Of a stretch of DNA of 64,000 nt, positions 1 to 64,000 are shown in pieces. The notes below the pieces were generated by a model. The model saw only the letters and a program-made list of their open reading frames with translations. It searched no databases and was not told the origin of the DNA. Made by a program: the position numbers and the translations under genes. The stretch lies in NCBI RefSeq assembly GCF_004138165.1, contig NZ_RYFF01000033.1, positions 1 to 64,000 of the forward strand, written 5' to 3'. Within the stretch, counting starts at the first letter, position 1, and the number at the start of each line of letters is the position of its first letter. This stretch comes from Candidatus Chloroploca sp. Khr17. GTDB lineage: Bacteria; Chloroflexota; Chloroflexia; Chloroflexales; Chloroflexaceae.

Positions 1-73
1 GACCAGAATCATGCAAAACATGCAACGCTATGCGAATCATAGCGTATTCCGCCTTGGACGGGTAGTCTAAACG

Positions 74-697
74 TCAATGAGAATGCAACTCACGTAAAAT
101 AAGCGAAAGCTCATCTTGAGATAAAGTCTTTCGAAACAAAGAGTTTATCGTATTAAGCAAAGCCTCAACCGTTTTAGGGCGTGCATTTCCTCTGTTTTGA
201 AGGTCTTTTCTAACCATGGTTATTCTATCATGAAGGTTTGTTGGGATAGGTGCTGCCGGTACAGCCGCTTTGACTGAAACATCTGGAAGTAGTTTTATCT
301 CAGTTTCGACTGTTACCTTTGGTGAAGTACGGAACATTGGCATATCTTGTATGCTTTTAGATCTAGAGACAAAGATTTTCCGCTCACGCAAATGTTGTAT
401 AAGCGGATCAAAGCCAGCATCATTTGAGATAATATGAAAATATGCTTCTGGATACTCTTTTGTTAGCTGACCGATATAGAAGGCAATATGAAAATCGAGC
501 GCATTTGATCCATTACTGGACATTTTAATATATTTCACGCGATTTCCCATTTCTTGAAAAACAGAAACGATTTCGTATGGTATTTTTGACTGGTTAACGC
601 CAAGAAACATGATTACATGAAAATAATCTTGATACAGCATTTGAACATCTGTCGGCTGAACGTTTTCATAGTCAATGAGCACATAGTTGACCTTCAT
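74..697 (-). CDS. NYN/PIN-like domain protein (LabA/DUF88 type)
   Basis: A 207-residue protein whose first ~125 residues look like an NYN domain, a PIN-fold metal-dependent ribonuclease. The acidic positions expected for metal binding are present: the N-terminal strand VLIDYENV (D9, E11), NALDFHI (about D68) and IISNDAGFD (about D93, D97). The last ~55 residues are helical and could be a small winged-helix or OST-HTH-like nucleic-acid-binding tail; this is inference. The start is supported by a perfect ribosome binding site (AAGGAGG about 7 bases upstream). The gene is clearly AT-richer than everything else in the window, which suggests recent transfer. The substrate is unknown. Family call is good, biological role is not. 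Confidence 0.75.
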   Translation of the reverse strand: MKVNYVLIDYENVQPTDVQMLYQDYFHVIMFLGVNQSKIPYEIVSVFQEMGNRVKYIKMSSNGSNALDFHIAFYIGQLTKEYPEAYFHIISNDAGFDPLIQHLRERKIFVSRSKSIQDMPMFRTSPKVTVETEIKLLPDVSVKAAVPAAPIPTNLHDRITMVRKDLQNRGNARPKTVEALLNTINSLFRKTLSQDELSLILRELHSH

Positions 698-1042
698 ATT
701 ACCTCCTTAGACACAGCAGTTATTCAGCTTCTGTAAATAACATACACGATTGGCATTACCAGAGCGTACCAATCGTGCAGAAGCCAAACATGTAACACTC
801 TCATACGACAACAAGAATTCGCATGCGTCTCCATGAGAGCAACCTCCACATATTACCCTGACCAGATGGCCCAGCCAGAGCTTTGCATTGATCGGCATGG
901 CCCACAAGAGTTGCAATCTCCAGCCAGAGGCTTACGGAAACGTAAGGCACCTGGAAGGCCGGCGATCTGGAAGTGATCCCTCTTGGCTGCTATGGTGAGC
1001 CCATCTGACTCTACGCTTGAAGATGGAGAAGGAAGCTCCCCT
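698..1042. other. Intergenic region between divergent genes
   Basis: About 345 bases separate the NYN gene on the minus strand from the propeller gene on the plus strand. Short open frames on both strands here have no family resemblance and no ribosome binding site. Apart from the two ribosome binding sites at its edges I see no repeat, RNA gene or clear promoter. Confidence 0.5.
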
Positions 1043-3709
1043 ATGCACACAGCACCGCTCAACCCGATCGCATCGCGGCTCTTGATCGTCACGACCCTGC
1101 TCGCCACCTTGTTGCTTGGAGCATTGCTTGCGGTGACGCCGACGAAGGCGACGCTCACCTCAACAACCATGCTTGCCGCACCCGTTCTACCCCAAATTAG
1201 TGCCGGAGATATTCATACGTGCTTTATTGATGTGCTTGGTCGTCTAGCCTGTTGGGGCAGTAGCGAAAATGGGCGGCTTATGATCCCATCTGATCTTGGG
1301 AGCGTCACCCAGGTCACGGTTGGCGGATCGACATGTGCGATCACACATGAGGGCTTGCTCCGTTGTTGGGGTTCAAGCCATGACTACGTCAGCGAGCCAA
1401 ACAATCTTGGCAATGTGGGCCAAGTTAGTATGGGAAGTCATCACACCTGCGCGGTACTCGTAACTGGTGAGTTGCGTTGCTGGGGCGACAATTGGGATGG
1501 TGAAGTGAACATTCCGAGTGATCTGGGATCAGTTAGTCAGGTGAGTGTGAATGAAGGGCATACCTGTGCTGTTACGATTAGTGGAGCAGTGCACTGTTGG
1601 GGCCGCAACAGCTATGGCGAAACAAATGTCCCTGCGGATCTTGGCTCAGTCACCCAGGTACGTACGGGGCTCCAGCATACGTGTGCGCTGACAACGGAGG
1701 GCGTAGTGCGTTGTTGGGGTTGGAATGTGTTTGGTCAGGCAACTGCCCCTGCTGATCTGACGAATGCCGTTCAGATCAGTGCAGGATTGAATCATAGCTG
1801 TGCAGTCACTGCATCTGGTAACCTGCGCTGCTGGGGTGACAACACGTATCAGCAAGCGACCGCGCCACCTGATCTCGGGCTGATCAAACAGGTAAGTGCA
1901 GGCCATGAATATACGTGTGTCGTGACAAGCAGTGACACAGCTCGTTGTTGGGGTTTGAATGCTTATGGACAAGCAACTGTGCCTTCTGATCCATTTGCGC
2001 CTACACCTACGCCTACGCCAGTGCCAACCCCAGAAGTCAAGATTACGCTGGCTTCGGTTTCATCCAATGGCGTGCAAGCCAACGGCGAATCCAGTTCAGT
2101 GGCGATGTCGGCAGATGGACGGTACATTGCTTTTGATTCGCGGGCCAATAATCTGGTACCTGGCGATCCTGGCTATGTGGAAAATCGCTCGATTGATATC
2201 TTTGTCCGTGATCGCTTGACCGGCCTGACGAGTGTGGCTTCTATCAACAGTGCCGGTGAATGGGCCAATGAACGCTCATTCAATCCTTCGATCTCGGCAG
2301 ATGGGCGCTATGTGGCATTTGAGTCGTGGGCGAGTAATCTCGTTGACGATGATACAAATGTTGATGAAAATGGAAACTCCCACACAGATATTTTTGTCCA
2401 TGATCGGCAGACCGGTGCAACCGCCCGCGTCTCGGTCGCTTCGGATGGAACCCAGGCCAATGAGAGCAGCTATGAGGCCCAAATCAGTGGCGATGGACGC
2501 TATGTTGCGTTCATCTCCTTTGCGACCAATCTGGTAAGTAACGACACCAATGATCTCCATGATGTCTTTGTTCATGATCGCCAGACTGGCGCAACCACCC
2601 GCGTGTCGGTCGCTTCGGATGGAACCCAGGCCAATGTCGCCTGTGGCAGCCCGGCAATCAGTGGCGATGGGCGCTATATTGCTTTCACGGCCTATGGTGA
2701 TGGCAACCTCGTGCCTGAAGATACCAATGAATCGAGTGATGTCTTTGTCCATGATCGGCTGACCGGCGCGACAACGCGGGTATCGGTGCAGGCTGATGGC
2801 TCACAGACGTTTTACGGCAGCAATGACTATCCTGCACTTTCGGCTGATGGGCGCTATATTGCTTTCGATTCGACTGCGCGAATCACAGCGAATGATACGA
2901 ACAATGACCGGGATGTGTTTGTGCGTGATCAACTCACCGGCACCGTGAGCCTCGTCTCAGTCAATTCAAGGGGCGTGCAGAGTCGTGGCGACTCAGGTGG
3001 GCCAACGCTTTCGGCAGATGGGCGCTATGTTGGTTTCGACAGTTACGCCAATCTGACTGAGCATACGCTGAATATGGGTTCACCCAACGGCTACATGCAT
3101 GATCGGCTCACTGGCAAAACCATTCTGGTCTCGGTTACCCCTGATGGTGCCCAGGGCGATGGTTTCTCTGGAGTGGATGCGATTTCGACCAACGGATCAT
3201 GGATTGCATTTAGCTCGTGGGCCGATAATCTGATCCCAGACGACAAGCTTACCACTCCTGGAAATGAAGCTGATGTGTATATTGCCGAAGTGATTGGGGT
3301 CTTTCCCTCCACGGCAACGCTTGCTTCCAACCACCCCGACGGTGCGCCCGGCAGCAGCTTCCTCATCAATGCCGCAGGTTTCCCGGCAGGAGCCAGCGTG
3401 GAACTCAGCATCAATGGCATCACGGTAGGCGCGCCGCTCACCGTGGGGAGTGATGGCGGCATACGAGCTTTGTTGCAGACTGTCGCAGGGGCTGCGCCGG
3501 GCCGCTACCGCGTGGTGCTGCGGGTCGTCGCTGGGCCAACCGCGCTGCACCCGACCAACAGCACCAGCGAGGCCACGACAAGCTATCGCCTTGCCGCCGA
3601 TGCGCCGATGCGCGAACCGCCAACAGGCGTTGAGGCACCTGCGGTTACGGTTCCGACCAGCATCGCGGCTGGCCCGGAAGGGGTCTTCCTACCTCTGGTC
3701 AGGCGGTAA
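1043..3709 (+). CDS. Secreted double beta-propeller protein (RCC1-like + TolB/PD40-like repeats)
   Basis: An 888-residue exported protein. Start 1043 is preferred over 983 because GGAGAAGGAAG lies just upstream and a hydrophobic signal segment follows (LLATLLLGALLAV). Residues ~51-317 are seven consecutive 38-residue RCC1-like repeats, each with a pair of cysteines in the pattern HTCAVT..G.LRCWG, which could form one disulfide per blade. A PTPTPTPVPTP hinge follows, then about seven PD40/TolB-like repeats (SADGRYIAFDS ... VFVHDR.TG....SV). After these comes an Ig-like segment and the C-terminal tail VFLPLVRR. The two sets of seven suggest two seven-bladed propellers in tandem, probably on the cell surface for binding or adhesion. 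No catalytic site is evident. Its 3' end is partly duplicated at 7719-7810. Confidence 0.8.
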   Translation: MHTAPLNPIASRLLIVTTLLATLLLGALLAVTPTKATLTSTTMLAAPVLPQISAGDIHTCFIDVLGRLACWGSSENGRLMIPSDLGSVTQVTVGGSTCAITHEGLLRCWGSSHDYVSEPNNLGNVGQVSMGSHHTCAVLVTGELRCWGDNWDGEVNIPSDLGSVSQVSVNEGHTCAVTISGAVHCWGRNSYGETNVPADLGSVTQVRTGLQHTCALTTEGVVRCWGWNVFGQATAPADLTNAVQISAGLNHSCAVTASGNLRCWGDNTYQQATAPPDLGLIKQVSAGHEYTCVVTSSDTARCWGLNAYGQATVPSDPFAPTPTPTPVPTPEVKITLASVSSNGVQANGESSSVAMSADGRYIAFDSRANNLVPGDPGYVENRSIDIFVRDRLTGLTSVASINSAGEWANERSFNPSISADGRYVAFESWASNLVDDDTNVDENGNSHTDIFVHDRQTGATARVSVASDGTQANESSYEAQISGDGRYVAFISFATNLVSNDTNDLHDVFVHDRQTGATTRVSVASDGTQANVACGSPAISGDGRYIAFTAYGDGNLVPEDTNESSDVFVHDRLTGATTRVSVQADGSQTFYGSNDYPALSADGRYIAFDSTARITANDTNNDRDVFVRDQLTGTVSLVSVNSRGVQSRGDSGGPTLSADGRYVGFDSYANLTEHTLNMGSPNGYMHDRLTGKTILVSVTPDGAQGDGFSGVDAISTNGSWIAFSSWADNLIPDDKLTTPGNEADVYIAEVIGVFPSTATLASNHPDGAPGSSFLINAAGFPAGASVELSINGITVGAPLTVGSDGGIRALLQTVAGAAPGRYRVVLRVVAGPTALHPTNSTSEATTSYRLAADAPMREPPTGVEAPAVTVPTSIAAGPEGVFLPLVRR

Positions 3710-3790
3710 CAACCTTGGTGGGCGGGGATCGTTCGTTCTGTGGATGGGGATCGTTCGGTCATCGACCATCCCGGGAACGGGCATCCCCCC

Positions 3791-3895
3791 GTCACCAGGG
3801 TAGGGGCGCAGCAGCCACCACGCACGCCTATGGACAAGAGGCAGGCCAGGCGCTGCTGCGCCCCTACGGGGCGATGATATCGTCCACGGCGGGAA
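3791..3895. repeat. GC-rich hairpin repeat, copy A
   Basis: First of seven copies of a ~105-base element with the core GGGGCGCAGCAGC ... GCTGCTGCGCCCC, arms inverted so the transcript can fold, followed by TACGGGGCGATGAT and a CCACGGCGGGAA tail. It sits directly after the propeller gene. Confidence 0.85.
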
Positions 3896-3912
3896 GGAAT
3901 GGGCATCGCCCG

Positions 3913-4015
3913 GTCACCAGTAGGGGCGCAGCAGCCACCAGGCATACCTTTGAACAAGGGGTAGGCCAGGCGCTGCTGCGCCCCTACGGGGCGATGATGC
4001 CGCCCACGGCGGGAA
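3913..4015. repeat. GC-rich hairpin repeat, copy B
   Basis: Second copy, in the same orientation as copy A and only ~18 bases from it, so the two form a near-tandem pair. The arms and the GATGATGCCGCCCACGGCGGGAA tail are intact. Short CATCCCGTGAACGGGGATCG units fill the gap to copy C. Confidence 0.85.
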
Positions 4016-4087
4016 ACGCGGATCGCCGACCATCCCGTGAACGGGGATCGCCCGGTCATCAACCATCCCGTGAACGGGGATCATCCG

Positions 4088-4222
4088 GTCACCAGGGTAG
4101 GGGCGCAGCAGCCACCAGGCATACCTTTGAGCAAGGGGTGGGCCAGGCGCTGCTGCGCCCCTACGGGGCGATGATGCCGCCTACGCGGATGCAACGATCC
4201 TCACAGATGCACCCGTAGGAGG
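4088..4222. repeat. GC-rich hairpin repeat, copy C (inside the 3' end of a gene)
   Basis: Third copy, with an extended right flank (CTACGCGGATGC ... GATCCTC ... CACCCGTAGG) shared only with copy E. It overlaps the 3' end of the Rpn-like gene on the minus strand, supplying its last ~20 codons and its stop. Confidence 0.85.
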
Positions 4223-5105
4223 GGCGCAGCAACTGCGCGGGCGTCAAGGCCACGACCTCACGCCGGGTGGCCTCAGGCAATCGTCCAAGTTTGCGCGTGA
4301 GTTGGCGAAGGAGCAGAGCCTGGCGTTCCTCTTGCCGCCCTTCTTCCCGCCCTTCTTGTCGCCCTTCTTGTCGCCCTTCTTGCCGCCCCTTCAATTCCCA
4401 TTCTGTGATCAGTTCCACGACTGCCTCCTGGATTGGTGTCTGCCATGTGGCAACTTCCGCCTCAAACCGACGGGTCTCTGCGTCATTCAGGGGGAGATAG
4501 ATGCTCACAAAGGCCGCCAGCATCCGCCGCTGCGCCGCTGTCACGGGCAACCCCGCCAGCATGCGCAGACATGCCGCTTTGACCTGCCAGCGTTCCTCCC
4601 GCGCCATTCGCATCCGCGCCATCAAGGCCGCCGCCAGCGGATTCGTGCTGCGCAGATAGCTGCGCCAGTCCAACTGGTTCAATTGTATCATGAGGTACTG
4701 GAACCGGAGCACTTCATGGGGGCCAAGCGTGACCTGATGTCGGTCGGGGGCCAACCGACGCGGGCTGGGATACGAACAGAGCGCGATCGGATAGATCGGA
4801 ACGTCGTACCGGTCATAGAACCTGGCGAAGTAGCGAAACATCCGGCGGGGCAACTGGGCATCGTGCTGAGCCTGATGCTCCAGGTGAATGAGGAAGGTCG
4901 CCAGCCCCTCGCGCCCCTGCGCCTGGACCACCAGGTCAGCGGTGCGGCGATCCGGATCAAGCAAGTCCACAAACGACTCGGGCGCGAGCAGGGTCAGCGT
5001 GTCAGGGTCAAGCAGCGCGAGGATATCCGGGGCAAAGAGGTCGAGAAACTCGACGAGAAACGAACTGAGCAGTTGCTTGAAGATGCCATCATGATCGAGC
5101 GCCAT
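4161..5105 (-). CDS. Rpn/PD-(D/E)XK nuclease family protein (DUF4351-like C-terminus)
   Basis: A 314-residue protein of the Rpn (recombination-promoting nuclease, formerly putative transposase) group. The N-terminus begins HDGIFKQLLSSF; RRTADLVVQAQ and FLIHLEHQAQHD (residues ~53-82) supply the D ... E-x-Q nuclease core. Residues ~235-255 carry the low-complexity GRQEGRQEGREEG run typical of the family, then a DUF4351-like start (LLLRQLTRKLGRLPEATRREV). The usual C-terminal helices are missing: after PAQLL the reading frame enters the GC-rich repeat (copy C) and ends VGGIIAP, so the natural end was replaced. Likely a DNA endonuclease of mobile or regulatory use; activity after the C-terminal change is uncertain. 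Confidence 0.8.
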   Translation of the reverse strand: MALDHDGIFKQLLSSFLVEFLDLFAPDILALLDPDTLTLLAPESFVDLLDPDRRTADLVVQAQGREGLATFLIHLEHQAQHDAQLPRRMFRYFARFYDRYDVPIYPIALCSYPSPRRLAPDRHQVTLGPHEVLRFQYLMIQLNQLDWRSYLRSTNPLAAALMARMRMAREERWQVKAACLRMLAGLPVTAAQRRMLAAFVSIYLPLNDAETRRFEAEVATWQTPIQEAVVELITEWELKGRQEGRQEGRQEGREEGRQEERQALLLRQLTRKLGRLPEATRREVVALTPAQLLRPSYGCICEDRCIRVGGIIAP

Positions 5106-5165
5106 CGCGTAACCTCAGTGGACAGGCGGCTCGTCCCGTGCGGGTGAACGCGTAACGAGCACCAG

Positions 5166-5236
5166 AAAAGAACTTATGTTCTTTTTACATTGTACCACAA
5201 CCGTCGTACGCACGCAAGGACGGTTGCGTGCGTACG
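5166..5236 (-). promoter_or_regulatory. Promoter and palindromes upstream of the Rpn-like gene
   Basis: Reading leftward, a -35-like TTGCGT (5217-5212), a 17-base spacer and a -10-like TACAAT (5194-5189) precede the gene. The -35 lies inside a perfect 13-base inverted repeat (5205-5217 with 5224-5236). Just downstream of the predicted start site is a perfect 8-base inverted repeat AAAAGAAC/GTTCTTTT (5166-5173 with 5178-5185). Both palindromes are placed like operators. Which protein would bind is unknown. Confidence 0.45.
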
Positions 5237-5332
5237 TAGGGCGATTGCATCTTCTGTTAGTAGGGGCCGCCAGGCCGACGGATCGCCCGCAGGTCGGGCG
5301 GCCCCCACCAACGGAAGGATGGAATCTCCCTG
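5237..5332. repeat. Small inverted-terminal-repeat element
   Basis: A ~96-base stretch starts TAGGGCGATTGCATCTTC and ends with a degenerate inverted copy of it (GGAAGGATGGAATCTCCC). The interior is a GC-rich hairpin (GGGGCCGCC ... GGCGGCCCC). The same termini bound a longer element at 44266-44493. It looks like a MITE-type element with no coding capacity. Confidence 0.55.
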
Positions 5333-5540
5333 ATCTGTAAGCCAGGTGGAAGCTTGCCTGTATTGCGGGAAGCACCGGCTCTTGCTAGGGTAGAGGTATG
5401 TTGCTGCACGCCTTGATCCTGGGGCCAGGCGTCGGAGCATTGCAGGCGGCGGGTCAAACTGCCGCAGCGTGATGCAACCCAGAGCCGGTCACCCAACACG
5501 AGGGCGTGGCAGTCCGTCTGATCATCGCAAAGGAAGAAGT

Positions 5541-6338
5541 ATGCCCACCCGTCGCCTGATCCTCGCGCTGCTACTCGGTGTTATGCTGCTGCTCAGCGCC
5601 TGCGGCACCCAACCCGCCGCCACCTCCACGACCCCGACCGACGCGCCAACCGCCGCACCAACCAGTGCGTCCACCGCTGCGCCAACCAGTGCGCCGCCGA
5701 GTGTTCCCCCCGACCCAGCGATTGCCACCGCAGAAGCCGCCACCGTCATTGCGGAACTGTTCCCCGCCACTGCTACGCCAGTGCTCGAAACCCCTGGTTG
5801 GATAATGGTCGGGCGGGTCGAAGATGCTTCTGGAACAGTCTTCGATTTTGGGAAGGTCGCACTGGAACGCTGCCCCATCGGCACAGCGTCATCATCCTCC
5901 GAGGGTTGTATCGCCAGCGATGATGCCGAAGTGGTCTACCAGGCCATGCGCGACTTCTTTGGCGGCGCAACATGGCGCTTCTACGAAACCCCCGGCAATG
6001 CGCATGACCCACAGCCACACACTCTCGTGTTCACCCCCGGATCTGCGGAGATGCAGGCCCTGTTTGGCGAGGTTACGGGCAAGTATGGCTACATGGACGG
6101 GCTGGATGAGGGGACTCAGGCCCTGGTGATGGTCTCGCTGCGCTTCCGCAACCCCGATACCGGTGCGGAGATCAAAATCGAAAACGAGGTAGATTTTACC
6201 AGCAATACGCTCATGCTTGGGCGGGTTTGGCTGACCATCCCCGATGGCGACAGCGAGTTGCGCATGTACACCGGCGGGGCGCAACGCATCGAATCGGTCA
6301 GTGGCCCGTTGGCCGACGAGCGCCTGGGTCGTGAGTAG
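5541..6338 (+). CDS. Putative lipoprotein, function unknown
   Basis: A 265-residue predicted lipoprotein. Start 5541 has AAGGAAGAAG immediately upstream; the in-frame codon at 5469 lacks one and would bury the signal peptide. The leader LLGVMLLLSAC gives a lipobox with cleavage before the cysteine at residue ~21, followed by a long Ala/Thr/Pro-rich spacer to residue ~60. The globular part (~residues 75-265) has no family I recognise; it includes a short Cys-containing loop (ERCPIGTASSSSEGC). Isolated on its strand between repeat clusters, so context says little about function. Confidence 0.7.
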   Translation: MPTRRLILALLLGVMLLLSACGTQPAATSTTPTDAPTAAPTSASTAAPTSAPPSVPPDPAIATAEAATVIAELFPATATPVLETPGWIMVGRVEDASGTVFDFGKVALERCPIGTASSSSEGCIASDDAEVVYQAMRDFFGGATWRFYETPGNAHDPQPHTLVFTPGSAEMQALFGEVTGKYGYMDGLDEGTQALVMVSLRFRNPDTGAEIKIENEVDFTSNTLMLGRVWLTIPDGDSELRMYTGGAQRIESVSGPLADERLGRE

Positions 6339-6390
6339 GCCCGTGCTTGGATCTTCCTCCCACGGGGGGGGAAGGAACGGGCATCGCCCG

Positions 6391-6495
6391 ATCACCAGGG
6401 GAGGGGCGCAGCAGCCATCAGGCATGCCTGTGGGCAAGGGGCAGGCCAGGCGCTGCTGCGCCCCTACGGGGCGATGATGCCGCCCACGGCGGGAA
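6391..6495. repeat. GC-rich hairpin repeat, copy D
   Basis: Fourth copy of the element described at 3791, directly after the lipoprotein gene. Both GGGGCGCAGCAGC and GCTGCTGCGCCCC arms are intact, with the CCACGGCGGGAA tail. Confidence 0.85.
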
Positions 6496-6566
6496 TGCGG
6501 ATCGCCGCCCATCCCGTGAACCGGGATCGTTCGGGCATCAACCATCCCGGGAACCGGCATCGCCCC

Positions 6567-6692
6567 GTCACCAGGGGAGGGGCGCAGCAGCCATCAGGCA
6601 TGCCTGTGGGCAAGGGACGGGCCAGGCGCTGCGGCGCCCCGACGCCGCGATGTGCCGTCTACGCGGATGCGAGGATCCTCGCACCCGTAGGG
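6567..6692. repeat. GC-rich hairpin repeat, copy E (diverged)
   Basis: Fifth copy. The right arm is altered (GCTGCGGCGCCCC), and the copy continues into the CTACGCGGATGC ... GATCCTCGCACCCGTAGG flank it shares with copy C, which contains a self-complementary GCGAGGATCCTCGC. Confidence 0.8.
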
Positions 6693-6760
6693 GCATGGTT
6701 ATGGATTGAACCATGGTTTCTGTCAACCACGCCGAGTACGGCTTGCATCGCAGGTACCCA

Positions 6761-7225
6761 TCAAGAGTAGTTGTTTGGGTTATCAACCTGGAGGCCCTCG
6801 ACTAATGCAGCCGTAATCAGGCGCTGATCAGCGGCGAGGAAGATGAGAGCATCTCGTTGCGAGCCGACCAGTTGTCCATTCACTTCAAGGGCGGAGGCAA
6901 GGTGCAATGCATCGTAGGTGCGTAGCGGATGCCGTTCTAACAAGCTTCGGGTGCGTTTGAGCAGCATGTTTGTGATTGGAACGAGCCGGTAGGTTCGGCG
7001 GCAGCGGGCCAGAAAGTCATCCCGTAGAATTCGATAGTCATCAGGTTGCAGGGTGCCTTCGCGCACCCGCCGATTGAACGCACTGACAACCTCGACGAGG
7101 CTTAGCCGCGCTGTCTCAATACGATGACCCGCACGAGGTGCGGTCAACGCACGAAACCACGCCGATCCTCGCTCAGGTACGTGACGTTTTACCAGGACAC
7201 TGCTGTCCGCGTAGAATACCGGCAT
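6761..7225 (-). CDS. PIN-domain toxin (VapC-like)
   Basis: A 154-residue PIN-domain protein, the expected size for a VapC-type endoribonuclease toxin. The metal-binding acidic residues are in the usual places: FYADSSVLVK (D6), SLVEVVSAF (about E45) and TYDALHLASAL (about D104), with a further acidic pair near LAADQRLI. It directly follows a small gene at 7225-7539 with which it shares one base (TGATG stop/start), the standard antitoxin-toxin arrangement with translational coupling. The likely RNA target cannot be inferred. A second, related pair is at 22134-22912. Confidence 0.85.
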   Translation of the reverse strand: MPVFYADSSVLVKRHVPERGSAWFRALTAPRAGHRIETARLSLVEVVSAFNRRVREGTLQPDDYRILRDDFLARCRRTYRLVPITNMLLKRTRSLLERHPLRTYDALHLASALEVNGQLVGSQRDALIFLAADQRLITAALVEGLQVDNPNNYS

Positions 7226-7539
7226 CAGAAGGTCTCCTCGCGATCCTCAATCACGAGTTGAGAGAGCGGCGTCCCAGCGGGGATACGCATCCACAAAGCG
7301 TCTACGGCTTCTTCTGAAAGCGGCTCAAGGTCGGCGGGGATATCTTCTGGTATATGCTGAAGCCCTGCGGCAAGAAGGAGCGCATCGATCACTTCGTCAT
7401 CATCAACGACGGCACCTCCATCTGCGGGAGCTTGCTCTAGGATGGTTAAGAGCGCACGCTGCGAACCAGAGACAGCAAGCGGCTCGAGCGGCTCAATCGT
7501 GCCGTCGGCATGAATGATGACATCAATGGTGCGGTGCAT
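7225..7539 (-). CDS. Antitoxin partner of the PIN toxin
   Basis: A 104-residue acidic protein starting MHRTIDVIIHADGTIEPLEP. The N-terminal strand plus 'G-I-EPLEPL' pattern resembles DNA-binding antitoxins with a beta-strand start that are paired with PIN toxins in Chloroflexota and cyanobacteria. The C-terminal half (EPLSEEAVDALWMRIPAGTPLSQLVIEDREE) is suited to wrapping the toxin. The stop overlaps the toxin start by one base, and GGGAGGAG lies upstream of the ATG. It is likely autoregulated with the toxin, but no operator is obvious. Antitoxin role is inferred mainly from position. Confidence 0.7.
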   Translation of the reverse strand: MHRTIDVIIHADGTIEPLEPLAVSGSQRALLTILEQAPADGGAVVDDDEVIDALLLAAGLQHIPEDIPADLEPLSEEAVDALWMRIPAGTPLSQLVIEDREETF

Positions 7540-7623
7540 ACCGTTTCTCCTCCCAACGCAGTACAGACATCTTCATTGTACCACGGTGTCATCTGTAGCG
7601 CAGCTACAGCGACCCGAACAACC

Positions 7624-7715
7624 AGGGCGATTGCATCTTCCTGCCGTGGCCGTCAATGGCTCGGCTTTTGGCTTGCAAAGGTCTCCTGCGTGGCCTGAGC
7701 GAGTCGGCGCAGTCC
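7624..7715. repeat. Left half of the AGGGCGATTGCATC terminal-repeat element
   Basis: AGGGCGATTGCATCTTCC followed by TGCCGTGGCCGT and GGCTCGGC matches the left ~60 bases of the element at 44266-44493. The right terminus is missing, so this is a truncated copy. It abuts a fragment of another gene's 3' end. Confidence 0.6.
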
Positions 7716-7718
7716 GCT

Positions 7719-7810
7719 GTGGTGCTCCGGGTCGTCGCTGGGCCAACCGCGCTGCACCCGGCGAACAGCGCCAGTGGTCAGACGGTAACAACCCTGGTGG
7801 GCGGGGATCG
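7719..7810 (+). pseudogene. Remnant of the 3' end of a propeller-protein gene
   Basis: Bases 7719-7773 nearly match 3512-3567, the end of the propeller gene (encoding RVVAGPTALHP). They are followed at once by a match to 3697-3730 (GGTCAGACGGTAACAACC ...), which spans that gene's stop and downstream sequence. About 130 bases in between are deleted. It is a short non-functional duplicate or relic of a paralogue, in the same setting (before GC-rich repeats) as the original. Confidence 0.65.
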
Positions 7811-7848
7811 CCCGGTCATCAACCAATCCCGTGAACGGGCATCGCCCG

Positions 7849-7954
7849 ATCACCAGGGGAGGGGCGCAGCAGCCATCAGGCATGCCTGTGGGCAAGGGGT
7901 GAGCTAGGGGCTGCTGCGCCCCTACGGGGCCGATGATGCCGCCCACGGGGGGAA
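7849..7954. repeat. GC-rich hairpin repeat, copy F
   Basis: Sixth copy of the element first seen at 3791, preceded by a CATCAACCAATCCCGTGAACGGGC unit. The left part of the hairpin's right arm is altered (AGCTAGGGGCTGCTGCGCCCC). Confidence 0.8.
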
Positions 7955-8027
7955 CGCGGATCGCCGGCCCATCCCGGGGGCGGGGAGCATCCGGTCATCA
8001 ACCAATCCCGTGAACGGGCATCGCCCG

Positions 8028-8133
8028 ATCACCAGGGTAGGGGCGCAGCAGCCACCAGGCAGGCCTGTGGGCAAGGGGCAGGCCAGGCGCTGCTGCGCCC
8101 CTACGGGGCCATGATGCCGCCCACGGGGGGGAA
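8028..8133. repeat. GC-rich hairpin repeat, copy G
   Basis: Seventh copy, intact arms, same orientation as the other six. Copies F and G with their flanks form a ~180-base tandem duplication upstream of the ArsR-type gene. Confidence 0.8.
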
Positions 8134-8285
8134 CGCGGATCGCCGACCCATCCCGGGGGCGGGGAGAAACGCTATCTGGGGCAAGGTCTCCGCCAGGAGC
8201 TTGCCCAGCGCTTTGCCGATCAAGTCTAGTAGCAACGCATTCGGTTGCCGCACCACTACCAAAGGTGAAGCTAACAATACTGAGC

Positions 8286-8308
8286 ATATGCAAAAAAAGG
8301 CATATACT
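8286..8308 (+). promoter_or_regulatory. Operator and -10 element of the ArsR-type gene
   Basis: A 20-base inverted repeat ATATGC-N8-GCATAT (8286-8305) overlaps a -10-like TATACT (8303-8308). The ATG at 8315 begins 7 bases after the -10, so the message would be essentially leaderless. The same 20-base layout recurs at 9014-9033. Binding here by the gene's own product would block its promoter. Confidence 0.6.
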
Positions 8309-8314
8309 ATTCCT

Positions 8315-8710
8315 ATGAACAACTCCACCGCCGAGCGCCACGCGCAAATCTTCAAAGCATTGATGCATCCCGTCCGGCTGCAGATCCTCGATCTGCTACG
8401 CAACGACGAGCAGTGTGTCTGTCACCTCGAGGCCCAGTTGGGCCAGCGGCAGGCCTACGTCTCGCAGCAGCTTGCCGTGCTGCGCAAAGCGGGCCTGATT
8501 AGCGACCGACGCGATGGCTTGAACAGCTACTACCGCATCACGCAGCCTGAGGTGCTGACCATGCTCGACACGGCACGAGCCATCGTTGGTGGTGACGAGG
8601 CACCCGAAACAAGCCTCGCCGTTGACTGCCCCTGCCCACGTTGTAGCCCGGCGCTCGAGCAAGACACCTATCCGCTACGCTTATTGTCTATAGAGGAGAT
8701 CCCATGTTGA
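8315..8710 (+). CDS. ArsR/SmtB-family metal-responsive repressor
   Basis: A 131-residue winged-helix regulator. HAQIFKALMHPVRLQILDLL and QAYVSQQLAVLRKAGLI are the characteristic ArsR helices; CVCHLE in the DNA-recognition region gives the Cys-x-Cys pair used by ArsR-type sensors. An unusual cysteine-rich C-terminus (DCPCPRCSP and a terminal Cys) could add a second metal site. Start 8315 is preferred: the ATG at 8288 lies inside the operator. Its end overlaps the next gene by 7 bases. It likely represses this operon and is released by arsenite, another thiophilic metal or a thiol stress signal; the inducer is inference. Confidence 0.85.
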   Translation: MNNSTAERHAQIFKALMHPVRLQILDLLRNDEQCVCHLEAQLGQRQAYVSQQLAVLRKAGLISDRRDGLNSYYRITQPEVLTMLDTARAIVGGDEAPETSLAVDCPCPRCSPALEQDTYPLRLLSIEEIPC

Positions 8711-8940
8711 ACGTCAAAGTGCTTGGCTCTGGCTGCACCAACTGCAAACGGCTCGAGCAGCGTGTCCAAAAAGTGCTCGCTGACTGCGGTTTGGACGGTG
8801 AAGTCGAGAAGGTGACCGACTACGGCGAGATGATGCGCTGGAACATTCTGAAAACCCCTGGTCTGGTGGTCAATGACGTGCTCGTCGCCTCGGGCCGCAT
8901 CCCTAACGAGGACGAGATCGCCGGTTGGCTGGCAAAGTGA
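8704..8940 (+). CDS. Small thioredoxin-fold redox protein (TM0996/MTH895 type)
   Basis: A 78-residue thioredoxin-fold protein. The active-site pair is seen in LGSGCTNCKRLEQRV (Cys11-Thr-Asn-Cys14), and the cis-proline region LKTPGLVVNDVLVASGR is conserved. This short family is commonly placed next to ArsR regulators and DUF318 permeases. A ribosome binding site GAGGAG precedes the ATG, which overlaps the regulator's stop (ATGTTGA). It probably works in the cytoplasm as a thiol-disulfide or metal-thiol exchange partner for the operon; the exact substrate is unknown. Confidence 0.85.
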   Translation: MLNVKVLGSGCTNCKRLEQRVQKVLADCGLDGEVEKVTDYGEMMRWNILKTPGLVVNDVLVASGRIPNEDEIAGWLAK

Positions 8941-9013
8941 CGAGTGCTTGCGGGGGCATAGCCCCCGTATCCCCGTCGGGTCAATCTGGTCAAAACCCTG
9001 TTTTGTGTCGGGT

Positions 9014-9033
9014 ATATTCAAAAATTTGCATAT
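9014..9033 (+). promoter_or_regulatory. Second ArsR-type operator, upstream of the permease
   Basis: An imperfect 20-base palindrome, ATATTCAAA-AA-TTTGCATAT, with the same ATAT(T/G)C-N8-GCATAT frame as 8286-8305. It ends just before the ribosome binding site (TTAGGAG) of the permease. It implies independent control of the permease within the same regulon. Confidence 0.65.
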
Positions 9034-9048
9034 TAGGAGTTATCCGCA

Positions 9049-10107
9049 ATGGCTCAATCATTGCCTTCACCCGCCAAAGCGCAGCGCAGCGCTGATACCC
9101 GCGCCTGGCTGATCGTCAGTGGCGTTACAGCGCTCTGGCTGATCGCCTATAACAGTGTCAAGCCCCTGGCTGACTGGCTGACCTTCGCGCTCTTGGGGCT
9201 TGCGCCTGACTCGCGGCTAGGCGATGCGGTCGCTTTTTTTCTGTACGATGTACCCAAGATCCTGCTGCTGCTGACCGGTATGATCTTCGCGATCAGCACG
9301 CTGCGCACCTTCTTTAGCGCAGAGCGCGTACGCCAGACCCTGGGCGGCAAGCGTGAGGGCGTCGGCAACGTGATCGGGGCCGGGCTTGGCGTACTGACGC
9401 CGTTCTGTTCGTGTTCGGCGGTGCCGCTCTTCATCGGCTTTGTCAAAGCTGGCGTGCCATTAGGCGTTACCTTTTCGTTCCTGATCGCCGCACCAATGGT
9501 TGATGGCGTCGCCCTGGCGCTGCTCCTGGGTCTCTTTGGCTGGCAACTGGCCGGACTCTATGTGGTCTCCGGGATGACGATCGCGATCATTGCCGGGATT
9601 ATCATCGGGCGGATGAACATGGAGCGCCATGTCGAGGATTTCGTCTGGGAGATCCGCGGCGGTGACGGGGCGGTCGCTGAGGAGCAGTACACCTGGACAC
9701 GTCGCTTCGACGAAGCCTGGGAGCAAGTGCGCGAGATTGTCGGCAAGGTCTGGCCCTATGTCGTGATTGGGATCGCGATAGGGGCAGGTATTCACGGGTT
9801 CGTGCCCGAAGATGCCTTGGCGGGAATCATGGGGAAAGAGGCGTGGTGGTCAGTCCCAGCGGGGGTCATCCTGGGCGTACCGCTCTACTCGAACGTGGCC
9901 GGGGTCATCCCAGTGGTTGATGCACTGATGGCCAAAGGGGCGGCGATGGGCACCATGCTCGCCTTTATGATGTCAGTGGTCGCCTTGAGTTTGCCCGAAA
10001 TAATCATCCTGCGGCGGGTGCTCAAGCCACGTCTGATCGCGACCTTCGTGGCGATCGTGGCAACCGGGATTATGCTGGTCGGCTATCTCTTTAACCTGGT
10101 GATCTGA
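9049..10107 (+). CDS. DUF318/ArsP-like permease
   Basis: A 352-residue integral membrane protein with about eight hydrophobic segments, of the DUF318 (UPF0718/ArsP) permease family. The conserved TPFCSCSAVPLFIGF motif (residues ~121-136) carries the cysteine pair that in ArsP relatives binds trivalent arsenicals, and FSFLIAAPMVDG and ILGVPLYSNVAGVIPV are further family signatures. It follows an ArsR-type regulator and a redox protein and has its own operator, so efflux of an organoarsenical or other soft-metal species is the best inference. The ribosome binding site is TTAGGAG. Substrate not provable from sequence. Confidence 0.85.
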   Translation: MAQSLPSPAKAQRSADTRAWLIVSGVTALWLIAYNSVKPLADWLTFALLGLAPDSRLGDAVAFFLYDVPKILLLLTGMIFAISTLRTFFSAERVRQTLGGKREGVGNVIGAGLGVLTPFCSCSAVPLFIGFVKAGVPLGVTFSFLIAAPMVDGVALALLLGLFGWQLAGLYVVSGMTIAIIAGIIIGRMNMERHVEDFVWEIRGGDGAVAEEQYTWTRRFDEAWEQVREIVGKVWPYVVIGIAIGAGIHGFVPEDALAGIMGKEAWWSVPAGVILGVPLYSNVAGVIPVVDALMAKGAAMGTMLAFMMSVVALSLPEIIILRRVLKPRLIATFVAIVATGIMLVGYLFNLVI

Positions 10108-10130
10108 ATGAAAACACGGGTTCAAGGGCG

Positions 10131-10328
10131 TGCATCGGCTTGCAGTTGCTGGGGATGATCAACCTGCCTATGCCGATCTGGTTCGGCACCTTGCCTTGCC
10201 GGATCACCTGGCGTGGCCTCCCCGGTGCCCTGGCCCTGGGCCTGGCCTTCGGGCTCGTCGCCTCGCAGTGCACCACCCCGGTGCTTGCGGCCATTCTGAC
10301 CACGGTCGTTGACACTTCACCCCAGGCC
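10131..10328 (+). pseudogene. Decayed ccdA-like (thiol-disulfide membrane protein) fragment
   Basis: In one frame the sequence reads IGLQLLGMINLPMP, then GALALGLAFGLVAS and CTTPVLAAILTTVV, which resemble a CcdA/DsbD membrane segment (LGL.FGL..SPC..PVLAA.L). There is no start codon context, no N-terminal half and no C-terminal half. CcdA supplies reducing power to thioredoxin-fold partners and often accompanies this regulator-redox-permease set. It is therefore probably the relic of a fourth operon member, cut off before the convergent Uma2 gene. Confidence 0.55.
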
Positions 10329-10355
10329 AGTCACAACGGGAAGAGAGCAATTTCC

Positions 10356-11075
10356 TTACCCCGTCGCCCCGTCACGCAAGCGTGCGACAAGCGTGGCGTG
10401 CTCGGGGCTCGCGAGGCCGCGCTGCAGGGCAGCCAGCATGGCGGCCAGGTCGCCCCGCCAGAGTGCAGCCGGATCAAGCCAGAGCCCGGGAAAGACCGCG
10501 CTGCGCAGCAGGCCCTCGCTATCGGGCGCTAACGGCGTGTAGACACTCTCACGCAGGGCAAACCAGTGGACTTCTTGCTCGTAGGCGCTGAACACCAGGT
10601 ATTCGGCGACCCCGTTGCGCGCATAGGCGCGCCGCTTGTCGTGCAGATCGTAGGCCGCACTGCTCGCGGCAACCTCGATGATCAACTCGGGCGCACCTTC
10701 CAGATAGTCATCCGGGCTCACCCGTGAACGACCACCTCGCTCGGGGAGCAGGCGCAGCAAGACATCCGGCTGCACTTCGTTCTCGAAATCCAGCCGCACC
10801 GTCGCATTGTCGGCCCCAATGACGCCGGGGGTAGCCGCACGGTAAACCCCAACCCACGTGACAATATCACTGTGAGGGCGGGCATGATGTTCAAAATGCA
10901 CCGGTGAAGCCACGTAGACAACTCCTTCAATTAACTCGGCCTTCTTGAGTTCGGGGTGGGCACGATAGATCTGCTCGAAAGCTGCCTGTGAGAGCCGGTC
11001 GCCCGAGTTGAGTGGCGGCACATCGGTGGTCGTCACCCTTGGTTGTCCACGTTCATCCTTCACCAAAACTGCCAT
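10356..11075 (-). CDS. Uma2-family endonuclease (DUF820)
   Basis: A 239-residue protein with a complete Uma2 PD-(D/E)XK core: LIEGVVYVASP (Glu), NEVQPDVLLRLLP (Asp), PELIIEVAASS (Glu-x-Val) and DLHDKRRAYARNGVAEYLV. These are the residues used in the family for metal-dependent DNA cleavage. Uma2 genes are strongly expanded in Chloroflexota and cyanobacteria, and their biological role is not settled. It is alone on its strand, convergent with the ccdA remnant, and has a weak GGAGCAAC ribosome binding site. Confidence 0.85.
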   Translation of the reverse strand: MAVLVKDERGQPRVTTTDVPPLNSGDRLSQAAFEQIYRAHPELKKAELIEGVVYVASPVHFEHHARPHSDIVTWVGVYRAATPGVIGADNATVRLDFENEVQPDVLLRLLPERGGRSRVSPDDYLEGAPELIIEVAASSAAYDLHDKRRAYARNGVAEYLVFSAYEQEVHWFALRESVYTPLAPDSEGLLRSAVFPGLWLDPAALWRGDLAAMLAALQRGLASPEHATLVARLRDGATG

Positions 11076-11157
11076 CTGTTGCTCCTCATCAGCGCATATA
11101 AACCTTGCCGTCTATCTTCATTTTACCACTACGCTTGCAGGGGCGGCATGGTCATGC

Positions 11158-11196
11158 CTAAGACCTCACAGGTCTTGAAGACCTGTGAGGTCTTAG
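11158..11196. repeat. 39-base palindromic repeat (AGACCTCACAGGTCT family), copy 1
   Basis: A perfect inverted repeat with 19-base arms and a 1-base centre, built on AAGACCTCACAGGTCTT and its complement. Related copies lie at 16429 and 18409. It sits just past the 3' end of the VOC gene and could double as a transcription terminator. Confidence 0.85.
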
Positions 11197-11203
11197 ATTA
11201 AAT

Positions 11204-11575
11204 CTACACCGCAGACAGATCTTCCTCCATCACGCTGAACATATTGCCCTCGGTGTCAAGACAATACGCCATGTAGCCTACCCCCGGAACGGCTATTTTG
11301 GGCATCGCCACGCTACCGCCATGAGCTACGATCTGTTCCACCATGGCATCAACCGACGCAACATCAATGGTGTTGATCACCCCAGGCATCGTTGGTGACT
11401 CGCGACGCATGATGCCACCATCAATGCCGGGTTGCTCACGCGACCCAGTCGCGGTCATCCAATAATCGACTGGCCCATCCCATTTGCTGATCTGCCAACC
11501 AAACACATCGGCATAAAACTTGCTCGCACGTTCCGGATCATCGGCACAGATCTCGAAATGAACCACACGGGGCAT
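11204..11575 (-). CDS. VOC (glyoxalase/bleomycin-resistance fold) family protein
   Basis: A 123-residue single-module VOC protein. VVHFEICADDPERASKFYADVFGW is the start of the fold with the usual metal-ligand His near the N-terminus, and the end MAYCLDTEGNMFSVMEED gives the matching DxxGN and Glu. Many short relatives annotated 'glyoxalase' have no measured activity, so dioxygenase, lyase or resistance roles cannot be separated. The ribosome binding site GAGAGAGGAGC precedes the ATG. A strong promoter is visible upstream and a palindrome follows the stop, so it appears monocistronic. Confidence 0.8.
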   Translation of the reverse strand: MPRVVHFEICADDPERASKFYADVFGWQISKWDGPVDYWMTATGSREQPGIDGGIMRRESPTMPGVINTIDVASVDAMVEQIVAHGGSVAMPKIAVPGVGYMAYCLDTEGNMFSVMEEDLSAV

Positions 11576-11636
11576 AGTCTTGCTCCTCTCTCTCTGCTTG
11601 CTGAAGATGGCAATATGAGGGGGGGATGTCTCTACT

Positions 11637-11665
11637 ATTTTAGCACAAAAGATCTATTTTGTCAA
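11637..11665 (-). promoter_or_regulatory. Sigma-70-like promoter for the VOC gene
   Basis: On the minus strand, a consensus -35 TTGACA (11665-11660), a 17-base spacer and -10 TAAAAT (11642-11637) precede the VOC gene by ~60 bases. It is one of the two cleanest promoters in the window. Confidence 0.65.
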
Positions 11666-11753
11666 GGAAAATTGAAACCAGGAGCGCTATCATGATGATG
11701 ATACGCAGAACACTGACACCTTCTGATCGGCATGCATATGGAAGGAGACGTCA

Positions 11754-12242
11754 ATGAGCAGGCGCAAGCGTAGGGAGAAGAAATTATCGGCCCAAAGTCA
11801 AGCGAGACTTGACCAGGCGAACGATCAACAGGCACGCGATGAGTTGCAGGACGTGTTCCTGGAGATGTGGGCAGCGCAAGATGCTGCTGCCGCCGCCCGT
11901 TATCCAGAGCGCCCAGCCCCAACGAGCGCCGAAGCGTTCCGCCAGCAGTTTGAAGAGGTTCTCCTGGACATGTGGGTACACGAGTGGTCGTGCCGCACGG
12001 AAGGAGATGGCTTGCGCTGGTTTCGCCATGCCTGGCGGGACACGCGCCGCATCTTGCACGACCATCCACCCGCCGAAGGCGAGGAGTTGCAAGCCTACGC
12101 CGCACGCATTCGCCAAGCGTTGGAGGGGATCCACTTTCGCTATGCTGGCGATGATCTAGATGAGGATGGGTATCTTGATGAAGATAACTGGTATACTGCT
12201 ATCATACATACTATTCTTGCCACATTGGATCGTATGGTTTAA
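11754..12242 (+). CDS. Conserved-looking hypothetical protein, charged and helical
   Basis: A 162-residue soluble protein that I do not recognise. It begins with a lysine/arginine-rich stretch (MSRRKRREKKLSAQSQ), followed by helices rich in Gln, Glu and Trp (QDVFLEMWAAQDAAAAA; VLLDMWVHEWSC) and an acidic loop DDLDEDGYLDEDNW near the end. No signal peptide or membrane segment is present. The start has a good ribosome binding site (GGAAGGAG). It lies 77 bases upstream of the Ser/Thr kinase gene on the same strand and may be co-transcribed with it. Confidence 0.6.
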   Translation: MSRRKRREKKLSAQSQARLDQANDQQARDELQDVFLEMWAAQDAAAAARYPERPAPTSAEAFRQQFEEVLLDMWVHEWSCRTEGDGLRWFRHAWRDTRRILHDHPPAEGEELQAYAARIRQALEGIHFRYAGDDLDEDGYLDEDNWYTAIIHTILATLDRMV

Positions 12243-12319
12243 TCGGTTGATAAAAGGCTTCGGGTACGTACGCGTGGCTACACCGCGAACACGCACCCAG
12301 CATCGTTCCCTCGAACCGT

Positions 12320-14149
12320 ATGGTGACGCAAACCACAACTTGTTGCCACTGCCGTGCCCCCCTCAGCTACAACCGCGAGGGTCGCTGTAAGAAGTGTCGG
12401 CGGGTCGTGCTCGTGAATGGCCAGTACCTGCTAAACGGGATCATTTCCTCAGGTGGCTTTGGCACCGTCTTTTATGCCTACGATCAGAAGTCCCATCGAC
12501 GTGTGGCCGTGAAACAGCTCCGGGTTGGGACGCTTTCGCAGGAAGAGTTGATCAAAAATGAGATCAAGACGATCAGCCAGCGCCTCGCAGGGCTGCGTTT
12601 TGTGCCAAGATTTTATGGTGCCTACCAGGAGGGCTCGGAAGTCTACCTGGTGATGGAGTATATCGAGGGCAAGACGCTCGATCAGGTGCGCGCACTCCCC
12701 TGGGCACCCGAGAGTGTCGAGCGCTTTTTGAGTGTCATGTTGGATCAGCTCCAGAGATGCCACGAGCACCAGGTGATTCATCGCGATCTCAAGCCACGGA
12801 ATATTATCCGTAACAACGCAGACGACTATATCCTCATTGATTTTGGCATTTCCAAACTGGATAATGTGACGCAGAAAATGGCCAAGGGCTTTGGAACGCC
12901 TGATTATGCTTCACCAGAGCAAGCTCTGAGTCAGACGACCAGCCCCCAGAGCGATCTCTACAGTCTTGGCATGATTGCCTATGAGTTGCTGGTTGGGCAA
13001 AGTCCACCCAACGTGTACATACGCCTCGGTGGTGCTGCGCTTACGCCTCCAAGCAGTCACCTCGCCAACGTCCCGCCACGCTTAGAGAAGACGATCATGG
13101 CGCTGCTGCAACTCCGGGCCGCTGATCGCCCGGCCAGCGCAGCGCAAGCGCTGCTGATCTTGCGCGATCCTCCCCCGCTGATCAAGCGCTCGTCAGGGCA
13201 ACCGATGAAGCCCGACGATATAGTGGCGGGTCTGGCGGGACTCGTTTTGATGTGCGTGATCATCGTTTTTGTCATTGGAAATGGCCCAGGCACGCCTCCG
13301 CCGCCAACACTCATCCCCCTGGTCGAACTGCCCTCGGGTCGGCTGGTCTTTGCTTCGGATCGTGAAGGTGGCTACGACCTCTTTCTGGCGGATGCGGGAG
13401 GCGGGCCGCCGTGGAACCTCACCCAAAGCCCCCAGGATGAAGTGGCGCCCATCTTTGCGCCTACCGAAAATTATCTCGTCTACCTCTTCAAACACAGGGA
13501 TACGTACGGCATTGCGCGCCTCGATCTCGCCACGATGGAGCGGCGGGAACTGATGCCACCGAAGCCAGATTGGAATTACGGCACGCCGATGCCATCCCCT
13601 GATGGGCGACGCATCGCTTACAACGCCGGACCCCTGAACAATCTCGATCTCTATGTGATGGATGCAAATGGAAGCAACACGCGCATGCTGGCCGACAGCC
13701 CCAGCCACGACTACCACCCGGCATGGCTTCCCGACGGCACAGCGTTGGTCTATGTGGTTCAGGAACAAACCAGTTCGGCGCTGATGCTTCTCACGCTCGA
13801 CGGAAACACCGCCCCGGTCGAGCTCTACCGCACCGAGGGCAGACTCAGCGCACCAGCGGTCTCACCCGACGGGCGCATGATCGCCTTTGCGGAGCGTCGC
13901 AGCAATGGCGAGAGCAACATCTATCGCATCCCTGTGCAAGGTGGGCCAGCTGAGCGTGTGACAAACGACATCGGCAACGCAACCAACCCATCGTGGTCAA
14001 GCGACGGGCAACGCCTGATGTTCAGTGCCACGCCCGCAACAGGCGACGAGCGCCAAAGCAAAATCTACCTCATCGACCGGGACGGCAGCAACCTGCAACA
14101 GATCTTTGCCGACACGGGCGAGGACATCTACCCGTATTGGGTGCCTTAA
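12320..14149 (+). CDS. Transmembrane Ser/Thr protein kinase with TolB-like sensor domain
   Basis: A 609-residue Hanks-type kinase. Residues 8-27 form a zinc ribbon (CCHC ... CKKC). The kinase domain (~38-285) has the glycine loop SSGGFGTVFYAY, catalytic lysine in VAVKQLRV, HRDLKPRNII and IDFGISK, and the activation segment GFGTPDYASPEQ, so it should be active. A single membrane helix (~residues 297-315, GLVLMCVIIVFVIG) is followed by an extracytoplasmic domain of PD40/TolB repeats (SPDGRRIAYN, SPDGRMIAFAE, SSDGQRLMFSA). This is the inside-kinase/outside-propeller sensor layout common in Chloroflexota. The ligand and substrates are unknown. Confidence 0.88.
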   Translation: MVTQTTTCCHCRAPLSYNREGRCKKCRRVVLVNGQYLLNGIISSGGFGTVFYAYDQKSHRRVAVKQLRVGTLSQEELIKNEIKTISQRLAGLRFVPRFYGAYQEGSEVYLVMEYIEGKTLDQVRALPWAPESVERFLSVMLDQLQRCHEHQVIHRDLKPRNIIRNNADDYILIDFGISKLDNVTQKMAKGFGTPDYASPEQALSQTTSPQSDLYSLGMIAYELLVGQSPPNVYIRLGGAALTPPSSHLANVPPRLEKTIMALLQLRAADRPASAAQALLILRDPPPLIKRSSGQPMKPDDIVAGLAGLVLMCVIIVFVIGNGPGTPPPPTLIPLVELPSGRLVFASDREGGYDLFLADAGGGPPWNLTQSPQDEVAPIFAPTENYLVYLFKHRDTYGIARLDLATMERRELMPPKPDWNYGTPMPSPDGRRIAYNAGPLNNLDLYVMDANGSNTRMLADSPSHDYHPAWLPDGTALVYVVQEQTSSALMLLTLDGNTAPVELYRTEGRLSAPAVSPDGRMIAFAERRSNGESNIYRIPVQGGPAERVTNDIGNATNPSWSSDGQRLMFSATPATGDERQSKIYLIDRDGSNLQQIFADTGEDIYPYWVP

Positions 14150-14205
14150 ATGCTTGCAAGCTGCGCTTGCTGCATTGCGGAGGAAGGGAAGGTGCGTGGT
14201 TTTTT

Positions 14206-14227
14206 GAGGGAGGGCTTGCCCTCCCTG
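14206..14227. terminator. Hairpin between convergent genes
   Basis: AGGGAGGGC-TT-GCCCTCCCT forms a perfect 9-base stem between the kinase gene and the convergent rhodanese gene. A T-run precedes rather than follows it on the plus strand, so it is not a canonical intrinsic terminator. Confidence 0.4.
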
Positions 14228-14255
14228 AGACCCTCCCGACCGTTTTGGTTATGAT

Positions 14256-14684
14256 CTACTCATACGGGAAACCGGCAGCAATCCAGGCGCGCATGCCGCC
14301 GGCCATGCTGTAGAGTTCGACGTCGAAGCCGTTGGCCGCCAGCATGTTGCAGGCCGTCATGCTCCGGTTGCCAGAACGACAGACGCAGGCAATGGGTTGG
14401 TCGCTGGGTACCTCGGCCATCCGCGAGGCCAGTTCTTCGACGGGGATCAGCACCGATCCGGGGATGTGTCCGTCGCCCGCGAATTCGGCGGGTGTTCGTA
14501 CGTCAAGCAGAAAGATCGGGTCGCCAGCGTCAAGCGAGGTCTTGAGTTGCTGAACGCTGATTTCGGCCACCTGGGGAACCTGTGCCGCAGGCGGCGGTGC
14601 CGCAGCAGGGGTCGTTGTCGTACCGCATCCCGCTAACCCAAAGGCGGCCAGGAGCGCAAAGAAGAGGAGCATTGTCCGTCGCAT
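14256..14684 (-). CDS. Rhodanese-like lipoprotein
   Basis: A 142-residue exported protein with one rhodanese domain. The leader LLFFALLAAFGLAGC is a lipoprotein signal with the modified cysteine at about residue 20, followed by a Thr/Ala/Pro spacer. The domain runs ~45-142: IFLLDVRTPAEFAGDGHIPGS is the CH2A-like motif, and CRSGNRS is the active-site loop with the persulfide-forming cysteine. It should act outside the membrane in sulfur transfer or thiol redox. It is followed at distance by a histidine kinase gene reading the same way from 16147, but separate transcription is likely. Confidence 0.88.
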   Translation of the reverse strand: MRRTMLLFFALLAAFGLAGCGTTTTPAAAPPPAAQVPQVAEISVQQLKTSLDAGDPIFLLDVRTPAEFAGDGHIPGSVLIPVEELASRMAEVPSDQPIACVCRSGNRSMTACNMLAANGFDVELYSMAGGMRAWIAAGFPYE

Positions 14685-14749
14685 CGATCAATCCTTATCT
14701 AGCCTGTTTGAAGGTGCTCATCGGCGTATCCATACAATAGTATACACCC

Positions 14750-16147
14750 CTACGCGCTCGCGCCGGAAGCACTCACCGGCAACCGCACGATGAAACGGGT
14801 CGCACCAGGTTGCGATTGGACTTCAATCGTGCCGTTGTGCTGGGTGATAATTCGGTAACTTATGTCAAGCCCGAGGCCCGTTCCGGTGCCAACGCCTTTG
14901 GTGGTGAAAAAGGGCTCAAAAATACGCGGCAAGACGTCGGGGGGAATGCCGGGGCCGTCGTCGGCGACTTCGACCATGGCGAAGTTGTGCTCGCAGCGCG
15001 TGATGATCTTGATCGTGCCACTGCCCTTCAGCGCGTCGGCGGCATTGACAATCAGGTTGGTCCAGACCTGGTTCAGTTCGCCACCGCGCCCCATCAACGC
15101 CGGCAGATCGTGGCTATACTCATTGACAACCGTGATTCCTTTGAGGCGGTGACGCAAAACGACGAGGGTGTGGGCAAGGTCGCGGTTCAGATCAACCTCC
15201 TGAATAGGAGCCTGATCCATATACGAGTAGGCTTTCACCGCTGCGACGAGTTCAGCGACGCGGCGCGTGCTCAACTCAAGCTCGGCCAGCAGACCATCAA
15301 CGGTGGCTGCTTCGGCAATCCAGCCGAGCGTTTCGGTGGACGTAGCGGCCTCAAGCCCGCTAATCAACCCGGCAAGTTCAGCGACCGTGACGCCTACCGC
15401 AACAAGCGGTGCCGCCAGCGCATACGCCTCGGCAACCCCATGGTCGTCAAGCCAATCCCCCAACTGATCTTCGTAATCAGAGCGTTCGAGGCTCGACATG
15501 GGCGGCAGGCTCTCTTGACGTTCGATCAAGAGCCCCTGAAAGCGCGTCAAACGCTCAAGCGGTAGATGATGATGGTCTACCCCAAGCCGCAACGCACGTG
15601 CCTGCAGCGAGGGCAACATCTCGCGGAGCGAGACCGCAGCGCGGCGCGCTGCCGAAGCCGGATTGTTCAACTCGTGCGCTAGGCCTGCCGACAGTTGGCC
15701 CAGGGCCGCGAGTTTCTCTTGCTGCTGGCGCATCGAGGCAAAGCCATACATCCGCTGTGATGCAATCTGCAGCACCTTTGAGCCGAGCGTCGGGGCAGCC
15801 GCAAACATCTGGCGAAAGGCCTCCACCCCCATCACAAGGATGCGTGAAGGGGCAATCGCCTGCACGGTTACCATCGAAGGAACGGCATTCAAGAGCGAAA
15901 TCTCACCACCGATAATGCCCCGCGGGGTTGTTCCCATGACCTTGCGGGTACCATCAAGCGTCCGCGCAATTTGCAATTCACCCTCAAGCACCACATAAAA
16001 CCGATCGGCCGGATCGCCTTCATGCATAAAGACCTCGCCAACCGCAAGCGCCTGCTCGTAACTATTGGCCAAGACCCACGCAAGCTCATCATCGGTCAGA
16101 TCCTCGAAGAGAGGCAAACCGGCCAACTCACTGCTTGTAAGCATCAA
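14750..16147 (-). CDS. Histidine kinase with N-terminal cyclic-nucleotide-binding domain
   Basis: A 465-residue soluble sensor kinase. Residues ~1-125 are a CRP-type cNMP-binding domain (LPLFEDLTDDELAWVL; HEGDPADRFYVVLEGEL; GGEISLLNAVP). The H-box is LGQLSAGLAHELNNPASAA; ATPase motifs are NQVWTNLIVNAADAL (N), VADDGPGIPPD (G1) and GTGTGLGLDIS (G2). No membrane segment is present. The next gene on the same strand upstream is a receiver/thioredoxin-reductase fusion, and this pairing is familiar in Chloroflexota and other phyla, so they probably form one signalling unit. Here they are separated by ~420 bases containing a repeat element. Confidence 0.88.
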   Translation of the reverse strand: MMLTSSELAGLPLFEDLTDDELAWVLANSYEQALAVGEVFMHEGDPADRFYVVLEGELQIARTLDGTRKVMGTTPRGIIGGEISLLNAVPSMVTVQAIAPSRILVMGVEAFRQMFAAAPTLGSKVLQIASQRMYGFASMRQQQEKLAALGQLSAGLAHELNNPASAARRAAVSLREMLPSLQARALRLGVDHHHLPLERLTRFQGLLIERQESLPPMSSLERSDYEDQLGDWLDDHGVAEAYALAAPLVAVGVTVAELAGLISGLEAATSTETLGWIAEAATVDGLLAELELSTRRVAELVAAVKAYSYMDQAPIQEVDLNRDLAHTLVVLRHRLKGITVVNEYSHDLPALMGRGGELNQVWTNLIVNAADALKGSGTIKIITRCEHNFAMVEVADDGPGIPPDVLPRIFEPFFTTKGVGTGTGLGLDISYRIITQHNGTIEVQSQPGATRFIVRLPVSASGASA

Positions 16148-16225
16148 TCCACCTCATACCGCTCTTGTAAGGCCAAAGCACGCGCCCGATTCGCTTGCCA
16201 CTTGATGCCGTTGTGCGCATGAAAT

Positions 16226-16379
16226 AGTCTGGGAACTACATTTCCCGGTCGCGCCGCCGACCACGAAGAACCCTCACGAAGAGACGAAGACAGGCTTTGT
16301 GACGCAATTATTCGTTGCTTCGTGGCCCCAATTCGTGGACGGCTGAGGACGCCAGAAAACTTATTTCACAGACCACTAA
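16226..16379. repeat. ~154-base palindromic mobile-like element, copy 1
   Basis: Starts AGTCTGGGAACTACATTT and ends with the imperfect inverted match ... GCCAGAAAACTTATTTCACAGACCACT. GCGCCGCCGACCACGAAGAA pairs with TTCGTGGACGGCTGAGGACGC inside. Copies at 18553-18706 and 41931-42063 share ends and interior. There is no coding capacity, so MITE-like. It sits between the histidine kinase and its partner gene. Confidence 0.75.
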
Positions 16380-16428
16380 TGAACTTCCCGTCGGCCTGAT
16401 GGTTTTCAAGAAATGAATCCGCTCAACC

Positions 16429-16510
16429 AGACCTCACAAGTCTGACAGACCTGTGAGGTCTCTCGCGGCACCACTGGCCGTGGGCCATGTGATACTCAGG
16501 GCGACGGCAG
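16429..16510. repeat. AGACCTCACAGGTCT-family palindrome with conserved flank, copy 2
   Basis: AGACCTCACAAGTCTGACAG ... TGTGAGGTCT (16429-16461) is a degenerate copy of the palindrome at 11158. The following ~50 bases (CACCACTGGCCGTGGGCCATGTGATACTCAGGG) are shared with the copy at 18409, so the element is longer than the palindrome. A short tandem of CCCCGATCC units follows. Confidence 0.75.
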
Positions 16511-16567
16511 AATCTAACCGGTGCCCCCCGATCCCCGATCCCCAATCCCCGATCCCCGATCCCCAAC

Positions 16568-18229
16568 CTAACGCAGTCGCGCGAGGTGCTGGTGGACAAA
16601 CTGCACCGCAATCGAGCCTTCACCAACCGCCGAGGCGACTCGTTTGACCGAGCCTGCGCGGGCATCGCCGACGACAAAGATGCCGGGCACGCTGCTCTCG
16701 AGCAAAAAGGGTTCACGGTCAACATCCCACCCCTTTGGCCGTCGACCTTCCTCGAACACCTGCGGCCCGGTTGGAATGAAACCTTGTCGGTCGAGGTGGA
16801 CGATCTCGGTCAACCAGCCGGTACACGGCATCGCACCGGTAAAGATAAAGAGCGCCGCCGCAGGGCAACGCTCTTCACCCCCATCCGGGGCACGCACCGT
16901 CACCGCCTCGACGTGAGCACTGCCATGCACCGCACTCACTGTGCTATTGAGGCGAACTTCAATATTAAGGCTCGCCTCGATGCGATCGACGAGGTACTGC
17001 GACATCTTGGCCCCCAGCGAGTCGCCGCGCACCAGCATAATCACCCGTTCGGCATACTCGGCCAGGTAGATCGCCGCCTGGCCCGCCGAGTTCCCCGCCC
17101 CCACGATGAAGACCGGCTGCGCCTGACACGAGAGCGCCTCGGTCAACGAAGCTCCATAGTAGACCCCGGCCCCGGTCAGTTGCTCGATCCCGGGGGCATC
17201 GAGTTTGCGGTACGAAAGCCCGACCGCAACCACAACGGCAAAAGTACTGATTTCCGATCCATCATTCAGCTGAAGAAAGCGGTACGGCCCATCAATGCGC
17301 ATCCCGACCACCTCGACGGGCGACAGGATCTCGACGCCAAAGCGGCGCGCCTGGGCAACAGCCCGCCGCGCCAGATCGCCCCCGCTGAGACCTGAAGGGA
17401 AGCCAAGATAATTCTCGATCCGCGAACTCGTCCCGGCCTGACCACCCGGCGCCTCGCGCTCGATCAAGACGGTGCGCAGACCCTCGGAGGCACCGTAGAC
17501 AGCGGCAGCAAGACCGGCTGGCCCACCGCCGACGATCGCGAGATCATAGTGCGTCTGCGCCGCCTGGCGCAACAATCCAGCCTGATCGGCGAGTTCGGCG
17601 ACCGTCGGTGCCACCAACCAGCGCCCATCAACGAGGCGAACCAGGGGCAACTTCGGCTCGGGTTGCCCATACTGTTCGAGCAACTCGCGGGCCTGCGGAT
17701 CAGTTTCGAGATCAAAATAGAGATAGGGCACATGGTTGCGTGCCAGGAAATCCTTGAGTGCGTGCGCCTCGGGCGACCAGCGATGGCCGAGAAGGCGAAT
17801 GCCCTCGAAGATCGGGCTATGACTCGCCTGCCACTCTTCGAGCAGATCGTCCAGCACCGGATAGAGTTGCTCTTCGGGGGGATCCCAGGGTTTCAAGAGA
17901 TAATAATGCACCGCGGCGCTATTGATCGCCTGGATCGCCGCCTCGGTATCGGCATACGCCGTCAAGAGCGCCCGACGCGCCTGCGGAAAGATCGGCATCG
18001 CCTGCGCCAGAAACTCAACCCCGCTCATCCCGGGCATGCGCTGATCAGCCAGAAAGAGCGCCACCGCCTCACCGCGCTGACGCAACTCACGGGTCGCCTC
18101 GAGCGCCGCCGCCCCCGAATCAGCGCGCACAATGCGATACTGTTCCGCATACCGACGCCGCAAGTCGCGTGCCACCGCACTGAGCACATTCGGGTCATCA
18201 TCAACCGTCAAGATAACAGGCTTGGCCAT
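16568..18229 (-). CDS. Response regulator-thioredoxin reductase-like fusion
   Basis: A 553-residue fusion. Residues ~1-135 are a receiver domain (ILTVDDDPNVL; phospho-acceptor Asp in LFLADQRMPGMSG; conserved Lys in YYLLKPW). Residues ~140-225 look like a glutaredoxin-fold linker. Residues ~230-550 form an FAD/NAD(P)-dependent reductase: LAIVGGGPAGLAAAVYG binds FAD, VFIVGAGNSAGQAAIY binds NAD(P), and GIFVVGDARAGSVKRVASAVGEGS is the C-terminal FAD motif. The CxxC redox centre of true thioredoxin reductases is absent, so the electron acceptor is unknown. Phosphorylation by the adjacent histidine kinase is the likely input. Confidence 0.9.
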   Translation of the reverse strand: MAKPVILTVDDDPNVLSAVARDLRRRYAEQYRIVRADSGAAALEATRELRQRGEAVALFLADQRMPGMSGVEFLAQAMPIFPQARRALLTAYADTEAAIQAINSAAVHYYLLKPWDPPEEQLYPVLDDLLEEWQASHSPIFEGIRLLGHRWSPEAHALKDFLARNHVPYLYFDLETDPQARELLEQYGQPEPKLPLVRLVDGRWLVAPTVAELADQAGLLRQAAQTHYDLAIVGGGPAGLAAAVYGASEGLRTVLIEREAPGGQAGTSSRIENYLGFPSGLSGGDLARRAVAQARRFGVEILSPVEVVGMRIDGPYRFLQLNDGSEISTFAVVVAVGLSYRKLDAPGIEQLTGAGVYYGASLTEALSCQAQPVFIVGAGNSAGQAAIYLAEYAERVIMLVRGDSLGAKMSQYLVDRIEASLNIEVRLNSTVSAVHGSAHVEAVTVRAPDGGEERCPAAALFIFTGAMPCTGWLTEIVHLDRQGFIPTGPQVFEEGRRPKGWDVDREPFLLESSVPGIFVVGDARAGSVKRVASAVGEGSIAVQFVHQHLARLR

Positions 18230-18408
18230 ACTTGGTCTTCTCTTTAATCAAGGTGTGGAAACTGCGGTAACTATACCCTCTTTTGCCCTTGCATGGCAAG
18301 GGTGCGTTAGGCGGTACCTGTTCACACTCGAGGCCGATCCAGGCTATACTTAGGTAGCGCGTGCGAGCCTATGCCTATGTCATTTGCACGCCCGCGATCC
18401 TTCGCCTG

Positions 18409-18491
18409 AGACCTCACAGGTCTTCAAGACCTGTAAGGTCTTTCGGGGTACCACGGCCCATGGGCCACGTGGTACTCAGGGTGACACAACC
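18409..18491. repeat. AGACCTCACAGGTCT-family palindrome with conserved flank, copy 3
   Basis: AGACCTCACAGGTCTTCAAG ... TAAGGTCTT (18409-18442), followed by the TACCACGGCCCATGGGCCACGTGGTACTCAGGG flank also seen after copy 2. The flank is itself partly self-complementary (ACCACGGCCCATGGGCCACGTGGT). Confidence 0.75.
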
Positions 18492-18552
18492 TGGAATACG
18501 TCCGTTACCCACGACTGATTCGCGTGTGAACTACATATTCCGATGAAGTGCG

Positions 18553-18706
18553 TAGTGTGTCAACAAAGTTTTCTGGTAGCGCCGCCGACCACGAAGAACC
18601 CTCACGAATATACGAAGACAGGCTTGGTGACGCAATTACTCGTTTCTTCGTGGCCCCCATTCGTCGACGGCTGAGGACGCCAGAAAACGTACGTTCCAGA
18701 CTAGTG
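18553..18706. repeat. ~154-base palindromic mobile-like element, copy 2
   Basis: Close relative of 16226-16379: TAGCGCCGCCGACCACGAAG, ACCCTCACGAA, GACAGGCTT.GTGACGCAATTA, TTCGTGGCCCC and CGGCTGAGGACGCCAGAAAA all match. Its left end (AGTGTGTCAACAAAGTTTTC) is an alternative terminus that reappears inverted beside copy 3. It ends 7 bases before the DinB gene. Confidence 0.75.
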
Positions 18707-18713
18707 AGGGATT

Positions 18714-19301
18714 ATGTCAATCACGATTGAGACCGCTGAATTGCCGGATCTGATCGCCGAAGCTGTCGCTGTAAGCGCCGAGTTTGAGCGGCGTTTTGGG
18801 CATCTGAGCGAAGCTCAGTTGAACTGGCAACCCCATCCTGAGGAGTGGAGCATTGGCTATTGCGTTGAGCATGTGATGACCGTGAATAGGTGCTACTTTG
18901 CGCCGATCGAGCAGATTCTTGCGGGAACCAGGAAGCCCACCTTCTGGGAGCAGGTGCCCCTTCTGCCGGGGCTGTTTGGCCCGTTGCTCATTCGGGCTTT
19001 GCTACCCGGAGCCAAAGGGCGCGTTGAGGCACCGAAGGTCTTCCTTCCCAGCACGACCAGCGTTTCTGGTGATGTGATGGCGCGTTTTGCCGCCGAGCAA
19101 CGTGAACTGATCAGCCTGATGGAGCGCTGCCGCGACCTGGATCTGCGCTCGATCATCATCACCTCGCCTGCGGCGTGGTTTGTCACCTACAGTCTCCTTG
19201 ACACCTTCCGCATCATTGTTGTCCATTTACAGCACCATCTGCATCAGACATCGCACCTGCTCGCGTTGCCTGCGTTTCCTGGTGGCGAGCCGATACGCTA
19301 G
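18714..19301 (+). CDS. DinB-family four-helix-bundle protein
   Basis: A 195-residue DinB/YfiT-like protein. The family's metal-binding histidines are visible: VEHVMTVN (helix 2) and the C-terminal HLQHHLHQTSHLL cluster; EEWSIGYCVEHV is the typical conserved stretch. Many relatives are thiol-dependent metalloenzymes (for example bacillithiol or mycothiol S-transferases), but substrates are mostly unknown. The start has GAGGG upstream and lies directly after a palindromic element. The stop is one base before the next gene's ATG (TAGGATG), which suggests translational coupling. Confidence 0.8.
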   Translation: MSITIETAELPDLIAEAVAVSAEFERRFGHLSEAQLNWQPHPEEWSIGYCVEHVMTVNRCYFAPIEQILAGTRKPTFWEQVPLLPGLFGPLLIRALLPGAKGRVEAPKVFLPSTTSVSGDVMARFAAEQRELISLMERCRDLDLRSIIITSPAAWFVTYSLLDTFRIIVVHLQHHLHQTSHLLALPAFPGGEPIR

Positions 19302-19302
19302 G

Positions 19303-19857
19303 ATGAGCGACCAGACCCATTACCCTGAGCTGATTTCACCGCAGCACGTCGCGGCGCTGCGGGCGCTTGCTGATCGCCTTGCTGTGACAGACATCGTCTG
19401 GGCACTAACCGGCAGTATGAGCTTTGCGCTGCAGGGCGTGGCAGTGCCTGCGCACGACATTGACGTGCAGACTGACGCAGCGGGCGCTTACCGGATCGCC
19501 ACATTATTCCCCAACGAGGTGCTCCGTCCGGTGGGCTTCTCAGGGACAGAGCGGATCCGGTCGCACTTCGGGGTACTCACCCTCAGCGGAGTCATCGTGG
19601 AGTTGATGGGTGGCGTGCAGAAACGGCTGCCCGATCGTGACTGGGAGCCGGTCGTTGATGTACGAACGCACCGGTGCTTCGTGCAGTTCGCTGATCTCAG
19701 CATCCCCGTGCTCGCTCTGGCCTATGAAGAGCACGCCTACCGCATGCTCGGTCGGATCGAGCGCGCCGATCTGCTGCGCCGGCATCTCGCCCACCAGGAT
19801 GGCTCTGGCACGACGGATGATCAGCGTGCCACGTTCCCATCATCCTCGGATTGTTAG
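19303..19857 (+). CDS. Nucleotidyltransferase-fold protein
   Basis: A 184-residue protein resembling small nucleotidyltransferases of the AbiEii/MNT-like group. The first part, WALTGSMSFALQGVAVPAHDIDVQTD (residues ~32-57), contains the GS motif and the D-x-D metal pair. GVIVELMGGVQ provides the possible third carboxylate. LSIPVLALAYEEHAYRMLGRIERADLL resembles the C-terminal helix of these proteins, where a PVL..L..YE pattern is common. The target could be tRNA, protein or a small molecule. It is tightly coupled to the upstream DinB gene, but no functional link is known. Confidence 0.7.
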   Translation: MSDQTHYPELISPQHVAALRALADRLAVTDIVWALTGSMSFALQGVAVPAHDIDVQTDAAGAYRIATLFPNEVLRPVGFSGTERIRSHFGVLTLSGVIVELMGGVQKRLPDRDWEPVVDVRTHRCFVQFADLSIPVLALAYEEHAYRMLGRIERADLLRRHLAHQDGSGTTDDQRATFPSSSDC

Positions 19858-20001
19858 CAGAGAGCGGGGCTTTCGCGCAAGCCGCTAGTCGGGGTCACTG
19901 TCCGCAGCCTGGGCTGGTCGTGGATGAGCACAACGGTCGCGTCAGCCGCACGACGGGGTAGCCGTTCACCGTGTTCGCACATGGCAAAGCATCGCTCAGG
20001 A

Positions 20002-20048
20002 TTGTTTACCGTTCATTCGCAGCTTCGCTGCGAATGAACGGTAAACAA
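20002..20048. terminator. Perfect 22-base-arm hairpin
   Basis: Arms 20002-20023 and 20027-20048 are exact inverted repeats around a TTC loop (TTGTTTACCGTTCATTCGCAGC and its complement). It lies between the convergent genes at 19303 and 20073, the right place for a bidirectional terminator, but neither strand has a U-tract. It could also be a small mobile or structural element. Confidence 0.5.
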
Positions 20049-20072
20049 GGTCAAGTGGATTTGAAGCTTGTC

Positions 20073-20510
20073 TTACGGGCAATTACGGCCGCTCTGGCCC
20101 TGGTTGCCGCTGCCGGCATTGCCCTGGCCCTGATTGCCCTGGCCCTGGTTGCCCTGGCCCTGGTTGCCCTGGCCCTGGTTGCCGCTGCGGGCGTTGCCCT
20201 GGCCCTGGTTGCCCTGGCCCTGGTTGCCCTGGCCCTGGTTGCCCTGGCCCTGGTTGCCCTGGCCCTGGTTGCCGCTGCTGGCATTGTCACAAACCCCATC
20301 ACCGTCGGCATCCACAAAGTTCGCTTCGTCGCACACACCGGTGCCGGTGCCGCCGCCCGAGCCGCCACGACCGTGGGCCATCATCTCGACGGTACTCGCG
20401 GGGGTTGTTGCGGCAGACGCTTCCTGGGCTGAGCTCAGGGGTGCAAACGCCAACATCATGGCTAGTCCAGCAGTGCCGAGAGCGCCAGTTATCCATAGAC
20501 GTGCATTCAT
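20073..20510 (-). CDS. Secreted GNQGQ-repeat protein
   Basis: A 145-residue exported protein. The second of two adjacent ATGs is chosen because AAGGAG then has proper spacing. The signal peptide ends near ...LAFAPLSSAQEA (about residue 30). Then comes a glycine-rich stretch (HGRGGSGGGTGTG), a DADGDGVCD motif resembling calcium-binding EF-hand or thrombospondin-type loops, and about 14 tandem GNQGQ or near-GNQGQ pentapeptides to residue ~138 (DNA period 15 bases, 20095-20275). The ending is SGRNCP. Two cysteines flank the calcium-like loop. A flexible, hydrophilic surface or matrix protein is the best guess. Homologues tend to be lineage-restricted, so I give no function. Confidence 0.65.
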   Translation of the reverse strand: MNARLWITGALGTAGLAMMLAFAPLSSAQEASAATTPASTVEMMAHGRGGSGGGTGTGVCDEANFVDADGDGVCDNASSGNQGQGNQGQGNQGQGNQGQGNQGQGNARSGNQGQGNQGQGNQGQGNQGQGNAGSGNQGQSGRNCP

Positions 20511-20653
20511 CATTGTGCTCCTTAGTTTTCAGTGGGGTGCGGCCCTTGCTGCACCCTAGTAAGTTGATACTCCTAGCATAGCGCGTGTTTATGGAGAACC
20601 CGCGCAGAAGTGTGTGAAGTGTGGTGGAATTCGGCGCGATTGCCGAAAGATCC

Positions 20654-21001
20654 TTATCCGGTAGCCGAGCTGTGCGTGCCCACCACGGTGAGACCCTTGC
20701 CCGCCTGAAGCAGTGCGCTAAGCAGAAACGGCGCCATCGCCGCCCAGATTGCGGCGCGCTGCTGCCAGGTGGGGCGAATCCGCTCGGTGGACCAGCCAGT
20801 TTGTACAACGATGCCAGGCAGGTTGCGGAATTCAGCCCACACCACAGCGGTGACGGCTAGCATTCCCCTGGATCCAGCCTCGCGTAGCTTCAGATCAAAT
20901 ACGGCCAGGAACTCGTCGCCAAACGCCTCGCGCAATTCACGGGGGTAGAGGAGCGCCAGGCGTACGTAAAGCCAGAGAACGATGCTGATAACGTGATTCA
21001 T
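20654..21001 (-). CDS. Short membrane protein, possibly C-terminally truncated
   Basis: A 115-residue protein. The N-terminal half, VRLALLYPRELREAFGDEFLAVFDLKLREA, is a pattern found at the start of many Chloroflexota membrane proteins (a 'YPR.FR..FG.EM..VF' domain also seen as a prefix on permease-like proteins). One hydrophobic segment follows (AAIWAAMAPFLLSALLQAG), and the protein ends shortly afterwards in GTHSSATG. Relatives as I remember them usually have several membrane helices, so this copy may have lost its C-terminus. Function unknown. Confidence 0.55.
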   Translation of the reverse strand: MNHVISIVLWLYVRLALLYPRELREAFGDEFLAVFDLKLREAGSRGMLAVTAVVWAEFRNLPGIVVQTGWSTERIRPTWQQRAAIWAAMAPFLLSALLQAGKGLTVVGTHSSATG

Positions 21002-21009
21002 GTAATCTC

Positions 21010-21085
21010 TTTTGACGCCAAGGCGCAGGGGCGCAAGGGTTTCGTTGCATAGTATCCTTTGCGCCTCTGCGCCTTGGCGTCAAGA
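21010..21085. repeat. GACGCCAAGGCGCAG repeat, inverted pair
   Basis: GACGCCAAGGCGCAGGGGCG on the left and CGCCTCTGCGCCTTGGCGTC on the right form a long hairpin in the gap between two minus-strand genes. It belongs to the dispersed GGCGCAGAGG family also seen at 22042, 25483, 26157, 41877 and 46981. Confidence 0.7.
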
Positions 21086-21093
21086 CGGGTCAG

Positions 21094-21990
21094 CTACCCC
21101 GTGGCATCAACGTACCAGCGGATGCGGTGACGTACCTGGAAGCCGCAGTGCTCGAACATCCTGCGGGCGGTGAGGTTGTCGGCACTGACGCTGAGCAACA
21201 CGTGACTCAGCCCCTCGGCACGCATGGCCTCTACCATCGCCAGGGTCAAGGCCCGTCCAAGACCGCGCCCGTGCCAGGGCGCAGCGACGCCGATCAGTTC
21301 GAGCCAGCCAGAGGGCGTCGGATGGTGGTGCGCGGCGACCGGGTAGTGCATCCCCAGACAGTAGCCAACCAGTTCGCCCTGCGGGCTAACCGCGATCAGG
21401 TCGAGTTGGGAATGATAGCCAGGTGCAGCCATCAGCTGCTTGCGCTCGCTGATCTGCTTGCGATCACCGGCAAAGAGCTTACTGTGCAAGGCCGTAGCCG
21501 CAGCCAGGTCGTGAGGAGGATTGAGGGGCCTGATCGTGCAGCCTGCCGGCAGACTGGGCGGCGTCAGCGGATCGAGCAATCCGCGCACCATCCGCAACAT
21601 CTGCCACGGCTCCTCCGCGAAACCACTACGCTCAAGCAACTGCACCAGGCGCAGGTCATCGTCGCGGACGGGCACAAAGAGCCCCCCGCCATCCACCTGG
21701 CTCTGCCCCCAGGCGAGCACAGACACCTCGATGGCCTCGTCATCGGCACCCGGACGGATCGCCCAGACAAGGACGCTCCCTTCGAGCAGCAGCGCCGCCG
21801 CGACCAGCTCGTCGTGCTGATCACACCAGAGCTGAGCACCGCATGGCTCTGTGAGGGCGGCTGCCAGCACGTGCAAACCAGGCCAGGGATCGCCCTGGCC
21901 AAGCGCCCTGGCAGCCAGCCACAGATCCAGGATGGCGGCGCGGTCGGCATCACCACGGTAGTTGCGCTGGCTATGGTACGACATAGGCAT
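21094..21990 (-). CDS. Tandem GNAT-fold N-acetyltransferase
   Basis: A 298-residue protein, twice the length of a single GNAT domain. The C-terminal half (~150-295) is a clear GNAT domain: GWLELIGVAAPWHGRGLGRALTLAMVEAM holds motif A with the acetyl-CoA pyrophosphate loop (HGRGLGRA), and HVLLSVSADNLTARRMFEHCGFQ is motif B. The N-terminal half is a weaker GNAT fold (DQHDELVAAALLLEGSVLVWAI). This double arrangement resembles MshD-like or aminoglycoside-type acetyltransferases. The acceptor substrate is unknown. It is monocistronic between repeat-containing gaps. Confidence 0.82.
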   Translation of the reverse strand: MPMSYHSQRNYRGDADRAAILDLWLAARALGQGDPWPGLHVLAAALTEPCGAQLWCDQHDELVAAALLLEGSVLVWAIRPGADDEAIEVSVLAWGQSQVDGGGLFVPVRDDDLRLVQLLERSGFAEEPWQMLRMVRGLLDPLTPPSLPAGCTIRPLNPPHDLAAATALHSKLFAGDRKQISERKQLMAAPGYHSQLDLIAVSPQGELVGYCLGMHYPVAAHHHPTPSGWLELIGVAAPWHGRGLGRALTLAMVEAMRAEGLSHVLLSVSADNLTARRMFEHCGFQVRHRIRWYVDATG

Positions 21991-22041
21991 GCTCCAAACG
22001 TATCGCGGTTCTGCTTGCCATTATAGCAACACGATCAAGCA

Positions 22042-22105
22042 ATGTGACGCCAAGGCGCAAGGGCGCAATGGTTGACGCCAAGGCGCAAAGGCGCAGAGGT
22101 TTGGG
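22042..22105. repeat. GACGCCAAGGCGCAA tandem repeat
   Basis: Two direct copies of TGACGCCAAGGCGCAAGGGCGCA-type sequence upstream of the GNAT gene; same family as 21010-21085. Confidence 0.65.
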
Positions 22106-22133
22106 GTCGTTTGTACCTTCGGCTGATCAAACG

Positions 22134-22598
22134 TTAGAGGTGCTGGTTCGGATTCTCGGCTCGTAACCCCTCAGCACGGGCCGCCGTAATCAGATCAGCA
22201 TCGGCGGTGACGAAGATCAGGGCGGGTACGTCAGCGGCGACCAGGAGCTCGTTGGATACCAGAGCCGCAGCGAGCTGCACGGCGTCATACCCGCGTAGCC
22301 GGTGGCGCTGCGTCAGTGCTACGGCCTTACTCGTGACGGTTGGTTCGATGGCAACAAGCTGGTATTCCTCGTCGCAATGGCGCAGCACAAGACTTACCAG
22401 ATCATCTCGTTCGCTCACCCCAATGGCACCAGCGCGGCAACGTGCCGCGAGAGCCGCTGCAACCTCGACCCGGGTAATTTCGGCAATCATAATGGCGGTG
22501 CCAGCGGCTGGATCAGTCAACTCCACCACCCACCCGCTGCCTATCTCTTGGAGATACCGTTTCGTCAGCGCACTCGAGTCAAGAAAAAAGATGTTCAT
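22134..22598 (-). CDS. PIN-domain toxin (VapC-like), second pair
   Basis: A 154-residue PIN-domain protein with intact acidic residues: FFLDSSALTKRY (D7), ITRVEVAAAL (E45 region), GYDAVQLAAAL (about D102) and VTADADLI. It resembles the toxin at 6761-7225 in length and in ending (AEGLRAENPNQHL against VEGLQVDNPNNYS), so the two are paralogues or share a close origin. It begins inside the antitoxin stop (ATGA overlap), giving translational coupling. Predicted endoribonuclease. Confidence 0.85.
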   Translation of the reverse strand: MNIFFLDSSALTKRYLQEIGSGWVVELTDPAAGTAIMIAEITRVEVAAALAARCRAGAIGVSERDDLVSLVLRHCDEEYQLVAIEPTVTSKAVALTQRHRLRGYDAVQLAAALVSNELLVAADVPALIFVTADADLITAARAEGLRAENPNQHL

Positions 22599-22912
22599 CC
22601 CTTTGGCCCACGCATCTCCAGAAGAACCTCGCTCAGGGGCTGGCCTCCGGCACGATTCAGGATCGCCTGCGCTTCCTCAAGCGTCAGGGTTGACTGCGCC
22701 GCACGCTCCTTTTCCTCTGGCGATAACTCGGTCAGCAAACCGGCGGCCCGTAAGACCGCCGTCACTCGCTCACGCTCACTCACGGGTGCCGGTGGAAGGT
22801 GAGTACGCAGCACCTCGGCGGCCAGGGCTTCGACCGAGGCGCCACGCCGCAGCGCCGCATCGTGGAGTCGTTGATACACGTCCGCTGGGATCTCAAGGGT
22901 CAGGGTGGTCAT
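22595..22912 (-). CDS. Antitoxin partner (RHH-like N-terminus)
   Basis: A 105-residue protein. The start at 22912 is chosen because AAGGAGGAACG lies immediately upstream; a longer frame to 22972 would overlap the next gene. MTTLTLEIPADVYQRLHDAALRRGASVEALAAEVL is a ribbon-helix-helix-like DNA-binding segment, and the C-terminal part (LTLEEAQAILNRAGGQPLSEVLLEMR) would bind the toxin. Its sequence is unrelated to the antitoxin of the first pair, although the toxins are similar. Confidence 0.75.
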   Translation of the reverse strand: MTTLTLEIPADVYQRLHDAALRRGASVEALAAEVLRTHLPPAPVSERERVTAVLRAAGLLTELSPEEKERAAQSTLTLEEAQAILNRAGGQPLSEVLLEMRGPKG

Positions 22913-22968
22913 CGTTCCTCCTTGGGTTGCGAGGATTCTACCATAGATGGCGGCGATGGGGTGATGGA

Positions 22969-24663
22969 TCATGCTTCCGTACGCGAAACCACAGGCAGCA
23001 CGATCCTCGATGGCGCAACGCTACTCCGTGCCACCTGGAGGGTCGGCGTCGCCCGGGCTGGAATGCGGGCAAAGGTGTCTTTGTCGGCACCTGCGATGGC
23101 GACACGGATGCGGTGGCCGCGCCGGAAGAGTACCGAGGTTGGTTGCAAGCCAATCACGAGTTCGACCTGTTCACCGCGTGGCAGCGGGGCCGCGTCGGCC
23201 CGTCGGCAGGTATGGTACGGCATTCCGGTGACATAGGGCGGTGACGTATCGGCAAGGCGGCGATGGATGCCGCGCAATTGGCCTTCGGTGATATAACGAA
23301 CAACCCCCTGTGGATCAATATCTTCGAGATAGACAAAAAAAGCCCCGTCGTCTTCAGTTGAGGTGACGTGCAGGGTCACGATTGGATACCCAGTTACTTC
23401 AAGATCCTGCGTCAGCGGGGCCGAGGTATAGGTCAGCAAGCGGCGATCTTGCTTGGCCCGATCGCGGTAGACCAGCGGGCGCGCAAATTGCGTATGCCAG
23501 CGATTGGTCAGGCCCGTCGTTGCGGTGAAATCAACCGTGTACCTGTCGGTCGCGTGCGCCTCGGTTGGTGCCGCCGTAGACAGGCTCTGGTTAGCCCCAA
23601 AATACCAGGTTTGCCATTGCGTATCCGGCAAGGGGAAGGTGTCCGTCTGCTTCCAGGTCTCCTCGCCAAGCGTGTAATAGTGCAGCACCTTGCCGACGGG
23701 CGGCTTATTGTCCACCAGCGTATGCTGGAAAAATGTGGTCATCGCGGCCCATTGCTGAGCCTGAAGCGGATCGGGCTTTGCACCTGGCTTCTGAAACGGA
23801 CTGCCATGGGCGGTCATCTCGTGCTTCCATGCACCGATCACCGCGATCTGTGGCTGCGAAAACGTTTGAAATAGTCTCAACACACTCTCGGCCGATGCGC
23901 CGTCGAGCCAGCTTCCCCAGGCAAAGATTGGCACCTCGTGCTTACGCAGACCGTCGTTGTGGGCAAAGACACTCATGTCATCCAGCGTCAACCCCGAGGA
24001 CCCAAACCGATCGTCGCGATAGGTTATGGCCGAGAGGGCGGCAAAAACATCCGTATTTTTGCGGTGCTCGGCAAGCGCCTGGTTGAGCATTGTGCGGGTT
24101 GGGCGATCAGCGTCAACGGGCCGAACACCTTTGGTCAGCAGGCGTGCCATCAGTGGAAAGAGGTCGCTCGGCTTGCCGGCATCGAGCTTATTATTGCTAT
24201 CGCTCCAGGCTTTGATAAACGCAGCATTCAGAATGCCGCCGGGCAGCGCAATATCGGCATACACATCATACTCGATCTCTTGGGGAATGACGCCCTTGAC
24301 CCCCTGCACACCCATCGCCGCCAGGCGCAGCGCGGTCGCACCCTCGTACGAAATGCCATAGGCCCCAAGGCTGCCATTGCACCAGGGCTGTTGCCGCACC
24401 CATGCCGCAACCTCGGCATAATCAACGCTCTCCTCGGGGGCAAAGGGGCTTCGGCAGACCCCGGTTGAGGCACCGGTTCCACGGGCATCAACGATAACCA
24501 GCGCAAAACCACGCGGAAGGAAATGATCCGGCGTTGCTTCACGCGGGCCAATCAGGGCTTTGCCGGGGCGATCCGGCACACGAAGTTCAAGACTCCGCCA
24601 GTAGCGCGCCATGATCATCAGGGCAGGCAGGCGCGTTCCTGGCGGCAGATCGGCGGGCAGCAT
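22969..24663 (-). CDS. CocE/NonD-family hydrolase (X-Pro dipeptidyl-peptidase-like), 5' end doubtful
   Basis: A 564-residue alpha/beta hydrolase of the CocE/NonD type. IVDARGTGASTG, the nucleophile elbow GAYGISYEGATALRLA (Ser about residue 103) and a C-terminal jelly-roll domain (ITEGQLRGIHR; EQVELVIGLQPTSVLFRRGHRIRVAIAGAD) are as expected. The acid and histidine are around GSWLDG and GAWKHEMTAHG. Family similarity continues upstream of the first ATG (SRYLALRDGTQLALDL), and the frame is open to a TAG at 24781-24783. No ATG, GTG or TTG occurs in that stretch, so the true 5' end is damaged or starts at an unusual codon. It follows a PadR gene. Confidence 0.78.
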   Translation of the reverse strand: MLPADLPPGTRLPALMIMARYWRSLELRVPDRPGKALIGPREATPDHFLPRGFALVIVDARGTGASTGVCRSPFAPEESVDYAEVAAWVRQQPWCNGSLGAYGISYEGATALRLAAMGVQGVKGVIPQEIEYDVYADIALPGGILNAAFIKAWSDSNNKLDAGKPSDLFPLMARLLTKGVRPVDADRPTRTMLNQALAEHRKNTDVFAALSAITYRDDRFGSSGLTLDDMSVFAHNDGLRKHEVPIFAWGSWLDGASAESVLRLFQTFSQPQIAVIGAWKHEMTAHGSPFQKPGAKPDPLQAQQWAAMTTFFQHTLVDNKPPVGKVLHYYTLGEETWKQTDTFPLPDTQWQTWYFGANQSLSTAAPTEAHATDRYTVDFTATTGLTNRWHTQFARPLVYRDRAKQDRRLLTYTSAPLTQDLEVTGYPIVTLHVTSTEDDGAFFVYLEDIDPQGVVRYITEGQLRGIHRRLADTSPPYVTGMPYHTCRRADAAPLPRGEQVELVIGLQPTSVLFRRGHRIRVAIAGADKDTFARIPARATPTLQVARSSVAPSRIVLPVVSRTEA

Positions 24664-24813
24664 GAGATCAAGCGCAAGTTGAGTGCCATCGCGCAGCGCA
24701 AGGTAGCGCGACTCAGATGCAATCTGTTGATAGCGGGCTTCCGGCGGGTGAGCGAAAAGTTCGGACAGCCTCTGGGCGTTCTATAGATGATCCTCACGCG
24801 CTACACTACGACT

Positions 24814-25365
24814 TCAAAATTCGTTTTCGACGTATTGAATTGCTTCATCCAACCAATTGATCATCGCCTGCTCGGTAGCCTCACCGCAGCGCCGGGTCAG
24901 ATCCCACATCAGCGCATCGCGGCGTAGATCCGGATGTTCAGCGGCACTTTGACGAATCGTCTGGTTAATGTGCCCGCGAAAAAGCGCGAGTTGCTGCTGG
25001 CGCAGCGCCCGCTGCAAACGAAGTTGGGTCAGCACGGTCGCTTTATCGAGCAGCGCTGAAAAAAACATGCGCAACAAAAACGTCTCTTTGCTTGGCTCAA
25101 GCGCAGTCATTGGCTGAGCAAGCCAATGCACGAGATCGGCACGTCCGGCGTCAGTAAGCTGGTACTCACGGCGATCAGGGCGGTCTTGCTGTGGCTGACG
25201 CTGCGATGTTACGAACCCCTCCTGCTCCAGGGCATCCAGGGTACGATAGATCTGGCTCGGCTGAGCATGCCAAAAATGCTGCGTCGAGCGCTCCATAAAC
25301 TGCTTCAACTGATATCCGGTGAGAGGCATATAGGTTAGCGCACCGAGGAGAACATACTTCAGCAT
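24814..25365 (-). CDS. PadR-family transcriptional regulator
   Basis: A 183-residue PadR protein. The winged helix is at the N-terminus (LLGALTYMPLTGYQLKQFM; WHAQPSQIYRTLDALEQEGFVTSQRQPQQDRPDRREYQLTDAGRADL), and the C-terminal helices (residues ~95-183) form the dimerisation region typical of the longer Vir-type group. The stop is 31 bases before the in-frame TAG preceding the hydrolase gene, so the two may share a transcript and the regulator may control the hydrolase. The inducer is unknown. The start lies ~40 bases after an AT-rich stretch (TATACTCCACTAATGGTATATGACTTAT) that could hold its promoter and operator. Confidence 0.85.
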   Translation of the reverse strand: MLKYVLLGALTYMPLTGYQLKQFMERSTQHFWHAQPSQIYRTLDALEQEGFVTSQRQPQQDRPDRREYQLTDAGRADLVHWLAQPMTALEPSKETFLLRMFFSALLDKATVLTQLRLQRALRQQQLALFRGHINQTIRQSAAEHPDLRRDALMWDLTRRCGEATEQAMINWLDEAIQYVENEF

Positions 25366-25482
25366 GACGTTTCTCTGCTTGCCTTATCTCTATTTATACT
25401 CCACTAATGGTATATGACTTATGGAATATCGTCAAGTGGCTATCGCCGTCCGACCTGCCAAGTCGATGCTCGCCCGCCCGGT

Positions 25483-25590
25483 TTAACGCAGAGGCGCAGA
25501 GGCGCAGAGGCGCAGAGGCGCAAAGATGCAAAGACGCAAAGACACACCAACCTCTGCGCCTACCCGTCTCGGCGGCTCTGCGTTACCATA
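25483..25590. repeat. GGCGCAGA tandem repeat with inverted end
   Basis: AACGCAGAGGCGCAGAGGCG runs on as four to five GGCGCAGA units. It decays into GCAAAGA units and closes with the inverted GGCGGCTCTGCGTTACCATAA. It is the largest member of the dispersed family, in the 360-base gap between PadR and the next gene. I see no other feature in that gap. Confidence 0.7.
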
Positions 25591-25726
25591 AGCAAGCCAA
25601 GCGTCACAGATTCGTGCTTGAAATCGGGTATACTATTGTGCGTGCTACCTGCCGCCAGCCGGGTACGGTGGTACAATACGTCAGCATACCTCAACACCGC
25701 TTGACTCTCTTCATCGGAGGATCCGT

Positions 25727-25972
25727 ATGTCCGCTGCATCAGTGAAAGAACAGGTCGCTCGGGCGCTGGACACGCTGAGCGAGGCCGAGCTTCAGCAGGT
25801 CGCAGAATATGTGGCCTTTTTGCGCTTCCGTACGCGGGTCACACCGCTGGCGCTCGTTGATGAGGCACACCTTGTGACGCTCTATGCGGAAGGTGCGGAT
25901 GAGGATCGTGCACTTGCTGAAGCCGGGATGGACAGCTATCGCGATCAGTTGCACATGGAAGATACCCAATGA
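25727..25972 (+). CDS. Antitoxin-like protein upstream of a MazF fragment
   Basis: An 81-residue acidic protein (VKEQVARALDTLSEAELQQVAEYVAFLRFR) of the DUF2281-like kind. These helical N-termini are common in antitoxin or addiction-associated proteins of Chloroflexota and cyanobacteria. The C-terminal GADEDRALAEAGMDSYRDQLHMEDTQ would be the toxin-binding tail. GGAGG precedes the ATG. Its stop overlaps the start of a MazF/PemK-like reading frame (ATGA), which supports the antitoxin role. That partner is truncated, so this gene may now be an orphan. Confidence 0.65.
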   Translation: MSAASVKEQVARALDTLSEAELQQVAEYVAFLRFRTRVTPLALVDEAHLVTLYAEGADEDRALAEAGMDSYRDQLHMEDTQ

Positions 25973-26136
25973 CGATCAGCCGGGGTGAGATATGGCTAGC
26001 GGATCTGAATCCGATCCGTGGCTCTGAGCAAGCTGGGGTTCGTCCCGTGCTGATTTTCCAACATGATGCCCTCAACCGTTTGACGACCACCGTCATGAGT
26101 TACCTTCTTCTGGGTGCTGAACGTTCACGCCCGTAG
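25969..26136 (+). pseudogene. Truncated MazF/PemK-like toxin
   Basis: A 55-codon frame starting in the antitoxin stop. MTISRGEIWLADLNPIRGSE then QAGVRPVLIFQHDALNR is the MazF N-terminus with the conserved arginine and the RPVLI strand. After TTTV the sequence departs from the family (MSYLLLGAERSRP) and stops, so more than half of a ~110-residue toxin is missing. The break is followed within ~25 bases by a GGCGCAGAGG repeat. Unlikely to be an active ribonuclease. Confidence 0.75.
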
Positions 26137-26156
26137 GTGGAAGATCGCCCGGAATG

Positions 26157-26232
26157 CTTGACGCAAAGGCGCAGAGGGATGGTGCGCCAACCTCTGCGCC
26201 TCACCGCCTCCCCGCCTCTGCGTTAAAATAAT
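26157..26232. repeat. ACGCAAAGGCGCAGAGG inverted repeat
   Basis: GACGCAAAGGCGCAGAGGGA ... CCTCTGCGCCTCACCGCC ... CCTCTGCGTTAAA forms a hairpin like that at 25483. A possible right end of the AGGGCGATTGCATC element (GATGCAATCGCC at 26347-26358) follows. Bases 26240-26380 otherwise encode nothing convincing. Confidence 0.65.
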
Positions 26233-26380
26233 CAAGCCAGGGCGCACAGAGCCAGACGCAACGACGATGAAACAGCGCTGCTTGCGTCGCTGCGAGGCTC
26301 CTCCCTCAGCGAGGATGCGTTGGCATCGGTGCTTGGAAGATTAATGATGCAATCGCCTTCGCAGAAGACTTCATTCTTAT

Positions 26381-26411
26381 TTGACAAAACCATCTCTACG
26401 TCGTATATACT
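26381..26411 (+). promoter_or_regulatory. Near-consensus promoter of the BREX-like operon
   Basis: TTGACA (26381-26386), a 17-base spacer and TATATA (26404-26409, reading on into TATACT) form a near-perfect sigma-70-type promoter. The first ATG is at 26418, only ~8 bases past the -10, so the message is leaderless or begins translation at 26448. No other comparable promoter is visible inside the 15-kb operon, but weak ones cannot be excluded. Confidence 0.7.
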
Positions 26412-26417
26412 TGTCCT

Positions 26418-27356
26418 ATGATACGCACAACCCCGCATTTCAACCCGATGGCCCTCACCTTCAGCGGCCACGAGACGTTCATTCTGCGCAGCAATTGGCT
26501 GAAGAAGGCATACGATCTCCTTCGCCTTGACCCCGAGCTCTTTTATAGGGAAGATGCCTTCGTCTCCCTGGGCGTCGGCAAGAATATGGCCCAGTCGATC
26601 CGCCACTGGGGCCGCGTCTGTCATGTCTTTCGATCTGAACAGCGCGGTTTCCATCAGGCGACGTGGCTGGGTGATGCTCTCTTCAATGATCAGACCGGTT
26701 GGGATCCATTTCTGGTGACGCCAACAAGCCGCTGGATCCTCCATTACCACCTTGTCGCACGTCCCGAGATGGCATGTACTTGGTACTACACTTTTAATTT
26801 ACTCCGCGGTGGTGAATTCACTACCACACAACTTGCCCAACAGATCATGCAGTTCGTCACACAGCACGGCGGCAAGGCACCTTCGCCCGCGACCCTCGGA
26901 CGCGATATTGATTGCATGCTCCGCTGCTATGTGCGACCCGATGTCGCTCAGCTTGGCCCCGCCGTCGAGGAGGCACTCCAGTGCCCGCTCAATGAGCTCG
27001 CTTTGCTCCAGGTTATCCCCGGTCAGGGAACTTACCGAATCATGACTGGTGCGCGCCCTGATCTGCCCGACCAACTCGTGGCCTTTGCTGCCCTCCAGCA
27101 AGCGCGCTTCCTTGGACGCTCGACAGTTGCTTTTAACGAACTGGCCTACGGGGTTAGTTCGCCGGGACGCATCTTCCGCCTGGATGAAGATGCGTTGCAT
27201 GCGCGTTTGCTCCGCCTCGAGGCCGTCACGAGTAGCGCTGCTATGTATACTGAGACCGGTGGCATCCGTCAGATCGCGTGGCGTAATCCGCAGGAAGAGA
27301 CGCTCGACTCCTCCCTTCTTGAAGCCGCTTTCTCCCAGGAGGGTCGCTATGCCTGA
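26418..27356 (+). CDS. DUF4007-family protein, first gene of BREX-like operon
   Basis: A 312-residue protein of the DUF4007 family. The core signature is LTFSGHETFILRSNWLKKAYDLL near the N-terminus, then ALFNDQTGWDPFLVTPTSRWILHYHLV (residues ~92-118), followed by helical, winged-helix-like segments. DUF4007 proteins recur beside DNA phosphorothioation genes and PAPS-reductase BREX loci; a DNA-recognition or modification-sensing role has been proposed but is not established. There is no ribosome binding site, in line with a leaderless message; ATG 26448 is the alternative start. It overlaps the following ATPase gene by 8 bases. A homologous gene is at 31653-32465. Confidence 0.8.
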   Translation: MIRTTPHFNPMALTFSGHETFILRSNWLKKAYDLLRLDPELFYREDAFVSLGVGKNMAQSIRHWGRVCHVFRSEQRGFHQATWLGDALFNDQTGWDPFLVTPTSRWILHYHLVARPEMACTWYYTFNLLRGGEFTTTQLAQQIMQFVTQHGGKAPSPATLGRDIDCMLRCYVRPDVAQLGPAVEEALQCPLNELALLQVIPGQGTYRIMTGARPDLPDQLVAFAALQQARFLGRSTVAFNELAYGVSSPGRIFRLDEDALHARLLRLEAVTSSAAMYTETGGIRQIAWRNPQEETLDSSLLEAAFSQEGRYA

Positions 27357-30300
27357 TCAGCTACCGATTGCGGTCGCGCCGCGCTTTACGCGGGCGATCC
27401 ATATCCGGCGCGACTTCCGCGACTTGCGCTATCGGCTCGATGGCTACCAGGTAACGCCCCTGGTGTACCAGACGGCTGGCCGCATTGTCGCTGGCCTCGC
27501 ACCTGAGGCGACTGAACGCGCCTTTTCGATCATCGGCCCATTCGGCTCGGGCAAGTCGGCCTTCGGCCTCTTTGTCGCCCACTTCCTTCAGCGGAAGTCG
27601 GCGGCGCGGCGACAGTTGCTGGGCTCACTGAAGGTCGATGATGCTGCCGCGTTGCTCCCCCTTGATGCACCCGCACTTCTGGCTGTCCTCGTCCCTGGGA
27701 ATAATCGCTCGCTGCGGGCCGCGGTGCTTGAGGCGCTCGGTGATGCCATCGAGGGCGCACACCTGCGTTCGCCCGCCCTCGACGTGCTGCGCCAACAGGT
27801 GAGCACCCTGGCTTCTGACCCGGCCCTCGATCCGGGGCGCGTGGCTGCGCTTGTGGTCGAGGCAGCAAGAACCCTGCGGGCGCATGGGCCGTATCAGGGG
27901 TTGCTCCTCCTCGTGGACGAGTTAGGCCAGTTCCTGGACTATGCCGCTCGTGAGGAAGAGGAACGTGACCTGTTTGTGCTCCAGAGCCTTGCCGAGGCCG
28001 CAACCCGTAGTGGCGACGCGCCGGTGCTGGTGGTGACGATCCTGCACCAAGCGTTCGAGCGCTACACGTTCAATGCTGGTTCAACCCGGCGAATTGAGTG
28101 GGCCAAAGTCCAGGGCCGCTTTGTGGATCTGACGTTCCAGGAGCCAGCAAGCCAGATGATACGTATGGTGGCCGCAGCGCTGCGCCCCGATGCCCGCGAT
28201 CCTCTGCGCGAGGCGAGGGCGGCGTGGGCAGCGCGCCTTGCGCCAGCCGCCGATGCGCTCGGGCTGCGTCCGGCTGAGATCGGTGTGGAAGAGTGGGCTC
28301 GTATTGTCGCCGACAGTTACCCGCTTCACCCGACGGTTCTGGTGGCCCTGCCAAACCTGTTCCGGCAGTTGGCGCAAAACGAGCGCTCGCTCTTTGCGTT
28401 CCTCCACTCTGATGAGCCCTGGGCGCTACGCGACGTCGCGCACAGCCCAGCGACTGCCGGCGCATTGCCGGCCTATCGCCTGACCCACCTGTACGCCTAT
28501 GTCGAGGCGAGTCTGGGGCCAGGTCTCTTCGTCCGGGCGCGGGGCCAGCGCTGGTCAGAATTGGCCGAGGCACGAGCGGCTCTCTTGGACAGCGACCCGC
28601 TTCTGCTCGACGTCATCACCACTGTAGGCACAATAGGTGCGTTGGAACGCTCGTCGGGGCTACGCGCTAGCCAGGCACAGGTAGCCTTCGCCCTTGCGAA
28701 CGAGCCTGACGACCCTGCCGTGGCCGACGCGCTCCTAGCTCTGCTGGGGCGTCGGATGCTCGCGTATCGGCAGCACCGCGATAGCTACATTATCTGGGAG
28801 GGCAGTGATCTCGATCTTGACGCCCTTACTCAAGAGGCCCGGCGTGAGCTTGGCGAGCGTGCATCGCTGCCAGCCCTGCTCCAGCGCTACGCCGACGCCA
28901 CGCCACGCATCGCCCGGCGGCATAGCTACCGCACTGGCGCTGCGCGTCTCTTTGCCGTGCGCTATGTTGATCTGGGGCAGCTCAGCTCCGAGCTACCCAG
29001 CGTCGCTGGCTTCGATGGCGAACTGCTCTACGTTGTCCCCGCCGATGAAGAAGAACTAGCGCAGGCGCTGCATTGGGCTCAGGATCCGCAACGACGGGCC
29101 GAACCCGGGCGCATTACGGTCGTGCCACGGCGGGTACGCGAGCTACGCGAGTTGCTGCTGGATGCGGCAGCTCTGCGTGTTCTGCTCGACGAACGGCCCG
29201 AACTCGAAACGGATCGGGCGGCTCGGCGCGAAGTGGCGGGGCGATTGCTGGAGGCGCAGGAGGCCCTTGCTCAGGTTATTGCAGATACCTATGGCAGTGA
29301 GCGTAGTCGGTGGTTCCATCAAGCTGATGAGCAGAAAGTGACAAACTCTCGGCATATAGATGATGTTCTTTCCGACGCTGCATCGGCCACCTATCCTCTA
29401 GCACCACAGGTCTGGAATGAACTGATTGTTCGCCGTCAGCTTTCGTCGGCTGCCGCGAAAGGGCGTCGTAATCTTGTTGAAGCAATGCTTGAGCGAGCGA
29501 ACGAAGAACAATTAGGCTTAATAGGCTATCCGCCTGAGCGCGCCATCTACGAAAGTATTCTGAAGCAAGGCGGATTACATCACCAGGATGAGACGGGTGT
29601 TTGGCGTATTGGGCCACCCCCATCAGATAATCCTCTGAAGCTTAGACCTACGTGGGACGCTTTGGATCAACTGCTTCAAGAGGAGTCGGAAGACCCGCAC
29701 CCGCTTACTAAGGTCTTTGCCACTCTCGAGAATCCGCCTTACGGCGTGAAGGCCGGATTGATCCCTCTGCTTTTTGTTGCTCTCTATATGTCAAGAGCCG
29801 GCGAGATTAATCTCTATGAGCGAGGCAACTATGTGCCACTACCCGACATGTCCGTCTTTGAGCGTCTCCTCACCCGTCCAGAGTATTTTGCGGTACGCTT
29901 GAGTCGCGCTGACGGTGTACGCCGCCAAGTATACGAGCGCCTAGCAAAAGGTCTTGCGCCCCGTGCCCTCGCTCAACCAGTGCAACCCGCGCTCCTTGCG
30001 GTGGCAATGCCGCTATTTCGCTTGCTGAATGGTTTGCCTTTCTACACCAAGCAAACACGTCAGCTCAGCACAAAGGCTCAGGCAATTAGACAAGCTCTGC
30101 GCGAGGCCCGCTCGCCCGATGAATTGTTGTTTGACCGCCTACCACGAGCATGTCGTTTACAGCCATTTCGTGCTGACGAACCAGAAGCGATCGAACGAGT
30201 TGAGGTGTTTATTGCTGCGTTACGCGAGGGGCGTCAGGAACTCCTGGATGCATACCCTCAACTTCTTGCTAGACTTACCACTCAAATATGTACTGCATTT

Positions 30301-30813
30301 GGTGTACAATCAATTGGAGCAAAGGCGCGAAGTGAACTTCAAGAACGCCATCGTGCCATTGTGGACTCAACCAACGATGCACAGATCCGTGCCCTTGGCG
30401 TTCGTCTAGAGACCGCTGATGATGGAGATGTGGCCTGGATTGAGAGTGTCGCTGCGTTGATAGCCAAGCGCTCGCCGGAGCAGTGGCATGATGGTGACAT
30501 TCCAGCTTTTGAGGTTGCCCTAGCTGATCTTGTGCGGCGCTTTCGGACAGCAGAAGATTTAGCGGTAGCGGCACGCATTGTTCCTGCTGAAGCGCCGATC
30601 CTGCGTATTGCTTTGACCAACGGGCAAGGCGAGTTGAGTCGCGTCATTCATGCTGACGCCCATGATCCCGCTGTTGAACGACTGCGTACCGAACTTATGG
30701 AGTCACTGGGTCGGCATAACCAACTTTCTACTGACCAGCGCGCTGCAGCTCTGGCATCGTTGCTCAAAGCCTTGTTTGATCAGGCTAACCAGAAAGACGA
30801 GATCCTGCGATGA
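27349..30813 (+). CDS. Large BrxC-like P-loop ATPase (first of two)
   Basis: An 1154-residue ATPase. Start 27349 has CAGGAGGG upstream. Walker A is GPFGSGKSA (residues ~63-71), and Walker B is LLLLVDELGQFLDY (about D191-E192). A following LVVTILHQAFERY and AKVQGRFVDLTF resemble the sensor regions of the BrxC/PglY group. The C-terminal third (ENPPYGVKAGLIPLLFVALY ... PLPDMSVFERLLTRPEYF) matches the equivalent region of the 1697-residue ATPase encoded downstream (QPPFGLYDSILIFFLAVF), so the two are distant paralogues. It probably moves on or clamps DNA or assembles the complex. It is coupled to the PAPS-reductase gene by an ATGA overlap. BrxC assignment is tentative. Confidence 0.72.
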   Translation: MPDQLPIAVAPRFTRAIHIRRDFRDLRYRLDGYQVTPLVYQTAGRIVAGLAPEATERAFSIIGPFGSGKSAFGLFVAHFLQRKSAARRQLLGSLKVDDAAALLPLDAPALLAVLVPGNNRSLRAAVLEALGDAIEGAHLRSPALDVLRQQVSTLASDPALDPGRVAALVVEAARTLRAHGPYQGLLLLVDELGQFLDYAAREEEERDLFVLQSLAEAATRSGDAPVLVVTILHQAFERYTFNAGSTRRIEWAKVQGRFVDLTFQEPASQMIRMVAAALRPDARDPLREARAAWAARLAPAADALGLRPAEIGVEEWARIVADSYPLHPTVLVALPNLFRQLAQNERSLFAFLHSDEPWALRDVAHSPATAGALPAYRLTHLYAYVEASLGPGLFVRARGQRWSELAEARAALLDSDPLLLDVITTVGTIGALERSSGLRASQAQVAFALANEPDDPAVADALLALLGRRMLAYRQHRDSYIIWEGSDLDLDALTQEARRELGERASLPALLQRYADATPRIARRHSYRTGAARLFAVRYVDLGQLSSELPSVAGFDGELLYVVPADEEELAQALHWAQDPQRRAEPGRITVVPRRVRELRELLLDAAALRVLLDERPELETDRAARREVAGRLLEAQEALAQVIADTYGSERSRWFHQADEQKVTNSRHIDDVLSDAASATYPLAPQVWNELIVRRQLSSAAAKGRRNLVEAMLERANEEQLGLIGYPPERAIYESILKQGGLHHQDETGVWRIGPPPSDNPLKLRPTWDALDQLLQEESEDPHPLTKVFATLENPPYGVKAGLIPLLFVALYMSRAGEINLYERGNYVPLPDMSVFERLLTRPEYFAVRLSRADGVRRQVYERLAKGLAPRALAQPVQPALLAVAMPLFRLLNGLPFYTKQTRQLSTKAQAIRQALREARSPDELLFDRLPRACRLQPFRADEPEAIERVEVFIAALREGRQELLDAYPQLLARLTTQICTAFGVQSIGAKARSELQERHRAIVDSTNDAQIRALGVRLETADDGDVAWIESVAALIAKRSPEQWHDGDIPAFEVALADLVRRFRTAEDLAVAARIVPAEAPILRIALTNGQGELSRVIHADAHDPAVERLRTELMESLGRHNQLSTDQRAAALASLLKALFDQANQKDEILR

Positions 30814-31643
30814 TGACAAACGATGAGCTTGTCCGCTCCTGGGCAGAGCGTCCAGGTCGCCATATATGCAATCTCAGTGGCGGGAAAGACAGCACAGCCC
30901 TGGCTATCTTCCTGCGCGACAAGATTCCACAGTTGGAATACGTCTTTTGCGACACCCACAAAGAATTGCCAGAGACATACGAGTATTTAGATCGCCTTGA
31001 AGCATTCTTACAGCGACCAATCATCAAGCTTAACGATCATCGCGGTTTCGATCACTGGCTTGACATGTATGGTGGCATGCTTCCATCGCCACGAGTGCGA
31101 TGGTGTACACGGAAGCTAAAAATTGAGCCATTCGAGGCATATGTCAAAGATGAGACGGTCTGGAGCTATGTTGGCATTAGAGCAGACGAGGAGCGAAGTG
31201 GCTACACATCAACAAAACCAAACATTCACCCAGTCTTTCCCTTCAAGGAATGCGGTATTACAATATCCGAAGTTGAAAAAATATTAGAATTAAGTGGAAT
31301 AGGACTACCTAATTATTATGATTGGCGACAGCGAAGTGGATGCTTCTTTTGCTTCTACATGCGTTCAGGAGAATGGGTTGGACTTAAAGAGCGACATCCT
31401 GATCTTTTTGAACTAGCTAAGGCCTACGAAACAGAGCGCGGTGGTGAAAAGTTCTACTGGCGTCAGCGTGAAAGCCTGGCTGAACTTGAGCAGCCCGAGC
31501 GTGTTGAGCAAATTAAAGCCCAACACCACATTCGCCTCGAACTTGAGCGCACACGCCGCCCCGACCAGCCTCTGATCGAACTGGTCGGAGCCGCGCTCGA
31601 CGCCGAGGACGACGATGCGGGGTGCGATATCTGCCATTTATAG
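30810..31643 (+). CDS. brxP: PAPS-reductase-like enzyme of BREX (BrxP-like)
   Basis: A 277-residue PP-loop enzyme of the phosphoadenosine-phosphosulfate reductase/DndC superfamily. The ATP-pyrophosphatase loop is NLSGGKDSTAL (residues ~21-31). FCDTHKELPETYEYLDRLE is the next conserved block. RWCTRKLKIEPF and SGCFFCFYMR give three cysteines that, with another, could bind an iron-sulfur cluster as in DndC. In Dnd systems the homologue activates DNA for sulfur insertion. In this operon it stands where other BREX types have the PglX methyltransferase. Sulfur modification of DNA is therefore the leading inference. Its start overlaps the ATPase stop. Confidence 0.82.
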   Translation: MMTNDELVRSWAERPGRHICNLSGGKDSTALAIFLRDKIPQLEYVFCDTHKELPETYEYLDRLEAFLQRPIIKLNDHRGFDHWLDMYGGMLPSPRVRWCTRKLKIEPFEAYVKDETVWSYVGIRADEERSGYTSTKPNIHPVFPFKECGITISEVEKILELSGIGLPNYYDWRQRSGCFFCFYMRSGEWVGLKERHPDLFELAKAYETERGGEKFYWRQRESLAELEQPERVEQIKAQHHIRLELERTRRPDQPLIELVGAALDAEDDDAGCDICHL

Positions 31644-31652
31644 GGGAGCAAT

Positions 31653-32465
31653 ATGCGTAGTATCAAGTTCCACCAGAATTTCAAGCCCGACCGCGCACGG
31701 CTCGCTGCGGTCATGCGCTGCATGGCTGAGCATCAGGTCGTCTCAAAGAAGATGGTAGCCACATATATAGGGGCGGGTGAGCCGGCAGCCGAAGGAAGTG
31801 TCGGGTGGCTCTTCAAGGCTGGCCTGAGTGAGACGAAGGAGAAGGGGTATGGTCTTACGCCGCTTGGTGCCCTCATCGCCGCGCACGACCCGGAGCTCGC
31901 TCAACAGAGCACGCTCTGGCTGATGCACTACTACCTCGTGACTGACCAGAACGAGCGGGCAGAGGTCTGGTATCGCGCCTTCAACGAATTTCTTAGCCCC
32001 GGAATGCGTTTCTCGCGGGAGTCGTTGCAAACCTACGTTGAACGGTCGCTCGAAAGCTCACCGACCAATAAGTCTGGCGTAAAGGACGATTGTAAGCAGT
32101 TCGTCAAAGGCTACGTTGACCTCGCCGCCCTGGGCAAACTCGACCTCATACGGGAGGTTGAGCCACAGACATATGAGGTTAGCCTGAACAGACTTCCTGA
32201 GGGTCACATCTTTGCGTTTGCCCTCTTCAATGCCTGGGAGCGTCGTTTTCCCCACACGGATACGCTGCGCATCTCTCAGGTTTGTGAGGAGGCCGAGCTT
32301 CCAGGTCGGGTCTTCGCCGCACAGCGCGATCAGATTGTAGCCTTGCTCCAGATGCTCCAGAGCCTTGGCCTGGTCACGATCATCGATTCACAACACGAGC
32401 CGGTGACCCGCCGCTATCGCGATGAACCGATCCAGCTACTCAAAACTTTTTACGCAACCCTATGA
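31653..32465 (+). CDS. Second DUF4007-family protein
   Basis: A 270-residue DUF4007 protein. IKFHQNFKPDRARLAAVMRCM, then SVGWLFKAGLSETKEKGYGLTPLGALI, and QSTLWLMHYYLVTDQNE align in order with the 26418 gene (TWLGDALFND..GWDPFL ... SRWILHYHLV). The C-terminal half contains a winged-helix-like segment (LRISQVCEEAELPGRVFAAQRDQIVALLQMLQSLGLVTII). It is placed directly after the PAPS-reductase gene, with GGGGAGC before its ATG, and overlaps the next gene by ATGA. Presumably it works with the modification enzyme, while the first DUF4007 protein works with the first ATPase. That division is inference. Confidence 0.8.
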   Translation: MRSIKFHQNFKPDRARLAAVMRCMAEHQVVSKKMVATYIGAGEPAAEGSVGWLFKAGLSETKEKGYGLTPLGALIAAHDPELAQQSTLWLMHYYLVTDQNERAEVWYRAFNEFLSPGMRFSRESLQTYVERSLESSPTNKSGVKDDCKQFVKGYVDLAALGKLDLIREVEPQTYEVSLNRLPEGHIFAFALFNAWERRFPHTDTLRISQVCEEAELPGRVFAAQRDQIVALLQMLQSLGLVTIIDSQHEPVTRRYRDEPIQLLKTFYATL

Positions 32466-32932
32466 GCGATCTCCTGACACAAGCAAGCGAGCAGTTTACC
32501 CGCTGCTGCATCGAAGCCCCGCGCTACCGCGTAGGTTGGCTGCTCGGGCCGCCCCAGCGCAGTCGCAAAACGCTGCTTGCCCAACAACTCTGTGAGCACA
32601 ACGGATGGCACTACCTTGACTATACCGGCACGCCGAGCTACTTCGACGCTCTCGCCGACTGTATTGACGCGTACCAACCGACGCAGTTCGTAACCGCTAT
32701 TCGTGGTTGGTCGCAAGCCTGTACCGCACCAGTTCTGGTGCTCGACGAGATCGATGCACTGCTGGCTACCTGGGAGCGCACCCAGCGTTACAACTGGGCT
32801 GGCCTCGTAGCCCGGCTCCAGTACCTTCCGTGCGGCCTCATCCTCGTCTCGCATTTCTTCACGTTGAAACAATTGCAGCCTTACCTGCCTGATGGCGATG
32901 CGCGCTACTGTCGCGAATTACCTGGAGATTAG
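32462..32932 (+). CDS. brxF: BrxF-like small ATPase with degenerate Walker A
   Basis: A 156-residue protein matching BrxF of BREX type 3 in size and layout. The Walker B is intact (PVLVLDEIDALLATWE, residues ~92-107), and LVARLQYLPCGLILVSHF resembles the sensor region. The P-loop position reads LLGPPQRSRKTLLAQQL, lacking the second glycine of GxxxxGKT, so nucleotide binding may be weakened or atypical. It sits between the second DUF4007 gene and the large BrxC-like gene, with an ATGA overlap upstream and a 2-base gap downstream. It probably partners the large ATPase. BrxF identity is by size, fold motifs and neighbours only. Confidence 0.6.
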   Translation: MSDLLTQASEQFTRCCIEAPRYRVGWLLGPPQRSRKTLLAQQLCEHNGWHYLDYTGTPSYFDALADCIDAYQPTQFVTAIRGWSQACTAPVLVLDEIDALLATWERTQRYNWAGLVARLQYLPCGLILVSHFFTLKQLQPYLPDGDARYCRELPGD

Positions 32933-32934
32933 CT

Positions 32935-35900
32935 ATGACCACCGACGTTCTTTATCTCCGTGACCTCATCAGTGTAGACGCCGATTTCAAACCATCGGTA
33001 CAACTCCCCTTTGACTTCTTCCAAGAGGCCATCAATGAGCGCTTAATCCGTAGCTTCATCCCGACCTCGCAATCAATTGCCATCTTCACCGAGATTGCCC
33101 ACAGCCTCGACCTGAATGGCAGCGAGCGTGCGCGGTCGATGGTCGGTACCTTCGGCACAGGCAAGTCAGACCTGCTCTTGATGATCTGCAACTACCTGGG
33201 GCGAAGCGTAGAAGATCCGCTGATGCAGCCCTTCTATGAGCGACTCAAGGGCGTTGATGCGACGCAGGCCGCGATTATCAGGCGGCGCCGCGAAGGACAA
33301 CCGCCATTTTTGGTTGTCCTGTTGCAAGCCGATATCGTCTCGTCCTTTCCGGGGTTTGTCTTGCATGGCCTCCAGGAGGCTCTCGAACAGCAGAACCTCG
33401 GCCATCTGATACAAAAGACGCGGTACGCTGCGGCCTGTGAACAGATTGAATCATGGCAGCGTACTCAACATCCTCGCTATAGCGATTTTTGTAAGACAAT
33501 TGAAGAGCACGAGAAGATCGATATAACCGGCCTCCTCGCGGCCCTGCGTGGGCCGCAGTCCGACGACGCACTGCGACGCTTTATGCGCACGTACAAGACC
33601 GTCATTGGGGCGGACTTCCCTATCTATGGATACAGCCAACCCCACGAGGCGTACGCTGAGGTCGCCCAGGCTCTTGTCGAAGCGGGGACCTTCAGCGGTA
33701 TCCTGCTGGTCTGTGACGAGTTTACAGCCTTCTTTGAGCGTTTCCAGAGTGCCATTGACCAGCAGTTGCGCGAGGTCGATGCCGAAACGAAGGCGGTCGA
33801 GAATCTCGCTGAGCGCTGTGCCTCCTCAGGGCGTGCCCAGATTCATTTCATTGTCGCCAGTCTTGAGCCTTTTGCCAGCGCGGCGGGGCGTATCGGCAGT
33901 GGCTCGGTAGCTCAGGCGACAGAGCGGACGGGTGGGCGCTTCAAACAACACTCATTAGAAGTACAGGGGAGCGAGGAGTTGATCCGCGGCACGATCAAGC
34001 GCCTGCCAGCCGCCGAGAGGGTCGAGTTGCTCTCCAACGTGCAGCGTGACGAACTGATGCAGATCGCCGGAGAGATCGGAAAGCTCCAGCTCCAGGCCCA
34101 GTGGCGGAACCGCGAGTGGGTTCGCGATAAGATTGTTGAGGGCTCCTTCCCGCTTCACCCATTCAGCACGTATGCTCTCCCACTTGTGAACCAGCGTGTC
34201 GCGCAGAGCCAGCGGACAATGTTCCTCTTCCTCAAGGATGACAAAGGGCTGCGCGGCTTCATCGAGCGTGAGCCGCTGGACGACACCTACCCCGGCTGGC
34301 GTCGCCTGCTCACGCTTGATCGGCTATTCGACTACTTCCACGAGAGCATTTTCAGCAAGCGCTCGGACATCCTCGACGCCTTTGAGAGCGCTGAGCAGAA
34401 GGTACGCTCGGCGGAAACCGGGCGCGAGCTTGCCGACCGTATCCTGAAAATCGTCGCCCTGTGCGAAGTTATCGGCAACGACCAGGTGCTCCGTCCAACC
34501 CGACTCTTTCTACGTCGTGCGCTGAATCTCCCCTCAGCGGACGAAACTGACTTCCAGGTCGCACTGAATTTGCTGGAACAAGAGGATGCGCTTGTTGCCC
34601 CAGGTGAAGCCGATAGCACGACCGGCATCTACAGCCTACCAACCCGTGGCTGGGTGAGCACGAGCAGTCTACGCCAACGTATTATCGAACAGGCGCGTAA
34701 GTTCTCGGCTACCGATGCCTCGAAACTCCAGGCAACCTACCCTCCAGAGCCAATCGATGCCTTGGACTACAACTCCAAGCGCGGCTCTCACCGGGAACTC
34801 AGCGCCTACTACATAAATTTGCTCACGCTGCGTTCTCGTGAGCGACTGAAAAGCGATCTTGAGGACTCGCGCAATCAGGATGGTCTGCTCTGGTATGTCA
34901 TTACTTCGACCGATGAAGAACGCGCCGAGGCCCAAAGCCTTGCCCGCGAGCTCACCAGGCTGCACAATCGCCTGGTGGTGGCAGTGCCCGTAGCGCCCTC
35001 GCAAGTCTTAAGAGCCCTGCGCGACTACCAGGCCCTTGATGCAGTGCGCCGTGACCCCAACCTTGAGCCAGGTAGCAAAGCCTACCTTGAGGATAAAGGT
35101 AAGCTCGGCAAAGCCTACAAAGATCAACTCGACCGTGAGTTGAGCAACCTGATCGATCGCCGCCAGTGGGAGTGGTTCGCTAATGGACGTGGAGATTCAG
35201 GCCTGAGCAATCAGGCGGTCACCACGCTAGCCAGTCAGGTGATGGAGATGGTCTTCCCGCGCACTCCCAATACCAGCTTCCGTCAGCATTTCAAGGATAC
35301 AGGCTTTAGTAGCCCGATTCTTAAAGCCGTTGAGCAGATCCTGAAGGGCAATATCCAGATTGCCAAAAACACCAAGAACCCGTCCGATAAGATCCTGCAG
35401 ATCGGCGGAGTGGCGCTCGGTCTGTTGCAGCAAGAGAAGACGCAGGGTGCCTTTGAGGTCTTTGTGCTAGCTGATCCAACGAGTAGTGCCAACTCAGCCA
35501 GTAGCACCATCTGGCAGCGTATGAGTGATCACCTTGCTGCCGGGAAACCGTGGAACTCCCTCGTACGCGAGCTGCGTCAGCCTCCGTTCGGCCTCTACGA
35601 CTCGATCCTCATCTTCTTCCTAGCGGTCTTCATTGCTCGCAACGCCGATTCAGTCTCCATCTTGCGCAGTGGATTGGTAAATCGTCCGTTGGCGGTTGAT
35701 CAGAACGTGTTGAAGGCGCTGCTAGAGAAGCCCCAAGACTACACGCTGCGCTACTACAAGCTGACCGAGCCCGAGAAGCGCTGGCTCCGTGGCATGGTCG
35801 AGCGAGGGCTTCGGCAGGCCGACTTCACGCTGCCTCCAGGCACAACCTTGCGAGCAGCTGTTGCGAGTAAAGTGAAACCATGGCTAAATCGCCAACAGAT

Positions 35901-38028
35901 CCCTGTGTTCGCGCAAACCCTTAGTGTAGAGCAGATCGCCGAGTTGCTGCCCGACAGCAGTCCTGAGGCGATGAACGCGATTCAGCTCCTGCTCAAGAGT
36001 CAGAGCAGTGACAGCGATCTCATGGAAGTTCTCCTCACCGAGTTACCGCGCTGTCTTGGCGCACCAGAGCAGCACGCCGCTTGGGATCAGACCACAGTTG
36101 AGGGTTTACTCAGCAGCTGGATGACCGTGTGCGAGTTGCTTGCGCACCTACCCGTGGTGTTGAAAGAACGCACAATTCGCCGAGCGGCCGCCCTCTTCGA
36201 TGCTGAGCAATATGCCCCTGAAGATCACTGGGGGGCGGTGATCCGCTGGCGGTTGAACCGTGGTTCCATCCCTTCAGGACGCCTACAGGGGCTTGCGCAG
36301 GATTTGTTCCGTTTAACTAATATGGTAGGCGGCAGCATCGAACAGACACTGCTCGATGACTTCGCTCGCCGTGTCATCGGCGTCGGCGTCGAGTATCAGC
36401 GCTGGCAAGATCTTGAGAAGATCGAAAAGGTTTTCAATGAACTGACGAAAGCCCGTGACGAGATTGACCGCGCCTGGGCCGAAGTTGCGCAAGGTGACGA
36501 GATCTGGCGCGAGGGTCTGGTGCGCACCGTCTCGGGTCGAGCGGTGAGCGGCGTAAGCGCCGACCAAGCTGCGACTGAGTTGGCCGCATGGAACAGTGAG
36601 CTAAGTTGGCCTGCGTGCGCTCAGTCACTGAGCCCCAGACAGATCCGCGAAATCTACACGGAGATCACCCCTGAGGCGGCGCACGACCTGGTCGTGATGC
36701 TCAAACGTATAGACTATGACGCCAGCCGGTGGCGTCGCGATTTGATCGAGGGGTTGCCGAAAGAGCTAGGCGTGCAGGGCTACACCAGGAGCGAGGTAAT
36801 GGCGGCGCTGCGCCGTCTCGAAACGGTGCTGCCCCTTGCCGCAAGCCTTGAGACACGGCTGCAGCGCCATGTCCAGCAGCAGATTGTAGCTCTGTTTGGG
36901 GCCACGGTTGGCGTGGCTGCCGACGCAACAGCGAACGAAGTGCTTGCTCAGTGGCGTGACCGCTACTCCATTCCAGAACCAAACGACCTGTCGGCTGACG
37001 CGAAAAGCATGCTCTTCCACATCAACAACTGGGCTGGCGAAGCCGAACCCCTCGTACTGACAACCTTGCCCCGTGCGCTCAGCGCGGTGGGCCGTCCCGT
37101 TCGTCAGTGGGAACAGTTCGACCTGCTCAAGAGCTATGTCGAAGCACTCCGTAGCCTGCTCGGCGAAATTGCGAGCTACGAACCACTGAGCGCACCGGCA
37201 TACCGCTGGTTGTCGGGCGTGCTGCGTGCCACCGAACGCGAGCAAGCGACGCTGCCACGCGAGCGACGAAAGCTGACCGAGCTTGTCGCCACCGAGCTAA
37301 GCGTCTGGCTGCGTGAGCGCCGCCTCCCGCCCTTTGTCGCCGACCTGGATCTTGAACAGCTCAGGAGCATCTTCCCAGACGCCGATGCGCCGACGCTCAA
37401 CGCCCTGCATTGGCTGCTCCACCGTGAAGCTGTGACCGCAGCGCAGCGCCTGGTCAGCCAGGCGCTGCCCGTTGCCCTCGGCCTCCCATTGGAGCAGACG
37501 CAGTGGGATGAGCCAGGCGTAAAACTGGCGGTCGAGCGCTTTGTCGGTGTTTGTCATCGTGTTGGCACCCTCCCCGATACACTCCGTCGGGGGCTGTACA
37601 TCGAGATCAGCCAGATCTTCCACGCGATCACCCCGGTCACCTCGTCTGCCGAGTTGCTAGCGCAGATGCGGGCCTGGCGCTCGTCTTATGTCATTCTTCC
37701 CAAAGACGCGGTCTCTGACAATGCACGGCTGGTATATGAATCCCTCGCGGGCCGAGAAGATGACCCGGATACGCTACTCTTAGAGCGGCTTCCAGCCAAA
37801 ATGGGGGAGGTGCGCGAGATGTACGGTCGCTGGCGCAGTTGGTCGCTGCGTGACCGCTACCTTCACGCCCTCAAACTGTCGGCAGAAGAGATCGAGCAGT
37901 ACGCCGTACACCGCACGAACGACCAGGGCGAAGCGCTCTGGCACGACTTCCGACGACGCCTGGCTGAGCTCGGTGCCGATGAGCAGCGCTGGGTTGTCAA
38001 AGCCTTCCGAGACGAGTTTCAGCAATGA
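32935..38028 (+). CDS. brxC: BrxC-like giant P-loop ATPase
   Basis: A 1697-residue ATPase, somewhat longer than typical BrxC/PglY proteins. The N-terminus (RDLISVDADFKPSVQLPFDF) precedes Walker A GTFGTGKSDLL (residues 71-81) and Walker B ILLVCDEFTAFFERF (about D261-E262). IHFIVASLEPFASAAGR and TGGRFKQHSLEVQ follow. The middle contains the PPFGLYDSILIFFLAVF block shared with the first ATPase, and the last ~700 residues are helical repeats, probably a scaffold. In BREX systems BrxC is an essential ATPase that contacts PglZ and DNA. GGAG precedes the ATG; the gene ends in an ATGA overlap with pglZ, matching a coupled complex. Confidence 0.8.
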   Translation: MTTDVLYLRDLISVDADFKPSVQLPFDFFQEAINERLIRSFIPTSQSIAIFTEIAHSLDLNGSERARSMVGTFGTGKSDLLLMICNYLGRSVEDPLMQPFYERLKGVDATQAAIIRRRREGQPPFLVVLLQADIVSSFPGFVLHGLQEALEQQNLGHLIQKTRYAAACEQIESWQRTQHPRYSDFCKTIEEHEKIDITGLLAALRGPQSDDALRRFMRTYKTVIGADFPIYGYSQPHEAYAEVAQALVEAGTFSGILLVCDEFTAFFERFQSAIDQQLREVDAETKAVENLAERCASSGRAQIHFIVASLEPFASAAGRIGSGSVAQATERTGGRFKQHSLEVQGSEELIRGTIKRLPAAERVELLSNVQRDELMQIAGEIGKLQLQAQWRNREWVRDKIVEGSFPLHPFSTYALPLVNQRVAQSQRTMFLFLKDDKGLRGFIEREPLDDTYPGWRRLLTLDRLFDYFHESIFSKRSDILDAFESAEQKVRSAETGRELADRILKIVALCEVIGNDQVLRPTRLFLRRALNLPSADETDFQVALNLLEQEDALVAPGEADSTTGIYSLPTRGWVSTSSLRQRIIEQARKFSATDASKLQATYPPEPIDALDYNSKRGSHRELSAYYINLLTLRSRERLKSDLEDSRNQDGLLWYVITSTDEERAEAQSLARELTRLHNRLVVAVPVAPSQVLRALRDYQALDAVRRDPNLEPGSKAYLEDKGKLGKAYKDQLDRELSNLIDRRQWEWFANGRGDSGLSNQAVTTLASQVMEMVFPRTPNTSFRQHFKDTGFSSPILKAVEQILKGNIQIAKNTKNPSDKILQIGGVALGLLQQEKTQGAFEVFVLADPTSSANSASSTIWQRMSDHLAAGKPWNSLVRELRQPPFGLYDSILIFFLAVFIARNADSVSILRSGLVNRPLAVDQNVLKALLEKPQDYTLRYYKLTEPEKRWLRGMVERGLRQADFTLPPGTTLRAAVASKVKPWLNRQQIPVFAQTLSVEQIAELLPDSSPEAMNAIQLLLKSQSSDSDLMEVLLTELPRCLGAPEQHAAWDQTTVEGLLSSWMTVCELLAHLPVVLKERTIRRAAALFDAEQYAPEDHWGAVIRWRLNRGSIPSGRLQGLAQDLFRLTNMVGGSIEQTLLDDFARRVIGVGVEYQRWQDLEKIEKVFNELTKARDEIDRAWAEVAQGDEIWREGLVRTVSGRAVSGVSADQAATELAAWNSELSWPACAQSLSPRQIREIYTEITPEAAHDLVVMLKRIDYDASRWRRDLIEGLPKELGVQGYTRSEVMAALRRLETVLPLAASLETRLQRHVQQQIVALFGATVGVAADATANEVLAQWRDRYSIPEPNDLSADAKSMLFHINNWAGEAEPLVLTTLPRALSAVGRPVRQWEQFDLLKSYVEALRSLLGEIASYEPLSAPAYRWLSGVLRATEREQATLPRERRKLTELVATELSVWLRERRLPPFVADLDLEQLRSIFPDADAPTLNALHWLLHREAVTAAQRLVSQALPVALGLPLEQTQWDEPGVKLAVERFVGVCHRVGTLPDTLRRGLYIEISQIFHAITPVTSSAELLAQMRAWRSSYVILPKDAVSDNARLVYESLAGREDDPDTLLLERLPAKMGEVREMYGRWRSWSLRDRYLHALKLSAEEIEQYAVHRTNDQGEALWHDFRRRLAELGADEQRWVVKAFRDEFQQ

Positions 38029-40343
38029 TCACCATTATCGCTGACCCGCACAATTACAAGGGTGATGTACCAGGTGTGATGCAAGCCGCGAGCCCACGCG
38101 ACTATGTTGCCGCACGGCAAGCGATCCGTCGGGCACTTGACCTCGACAACTCGCTGACACTGCACGTCACCAGCCACCTGCTTCTGCACTGGCTAGAGGA
38201 TTTCAACGGCTATACCGGTGTCGACTGGAAGCAGATTGCGCCCGAACTGGACTACCGTCGCATCTTCGGTGTTGATCCGCCCTCGTTGTTTGCCCCTGAG
38301 GTGCTGATCGCAATCGATATTGCGACCATCAACAAGCCGCCACCCGGCATCGAGGTCGATCCGGTTGGCTGGGTGCTCGGGGAGCGTCTACACTCAGTGT
38401 GGGGGGAACCCCAGGTCAGCGAAGCCCACCTGTCACAACTGAGCGCATGGGCTATTCGCCATGGCGACACTATTTTGCCGTTGCTGCACCCACTTGTGCA
38501 GTATTGTCTTACCCAGTGGGCCATCGCAATGCCTGCCTATGGTGCATTGCGTGCGGGCAGTCTGGCGGCGGATGCGACCAATCTCATCCGCCGTGCGGCG
38601 CTGCGGCACTACGCAGTGCCGTGGCTCCAAGCGCGGGGGCTGCAAGCCCTACCGGTGGCCCCGCTGAAGCTGAGCGGCGAGATCTGGGGCGAGGCACTGC
38701 GTGATCTCGGGCCAGCTATCGAGCAATACTGGCGCGAGCAGCGAGCAGAACGCGAGCCTGATCAGATGTGGCTTCAATCTGCGCTAGCCACGATGTCTGG
38801 ACGGAGCCACGCGGAGTTGCGTGTGATCGAAGATGTGATGCGGCGCGATCCCGGCCTTCTCGACACCACGCTCGTTCACAAGCTTCGCCAGACATTTGGT
38901 GAACTTCCCAAAGCGGCTGCCACGCTGGATGAGCTTGAAAGCCTCGTTCCGCCGCCGCAGCCTGCTCAACCACAAAAGGAGTGGAGCGACCAGCAATGGC
39001 TGCGTTGGGCGACAGAAGCCTATCTGCCATACTTTGCTTGGACGGTGCGCTCACAGCAATCCCGCGATGCGCAAGCCACCTACGCCAGTCGCTATGAGGA
39101 CTGGCTTGCCAAGCGTTACCCTGACTGGCTCATCACGGTCGGCGCACCGCTGATCACTAGCCAGTTCACGCTGATGCGCGATCTACTTGCGGCGCAACCT
39201 GATGCGGTTGTGGTCTGGCTCGTGGCTGATGGTTTAACGTGGTGGCAGGGTCGTATACTGAGGGAATGCTGTAAGCATCACGGCCTTCACCCACAGCGCT
39301 ACGAGCCTGCCGTCGCAATGCTGCCCTCGGTGACAAGCATCTCGAAGCGAGCACTTGTCACCGGCATGGCTATCACCGACGAGCCACAGGGGACGATTGC
39401 TCAGGCGGCGCATGAGAAGCTGGCGCGGGTCGGGCTGCGTGGGTTCGTCAGCTACCACGCCCACGAAGTGCTAGAGGCTGTCCGCTCCCCCGCGCCGCCA
39501 CAATGTCTCATCTGGCTCGCCAATGAACTCGACCGCCAGGCCCACGAGCGGATCACGTTTACCGACGATAGCGTGGTACGGGCTGTGCTTGAAAACTTCG
39601 CCCAAACGCTGAGTCGGCTACGCGATTTGTGTCTCGAGCGCGGTCGGCCCTTCCATGCACTGATCGGCAGCGATCATGGGAGTACCCTTCTGCCTTCAAC
39701 TGCCCCGACCCGTCGTGTCCCACCAACCGCCCGTGAAGTCATCGATGTATGGGAGGATCAGAGCGAGTCACCATCGTCAGCCACGACCTCGGCACGCGCT
39801 GCGCAGGTAAGCGATGGCCGGAGCCTTGCGATCGACGGCGGCGAATGGCACCATCTTGATCGACTGCGCTACCAACTGCCTCATGACTATCTCGTCCCGC
39901 GGGGCTACGCAGCAGTCGGGCGACGACCAGCAGGCTGGACACACGGCGGCCTTACCCCAGAGGAGACCATTGTCCCACTCATTCATCTTGCCCCAGAGCC
40001 ACTTGTGGTTCACAACCTGCAACTCACCCTCGACGGGCAACTCCAACCGCAAAGGGAGGGCGTTCTCTCGCTCCTGCTAGCGAATCCCAACCCTGCGCCG
40101 ATTGACGGTCTTGTGGTGCGCGTGGCCGACCTTGAGCCTGTGACCATTGAGCGCATCGCAGCACAGGATCGCTATGAAACGACGATTAGGTTTCCCGCTC
40201 GACCCATTAATGGCACGAAGCTTTCGCTGCAATGGACGCTTGACGGACAAGTACTTGGCGTTGCCTATCACCAGCAAGGCGAAGCAAGCATCAAGGTACG
40301 CAGGCTCCAAAGCGGCAACTCGATCGATGACCTGTTTGGATAG
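38025..40343 (+). CDS. pglZ: PglZ, BREX alkaline-phosphatase-superfamily protein
   Basis: A 772-residue PglZ-domain protein. The metal-binding core of the alkaline phosphatase fold is present: VVWLVADGLTWWQGR (Asp about residue 403), MLPSVTSISKRALVTG (Thr/Ser nucleophile region), LIGSDHGSTLLPS (Asp-His about residue 547) and WTHGGLTPEETIVPL (His about residue 640). PglZ is the one protein common to all BREX types; relatives have nuclease or phosphatase activity in vitro and its role in modification is unresolved. The N-terminal ~350 residues are helical and probably bind the large ATPase. Its start is ATGA-coupled to the BrxC-like gene, and brxL begins 6 bases after its stop. Confidence 0.9.
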   Translation: MITIIADPHNYKGDVPGVMQAASPRDYVAARQAIRRALDLDNSLTLHVTSHLLLHWLEDFNGYTGVDWKQIAPELDYRRIFGVDPPSLFAPEVLIAIDIATINKPPPGIEVDPVGWVLGERLHSVWGEPQVSEAHLSQLSAWAIRHGDTILPLLHPLVQYCLTQWAIAMPAYGALRAGSLAADATNLIRRAALRHYAVPWLQARGLQALPVAPLKLSGEIWGEALRDLGPAIEQYWREQRAEREPDQMWLQSALATMSGRSHAELRVIEDVMRRDPGLLDTTLVHKLRQTFGELPKAAATLDELESLVPPPQPAQPQKEWSDQQWLRWATEAYLPYFAWTVRSQQSRDAQATYASRYEDWLAKRYPDWLITVGAPLITSQFTLMRDLLAAQPDAVVVWLVADGLTWWQGRILRECCKHHGLHPQRYEPAVAMLPSVTSISKRALVTGMAITDEPQGTIAQAAHEKLARVGLRGFVSYHAHEVLEAVRSPAPPQCLIWLANELDRQAHERITFTDDSVVRAVLENFAQTLSRLRDLCLERGRPFHALIGSDHGSTLLPSTAPTRRVPPTAREVIDVWEDQSESPSSATTSARAAQVSDGRSLAIDGGEWHHLDRLRYQLPHDYLVPRGYAAVGRRPAGWTHGGLTPEETIVPLIHLAPEPLVVHNLQLTLDGQLQPQREGVLSLLLANPNPAPIDGLVVRVADLEPVTIERIAAQDRYETTIRFPARPINGTKLSLQWTLDGQVLGVAYHQQGEASIKVRRLQSGNSIDDLFG

Positions 40344-40349
40344 AAGCTT

Positions 40350-41768
40350 ATGACCAACCAAAAGCGTTACGAAGAAAAGGCACAGACATTCTTCGGTGAG
40401 GTTTGTGTGAACAAAGCCCTCGTCCAAGAGGCAGGTTTTGGCACGCGTAGCGTACCAGCCTATGTGAGCGAGTGGATTGTCACGCGCCATACGCCTGACG
40501 GCGTGCTTGATGATCAGGCGCGCCAGCGCATCCGCCAATTTCTTAATCAGCACCTCCCGACCCGCGACCAGAAGGAGCAACTGAAGGCCCAACTTCAGAG
40601 CGGCGAGGTGCTGACTGTGCTCGATCAATTCAGCATTGTCGTCGATCTGCAACGCAACGAGTTGCGGCTGGCGGTACCCTGTCTGGACGAACGCAAGGCT
40701 GGCGTCGACCGACCTATCGCCGAGCAATACCCCCTCCTCTTCGGCAGCGGGGTCTGGGGGGTCGGGAAACTCCAGTATTACCCGCCGGATCATCTGCGCA
40801 AAGAGGGCCAGATCTGGATGGCCGATTTTCGCCCGATGCAGAATGCCAGCCTTGATCTGGATTTATACTGTGAGCAACGCGAGGCCTTCTCGCTCGATGA
40901 ATGGCGCGATCTGATGATCTGCAGTATGGGCTACAACCCCGACGCCTACACCATCCCACAGCAGATGCTGCTGCTCACCCGGCTCTTGCCACTGGTGCAA
41001 GAGCGGGTCAACATGATCGAATTAGCGCCGAAGGGCACGGGCAAATCCTTTGTCTTCCTCAACCTCTCACGTTACGCCAGGCTTGTGTCGGGCGGCAAAG
41101 TGACCGCAGCAGCGCTCTTCTACAACAACCAGAATCGGCAACCAGGCCTGCTGACCCATTACGATCTCGTGGTCTTTGATGAAGCGCAGTCGCTGTCGTT
41201 TAGCAACCCCGGCGAAATGATCGGCGTGCTCAAGGATTACCTGGAGTCAGGAAGTTTCGCCCGTGGCGGTGTACAGAAAGTGGAGGCAAGCGCCGGATTG
41301 ATGATGCTCGCCAATATCCCTTTGGACGAAAACCGACGCCCTCGGTATGAAAACCTCTTCCGCGAACTACCAGAGTTTCTTGGCGAAACAGCGTTTATCG
41401 ACCGGATGCATGGCATCTTACCCGGCTGGGAGCTCCCGCGGATCGAACAGTCCTTCATCGCCACTGGCGTCGGCTTCAAGGCCGACTACTTTGGTGATGT
41501 ACTGCATCACTTGCGCACGCGTGCGGGCTATGAGCAGATTGTGCAGCAGCGTGGCAGCATCATCGGCACAAACGACCGCCGCGACATTATCGCCATCACG
41601 CGCCTTGCGGCAGGCTATTGCAAGCTACTTTTCCCCCACGGCGAGCTTTCCGACGAGGATCTCCGCGAATATTGTCTCAAGCCCGCGATCAAGCTGCGGC
41701 AGCGTGTGCGTGACCAACTCTCCATCCTGGATCCTGAATATGCGCACGTGAACATTGGTTGTGTCTAA
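40350..41768 (+). CDS. brxL: BrxL, AAA+ protein lacking the usual C-terminal extension
   Basis: A 472-residue BrxL. The N-terminal domain (FFGEVCVNKALVQEAGFGTRSVPAYVSEWIV) leads into the AAA+ core: NMIELAPKGTGKSFVFLNLS (Walker A about residues 228-235), SGGKVTAAALFYN, YDLVVFDEAQSL (Walker B about residue 275), GVLKDYLESGSFARG and FIDRMHGILPGWELPRI. Relatives of type 1 BREX continue for ~200 more residues with a Lon-protease-like or other extension; this protein stops at DPEYAHVNIGCV, right after the core. BrxL proteins form DNA-encircling hexamers needed for defence. It is the last gene of the operon; no ribosome binding site better than AGAAG is seen. Confidence 0.9.
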   Translation: MTNQKRYEEKAQTFFGEVCVNKALVQEAGFGTRSVPAYVSEWIVTRHTPDGVLDDQARQRIRQFLNQHLPTRDQKEQLKAQLQSGEVLTVLDQFSIVVDLQRNELRLAVPCLDERKAGVDRPIAEQYPLLFGSGVWGVGKLQYYPPDHLRKEGQIWMADFRPMQNASLDLDLYCEQREAFSLDEWRDLMICSMGYNPDAYTIPQQMLLLTRLLPLVQERVNMIELAPKGTGKSFVFLNLSRYARLVSGGKVTAAALFYNNQNRQPGLLTHYDLVVFDEAQSLSFSNPGEMIGVLKDYLESGSFARGGVQKVEASAGLMMLANIPLDENRRPRYENLFRELPEFLGETAFIDRMHGILPGWELPRIEQSFIATGVGFKADYFGDVLHHLRTRAGYEQIVQQRGSIIGTNDRRDIIAITRLAAGYCKLLFPHGELSDEDLREYCLKPAIKLRQRVRDQLSILDPEYAHVNIGCV

Positions 41769-41876
41769 CCCTGAGAGGCTAGGCTGAGCCTAACCCCAGA
41801 TTACAGCAACGGCAGATGCTGCCATCGCCCTACAATATCGCCTTCGCAGCAAGGCCCGCATCGGCTATAATGCAGG

Positions 41877-42063
41877 GTGCCTTTGCGCCTTTGCGTCAAA
41901 TCATCAAGAAACTTTGTTGACAAACCACTGATTAGTCTGGGAACGACATTTCCCGAGAGCACCGTCGACCACGAATAGCGCATGGAGCAGCCCATATTCG
42001 TTTATTCGTTCTCAGCATTCGTGGTCGGCGGCGCTACCAGAAAACTTAGTTCCCAAACTACTG
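41877..42063. repeat. Repeat cluster after the BREX-like operon (mobile-like element copy 3)
   Basis: Following the operon are a short CCTTTGCGCCTTTGCGTCAAATCAT repeat (41879-41903) and an inverted fragment of the mobile-like element's alternative end (AAACTTTGTTGACAAACCACT). The third copy of the ~150-base palindromic element follows at 41931-42063, diverged in the middle (TATTCGTTTATTCGTTCTCA). A weak stem (AGGCTAGGCTGAGCCT, 41778-41793) could end the operon transcript. No gene lies in 41769-42089. Confidence 0.7.
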
Positions 42064-42089
42064 AGCGGCCCGATCCCGAGCCAAACACT

Positions 42090-42584
42090 ATGCTGATCAC
42101 GACCTTCGCGCCCGGATTGACCCAGTATCTGCCGAACACGGCCGCCCTGCTCGACACGGCCAATCTTGTGCTCCACCCGGCAGTCGAGCGCCTGGTTCTC
42201 TCTGGTTCCCGCGGGATCGGCGGGACACCACGCCCTGAGTCAGACCTTGATGTGAGTCTGATCATTGCCGCTACGGCGCTACCTGCCGCCGAGCCTGCCC
42301 GCGAGCAATTGCTGCGCAGCGTCTTGGAGGTCACCCTGTCGAGGTGGCAAGGCGCAGTGGAGTGCGACCTGGCAGCGATCTTCCCTGTACACACCTGTGG
42401 GCTGCGCTGCTTCGCCGGCTTGCAACACGCACCGCCGCCGTGCGCCCACCCGGCAGGCTGTCGCTTCGGCATCTTCAAACTCCAGAAGGGCTTTGAAGGC
42501 TACGTACCCTGGGAGGGCGTCGATCTGAAGCGCCTGTACCCAATCCTAGAAATCTGGCAGCGCGCGGGCGGCCCGCCGTCCTAG
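42090..42584 (+). CDS. Nucleotidyltransferase-fold protein in defence island
   Basis: A 164-residue protein. RLVLSGSRGIGGTPRPESDLDVSLII (residues ~32-57) is a nucleotidyltransferase signature with GS and the D-x-D metal pair, and ECDLAAIFPVHTCG offers the third carboxylate. A Cys/His-containing stretch (TCGLRCFAGLQHAPPPCAHPAGC) could bind zinc, which is unusual for the family. ATG 42090 is chosen because the longer frame starts inside a repeat. It converges on the PIN gene, and the palindrome CTAG at 42581-42584 supplies both stop codons. Function unknown; toxin-like modification of RNA or protein is possible. Confidence 0.65.
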   Translation: MLITTFAPGLTQYLPNTAALLDTANLVLHPAVERLVLSGSRGIGGTPRPESDLDVSLIIAATALPAAEPAREQLLRSVLEVTLSRWQGAVECDLAAIFPVHTCGLRCFAGLQHAPPPCAHPAGCRFGIFKLQKGFEGYVPWEGVDLKRLYPILEIWQRAGGPPS

Positions 42585-43078
42585 GTGCAATACCTTTTCT
42601 GCACCTCATCCTTCGGCAAGTGTACCGTTTCGTCCGCATCCCAAGCTTGTAGTACAGCGATATACTCTGCTGTACCGAGCACCTCATGGTGCCGAAATTC
42701 ATCGAGAAGCCACAGAGTCCCGTGTACTTCCACCTGATCCAAAACTGCCAAACGTCGCAACTGGCGGTCATTAGTCAGAAGGATGCTCTCTCGACCCAGA
42801 GCTCGCGCTTGAACGAAGCCAAAGCAGTCGTATATGCTTGGCCCGCGCACAAGGCGCTTGACCTGTTCTGCTTCCCGAACCAATTCGCCAGATACGTCGA
42901 TAATTTCAAGTCCGGCCGCTTCAAGGATAGACCATTCAGGCTCTGGGATGCTCAGAAGTTCGAATTTTCGTACAGGGTAGACCACTGCCATGCGGTAGGG
43001 AAGGTCGAGCATCTTTCGCAAGAGCCCGACCTTGCGCAGGTCAATCAGGCAGCAACTATCATTCAGGATGATCCTCAT
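42581..43078 (-). CDS. PIN-domain protein, toxin partner of an XRE/ImmA gene
   Basis: A 165-residue PIN-like protein. ILNDSCCLIDLRKVGLL (Asp about residue 7) is the first acidic motif, SIYDCFGFVQARAL provides the central Asp, and ILLTNDRQLRRLA the last one (about D103). The 3' end of the upstream XRE/ImmA gene overlaps its start by 20 bases, so the two are translated as a unit. PIN toxins paired with an HTH-metallopeptidase protein are a recognised toxin-antitoxin arrangement. Predicted RNase. Confidence 0.75.
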   Translation of the reverse strand: MRIILNDSCCLIDLRKVGLLRKMLDLPYRMAVVYPVRKFELLSIPEPEWSILEAAGLEIIDVSGELVREAEQVKRLVRGPSIYDCFGFVQARALGRESILLTNDRQLRRLAVLDQVEVHGTLWLLDEFRHHEVLGTAEYIAVLQAWDADETVHLPKDEVQKRYCT

Positions 43079-44171
43079 AGCGTGCCGCTCGTCCTCCGTC
43101 TGGGCCTCTCACCTCTAATTCCACGTGCTGAAGAGGGCAATTGAGCAACTCCGCCGCTCGGGGGAGTGAAATCATCCGTTCGGCGAGCGCACGATAGACT
43201 AGTTGCTCAAATCGCATCGGCTGCTCGAATGATGGGCGCTCACCGAGGGCCATCGGTTCCGGTTCTTCGGTACGCCAGCGGCGCGCATAGGTACGAAATG
43301 CGTTCGTGACGGCTTCTGGTGACAGCATGTTCAGGTCACGTAGCCGCATCAGCAACGAGGCCGCCGAAACTCCATACAACTGCTTTAGCCGGATAATTTC
43401 ACGATAGGCGAAGGCGCGCCGGTCGTCTCCGACCTCATCACGGACATGCTTGGCCGGCACAAGGAACGCACCGGCAAAACGGTGCATTACGTGCTCCTTC
43501 TTCATCTCTGCTGCAACCCTAGGCATCACGGCGTGAGCGAGTTCATGGGTCAGGGTAAACCGTCGATGCTCGACATTGTGATTATGGCGGCTGATGATAA
43601 TCACCGATAACGGGTGCGCCTCCCCCTCCCGTTCTACGGTACAGGTCAAGCCAGCGACGTGCTCGGGCAAATCGACCTCGACAACCTTGAAGCCCTTCTC
43701 CTCTAATAGTGCAGTCACACTGGGAATGGGATCGCCTCCCAAGCCCCAGTAGTCACGCAACACCCCTGCCCGTGCTTCTGCGTCTTCCATAGAGGCTACC
43801 GGATCATGTTCGCGCAACGAACCTAGATCCACCTGGTCTTCATTCAGGCCTAGAACACCCTCCACCTCAAGATAACGTTCGACTGCATCAATGACCGCAG
43901 CCTCAACCCGCGCTCGATCCTGCTTGGTAGTCCCGCTGTGTTGTCGAAACTCTACCCCTGCAAGCCCCTCGACCTGGCTCGACATCAAAAAGTCTAGTGA
44001 CACGTCCAGAGCCTGACCCAACGAGACGAGCACGCGCGAGCTTGGATACATCACGCCGTCCTCATACTTCTTGATCGCTTGGTGGGTCACTTCGCCACCC
44101 ATCCGTTCTGCTAGATCACGCAGGGAGAGGCCCGCCCGCTTGCGAGCGAGCCGCAATCGTTGGGGAAACAT
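43059..44171 (-). CDS. XRE-type HTH with ImmA/IrrE metallopeptidase domain
   Basis: A 370-residue two-domain regulator. Residues ~1-62 are an XRE helix-turn-helix (FPQRLRLARKRAGLSLRDLAERMG; HQAIKKYEDGVMYPS). Residues ~150-280 are an ImmA/IrrE-like zinc protease with the motif LTHELAHAVM (His-Glu-x-x-His, about residues 204-208) and a downstream acidic/His segment (KKEHVMHRFAGAFLVP). The last ~70 residues resemble a second helical DNA-binding or toxin-binding part. Such proteins act as repressors that can cleave a partner. A strong palindrome lies 20 bases upstream of the start and AAGGAGGAGG precedes the ATG, so autoregulation with the coupled PIN gene is likely. Confidence 0.85.
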   Translation of the reverse strand: MFPQRLRLARKRAGLSLRDLAERMGGEVTHQAIKKYEDGVMYPSSRVLVSLGQALDVSLDFLMSSQVEGLAGVEFRQHSGTTKQDRARVEAAVIDAVERYLEVEGVLGLNEDQVDLGSLREHDPVASMEDAEARAGVLRDYWGLGGDPIPSVTALLEEKGFKVVEVDLPEHVAGLTCTVEREGEAHPLSVIIISRHNHNVEHRRFTLTHELAHAVMPRVAAEMKKEHVMHRFAGAFLVPAKHVRDEVGDDRRAFAYREIIRLKQLYGVSAASLLMRLRDLNMLSPEAVTNAFRTYARRWRTEEPEPMALGERPSFEQPMRFEQLVYRALAERMISLPRAAELLNCPLQHVELEVRGPDGGRAARYEDHPE

Positions 44172-44190
44172 GAACGAGCCTCCTCCTTAA

Positions 44191-44227
44191 GGTTTACAAA
44201 ATACATTTATATAATGTAATTGTAAAC
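44191..44227 (-). promoter_or_regulatory. Palindromic operator of the XRE/ImmA-PIN pair
   Basis: GGTTTACAA ... TTGTAAACC with inner ACAT ... ATGT forms a 37-base inverted repeat centred on TTATATAA, immediately upstream of the ribosome binding site. Its AT-rich centre overlaps probable -10 sequences. It is the expected binding site for the XRE repressor encoded next to it. Confidence 0.65.
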
Positions 44228-44265
44228 CCAAGGTTGCCATCTGTCAATAGAGCAGGTCGTGCGTT

Positions 44266-44493
44266 ATAGGGCGATTGCATCTTCCTGCCGTGGCCGTGAA
44301 CGGCTCGGCTCCTCGACAGCAAAGGCCACGCAGGTGGCCTCATCCAGCCGGCGAAGGCCACCTGCGTGGCCTCATCCAGCCGGCGAAGGCCGACTTTGCC
44401 CAGCGTAGCCGAGGCGTTTACGCCGACGGTCTGGACGGATGAGCGCGATCCGCGAGCAGAGCGGCCCCACGAACGGAAGATGCAATCGCCCTA
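44266..44493. mobile_element. 228-base element with perfect 19-base terminal inverted repeats
   Basis: The termini 44266-44284 and 44475-44493 are exact inverted copies (TAGGGCGATTGCATCTTCC). The interior holds a direct duplication of a ~33-base unit (GCCTCATCCAGCCGGCGAAG) and short inverted repeats (AAGGCCACGCAGGTGGCCT). There is no coding capacity, so MITE-like. Related ends occur at 5237, 7624 and possibly 26347. It fills most of the gap between the XRE/ImmA gene and the PD-(D/E)XK gene. Confidence 0.7.
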
Positions 44494-44591
44494 GTAGGCG
44501 GCCTTGCGGCTCTATGAAGCGAACCCAAGTTTATGCTACAATTGAACTCATACGCTCATTCGTTTTTGTGCGATAGCAAGGATATACGTTC

Positions 44592-45770
44592 ATGACCTCA
44601 ACGCCAACGATACCCCTTGACCCAATCCTTCGCGCCTTAAAGGACTCCCCGCTTTTTCAACTCTCGCTCGCATCCAAAGAGTTGTTTCATAGTAACTTTC
44701 TGGCTTGGTTGTGTGAAACCTATCCGAACGCCGCCGGTCACCTCTTCGCACGCTTTCTCAAACAGCCGCCACTAACCTATGAGCATCTGAAGGTCGACCG
44801 TGAACGAAACAAAATCGATTTGTGGCTTGAATATTCAGGCGGCGAGGCACTAATCATCGAGAATAAAGTCAAAAGTTTGCCTACGCTAGCGCAATTGCAA
44901 GAGTACACAGCCAAGATCCAGAATAAAGCGCAAACTAGCTTTCTGCTGCTGAGTCTTACACGCCCTACCTTCTTGCCGCTTCACGAAACTACCATCCCTA
45001 TATCTGACGGTGTGGTGTGGCACTCTCTCACGTACCGCGAACTAGCGAGTAAACTCCGCGATCTGCTGCCTGACATTACTGCGGTTAACAGCTATCATGG
45101 GCAACTACTCCGCGATTATACCGATTTCATCACGCAGCTTGATGCACTCCAAACCCGCTTTATCATCAATTGGGATGACGACAATAGTAATTTTTTTGGC
45201 GGACAGCAAGACATCCAGCGGCTCAGATCCATCCGTCTCCACGACGTTATCGATAAAATGCGCTATGCGCAGCTGGCCCAACAGATTACTGCGGTGCTTC
45301 GGACTGATGGCTTCCGAACCGACAACCAGAATTTCTGGCGCGGACAAGTAGGACAGGTATTCGTCGACCATGGTATGACTCGCGGTACCGGTCTCTTTGA
45401 CTTCAAATACTGCTTAATGAATAAAGATCGCTTTGGCACACCAGTGATCTTGGGGATACAAATCCAAGGGGCTGATTTCCGACTCGTGGTTGAGGTTGGT
45501 GATCGCATCCGCGCGCCCAAGATCGCGGCAGCGTTACGCCAACCCAAAGATGGGAATCAGGTGTGGTTCAACTTTGGATTGCTACCCTCTGGGTCAGAAG
45601 AACGTCCGAAGAAACATGCATTCAACCAATATAGTGGACAGTTCCTGTACCGCTGGAAGCGTATCGAAAGCATTGCACCACAACATTTGGTGGATATCAT
45701 TGTCGCCTACGCACACCTGATACGGGCAAATGAAACGATACTCTGCCAGCAGATCGAAGCCATTCCATAA
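44592..45770 (+). CDS. PD-(D/E)XK nuclease superfamily protein
   Basis: A 392-residue protein of the PD-(D/E)XK superfamily (PF14281-like). The N-terminus SKELFHSNFLAWLCETYP is the family start, and RNKIDLWLEYSGGEALIIENKVKS (residues ~76-98) holds the catalytic Asp, Glu-x-Lys. QLQEYTAKI follows as the usual alpha-helix, and FLLLSLT the last core strand. The C-terminal half (~200-392) has no family I recognise but includes a repeated strand pattern (NFWRGQVGQVFVDHG; FDFKYCLMNKDRFGTPVILGIQIQG). Members occur in defence islands and are assumed DNA nucleases; this copy's target is unknown. A TACAAT at 44537-44542 could be its -10. Confidence 0.78.
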   Translation: MTSTPTIPLDPILRALKDSPLFQLSLASKELFHSNFLAWLCETYPNAAGHLFARFLKQPPLTYEHLKVDRERNKIDLWLEYSGGEALIIENKVKSLPTLAQLQEYTAKIQNKAQTSFLLLSLTRPTFLPLHETTIPISDGVVWHSLTYRELASKLRDLLPDITAVNSYHGQLLRDYTDFITQLDALQTRFIINWDDDNSNFFGGQQDIQRLRSIRLHDVIDKMRYAQLAQQITAVLRTDGFRTDNQNFWRGQVGQVFVDHGMTRGTGLFDFKYCLMNKDRFGTPVILGIQIQGADFRLVVEVGDRIRAPKIAAALRQPKDGNQVWFNFGLLPSGSEERPKKHAFNQYSGQFLYRWKRIESIAPQHLVDIIVAYAHLIRANETILCQQIEAIP

Positions 45771-45820
45771 TGGCCCGTTTGCGGCAATCGCTTCTTTTTT
45801 CGCGGGCGACCGGAGGATCT

Positions 45821-46084
45821 ATGATAACCTGGGAGTATCGCGTGTTTCGCGAGGATGATGGGGACTATATCATTCGTGAAGTCCTCTATGACGAGCAGGG
45901 ACAGATCTTTGGATGTACGATAGATGCCATCGGGACACTATCACACCGCATCCCATCAGGCACGGTATATCCACATCCTATATCAGTGTACAATGAGGAA
46001 GGGGAAAGTGATGAAGCGCAAGACGCAAGGCGTATACGATCTGACAAAGCGCGTACTTCAAACGATGAATTCACCATATTCTGA
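45821..46084 (+). CDS. Small hypothetical protein (WEYRVFRED type)
   Basis: An 87-residue protein that starts MITWEYRVFREDDGDYIIREVLYDEQG, a pattern I associate with small uncharacterised proteins of Chloroflexota and cyanobacteria, often beside toxin-antitoxin or defence genes. The ATG at 45821 is chosen for its GGAGG; the frame opens earlier at 45770 inside the nuclease stop. The last ~20 residues read over the start of the next gene in another frame, so the natural C-terminus may differ. Function unknown. Confidence 0.55.
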   Translation: MITWEYRVFREDDGDYIIREVLYDEQGQIFGCTIDAIGTLSHRIPSGTVYPHPISVYNEEGESDEAQDARRIRSDKARTSNDEFTIF

Positions 46085-46292
46085 GGATATCATCGAAGAA
46101 GTGTTTTTGGCTATAGAGGCAAACACTGAATGGCTACAGAATTATAAGGAACTTAACGGTACATTAGGGAATAAAGTTGTAAACTCTTGGATAGGGCGGT
46201 ATGTAAAAGAAATAGCTGCCATGAAGACTATCCGAGAGGTTCCAGCAAAGCGCAGCTACCTCATTAAGGATTACACAAAGCTGTCGTATTAG
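46011..46292 (+). CDS. Small helical hypothetical protein overlapping the previous gene
   Basis: A 93-residue basic helical protein (YDLTKRVLQTMNSPYSEDIIEEVFLAIEANTEWL ... NKVVNSWIGRYVKEIAAM). GAGGAAGGGG just upstream supports the start at 46011, which lies 74 bases inside the 45821 gene in a different frame. It is AT-richer than its surroundings. The amphipathic pattern and the tight placement suggest a partner of the preceding protein, possibly a toxin-antitoxin-like or nuclease-accessory pair. I do not recognise a named family. Confidence 0.55.
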   Translation: MKRKTQGVYDLTKRVLQTMNSPYSEDIIEEVFLAIEANTEWLQNYKELNGTLGNKVVNSWIGRYVKEIAAMKTIREVPAKRSYLIKDYTKLSY

Positions 46293-46388
46293 TTTGCAAT
46301 CCCGCCGCCCAACATCGCGTGCAGGTCGCGCCGCTGGCGCAGCCCGACCGTCGGCAGTTTCTACAATGTATATCATCGCGCGCTGACA

Positions 46389-46472
46389 TCAGTGTCGATC
46401 TACGAACCTGCCAGCGGCGCACCTAACGCTGAGCGAAAGATGATCGGTGTCCAGCACGTACAGTCTGCTCAT
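46389..46472 (-). pseudogene. Truncated VapC-like toxin start
   Basis: A 27-residue remnant whose first residues, MSRLYVLDTDHLSLS, are a VapC PIN start with the first catalytic Asp. The ATG overlaps the antitoxin stop (ATGA). After about 16 codons the sequence is unrelated to the PIN family and stops. So the toxin was lost while its antitoxin survives. The break lies beside repeat-like GCGCCAGCGGCGC sequence. Confidence 0.65.
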
Positions 46473-46777
46473 GGTGTCGGAAACTCGGCATCAACCGCCA
46501 TGCAGTACGTGCTGATCGCCTCCTGAAACGCCTCCCACGAGAGATCATCCGCCCAGATCCCGCCCGCCCGTAGCCAGGAATCATCCACCGGTGCCGCCAG
46601 GACGGGAAGATCGACCTGGACAATATGGCTACGGGCCTGCAAATCGGCGAGGGCCGCGTGCAGAGCAGTAAGAGCCTCGGCCTCGCTCGCACCGGTGGCA
46701 ACCACATCCGAGAGTGCCAGAGCACGAGCCGTAAGATGATTATCGGCGTCACGGGTCACGAGTACTGCAGTGCTCAT
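46469..46777 (-). CDS. Orphan antitoxin-like protein
   Basis: A 102-residue protein beginning MSTAVLVTRDADNHLTARALALSDVVATGASEAEALTALHAALADL. This is a HicB-like or DUF-type antitoxin fold in which a short beta-hairpin precedes helices. The C-terminal AGGIWADDLSWEAFQEAISTY is a typical acidic toxin-binding tail. The start at 46777 gives good spacing from AAGGGAAG. Its toxin partner is reduced to ~16 codons, so it may now be a stand-alone regulator or immunity protein. Confidence 0.65.
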   Translation of the reverse strand: MSTAVLVTRDADNHLTARALALSDVVATGASEAEALTALHAALADLQARSHIVQVDLPVLAAPVDDSWLRAGGIWADDLSWEAFQEAISTYCMAVDAEFPTP

Positions 46778-46980
46778 AGCAAACTTCCCTTCCACCCCGT
46801 CTCAGTCACTACTGGGGTCGATCGCATGCATATATGCGTTCATATTCTCACCAGGTCGTGCATACCATCCTGGCACACAGCATCTTCATCGCTCGACGTC
46901 AGCCCACGCGTAAGTAGTCTGTCACCGAAGTTTTCTTCTCTACCTCTGGCACCACTATCCGTCGCATACTTGGCGTCCAG

Positions 46981-47072
46981 ATGCGGTCGCAACACCCTTT
47001 GCGCCTTGGCGCCTTTGCGTCAAATCATGCGGTCGCAACACCCTTTGCGCCTTGGCGCCTTTGCGCCAAATC
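46981..47072. repeat. 46-base tandem duplication of the GCGCC(T/A)TTGCG repeat
   Basis: Two near-identical 46-base units start ATGCGGTCGCAACACCCTTT and contain GCGCCTTGGCGCCTTTGCG. They differ only near the end (GTCAAATC against GCCAAATC). Each unit is itself partly palindromic (GCGCCTTGGCGC). The rest of the 46778-47193 gap shows nothing I recognise. Confidence 0.8.
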
Positions 47073-47193
47073 CGGCCAACCAAGCCCCGTTTGCGAACAT
47101 GCAACCCCAAATTGAGAGCAAATTACGAGGAAGCAGCGTAGCATATCTGCTATGCTACGAGAGATGTTTTCATGCGCAGGGAATGGGGTGCCT

Positions 47194-50100
47194 ATGAAGC
47201 GGTCAGAGCATGTGCTTATTAGTATCGAAGCCGCAGCATCAGAAATCAATAAGACTACGAATCTCGATCAGGTCTTGTTGCAGATCTGTCAGGTTGCCGT
47301 GCAACTCTTCGATATTGATCATAGCGGGCTCGTGCTTTTTGATAAAGACGGTGATAGTGGCAAGGTCGTGGCTGAATTCCCTGATCTGGGGACGCTCGGA
47401 ACGCGGATTCCGGTTCGTGGCATTCCTGCCGAAGAACGCCTCATCTATCAGCAAGAGCCGATCTTGCTCAATGCCGTTCCCGAAACACCCGCCGCTGAAC
47501 TTGGCCCGGTAGCGCAGACCTTTGCGAGCTTTGCGATTCGTGCCATCCTTGTCGTGCCTGTGGTCAGCGAGGGCCGCGTGATTGGCTCGTTTAGTCTCGA
47601 TGCGATCGAGCATCCGTATACCTTTACCGAAGAGGATATTGAGTTATGCCGCATCTTTGCAGCCAACATTGCGACGGCCCTCGCCAAGGCCCGGCTGGTG
47701 CGTGAAGCGCAGGAGCACGAAAAACAGGTCGTGATGCTGCGGACGATGGCCAATACGCTCACCGCTGAGTATGATCAGCGGCAGTTGCTCGATCTGATTT
47801 TGATGCAGGCGGCCCAACAGTTGCACGCCCACGGTGGCGGCATCTATGTCTATGATGCGCGCCAGCAGGCGTTCTTGCTCGGCAGTGTCTATGGGCATGT
47901 TGATCATCCCCTTGCGCTCCACGTGGCGCAACACGAGGGCATCGTAGGCATGCTGGTGGCCCAGGAACTTCCCTTTCTCATCGTCTCTGATTATGCGAAT
48001 TGGGCCGAACGGGTCAGCACTTATCACGATGTGAGCCCCTTCGAGGCGGTGATTGCGGTGCCAATTCGCTGGCAGATGCAGCCCGTTGGGGTGCTCTTTG
48101 TTGATGCCGAACGTGGGCGCGTCTTTACAACCCAGGATGCTAGTCTGTTGCGCGTGTTTGCCGATTATGCCGCCCTTGCCCTCGGCAATGCGCTTTTGCA
48201 TCATACCCGCGAGGTAGCGGCGGCGCAGCTCGAACGCGTGCTCACCGGTCTCGAAACGCTTGTGCAGACGATGCGTGGCCCGAACCTTGACGAGCAGGTG
48301 CAGTCCATCGCCAATCAACTTGCGACACCGCCGCCGCTTCCCGAACCGCCGTTTCCCCTGCCCAAACAACGCGACGACGATCCCCAACTCACGCGGCGGA
48401 TCAACCAACTCTTTGCCAATGTCCGCACGACGCTTATCCGCCCGACTGCCCCCCCTCCCCAAGCTACGCCCGACCCTGGCTGGCCGTCGCTCATCGCCCA
48501 GGCGCCCGGGGCCATGCTGTTGACGGATCATACCGGGAAGGTGGTTGCAGCCTCACCATGTGCCGCTACGTTGCTGGGGTACCCTGCCGCAATGCTCCCT
48601 GAACAGACGCTCGGTTCCCTCATGGTCGAGCCACAAGCGCTGCCCAGGTTGCTCGGCGCGCTCATCAGCAACCCCAAGGCGTGCCTCGTCGAAGAGGTCG
48701 GCCTGGCTACCGCCCACCACCAGGTGCTGCTCGTCAAGTTGCGCGCTCGCCAGTGCTACCTGCCAGGGGAAGACCAGGACGGTATCGTCCTCACCTTCGA
48801 AGCACTGCCCCACTTGCCCGTAGCGCAGACCCACCACGCGTTGCTCGCCCAGGCCAGTAAAATGCTGACGCTTGCCGATGGGTTACCTGAAGCGTTGCGC
48901 AGCCTCGGCGACGAACTTGTGAAACGCCTGAGCCTGACTTGCTGCCGAATCTATCTTGCCGACACCGCCGAACAACTGGTGCTTCAGTCCAGTCAAGCCG
49001 TGTCGGGCCTCGCCTGGCATCCCGGTCTCGGCAAGACGATGGTGATCAGCGCATGGCCTGAACTGGCGAGTGCTATGCAGCAGACAGGATCCACAGTGAT
49101 CAATCAGCCTCAGGCATGGGGCCTGCAAACAGGGTTGCCCTCGAGCGTGCGCAGTGTCGTGCTGATGCCCTTGCGCCACCGTGATCGCCTGGTGGGCCTC
49201 CTTGAACTCGGGCGCGGCGTCGCAACGACCAGGTCAGATTTTGTCGAAGAGGACTGCGCCTTGATCGAGGATCTTGCCACGCATACAGCCCCGCTGATTG
49301 ACCGTATGCGCCAGCAAGAATTGAACGAATACTATCAAAATCGCCTCGACCAGATGGAACGCGCCGTACGCACGCTGCGGGCCGATCACGATACCAGTCA
49401 ATTACGCAATGAGATCCTGCGGCTAGCCGTTGATATGTTGCGCCAGACGATGGGTGTCTTTTATCTGGTGCGGCCCCACCTTGGTGAAGTTGAAATCGCG
49501 CATGTCTATGGCTTGCCCGAAGCCCTGCTCGGCTATGTCCATCAGGCCAGCATCGGCCTGGTCGGGCCGGTGGTTCAGACCTGCTCGTCACTGGTCGGTT
49601 TTTCCGTGGCTGACGATCCGGCGGATCCCCTGGCACTCTATCGCTGGCACAACGCGTATGCCGCGCCGATCGAATGCGGGGGTGAACTGGTTGGCGTGGT
49701 GCTGGTCGGTGGCGTGCGCCGCGATACCGCACGGCGTGAGATTGATTTGACCGTGTTAAACCGCTTTGTCTGGCAGGCTGCCGCGGTCTTGCAAACCGCT
49801 CAGTTGTCGGGCCGCGAACAGCGCGTCGTCTTGCGGATGGCCCTGCTCGGCCAGTTGAGTCGTTTCTGCCAGGAGACGACCAGCAAAGATTTGATGGTGC
49901 ATGCCTTTTTGACGGCGATTACCGCCGGCTATGGGCTGCGCTTCAATCGTGGGATCGTTTTTCTACTCAATGAACGCCAGGATTATCTGATCGGCCACAT
50001 GGGCATCGGCCATATGAGTCTTGAACAGGCCAACGAGGATTGGGCGACCCTTGAACAGGATGGGATGACGACCTTCCAGACCTATCTGGAACACCTGAGC

Positions 50101-53100
50101 AAGCATGACTTGCCCCCGACCCCGCTCTATGAGCGGATCAAGGCGCTACGTATCCCGCTGACGCAGGACGAGCCCGACCTATTGTATAAGTTACTGCGCC
50201 AACCAGGCACGCTCACACTGCATGGCAGCGAACTCGATCAGTGCTTGCCGCCGCTCCTGCTCGACGTGCTGACGCCTCGTGGCCCGACTGCCATTGCCCC
50301 GCTCTTTGTCGGTGAGAAGATCCAGGGCATGGTCATCGTTGATAACGCTTTCACCCAGGCGACCATTACCAAAGATGATCGTGAGGCTTTGCTGACCTTT
50401 GCGCACACCCTCGCGGTCGCGCTCAAAAATCAGCATCTGGTCAGCCAGTATGAAGCAACGCAGCACTACCTCCATACACTGCTGGCCGACAACCAGCAAT
50501 TCACTGCCGAAGGCGGGGAGACGCCAGAACCAGAACAGGTGCTGAATACAGCTGTGCATCAGATCGGTGCGGCCGTTGAGGCGCTATGGGTGAGCATTAT
50601 CCTGATCAATGATCGGGGTGAAGTGACGCGTGCTATCTCTACCCGCGACGGCATCTTTGAAGCCCAGGCGATCGTACGGCCCCACGGGATCTCGATGGCA
50701 GTGCTGCAAAGTGGCGAGCCACAAATCTTTGATCCAACCAGCCAGTATCAAGATCGCCTGCAAAGTGTTATCTTCAAACGCAACGTCGGTGCCGCCGCCT
50801 GTCTCCCCTTCATCACGGGCGAACGGCACCTGGGGGTGCTCTGGATCCATTGGCGTGAGGCGCACCCAAACATGCCCGCCGAGCTTGAAGCGGTGCGCCT
50901 CTATCTCAATCAGGTGGCGCCCACCTATCAGCACGCCGTGCAAGTCAGGGTGCTTGAGCAGATTCGTCATGCCGGCGAAGACATCGGTCGGGCCACAAGT
51001 TGGCATGATGTGCTCGAGCAAATTGCCCGCCACGGGTGCTTGCTCCTGCGGGGTACCGCAGCGATCGTCTGGGCCTACAATGCCGCCAACGGGCAGATCG
51101 AACCGGCTCGCTCGGCTGGCTACCAACTGGCCCGCGATGATTGGCATCGCCTCAAGTTGCAACCCGCGACCAGCGATCGCCTGTTAGACCAGGCCGTTAG
51201 TCGAGGATGGTACACCGAATCGGATCTCCGCGGCCCTCTGGCAAGCATCGCTCCGGATCAACCAATGGCCTTGTTGCTTGCGCAAACCAGTGCACGCGCA
51301 CTGCAACTCGTCGCCCTCCAACATCAAGGCGCTGTGCTCGGCATCCTGGCCGTCATCTATAAACGCCCGCAACGCTTCGCCACTGAAGATCGTAATACCG
51401 CCAGCCTCTTTGCCAATCTGGCCGCTATGGTGCTCAGCAAAGCTACCCTCTTTGATCAGTTCATGCTTGCCGAGCGCCGCCTCAAGACCGCCCAAGAGAC
51501 GATGCGCCTCGTGAGCAGTGCCAGTATGCTGGAATATCCAGCCGAGGGTCTCTCCGCGATCGTCGAGGGCGTCAGGGCGTTGCTCAATGCTGATACGGCC
51601 GTTATCTATGTCTGCGACGCCGACCAACGCCACCTGACGTATCCACCGGTGGCAAGCGGGGTGCTCGATCCGCGCAGTGTGGATCAGAAAGTACGCGTGC
51701 TGCGCGAGTCACTCGTGGCGCAGGTGATCCACCACGATGGCGTCGTGATGGTTGAAGACGTCAGCAGCGACCCCCGCTTTAGTATCTCCCATTTTGTGCG
51801 CCGCGAAGAGATTGTCGCGACGATGGCAACTCCGCTGATCTGTGGCACCATGCGCGTCGGGGCGCTCTTTGTGAGTTACCGCAAGCCACACCCGTTTAGC
51901 GCCGAAGAGCTGGAGCATCTGACCCTGCTCGCCAACCAAGCAGCTATTGCGATCCGAAGTGATCAGTGTTATCGTGAACGTGAGCGCCAACGCTCAACCT
52001 TTGAAGCTCTGCGCCAGGCTGGCCATGCCGTCGCTGACTCGCTTGTCCACACCACACCCAACCCGGCCTCGCTGCAACTGACGCTCGACTGTATCGCCGA
52101 ACAATCGCTCTTGCTGATCTCGCCCGAAGTCCGTGACCGGAGTTTCAGCCACCTGGCGATGGTCGAAGGCAATTATCTACGGTTTACTGCGGCCCATCCC
52201 GGAAGCTATCTGGAGCAACTGCACCATCAGGTTGGCAAGATTGATCTGGCTGGGCCGCACATTGGGATCACGGGACGCGCCGTGCAACGCAAAGAGGTGA
52301 TTCGCATTGATCATGTTCAGTATGATGCCGATTATCTGCGCTACGATCCCGCCGTGACCTCAGAATTGGCTGTGCCAATCAAATTGGGCAACCAGGTCTT
52401 CGGGGTGATCAACCTCGAACATCCCAGTGAGGCCGCCTTCGATGAGGAAGATGAGCACGCGTTGCAGTTGCTGGCCGATTATGCCGCCACTGCCTTGCAA
52501 CACAATCGCCTCTATGCGTGTCTCGAATTGGTACAAGAGATGGGCCGTCGGGTCGCGATGAACCAGCCGATTGACCTCTTCCTCCACCAGCTCTGCCATC
52601 GCCTCGCAACCGATATCTTCCGCGGGTGTCTGGTTTCCGTTCGCCTGGCCGCTCGCCACAATCATGAACGCCCAGTGCTGACCTTCAAACCAAGCTGGAG
52701 TTCCCCCCACAGCCACGGGGGACAGATCACCCAAGCCTTTGGCGAAGGTATCTGTGGGTATGTGGCCGCGCACCGCCGTGTCGTCAACTGCCCCGACGTC
52801 CATCAACTTGAAGGTGAACCAGGCTATCTCGACCTCGTACCTGACAAGCCCTTCCGCACGGTCTCAGAGCTCTGTGTACCTATTACATGGGGCAACGAGC
52901 AAGAAGATATGCTGGGCGTGCTTGATGTGCAAAGCCCGCGGCGGGCCGCCTTTGCCCACGATGATGAACAATTGCTCGGCATTATCGCCGGGCAGATTGC
53001 GTCAGCGCTGCACAACGCCGACCATATCGAGGCCCTCTCTTCGATGCGAGGCATCGTCGGCGGGCGCACCAGCCTTGAATGGATGCGGACAATGGTCAAT

Positions 53101-53751
53101 GTCTGGCGCCACGAAATTGAAGATTATGCCCAGAATATCCGCAACCAGGTGCTGATGGCCGCAATGCGGCCCCCCGCAGACCAGTCGTTCGAGCAGTGGA
53201 TTAAGGTGCGTCTCGGTGAAATTGATATCAATGCCCGCCGGATCCTTGATCGCTCACTGACCCCGGCCCTCAAAGCCGACGAAGGCGTGCAAACAACCCC
53301 GCTTGATGATTTTGTCCGTCGCTGTGTCACCAAGCTCTGGATTCTTGAACGGTACACCGCAACCATTGCTTCACCACAACTTGATCTGCATGCCCAAGTA
53401 AGTGTGCAAGTGAATCAGGAACTCTTGCGCATTGCGATCGAAATGCTGATCCGTAATGCTATTCACGCGATGCGTGAGGCCTCCACGCGCCATCTACGCC
53501 TAGCGACCCAGCGCATCGATCGGCATGTCCAGTTGACAGTCGAAGACAGTGGCCCCGGCATCCCACCAGCCATCCAGCCGCTCATCTTCAAAGAGCAGGT
53601 CTTGCGTCCCGAAGGAGGAAAAGTCGGCGGAACCGGGTTGATGATGGTACGGGCGATTATTGAGGCCTATGGAGGACGGGTTGATCTCGTCAAGACCGGG
53701 CCCGAGGGAACCACGATGATGCTTGAATTGCCCATCGAAGAGGGTACCTAA
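47194..53751 (+). CDS. Giant multi-GAF sensor histidine kinase
   Basis: A 2185-residue cytoplasmic kinase; start 47194 is chosen (an ATG at 47152 is in frame but has no better signal). I count about ten GAF-like domains, with a PAS-like domain third (~residues 425-520, AQAPGAMLLTDHTGKVVAAS). GAF ends are recognisable by repeats such as GSFSLDAIEHPYTFTEEDIEL, GVLFVDAERGRVFTTQDAS and GVINLEHPSEAAFDEEDEHAL. The C-terminus is a histidine kinase: the phospho-acceptor is probably His in NVWRHEIEDYAQ, N-box EMLIRNAIHAM, G1 VEDSGPGIPP, G2 GGTGLMMVRAII. No membrane segment is present. Such stacks may sense several small ligands or integrate protein partners. The response regulator 100 bases downstream is its likely partner. 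Confidence 0.88.
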   Translation: MKRSEHVLISIEAAASEINKTTNLDQVLLQICQVAVQLFDIDHSGLVLFDKDGDSGKVVAEFPDLGTLGTRIPVRGIPAEERLIYQQEPILLNAVPETPAAELGPVAQTFASFAIRAILVVPVVSEGRVIGSFSLDAIEHPYTFTEEDIELCRIFAANIATALAKARLVREAQEHEKQVVMLRTMANTLTAEYDQRQLLDLILMQAAQQLHAHGGGIYVYDARQQAFLLGSVYGHVDHPLALHVAQHEGIVGMLVAQELPFLIVSDYANWAERVSTYHDVSPFEAVIAVPIRWQMQPVGVLFVDAERGRVFTTQDASLLRVFADYAALALGNALLHHTREVAAAQLERVLTGLETLVQTMRGPNLDEQVQSIANQLATPPPLPEPPFPLPKQRDDDPQLTRRINQLFANVRTTLIRPTAPPPQATPDPGWPSLIAQAPGAMLLTDHTGKVVAASPCAATLLGYPAAMLPEQTLGSLMVEPQALPRLLGALISNPKACLVEEVGLATAHHQVLLVKLRARQCYLPGEDQDGIVLTFEALPHLPVAQTHHALLAQASKMLTLADGLPEALRSLGDELVKRLSLTCCRIYLADTAEQLVLQSSQAVSGLAWHPGLGKTMVISAWPELASAMQQTGSTVINQPQAWGLQTGLPSSVRSVVLMPLRHRDRLVGLLELGRGVATTRSDFVEEDCALIEDLATHTAPLIDRMRQQELNEYYQNRLDQMERAVRTLRADHDTSQLRNEILRLAVDMLRQTMGVFYLVRPHLGEVEIAHVYGLPEALLGYVHQASIGLVGPVVQTCSSLVGFSVADDPADPLALYRWHNAYAAPIECGGELVGVVLVGGVRRDTARREIDLTVLNRFVWQAAAVLQTAQLSGREQRVVLRMALLGQLSRFCQETTSKDLMVHAFLTAITAGYGLRFNRGIVFLLNERQDYLIGHMGIGHMSLEQANEDWATLEQDGMTTFQTYLEHLSKHDLPPTPLYERIKALRIPLTQDEPDLLYKLLRQPGTLTLHGSELDQCLPPLLLDVLTPRGPTAIAPLFVGEKIQGMVIVDNAFTQATITKDDREALLTFAHTLAVALKNQHLVSQYEATQHYLHTLLADNQQFTAEGGETPEPEQVLNTAVHQIGAAVEALWVSIILINDRGEVTRAISTRDGIFEAQAIVRPHGISMAVLQSGEPQIFDPTSQYQDRLQSVIFKRNVGAAACLPFITGERHLGVLWIHWREAHPNMPAELEAVRLYLNQVAPTYQHAVQVRVLEQIRHAGEDIGRATSWHDVLEQIARHGCLLLRGTAAIVWAYNAANGQIEPARSAGYQLARDDWHRLKLQPATSDRLLDQAVSRGWYTESDLRGPLASIAPDQPMALLLAQTSARALQLVALQHQGAVLGILAVIYKRPQRFATEDRNTASLFANLAAMVLSKATLFDQFMLAERRLKTAQETMRLVSSASMLEYPAEGLSAIVEGVRALLNADTAVIYVCDADQRHLTYPPVASGVLDPRSVDQKVRVLRESLVAQVIHHDGVVMVEDVSSDPRFSISHFVRREEIVATMATPLICGTMRVGALFVSYRKPHPFSAEELEHLTLLANQAAIAIRSDQCYRERERQRSTFEALRQAGHAVADSLVHTTPNPASLQLTLDCIAEQSLLLISPEVRDRSFSHLAMVEGNYLRFTAAHPGSYLEQLHHQVGKIDLAGPHIGITGRAVQRKEVIRIDHVQYDADYLRYDPAVTSELAVPIKLGNQVFGVINLEHPSEAAFDEEDEHALQLLADYAATALQHNRLYACLELVQEMGRRVAMNQPIDLFLHQLCHRLATDIFRGCLVSVRLAARHNHERPVLTFKPSWSSPHSHGGQITQAFGEGICGYVAAHRRVVNCPDVHQLEGEPGYLDLVPDKPFRTVSELCVPITWGNEQEDMLGVLDVQSPRRAAFAHDDEQLLGIIAGQIASALHNADHIEALSSMRGIVGGRTSLEWMRTMVNVWRHEIEDYAQNIRNQVLMAAMRPPADQSFEQWIKVRLGEIDINARRILDRSLTPALKADEGVQTTPLDDFVRRCVTKLWILERYTATIASPQLDLHAQVSVQVNQELLRIAIEMLIRNAIHAMREASTRHLRLATQRIDRHVQLTVEDSGPGIPPAIQPLIFKEQVLRPEGGKVGGTGLMMVRAIIEAYGGRVDLVKTGPEGTTMMLELPIEEGT

Positions 53752-53853
53752 CCCCTGCCATGAGCTTTTGCCTACAATCAGCAATCTAAAATCAGCAATC
53801 TACAATGGTATGAAGCGCTACGATGGGCACTGCATCCTGACAGGGGAACGGTA

Positions 53854-55815
53854 ATGTCAAACTACAACCTTCTGCTTGTGGATGATGTGCCAGAAACGGT
53901 CAAGACCATCGGTGAGTTGCTTGCCCTGCACGGCTTTCACGTCTATACCGCGACGCATCCCGATGAGGCGCGGCAGATTGTTCAGACAAACCGCATTCAT
54001 TTGGTGTTGCTTGATCTCTGCCTGACCGGGGATGGCGATCCCTCGGACGGGGGGCTCGATCTGGCGCAAACGCTTGATAGCGCCATCCCCAAAATCATTA
54101 TTACCAAGTTCCCCTCCTTTGATACGCTCTACCGTACGCTCCCCGCTGCCGGCCAGAATGGGTTCATTGTTGATTATGTGCTCAAACAAGATGGGTTCGA
54201 GCATCTGCTCAGGCGCATCCAGGATGCCCTGGCGAAACATGCCCCGATTAACTGGCAATTGAAGATCCGCTTTAGCGAACGCTTCCCGGTCTGGCAACGC
54301 CTGTCCCTCGCCCGCCTGACCGAGTTGATTGTCCCTACGTCAGACGATCCCATGGTCGAGGCGCAAAAGATTGATGAGTTATTGCGCCTGCTCTTCCGCA
54401 AGCACGAAGAGATTACCATCGAACGGGTCGTCAGTGCAACGCCAAGGCGCGTCGCCCTTGAAGTGCGCGGCAATCATCCTGAACGCGGCCCTGGACACTA
54501 CCTGGTGGTCTATGGAAGCGAAGCGGATGTGGAAGGCTATGAACAACAACGCCAGCACTATGCCCCCAAAGATGGCGATGCCCGCGTCTTGAATAAAGAA
54601 TTCACTGCCCGCATCCCCGGATACACCGCCTATGCGTACCTACTCCACGGGCTGCGCCTCGCGTCGAGCGTATCGCTCCGTGAGTTCTACCACACCGCCG
54701 ACGCCGCAAGTATGACCGAGATGCTCGACGACCTGCTGCGCCATGTCGTCCAACCCTGGTCTGCGCGTGCGCCCATTGTGACCAATCCCAAAGAAGCAGC
54801 CGCTTTCTTTCGCTCGTGGCTGCACACCGACAGCCCAATTTCGGCAGAACGCCAGTTGCAACAGTGCATGACAACCCTCGCCCAGGCAACCCTGCGCCTG
54901 GGGGCCTTCCGCATCAATCTGGTCGGTCAGGCGATCGAGTTTCATCTGCCCGATGCCGAGCCCGCCGTGCGCCGCCTGGCCCTGCCAACCAATGCCCTGC
55001 GCGTCGAGTACCTGCTCTCGGGTGGCGAGCAACTGGTCGGCACCGTGAATGGGGCCGTTGACCTCGAAACGGTGCTGGTTGACCCCGAACGCAAAGGGTG
55101 TACCCTGATTGAATTTGCGCACGCGACGCGCGGTCCCCTCTGCGCCGATTATGCCTTGCTTGAACATAGTCTGCGCCTCCAACTCTCGTCCGCCGTCAGT
55201 CTCAGCACCCGGCTCAAATGCGAAACCGCGCTGCTCGCGCTGCCTAATCTCACCACACCTCCCGATATGACCGGGCTCGACCCCGAGGTACAAAAATTGA
55301 TGCGTGCAATTACCCGCGTGCGCTACCTCGCCGGAACCCACAGCCCTATCCGTGACTTGAAAGCCTATCACGCTAGCATCCTCTTCGCCGCACTGCGCCA
55401 TCTCCTTGCTACCCCCGTCGAAAATCAGGAAGATCCCGGCGTTCTGATCAAACTAGTGCATAGTCTGCTCTGTGCCGCCCTCATCTATGACGACCTGACC
55501 CGTGAACAAGAACATGTTACTGTTGATCAAAACCAGCGCAGCGTGACCATCCATGGCCGCGAAGTCACCCTTACCCCACAACTTTTGCGCCTCTTTACCT
55601 ACCTCTACGAACACCGTAACGAGGTCTGCACCAAAAAAGAGTTGCTGCGTGAAGCCCTCGAGATGCCAGATATTAAAACCTCAGCTGATGTGCAACGCAA
55701 CGAAAGTACCCTCCAGAATCTCATCTCGCGCCTACGTCAACTGATCGAACCCGATTTCCAACGCCCCATCTACCTCGAAACCGTCCGCTCAAGCGGCTAT
55801 CGCCTCAAACTCTAG
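53854..55815 (+). CDS. Response regulator with long middle domain and winged-helix output
   Basis: A 653-residue regulator. Residues ~1-130 are a receiver domain (NLLLVDDVPETVKTI; phospho-acceptor Asp in LVLLDLCLTGDGDPSDGGL; KQDGFEHLL in place of the KP motif). Residues ~150-530 form a middle domain resembling the inactive ternary-complex-associated domains (iTCAD/TCAD9-like) of Chloroflexota conflict/signalling proteins. The C-terminal ~95 residues are a winged-helix OmpR-type DNA-binding domain (VTIHGREVTLTPQLLRLFTYLYEHRNEVCTKKELLREAL; LISRLRQLIEPD; YLETVRSSGYRLKL). It follows the giant kinase directly and is probably its output. Target genes unknown; TCAD assignment is tentative. Confidence 0.82.
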   Translation: MSNYNLLLVDDVPETVKTIGELLALHGFHVYTATHPDEARQIVQTNRIHLVLLDLCLTGDGDPSDGGLDLAQTLDSAIPKIIITKFPSFDTLYRTLPAAGQNGFIVDYVLKQDGFEHLLRRIQDALAKHAPINWQLKIRFSERFPVWQRLSLARLTELIVPTSDDPMVEAQKIDELLRLLFRKHEEITIERVVSATPRRVALEVRGNHPERGPGHYLVVYGSEADVEGYEQQRQHYAPKDGDARVLNKEFTARIPGYTAYAYLLHGLRLASSVSLREFYHTADAASMTEMLDDLLRHVVQPWSARAPIVTNPKEAAAFFRSWLHTDSPISAERQLQQCMTTLAQATLRLGAFRINLVGQAIEFHLPDAEPAVRRLALPTNALRVEYLLSGGEQLVGTVNGAVDLETVLVDPERKGCTLIEFAHATRGPLCADYALLEHSLRLQLSSAVSLSTRLKCETALLALPNLTTPPDMTGLDPEVQKLMRAITRVRYLAGTHSPIRDLKAYHASILFAALRHLLATPVENQEDPGVLIKLVHSLLCAALIYDDLTREQEHVTVDQNQRSVTIHGREVTLTPQLLRLFTYLYEHRNEVCTKKELLREALEMPDIKTSADVQRNESTLQNLISRLRQLIEPDFQRPIYLETVRSSGYRLKL

Positions 55816-56140
55816 GCCAGCACCCCGCCAGGGCACCCGCCAGGGGTGCCCCTACACCGGCCCCGGCCCCGGCCCTGTACGGGCACCCCTGGCGGCGGCC
55901 CTCCCCTGGCGGCGGCCCTCCCCCCTGCGTGCCACCTGAGAGCGTCTTGTGAGTTTTTGCGTGAGAAAATCTCTGCCCTTGTGAGCATTACGATGGTAAA
56001 TCGTAGCAGCTTACGAGGGTATCTTTATCCCTATACGGTATGCTTAGACTAAGCCACAGATAGCCTTCAAAAGCATCGTGGCAACGAGAGTCAGGTTCGC
56101 ATGGCCGTGAAGTATCGGGAAGAGCAGAAAGGGGTACGCG
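55816..56140. other. GC-rich gap with short inverted repeats
   Basis: Just after the response-regulator gene, GGGCACCCGCCAGGGGTGCC and a later CGGGCACCCCTGGCGGCGG can pair. Two copies of CCCTGGCGGCGGCCCTCCC stand next to them. The remainder (55930-56140) is of ordinary composition; AAAGGGG before 56141 is a ribosome binding site. No gene or promoter is evident. Confidence 0.45.
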
Positions 56141-56617
56141 ATGCCAAGTCATAACCGTCACCCGAGTGTCACCTACGTGTTTCGTCGCTACCTGCCCTGG
56201 ATTGCCCTCACGATGATGATCTATGTCTCGTGTGCCGTCATCATCGTGAGCCTGGCCGTCGTGGTCAAACAGGTCGCCTTCGCAATGGTAGCCCTGATCC
56301 CGCTGGCCCTGGCGCTGCTCGCCTTGCTCCGCTATCGCACCGAAGCGGTCTGCATCCAGGGTGACCTGCTGATCTTGCGCTATGGGGTGCTGGCCGTGCG
56401 CACCTATAGCCTGCCGCTCTGGACGTGTACGCCCGATTATCACCAACAGCTTATGGGGCGGATGCTCGATTATGGCACGATCCGCGTCGGGGCAGGCGCA
56501 AGCCCGCTGACCATGCATCAACTCGCGGACTTTACCCGGCTGCGTACGCTGATTATGTCACGCCAGTCCGCGATGATGTCAACGCAAACCCAACGACGGG
56601 TCCTGATGATTACGTGA
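56141..56617 (+). CDS. PH-domain-like (DUF304) membrane protein
   Basis: A 158-residue protein with two membrane helices (LPWIALTMMIYVSCAVIIVSLAVVV and AFAMVALIPLALALLALL, residues ~18-65). A cytoplasmic bacterial PH-like domain follows (EAVCIQGDLLILRYGVLAVRTYSLPL ... GTIRVGAGASPLTMHQLADFTRLRTLI). In this family the PH part acts as an adaptor at the membrane. The gene precedes the kinase-like gene by 29 bases and both appear co-transcribed, so it may anchor or regulate that kinase. The AAAGGGG ribosome binding site is well placed. Confidence 0.75.
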   Translation: MPSHNRHPSVTYVFRRYLPWIALTMMIYVSCAVIIVSLAVVVKQVAFAMVALIPLALALLALLRYRTEAVCIQGDLLILRYGVLAVRTYSLPLWTCTPDYHQQLMGRMLDYGTIRVGAGASPLTMHQLADFTRLRTLIMSRQSAMMSTQTQRRVLMIT

Positions 56618-56646
56618 CCTCAAGACAACAGAAAGGGGGTAGAGCT

Positions 56647-57576
56647 GTGGAACAAGCACGCAAAACCGGCTTCTATACCAACGAACGCCCCCTTGATCTG
56701 ATGATTGGCGGACGCTTTATCCTTCAGGCGCAACTCGCACGGACAGCAATGAGTCACGTTTTTCGCGCCTACGATTGTCACACTGGTACCGTCTGTGTCG
56801 TCAAAAGCCTCGCGCCCACCGCGCGAGGCTTGGCCCCCGATGATGCGTTGCTCGCTTTCCTCCGCGAGGCGGCAACGCTCGCCCAGCTTGACGGGCCTTT
56901 TCCCAGGCTCGTCACCGTCAACCGTGAACAGTCGAACTGGTATATGGTGCAAACCTATATCGAAGGCCAGACGCTTGACGCTATCCTTGAGGGTACAGCG
57001 CTCACCGAAGCCCGGGCCCTCACCATCGCCGCGTCGCTGATCCAGGCGCTCAGCTTCGTCCATCAGGCCAATCTGGTCTACGGCGACCTCCATCCCGGCA
57101 ATGTGATGGTCCAGGCTGATGGCAGCGTGATCTTGCTCGATATGGGCCTCGCCCGCCCATGTGCCAGCGACCCACCCGAGTTGCGCGGCATCGGCACACC
57201 CGGCTATGCCGCCCCCGAACAGTACGCCGGGTTGCCTCTCGACCAATCGAGTGACATCTATGCCTTGAGCCTGGTGCTAACCGATCTCTTTGCCCACCTG
57301 AATCTGCCCGAGGTCGTGCAGGTCGTCCTGGCCCAGGCCCAGGAACCATTGCAAGCCAGACGCCGGGTAGGGCTCGCCGATCTCCGCCGGGCGGTCGCTA
57401 TCGCCCAACGCACCCGTCGCCACCGTGCGCAACCAGTGCCAACCCTGCCAGCCGTCAATCTGCACACCGCTCGGCGGCAACGCGCTCAACAAGCCCTTAT
57501 CATCGGCCTCTGCATCATCACGCTGCTTGCCATCCTGGTGATCGGAGGACTAGCCCTGGGAGGAGTGCTGGCGTAG
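56647..57576 (+). CDS. Tail-anchored protein kinase-like protein
   Basis: A 309-residue Hanks-type kinase-like protein. GTG 56647 is chosen: AAAGGGGG lies upstream, and the longer frame would overlap the PH gene. The kinase fold runs ~17-250: CVVKSLAP holds the lysine, LVYGDLHPGNVM replaces the usual HRDLKPxN (the catalytic Asp and Asn are kept), and LLDMGLA replaces DFG (Asp kept). GIGTPGYAAPEQY is the activation segment. A membrane helix closes the protein (LIIGLCIITLLAILVIGGLAL, ~286-306). It is likely active, though the altered HRD motif makes that less certain. With the PH-domain protein it may form a membrane signalling pair. Confidence 0.82.
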   Translation: MEQARKTGFYTNERPLDLMIGGRFILQAQLARTAMSHVFRAYDCHTGTVCVVKSLAPTARGLAPDDALLAFLREAATLAQLDGPFPRLVTVNREQSNWYMVQTYIEGQTLDAILEGTALTEARALTIAASLIQALSFVHQANLVYGDLHPGNVMVQADGSVILLDMGLARPCASDPPELRGIGTPGYAAPEQYAGLPLDQSSDIYALSLVLTDLFAHLNLPEVVQVVLAQAQEPLQARRRVGLADLRRAVAIAQRTRRHRAQPVPTLPAVNLHTARRQRAQQALIIGLCIITLLAILVIGGLALGGVLA

Positions 57577-57591
57577 TAACGCGTAGGCATG

Positions 57592-57633
57592 CTTCGGCTG
57601 GCGAACGATGGCACCATCGTTCGCCAGCCGAAG
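57592..57633. terminator. Perfect 20-base-arm hairpin after the kinase gene
   Basis: Arms 57592-57611 and 57614-57633 are exact inverted repeats around a CA loop (CTTCGGCTGGCGAACGATGG). It sits 16 bases after the kinase stop and before the transporter promoter. It has no U-tract, yet position and stability suit a terminator. Confidence 0.55.
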
Positions 57634-57634
57634 G

Positions 57635-57699
57635 TTAATCAAGACTTAATCAAAGAAATACATCTCCTTAACACATCTGATCTACAAGCTCACTACAAT
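57635..57699 (+). promoter_or_regulatory. Phased-repeat promoter of the ABC transporter operon
   Basis: TTAATC at 57635, TTAATC at 57646 and TTAACA at 57668 are on an 11-base phase (0, 11, 33), like the direct repeats bound by PhoB/PhoP-type regulators. The -10-like TACAAT is at 57694-57699, with no proper -35 at 17 bases, as expected for an activator-dependent promoter. A small hairpin GGTGAG-GGAT-CTCACC (57705-57720) and the ribosome binding site TTAAGGAGAG follow. Confidence 0.5.
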
Positions 57700-57743
57700 T
57701 GCAAGGTGAGGGATCTCACCTGCATCCAAGTTAAGGAGAGCGT

Positions 57744-58925
57744 ATGAAAGCCGCCCGTTTCGCCCAAGGCCTGGCGTTGCTACTGATTGCTGCCATTATG
57801 CTGGTCGCCTGTGGTACACAAACTCCCGCTGCCCCTGCCGCCCCTACCGCTCCTGCCGCCCCTGCTGCGATTGACTGGAACACTATCACTTCAGCGGCTG
57901 AAGGTGGTGGGATGGAAGCTCTGATTGCGGCCGCCCAGGCCGAAGGCGAATTGAATGTGATCGCCTTGCCTGATGATTGGTGCAATTATGGCACCATGAT
58001 CTCGACTTTTAGCGAAAAGTATGGCATCAAGGTCAATTCAATCAACCCCGAAGCCGGTTCCGCTGATGAATTGCAGGCTGTCCGCGATAATCGCGAAAAC
58101 AAAGGCCCCCAGGCCCCCGATGTGCTTGACGTTGGCCCGGCTTTCGGCCCACTCGCCAAGGATGAAGGTCTGCTCTCACCGTATAAGGTCATGACCTGGG
58201 ATACCATTGATGGGCTCAAAGACCCCGATGGCTACTATTACACCGATTACAACGGCGTCATGGTCTTCGAGGTCAACCTGGATGTGATTCAAGATGTGCC
58301 CCAGGATTGGGCCGATTTGCTCGATCCGAAATATGAGGGCGAGGTAGCGCTCGCTGGCGATCCTCGCGCCTCCAACCAGGCCGCCCAGACGGTCTATGCC
58401 GCAGCGCTTGCCAATGGCGGTTCGCTCGATAATATCGAGCCTGGTCTGGAGTTTTTCAAGGCGTTGAATGCCAATGGCAACCTGCTGCCCCTGATCGCGA
58501 ATACTGGCTCGATTGCCAAGGGCGAAACACCAATCACGTTCCAGTGGAATTACCTGGCCCTCGCCAATGCCGAGTCCTTTAACGGCAATCCACCCCTCGA
58601 AATCATCTATCCGGCGTCGGTCAACTGGGGCGGTTTCTATCTCCAGGCGATCAGCGCCTATGCACCCCACCCAGCGGCGGCCCGCCTCTGGCAAGAGTTT
58701 CTCTACTCGGATGAAGGCCATACGATCTGGATGCAGGGCTACTGCGCCCCCGCACGCCTTGCCGATATGGTCGAACGTGGGGTCGTACCCGATGACCTCA
58801 AAGCGAAGTTGCCCGACCCCGCGATCATTAGTAGCGCTGTGGTGCCCAATGCCGACCAGTTGAGCGCTGCCCGTGAGTTGATCAAGACCCAGTGGGATAG
58901 CGTTGTCGGTCTCGATATCAAGTAG
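57744..58925 (+). CDS. ABC transporter substrate-binding lipoprotein
   Basis: A 393-residue lipoprotein. LLLIAAIMLVACGTQ is a lipobox (Cys about residue 23) followed by an Ala/Pro spacer. The mature part is a type-2 periplasmic-binding fold of the extracellular solute-binding family 1 (GELNVIALPDDWCNYGTMISTFSEKYGIKV; DVLDVGPAFGPLAKDEGLLSPY; YYTDYNGVMVFEVN). Together with two permeases and an ATPase it forms an importer in the polyamine/ferric-iron/2-aminoethylphosphonate group (PotD/FbpA/PhnS relatives); the ligand cannot be chosen from sequence. It is the first gene of a four-gene operon behind the phased-repeat promoter, and is separated from the first permease by a stable hairpin. Confidence 0.85.
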   Translation: MKAARFAQGLALLLIAAIMLVACGTQTPAAPAAPTAPAAPAAIDWNTITSAAEGGGMEALIAAAQAEGELNVIALPDDWCNYGTMISTFSEKYGIKVNSINPEAGSADELQAVRDNRENKGPQAPDVLDVGPAFGPLAKDEGLLSPYKVMTWDTIDGLKDPDGYYYTDYNGVMVFEVNLDVIQDVPQDWADLLDPKYEGEVALAGDPRASNQAAQTVYAAALANGGSLDNIEPGLEFFKALNANGNLLPLIANTGSIAKGETPITFQWNYLALANAESFNGNPPLEIIYPASVNWGGFYLQAISAYAPHPAAARLWQEFLYSDEGHTIWMQGYCAPARLADMVERGVVPDDLKAKLPDPAIISSAVVPNADQLSAARELIKTQWDSVVGLDIK

Positions 58926-58940
58926 ATCGTGTTCGTAAGC

Positions 58941-58995
58941 AAACACGGAAGACACGGATGGGACGGTTTTCGTCCATCCGTGTCCTTCTGTGTTT
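58941..58995 (+). promoter_or_regulatory. Intercistronic hairpin after the binding-protein gene
   Basis: AAACACGGAAGACACGGATG (58941-58960) pairs almost perfectly with the stretch 58971-58995 (CGTCCATCCGTGTCC ...). Such stems between a binding-protein gene and its permeases usually slow 3' decay and cut transcription, giving more binding protein than permease. Confidence 0.55.
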
Positions 58996-59030
58996 CGCTG
59001 TGGATCCACGTTGCAAAGGGACAGTCGTTG

Positions 59031-59954
59031 ATGAGCACTTCCCCCCCACCTCGCTATCGTCACAATGCCTGGCGCGAGCACCCGCTCTGGAATTGGGTCG
59101 GCCTCGTGCCGTTTTTCCTTTTCATTTTCTTGTTTCTGATCATTCCTTCGTTGAATCTGTTTACCGGTGCTTTTGTTACCAATAAAGGCCTCTTTACCCT
59201 CGAAAATCTTAACGTTTTTCGCAATCCTCTTGTACTCAAAGCCTACATGACGAGCCTCCAAGTGAGTTTGCTCACCGCCGTGATCGGCGGCCTCTTTGGG
59301 TTTTTCGTAGCGGCAGCAGTGACCCTTGGCCATCCCCCACGCTGGATGCGTAGTCTGATTATGACCTTTTCCGGGCTGGCAGCCAATTTTGGTGGCGTGC
59401 CACTGGCCTTTGCGTTTATCGCTACCCTCGGACGCACTGGTTTTGTGACGGCGCTGCTCAAAGAGGTCTGCTTTGCTGGCCCCGATGGCACGCAAATCTG
59501 CCCCTTTAATCCCTATGACCACGGGTTCAGTCTCTATAGCCTGACCGGCCTCGTGTTGGCCTATACCTATTTCCAGTTCCCGTTGATGGTGCTGACCATC
59601 ACGCCCGCGCTCGAAGGGATGCGCAAAGAATGGCGCGAAGCGGCGGCAAATCTCGGGGCCTCTACCTGGCACTACTGGCGCGATATTGCGCTGCCAGTAC
59701 TCACCCCTTCGATCCTCGGGGCAAGCATTCTGCTCTTTGGCAATGCCTTTGGTGCCTATGCGACCGCTCAGGCGTTGACGGGCGGCAGCATTCCGCTGGT
59801 CACAATCTTTGTCGGTCAACAGATCCGTGGGGACGTCCTGGGCAATCCCCACGAAGGCTATGCGATGGCGATGGGCATGGTAGTCGTTATGGCCATCACC
59901 ATCGTGGCCTACAGCATGTTGCAGCGTCAAGCGTCGCGGTGGATGAAAGTATGA
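59031..59954 (+). CDS. ABC importer permease 1
   Basis: A 307-residue inner-membrane permease with about six membrane helices. Start 59031 has AAAGGGACAG upstream; longer frames begin inside the intercistronic hairpin. The EAA loop that contacts the ATPase is EGMRKEWREAAANLGASTWHYWRDIALPVLTPSIL (residues ~206-240), typical of PotB/FbpB-type subunits. The loop between helices 4 and 5 carries a pair of cysteines (LLKEVCFAGPDGTQICPF). Its stop overlaps the second permease start by ATGA. Together they form the transmembrane channel of the importer. Confidence 0.88.
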   Translation: MSTSPPPRYRHNAWREHPLWNWVGLVPFFLFIFLFLIIPSLNLFTGAFVTNKGLFTLENLNVFRNPLVLKAYMTSLQVSLLTAVIGGLFGFFVAAAVTLGHPPRWMRSLIMTFSGLAANFGGVPLAFAFIATLGRTGFVTALLKEVCFAGPDGTQICPFNPYDHGFSLYSLTGLVLAYTYFQFPLMVLTITPALEGMRKEWREAAANLGASTWHYWRDIALPVLTPSILGASILLFGNAFGAYATAQALTGGSIPLVTIFVGQQIRGDVLGNPHEGYAMAMGMVVVMAITIVAYSMLQRQASRWMKV

Positions 59955-60745
59955 AGGCACAATCGATCAACTGGTGGGCGATCTTCTGGATCGTGCTGGC
60001 GGCGCTCTATTTTCTCTTGCCGATGTATGGAACGCTCGATTTCTCGTTGCGCATGGAACGCGATACGATCAGTCTGAAGGCCTATGCGATCGTTTTTGCC
60101 GATCCGCGCTTCTGGCAGGGGTTTCGGTACTCGACCCTTATGGCCCTGATCACGATTGTTGTCAGCATTATCCTGTTTGTGCCAACGGTCTATTGGATGT
60201 ATCTGAAGGTGCCCCAGGCCCGTCCAATCATGGAGATCATCACGATTTTGCCCTTTGTCATTCCGACCATCGTCTATGTCTTCGGGTTGATTCGGACGTT
60301 TTCGCGCCCTCCCTTGCAATTGACGCTCCAAGCCTTCACCACTGATATGTTGATTGTGGCCGGGTATGTGGTGATTTCGATGCCTTTTATGTTCCGGGCG
60401 ATTGATGTCGGCATGCGCGCCCTTGATGTGCGAACCCTCACCGAAGCCGCCCAAAGCCTTGGCTCAAATTGGTTCCAGGTGCTGGTCTATGTGATTGTGC
60501 CGAATCTGCGCGTGGCGATCCTCAGTGGTGCGCTGATTTCGTTTGCGACGGTGATGGGTGAACTTATTCTCGCCAGTTTCCTGGTACGCCCGGCCCTCGC
60601 CCCCTATATGGCGCTGCTCGGTTTGACCAAAGCCTACGAGCCAGCTGCATTGGCAATTATTAGTTATGCCCTTACTTGGTTTAGCCTCGGGTTGCTCCAA
60701 CTCGTCAGTCAAGGCGGGACAACTCGGCAGTTGACTGGACGATAA
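59951..60745 (+). CDS. ABC importer permease 2
   Basis: A 264-residue permease, the partner of the one before it, with about six helices (AIFWIVLAALYFLLPMYG; LMALITIVVSIILFVPTVYWMY; EIITILPFVIPTIVYVFGLI; MLIVAGYVVISMPFMFRAIDV). The EAA loop is VRTLTEAAQSLGSNWFQVLVYVIVPNLRVAIL (~ residues 157-190), close to PotC/FbpB-type subunits. Its ATG lies inside the stop of permease 1 (ATGA), indicating coupled translation and equal stoichiometry. Longer in-frame extensions to 59630 run through the first permease and are not real. Confidence 0.88.
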   Translation: MKAQSINWWAIFWIVLAALYFLLPMYGTLDFSLRMERDTISLKAYAIVFADPRFWQGFRYSTLMALITIVVSIILFVPTVYWMYLKVPQARPIMEIITILPFVIPTIVYVFGLIRTFSRPPLQLTLQAFTTDMLIVAGYVVISMPFMFRAIDVGMRALDVRTLTEAAQSLGSNWFQVLVYVIVPNLRVAILSGALISFATVMGELILASFLVRPALAPYMALLGLTKAYEPAALAIISYALTWFSLGLLQLVSQGGTTRQLTGR

Positions 60746-60760
60746 GGCGCGGGAGAAGCA

Positions 60761-61819
60761 ATGTCCCATCTTGAACTCACCCACATCCGCAAGGCGTTTG
60801 GCGCTGCTGTTGTCGTTGAAGCTTTTAATCTGGCGGTGACCCAGGGCGAGTTTATCTCGTTCCTCGGGCCAAGCGGCTGTGGCAAAACAACGACCTTGCG
60901 CATGATTGCTGGCTTTGAATTGCCGACAGCAGGCACGATCACAATCGATGGCAAAGATCTGACCAATACCCCACCCAACAAACGCAATGTGGGCATGGTC
61001 TTTCAGTCCTACGCGCTCTTTCCAAATATGACGGTCGCGCACAATGTAGGCTATGGCCTGAAAATCACCAACAAAAGCAAAGCCGACATCATGCAGCGCG
61101 TCCACGAGATGCTCGCGCTCATCCAGATGGAAGAGTTTGCTCAGCGCTATCCCTTCCAGCTTTCCGGCGGTCAGCAACAACGTGTGGCCCTCGCCCGCGC
61201 GCTCGCGATTCGCCCTCAGTTGCTCTTGCTCGATGAGCCGCTCTCGGCCCTTGATGCCAAGATTCGCCTCGAGTTGCGTCAGGAAATCCGCCGTATTCAA
61301 CGGCAGTTGGGTCTTACAACCATCTATGTGACCCACGATCAGGAGGAGGCGCTGTCGCTTTCGGATCGCATTGTGGTGATGAGCAAGGGCAAGATTGAGC
61401 AGGTCGGTACTCCAACGGAAATCTATAATGCACCAGCGACCGAGTTCGTCGCTCGTTTCGTTGGACATATCAATCTTCTGCCGGTCACGGTGCTCAATCC
61501 CGACGATGGGCTCGTCAGCCTCGGTCGCCAGACCCTGCGCGCCGGGCGCTTTGGCAAGCTCAATGGGCGACCAGTGCAACTCGCTGTCCGCCCCGAAGAG
61601 ATCAATCTTGGCGCAAAGCCCTCCGCCAATACCCTCAGCGGTGAGGTAGAGTCGGTCACCTACCTGGGGTCGATTGTCCGTATCGGTCTACGCATCGAGC
61701 AGCATCCGCTCTCGCTCGATGTTTTCAACGAACACACGCTCAAACTGCCGTGCATCAGTGAGACGCTCGCAATCCATTTTCCCGTGGATGCCTGCTGGCT
61801 GATGGAGAAGTCTGATTAG
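60761..61819 (+). CDS. ABC importer ATPase (PotA/FbpC-like)
   Basis: A 352-residue nucleotide-binding subunit. All ATPase motifs are intact: Walker A GPSGCGKTTTLR (residues ~38-49), Q-loop MVFQSYALFPNMT, signature LSGGQQQRVALARAL, Walker B LLLLDEPLSALD and switch His in VTHDQEEAL. The last ~110 residues form a TOBE-type regulatory domain (GHINLLPVTVLN ... RPVQLAVRPEEINLG ... VESVTYLGSIVRI), as in the polyamine, ferric and sulfate importers. GGGAGAAG precedes the ATG. It is the last gene of the operon, followed at once by a perfect hairpin. Confidence 0.92.
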   Translation: MSHLELTHIRKAFGAAVVVEAFNLAVTQGEFISFLGPSGCGKTTTLRMIAGFELPTAGTITIDGKDLTNTPPNKRNVGMVFQSYALFPNMTVAHNVGYGLKITNKSKADIMQRVHEMLALIQMEEFAQRYPFQLSGGQQQRVALARALAIRPQLLLLDEPLSALDAKIRLELRQEIRRIQRQLGLTTIYVTHDQEEALSLSDRIVVMSKGKIEQVGTPTEIYNAPATEFVARFVGHINLLPVTVLNPDDGLVSLGRQTLRAGRFGKLNGRPVQLAVRPEEINLGAKPSANTLSGEVESVTYLGSIVRIGLRIEQHPLSLDVFNEHTLKLPCISETLAIHFPVDACWLMEKSD

Positions 61820-61825
61820 GCTTAT

Positions 61826-61866
61826 GTCCTAAGCCAAGGCTAGCGAAGCTAGCCTTGGCTTAGGAC
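61826..61866. terminator. Perfect 19-base-arm hairpin between convergent genes
   Basis: Arms 61826-61844 and 61848-61866 are exact inverted repeats around GAA (GTCCTAAGCCAAGGCTAGC). It starts 7 bases after the ATPase stop and ends 18 bases before the convergent gene's stop. It is well placed to terminate both transcripts, though neither side has a U-tract. Confidence 0.6.
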
Positions 61867-61883
61867 GGTGATCCGTCAAGCAC

Positions 61884-64000
61884 CTAGCGCCGCACAAACG
61901 GGAGATAAGCCCGTGGCACCACGAGAACTTGGCCACTACTACCAACGCTAATGAACCCGTAGGCCGCATCATTGTCGGCACGAACCTGCGCAAGTTGCCC
62001 TGCGGTAGGTTCAATCACGGCATACATCGTATACAGCCCCCGCTCTGCCGGGGTGGTCCACTCCACCTCTGCGTTCACCGAACTTCGCGCCGGGATGGCG
62101 TCAACAACGGTTCGCCCAATCAGGCGATCCGGTCCAGGCGGGTTCTGTGGGTTCGTCGAACCACTGTCGGCAAGGTAGAAGGCCACGCTGAAGCTCTGAT
62201 TTTGATCTTGCAGACCATAGTTGTGGATCGGTACTTGCAGACGCACCTGTTCCCCCGGTTCAGGCAAGGCCGGTAATACTCTGATTTCACGGGTGTACCG
62301 ACGCAATTCCTCGCCCTGATCGCCTCGCCGCCACGGGAGGTTGAAGGCTGGATCAGGCTGGTTGTAGTATTGATCCCAGCCATTGCCCGGCTCAACAATG
62401 GGCTCAGCCGCGTAGTCAATCACAAAGGCGTTGAAACCAGGCGACCAGTAGACAAATGGTTCGACCCGATACGGGAAGCGCACCGCCTCGCCGGTCAATG
62501 CTCCAATCCTGATCCGCACGACGGTATCTTCCTGAAGTCGGAATTCGTGGTTCGAGATCCGCTCTGAGCCGTATTCATCACTGTAACGCTCGACGAAGTA
62601 GGGCCGCTTGTAATCGGATGAGGCCGAGCCGCCGATCTGAAAGAGCCCCAGATCTAATCCGGCACTCACCCCGATGGAGCCTTCGGCACCGCCTGTCTGG
62701 GCCTCGCGCCCGTTGACGATGTTCTGCGAACGACTGTTGCTGCCCCGGTCTTCGCGGATTTTGCTCAACGTCAATTCAAATTCGGTGACTTGTTCGCCCA
62801 CGCTGACCCGCCGAAATTGGGCAATCCGGTTGTACAGGCGATAGTTCGGTGGCGCCTCACGAGCGTACGACAAGAGATTCAGCGGCTCGTGACTCGGCAC
62901 ATAACCCGAAGCAAGCCGTTTGCCCGGCACAATCGTCTCGGCGCTGACGTTGCACTGGTTGTTGTCACAGACCGGCCAGACGACTAGCAAATGCCCGCCT
63001 ACGGTGTTGCTTTCATCAGTGTAGATCGGGTATTCCCAGGTGTCATAGTCGCTCTCGGTACGAATGATGACGTCGTCACGCCCCGCCAGAATCGACTGCC
63101 GAATTCGTACCGTCTCGATGCTCGTGGTGGCTTTTTCAAAGTTGGTACCATAGCTGCGCTCGATGCTTGTCGCAACATGCGAGCCAAGTACGTTGTTGCC
63201 ACTGTTGAGCAGATCAATCATCCGCGTTACAATTTCAGGTCCGTTCAGGTTGATCACATTTTGTTCAATATAGCGAATCAGATCTTCAATCGAAGGATCA
63301 GTTGGTGGCACGAGGGCCGCATTGATCCGCTTGATTTCGTTGATGACTTCGTCAATCACCGACGGCCCTTGCACATCTTCCGTACTGTTCCTCCCCAGGG
63401 TCCAACTCCGTTGAATGTCAACCGCAATCTCACTGGTCGCGGTGCTGGTCTCGTAGTAGACACTCGTTGCACACTCACTGGGGATGTTCGGGTTCTGGCA
63501 CACGTTGACGCTGATTTCGGTGCCGTCAGGCAGAATGTCAAAATGACTTGGCGGCGCGTTGATGATCGCTAGCACCTGGCCCACGTTCGTCTCACGCCGA
63601 TAGACCGGCGGGCCGAGCCGCACGCGGTCGCCATCAAAATCGCCAAGCGCCAGCGCATATTCCGTTGAGCAACAAGGTTGATTGACCGTCGCATGCGTGA
63701 GTTGCGTACGCTCGACAACGCTGCTTATATTGCCTCCCGCGTCAAGGTCGGCCCCATAGACGAGAACCTGGGTCTCTTGACGCTGGTTGTCAGTGCTGTA
63801 GCGATAGTTCACCGCCACAATTTCAGCCCGCAGATCGCGATTGAGATCCGCCATTGCCACCGGACGGCGACTGCTCCCCCGCTCTCCAAGCGACGTCAGA
63901 CTATCAACCAGGTCAAGCATGCCTTGATCATCGCTCCGATAGAGCCGAAGGTTGTTATCAATATAAAAAACAAGTTCATCCTTGCCATCGAGATTCATAT
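61884..64000 (-). CDS. Secreted FG-GAP-like surface protein, N-terminus beyond the window
   Basis: At least 704 residues; the gene enters from the right edge, and the ATG at 63998 is only the first codon inside the window. The visible N-terminal part has FG-GAP/VCBS-type calcium-loop repeats (MNLDGKDELVFYID; AMADLNRDLRAEIVAVNY; LALGDFDGDRVRLGP). The middle (~150-560) has no recognised family. The last ~120 residues resemble a CARDB-like Ig domain (RLQVPIHNYGLQDQNQSFSVAFYL ... ADNDAAYGFISVG). It ends YLPFVRR, nearly the same tail as the propeller protein at 1043-3709. Probably an exported surface or adhesion protein; whether it carries a signal peptide cannot be seen here. Confidence 0.72.
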   Translation of the reverse strand, partial: MNLDGKDELVFYIDNNLRLYRSDDQGMLDLVDSLTSLGERGSSRRPVAMADLNRDLRAEIVAVNYRYSTDNQRQETQVLVYGADLDAGGNISSVVERTQLTHATVNQPCCSTEYALALGDFDGDRVRLGPPVYRRETNVGQVLAIINAPPSHFDILPDGTEISVNVCQNPNIPSECATSVYYETSTATSEIAVDIQRSWTLGRNSTEDVQGPSVIDEVINEIKRINAALVPPTDPSIEDLIRYIEQNVINLNGPEIVTRMIDLLNSGNNVLGSHVATSIERSYGTNFEKATTSIETVRIRQSILAGRDDVIIRTESDYDTWEYPIYTDESNTVGGHLLVVWPVCDNNQCNVSAETIVPGKRLASGYVPSHEPLNLLSYAREAPPNYRLYNRIAQFRRVSVGEQVTEFELTLSKIREDRGSNSRSQNIVNGREAQTGGAEGSIGVSAGLDLGLFQIGGSASSDYKRPYFVERYSDEYGSERISNHEFRLQEDTVVRIRIGALTGEAVRFPYRVEPFVYWSPGFNAFVIDYAAEPIVEPGNGWDQYYNQPDPAFNLPWRRGDQGEELRRYTREIRVLPALPEPGEQVRLQVPIHNYGLQDQNQSFSVAFYLADSGSTNPQNPPGPDRLIGRTVVDAIPARSSVNAEVEWTTPAERGLYTMYAVIEPTAGQLAQVRADNDAAYGFISVGSSGQVLVVPRAYLPFVRR

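Follow-up and report, generated by a model that had tools for sequence, protein, structure and literature searches.

A second putative ArsR operator spaced behind T-tracts and terminators in arsenic-type operons of Candidatus Chloroploca and related Chloroflexota

An operon of Candidatus Chloroploca that encodes an ArsR-family repressor, a thioredoxin-like protein, and an ArsP-type permease contains two putative operators, one in the arsR promoter (O1) and one upstream of the permease gene (O2), and across relatives the putative operator O2 usually lies at a set distance from a T-tract or terminator. This repeated terminator-operator coupling in Chloroflexota is a more interesting result than a two-point regulon. 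It may represent a conserved repressor-gated terminator, with an operator approximately 8 nt behind the U-tract that would allow a constant low level of sensor and a ligand-gated effector from one promoter, a generalization for which the chances are regarded as even.

Operon genes and putative operators

The analyzed stretch (hereafter, the window) comprises 64,000 nucleotides of Candidatus Chloroploca sp. Khr17 (contig NZ_RYFF01000033.1). Its operon has the order arsR, thioredoxin (trx), and ArsP-type permease (arsP), with the following features:

8280..8308, plus strand: promoter P1 of arsR, with a weak -35 CTGAGC (8280-8285), a 17-nt spacer, and the -10 TATACT (8303-8308)
8286..8305, no strand assigned: putative operator O1, dyad ATATGC-N8-GCATAT in the -35/-10 spacer, overlapping the -10; position weight matrix (PWM) score 20.9
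8315..8710, plus strand: arsR, ArsR/SmtB-family repressor, 131 aa, with a CVC motif and a C-terminal CPCPRC
8704..8940, plus strand: trx, small thioredoxin-like protein of the MTH895/ArsE family
8949..8969, plus strand: strong GC hairpin UGCGGGGGC AUA GCCCCCGUA, immediately downstream of trx and 44 nt ahead of O2; no long T run
8989..9018, plus strand: possible weak promoter P2, with GTCAAA (8989-8994), 18 nt, and TATATT (9013-9018); score 7.8
8991..9005, plus strand: AT-rich hairpin CAAAAC-CCT-GTTTTG, whose TTTT (9001-9004) lies in the T-tract position -16 to -9
9014..9033, no strand assigned: putative operator O2, dyad ATATTC-N8-GCATAT; PWM score 27.5, the best in the window
9049..10107, plus strand: arsP, ArsP_1/DUF318-type permease, 352 aa

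The repressor belonged to the ArsR/SmtB family according to HTH_5 (PF01022; 50.1 bits, cutoff 22) and NF033788 (89.8, cutoff 55), and was 94% and 90% identical to its counterparts in the loci of Candidatus Chloroploca asiatica and Candidatus Chloroploca mongolica, respectively. Cys34 and Cys36 of the CVC motif were invariant and C105 and C107 nearly invariant among 23 aligned proteins, and a cysteine metal(loid) site is predicted at the sequence level. The thioredoxin matched Thioredoxin_3 (87.7 against 24.8) and TIGR00412 (89.9 against 62). The permease belonged to ArsP_1/DUF318 (PF03773, 254.8 against a gathering score of 32.3), with one match in its own genome and none among solved structures at E<=0.001. 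Two more specific identities were rejected for the permease, namely SaoE of the SAO (selenocysteine-assisted organometal) type (126.1 against an equivalog cutoff of 325) and the SO_0444 Cu/Zn efflux protein (92.1 against 300). One relative, a Chloroflexi MAG, offered a further clue to the ligand:

Locus L106, 714-2824: second regulated operon, upstream, with an arsR paralog, a thioredoxin-like frame, and an ACR3 gene

The likeliest ligand would be trivalent arsenic or an organoarsenical, because the second arsR of L106 carries the same CVC motif and precedes, with the thioredoxin-like frame between them, a gene for ACR3 arsenite efflux (TIGR00832, 467 bits against 282.8). Relative to this second arsR, putative operators of the L106 operon occupy positions -2260 (promoter-like), -1840 (preceded by T-runs), and -1760.

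A sequence-only reading of the window had described two 20-bp dyads of one format, the first covering the regulator's own -10 and the second lying just before the permease gene, and both were recovered in these places. O1 (ATATGCAAAAAAAGGCATAT, 8286-8305) has complementary bases in 6/6 of the outer pairs and 6/10 of all pairs, and O2 (ATATTCAAAAATTTGCATAT, 9014-9033) in 5/6 and 8/10, respectively. O1 overlaps the arsR -10 at 8303-8308, and 15 nt separate the end of O2 from the permease ATG at 9049. The search pattern that had been derived from the two dyads, ATATKC-N8-GMATAT, matched the window exactly at O1 and O2 alone. With up to two mismatches it yielded 11 matches against 4.8 expected, a number reached by 1 of 100 shuffles, and is thus mildly above chance in the window. 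The scan of the whole genome (6,376,501 bases) that the same reading had proposed found the exact pattern at 4 places and its reversed control at none. The two remaining exact matches were both within open reading frames, one (L003) inside a minus-strand ORF at 1084-1695 and the other (L004) inside a minus-strand frame that was open across the 90 codons inspected, and a wider regulon in this genome was therefore rejected. A looser pattern with RY ends occurred at 20 places against 5 for its reversed control, and weak extra targets are possible.

O1 and O2 are putative binding sites for the ArsR-family repressor that the operon itself encodes, and are not due to chance since both recur at matching places in many relatives. 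As far as tested, the two-point regulon is limited to one operon in this genome. Of the small regulon with two control points that had been predicted, one regulator acting at two points was retained, in a format common to many relatives, whereas O2 as a class did not behave as a second promoter-operator. The pattern led to no further target in this genome, and the consensus is better written as ATATTC-N8-GAATAT, allowing for T/G and A/C variation.

Conservation of O1 and O2 among relatives

Two sets of loci were compiled, which share several genomes and were kept apart and not summed. The first, from a family search, comprised 25 loci including the window. A dyad preceded arsR in all of these loci with upstream DNA (L023 and L029 are cut off), and was weaker in L028. 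A second dyad was located between trx and arsP in 16 of the 25 loci. The order arsR-trx-arsP occurred without a dyad before arsP in L018, L019, L022, L025, and L030; the dyad was located in the arsR-trx gap instead in L019, L025, and L030, and neither gap of L018 and L022 contained a second dyad. A different dyad, ATATTG-N8-CAATAT, was observed upstream of arsR at -294 in L058 and at -105 in L068, which correspond to L022 and L018, where an additional arsR-like stretch of opposite orientation is present; this dyad may be the operator of another regulator because of that nearby stretch.

The second set consisted of the window locus (L006) and the 80 best among 364 confirmed relatives, which are taken by name to be Chloroflexota except for one titled only "bacterium." A dyad was present upstream of arsR in 77 of these 81 loci, and two of the four others (L063 and L066) are cut off upstream. 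A first PWM was trained on 19 upstream sites of the family loci, and a second on 81 upstream sites found by the first, with O2 sites excluded from training. At a score of at least 14, the PWM detected 147 sites in the 81 loci (461,208 bases; training sites included) and 7 in five dinucleotide shuffles (2.3 Mb). Held-out downstream dyads with a score of at least 12 numbered 62 and occurred after arsR or trx in 57 of the 81 loci (the window and the best 80 of 364), 30 of them directly after arsR and 32 after trx. No O2 with a score of at least 12 was found within the searched stretch of the remaining 24 of 81 loci, which counts against the explanation preferred below. In these counts, sites below 12 were excluded, O1 and O2 were defined as the classes at -150 to +10 and +300 to +900 of the arsR start, and other sites belonged to neither. 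The 81 upstream sites gave the consensus ATATTC-N8-GAATAT, and O1 and O2 of the window itself carry ATGC/GCAT on three of their four arms.

T-tracts and hairpins upstream of O2

At least 5 T among the 8 positions from -16 to -9 were found at 49 of 62 O2 sites, compared with 2 of 76 promoter-proximal O1 sites (Fisher p=1e-22), and at 44 of 56 O2 sites after flanks that were at least 65% alike had been dropped. A T run of at least 5 within 40 nt upstream was present at 34/62 O2 and 5/81 upstream sites; its distance to the operator was 7-12 nt in 31 of the 34, with a mode of 8. Where O2 directly followed arsR, a T-tract was present in 24/30 cases and a strong stem in 10/30, at scattered distances.

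Stems with a score of at least 18 just upstream were found at 44% of O2 against 2% in shuffles, and at 10% of upstream sites against 3%; these hairpin scores are ad hoc. Where a gap contained an operator as well as a terminator, stem and operator were 15-17 nt apart in 25 of 27 cases, with the others at 12 and a spurious -95, a spacing that was spotted first and re-examined later by a looser search. This search, which had no requirement for T or position, placed a strong stem no more than 100 nt from 28/32 O2 behind trx, with the stem ending 10-17 nt away in 22 of these; at promoter-proximal O1 a strong stem was present at 23/75, with scattered offsets. Operator and terminator tended to occur together after trx (20/6/7/13, Fisher p=0.007), and the same held after arsR (7/20/2/52, p=0.005). 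Operator and T-run likewise co-occurred after arsR (19/8/11/43, p=2e-5), whereas the co-occurrence of operator and T-run behind trx was not significant (14/12/6/14, p=0.14). A terminator was also present in 7 of 20 post-trx gaps that had no operator, which again weighs against the preferred explanation.

The arsP start lies 383 nt beyond O2 in L011, 115 nt in L015, and 162 nt in L023, distances that were taken straight from the sequence, and O2 is still beside the hairpin in these loci, which suggests that the position of O2 follows the terminator and not the start codon. The general list of operator-to-next-gene distances (-1 to 383 nt) rests on gene starts projected from partial alignments, and its entries of -1 and 275-293 are unreliable. 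In L083, L084, and L106, a dyad was found behind a hairpin and a T-rich stretch upstream of arsR, with the stem ending 13, 15, and 12 nt away, respectively, and a similar upstream dyad in L112 has its stem end 18 nt away. A phylum scan of 301 genomes with the exact pattern found T5 before the dyad at 17 places in 16 genomes, compared with A5 before the dyad at 8 places in 8 genomes and a reversed T5 control in 5 genomes, a modest phylum-wide excess.

The genus of the window is not the best example of the terminator-operator arrangement. A T-tract, CTGTTTTG, with 5 T of 8 occupies -16 to -9 before O2, and the region 8938-9013 folds with z=-2.29. The strong stem is located 44 nt from the operator rather than at 10-17 nt, and only the weak AT hairpin adjoins O2. 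Among the O2 sites behind trx, the best stem was 44 nt away at three, which were read as the three Chloroploca loci.

Promoter signal at O1 and O2

P1 was the best promoter-like pair at its location (score 7.8), and its geometry is kept in several relatives with a -35 like TTGACA or TTGCAA. At upstream sites, the -10 either shares bases with the 3' end of the operator or abuts it on the upstream side. With a hand-written E. coli-like promoter matrix, whose scores are ad hoc, the upstream sites reached a median of 11.7 against 6.9 for shuffled flanks (n=80, p=1e-28), whereas the O2 class had a median of 7.1 against 6.7 (n=62, p=0.20). A second promoter at O2 was therefore rejected as a general rule, there being no signal above shuffled flanks over the 62 sites, and O2 as a class appears to lie inside the transcription unit with no promoter of its own, as would be expected of a roadblock operator. 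The absence of a promoter at O2 as a class is thus supported by the absence of signal. The O2 of the window scored 7.8, which equals the score of its O1, and 7% of the 125-nt pieces of the window scored at least 8; a weak promoter P2 may be present there. An A at -3 was conserved at both O2 (0.74) and O1 (0.80), and at O2 it could derive from a degenerate -10.

Possible mechanism and alternative explanations

The putative operators, their conservation, and their coupling to T-tract and hairpin are apparent in the sequences themselves, and a mechanism may be proposed on this basis. O1 in the arsR promoter would provide negative autoregulation, and O2 would act as an auxiliary downstream operator within the transcription unit. 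Taken together, the relatives appear to place O2 immediately after an intrinsic terminator or a T-tract. The T-tract ends about 8 nt short of the operator, and in loci where O2 follows trx, the hairpin ends about 15 nt short of it. A polymerase that is stalled at a DNA-bound protein has its active site approximately 10-15 bp short of the obstacle. Given this stall distance and a U-tract at -16 to -9, a repressor bound to O2 would hold the polymerase in the U-tract. The repressor would then serve as a roadblock that makes termination efficient, with the hairpin releasing the RNA from the polymerase held in the U-tract. Leakage from P1 would then not reach the pump gene, whereas arsR would still be transcribed, often together with trx; the ligand would free the repressor, upon which P1 would fire and the polymerase would read through into arsP. 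That a repressor at O2 holds the polymerase in the U-tract, and that basal transcription gives sensor but not pump until the ligand arrives, is considered probable with some reserve, with binding, ligand, and roadblock all presumed.

Alternatively, arsP (or trx-arsP) could have an internal promoter P2 of its own, with O2 as its operator, and the terminator could merely end the arsR(-trx) transcript shortly upstream. It is common for a terminator to be followed by a promoter-operator, and O2 stands before an effector gene in either of its places (trx or arsP). The conserved A at -3 and the TATATT of the window, which shares bases with the left arm of O2 and belongs to a pair scoring as high as the O1 promoter (7.8), are consistent with such a promoter. 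On the other hand, the 62 O2 sites scored at background with a matrix that easily detects the promoters of upstream sites, the frequency of T at +22 decreased from 0.80 at O1 to 0.35 at O2, and those of T at -7 and -5 decreased from 0.49 and 0.56 to 0.13 and 0.21. A promoter also needs no fixed spacing to a hairpin or T-tract, and this explanation is considered unlikely, albeit worth serious attention. A roadblock at O2 without any mechanical link to its surroundings is distinctly less probable. In that case O2 would simply block elongation or titrate the repressor, and the T-tract and hairpin would be a usual terminator or stabilizing element between cistrons, as could be expected from loci that have O2 without a good hairpin or a terminator without O2, and from the internal terminator-like hairpin that the accessible text on the Bacillus CDB3 ars1 operon describes (PMC4562236). 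The tight spacing of T-tract or stem to operator, which is kept even where the next gene is 115-383 nt away, argues against this explanation.

The least probable explanation, and a very doubtful one, is that O2 loops with O1 and strengthens the repression of P1, as lac O2/O3 do. The operator pairs are 402-887 bp apart within one operon, and looping can strengthen roadblocks according to the accessible part of one study (PMC10310618). Nevertheless, the O1-O2 distances of 60 pairs showed no helical phasing at periods of 10.4-11.0 (Rayleigh p 0.33-0.73), and looping leaves the coupling to the terminator unexplained. Small ArsR dimers are not known to tetramerise on DNA. If correct, the preferred reading, in which a repressor at O2 holds the polymerase at the terminator, would link roadblocking and intrinsic termination, two fields that are usually treated apart, and would explain how an autorepressor is made while the costly pump is not. 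It would also define a compact part, consisting of hairpin, U-tract, 8 nt, and operator, with a clear prediction of spacing.

Comparison with known systems

Among the closest solved relatives of the window ArsR are BigR (3pqj) and PDB 6o8k ("Transcriptional regulator, ArsR family"), the latter of which is presumably SqrR. The recognition helix RQAxVSQQLAxLR is common to the window ArsR and 6o8k. The published SqrR/YgaV site, as given in the accessible text, is ATTC-N8-GAAT (PMC9774250), and this operator of SqrR, BigR, and YgaV is matched by the consensus obtained here. The sensor described here differs from SqrR and BigR in having CVC and a C-terminal CPCxxC, and its operon encodes an ArsP-type permease. 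An identity as BigR equivalog was rejected for the window ArsR (57.1 bits against a cutoff of 155). An operator consensus is thereby supplied for the CVC/CPCxxC sensor family, of which no characterized member from Chloroflexota was found among the matches listed.

In 2003, Stocker is said to have equipped arsenic bioreporters with an additional ArsR-binding site placed downstream of the ars promoter. Engineered downstream ArsR sites that lower the background are termed roadblocks in the accessible text of two papers (PMC10310618, PMC5116461). They resemble O2 as sites of an ArsR-family repressor that lie downstream and cut background expression, but they are synthetic, and the accessible parts of the same papers do not mention coupling to a terminator (PMC10310618, PMC5116461). 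Unlike these sites, O2 is natural, occurs in many Chloroflexota, and has a fixed spacing from the T-tract. For the suppression of leakage by downstream repressor sites that was engineered in bioreporters, a comparable natural arrangement thus recurs in many Chloroflexota.

Natural operators between a regulator gene and effector genes have a parallel in the trpRBA operon of Chlamydia and its regulator YtgR, which belongs to another repressor family. When YtgR of Chlamydia trachomatis occupies the operator that separates trpR from trpBA, it promotes the termination of transcripts that read through, according to the accessible text (PMC6504234). It differs in that it also represses an internal promoter; no conserved terminator-operator spacing is described in the accessible text, and the word "terminator" is absent from the main text (PMC6504234). 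Repressors bound downstream, including LacI at lac O3 as well as CodY, CcpA, PurR, and GalR, block the elongating polymerase (PMC10310618, PMC3711431), but an intrinsic terminator at a fixed distance is not mentioned for them in the accessible parts of these sources. The ars1 operon of Bacillus sp. CDB3 is similar in containing, inside an ars operon, a terminator-like hairpin that lowers the expression of distal genes, and differs in that no operator behind the hairpin is described in the accessible text (PMC4562236). A looser parallel is provided by H-NS filaments, which aid termination according to the accessible text (PMC4337669). No report of a terminator-operator module was found in the open PMC literature searched, among the matches listed and as far as their text is accessible, and the matches listed for Chloroflexus ArsR operators included nothing on such an arrangement.

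Neighboring stretches of the window

Near-identical GC-rich stretches (GCATCGCCCGATCACCAGGG...CAGCAGCC...GCATGCCTGTGGGCAAGGGG...CGCCCCTACGGGG) were observed repeatedly within spacers at 7830-8190, upstream of arsR, and similar ones near 6540-6640; by eye, they look like a dispersed intergenic repeat family. The minus strand at 6764-7539 encodes a PIN-domain protein (PF01850) next to a protein of 104 aa that has no Pfam hit, and the two genes are arranged like a toxin-antitoxin pair. After arsP, short open frames without a Pfam hit occur at 10130-10340 (translation LALGLAFGLVASQCTTPVLAAILT), and by eye this translation resembles a vestige of a CcdA-type membrane protein.
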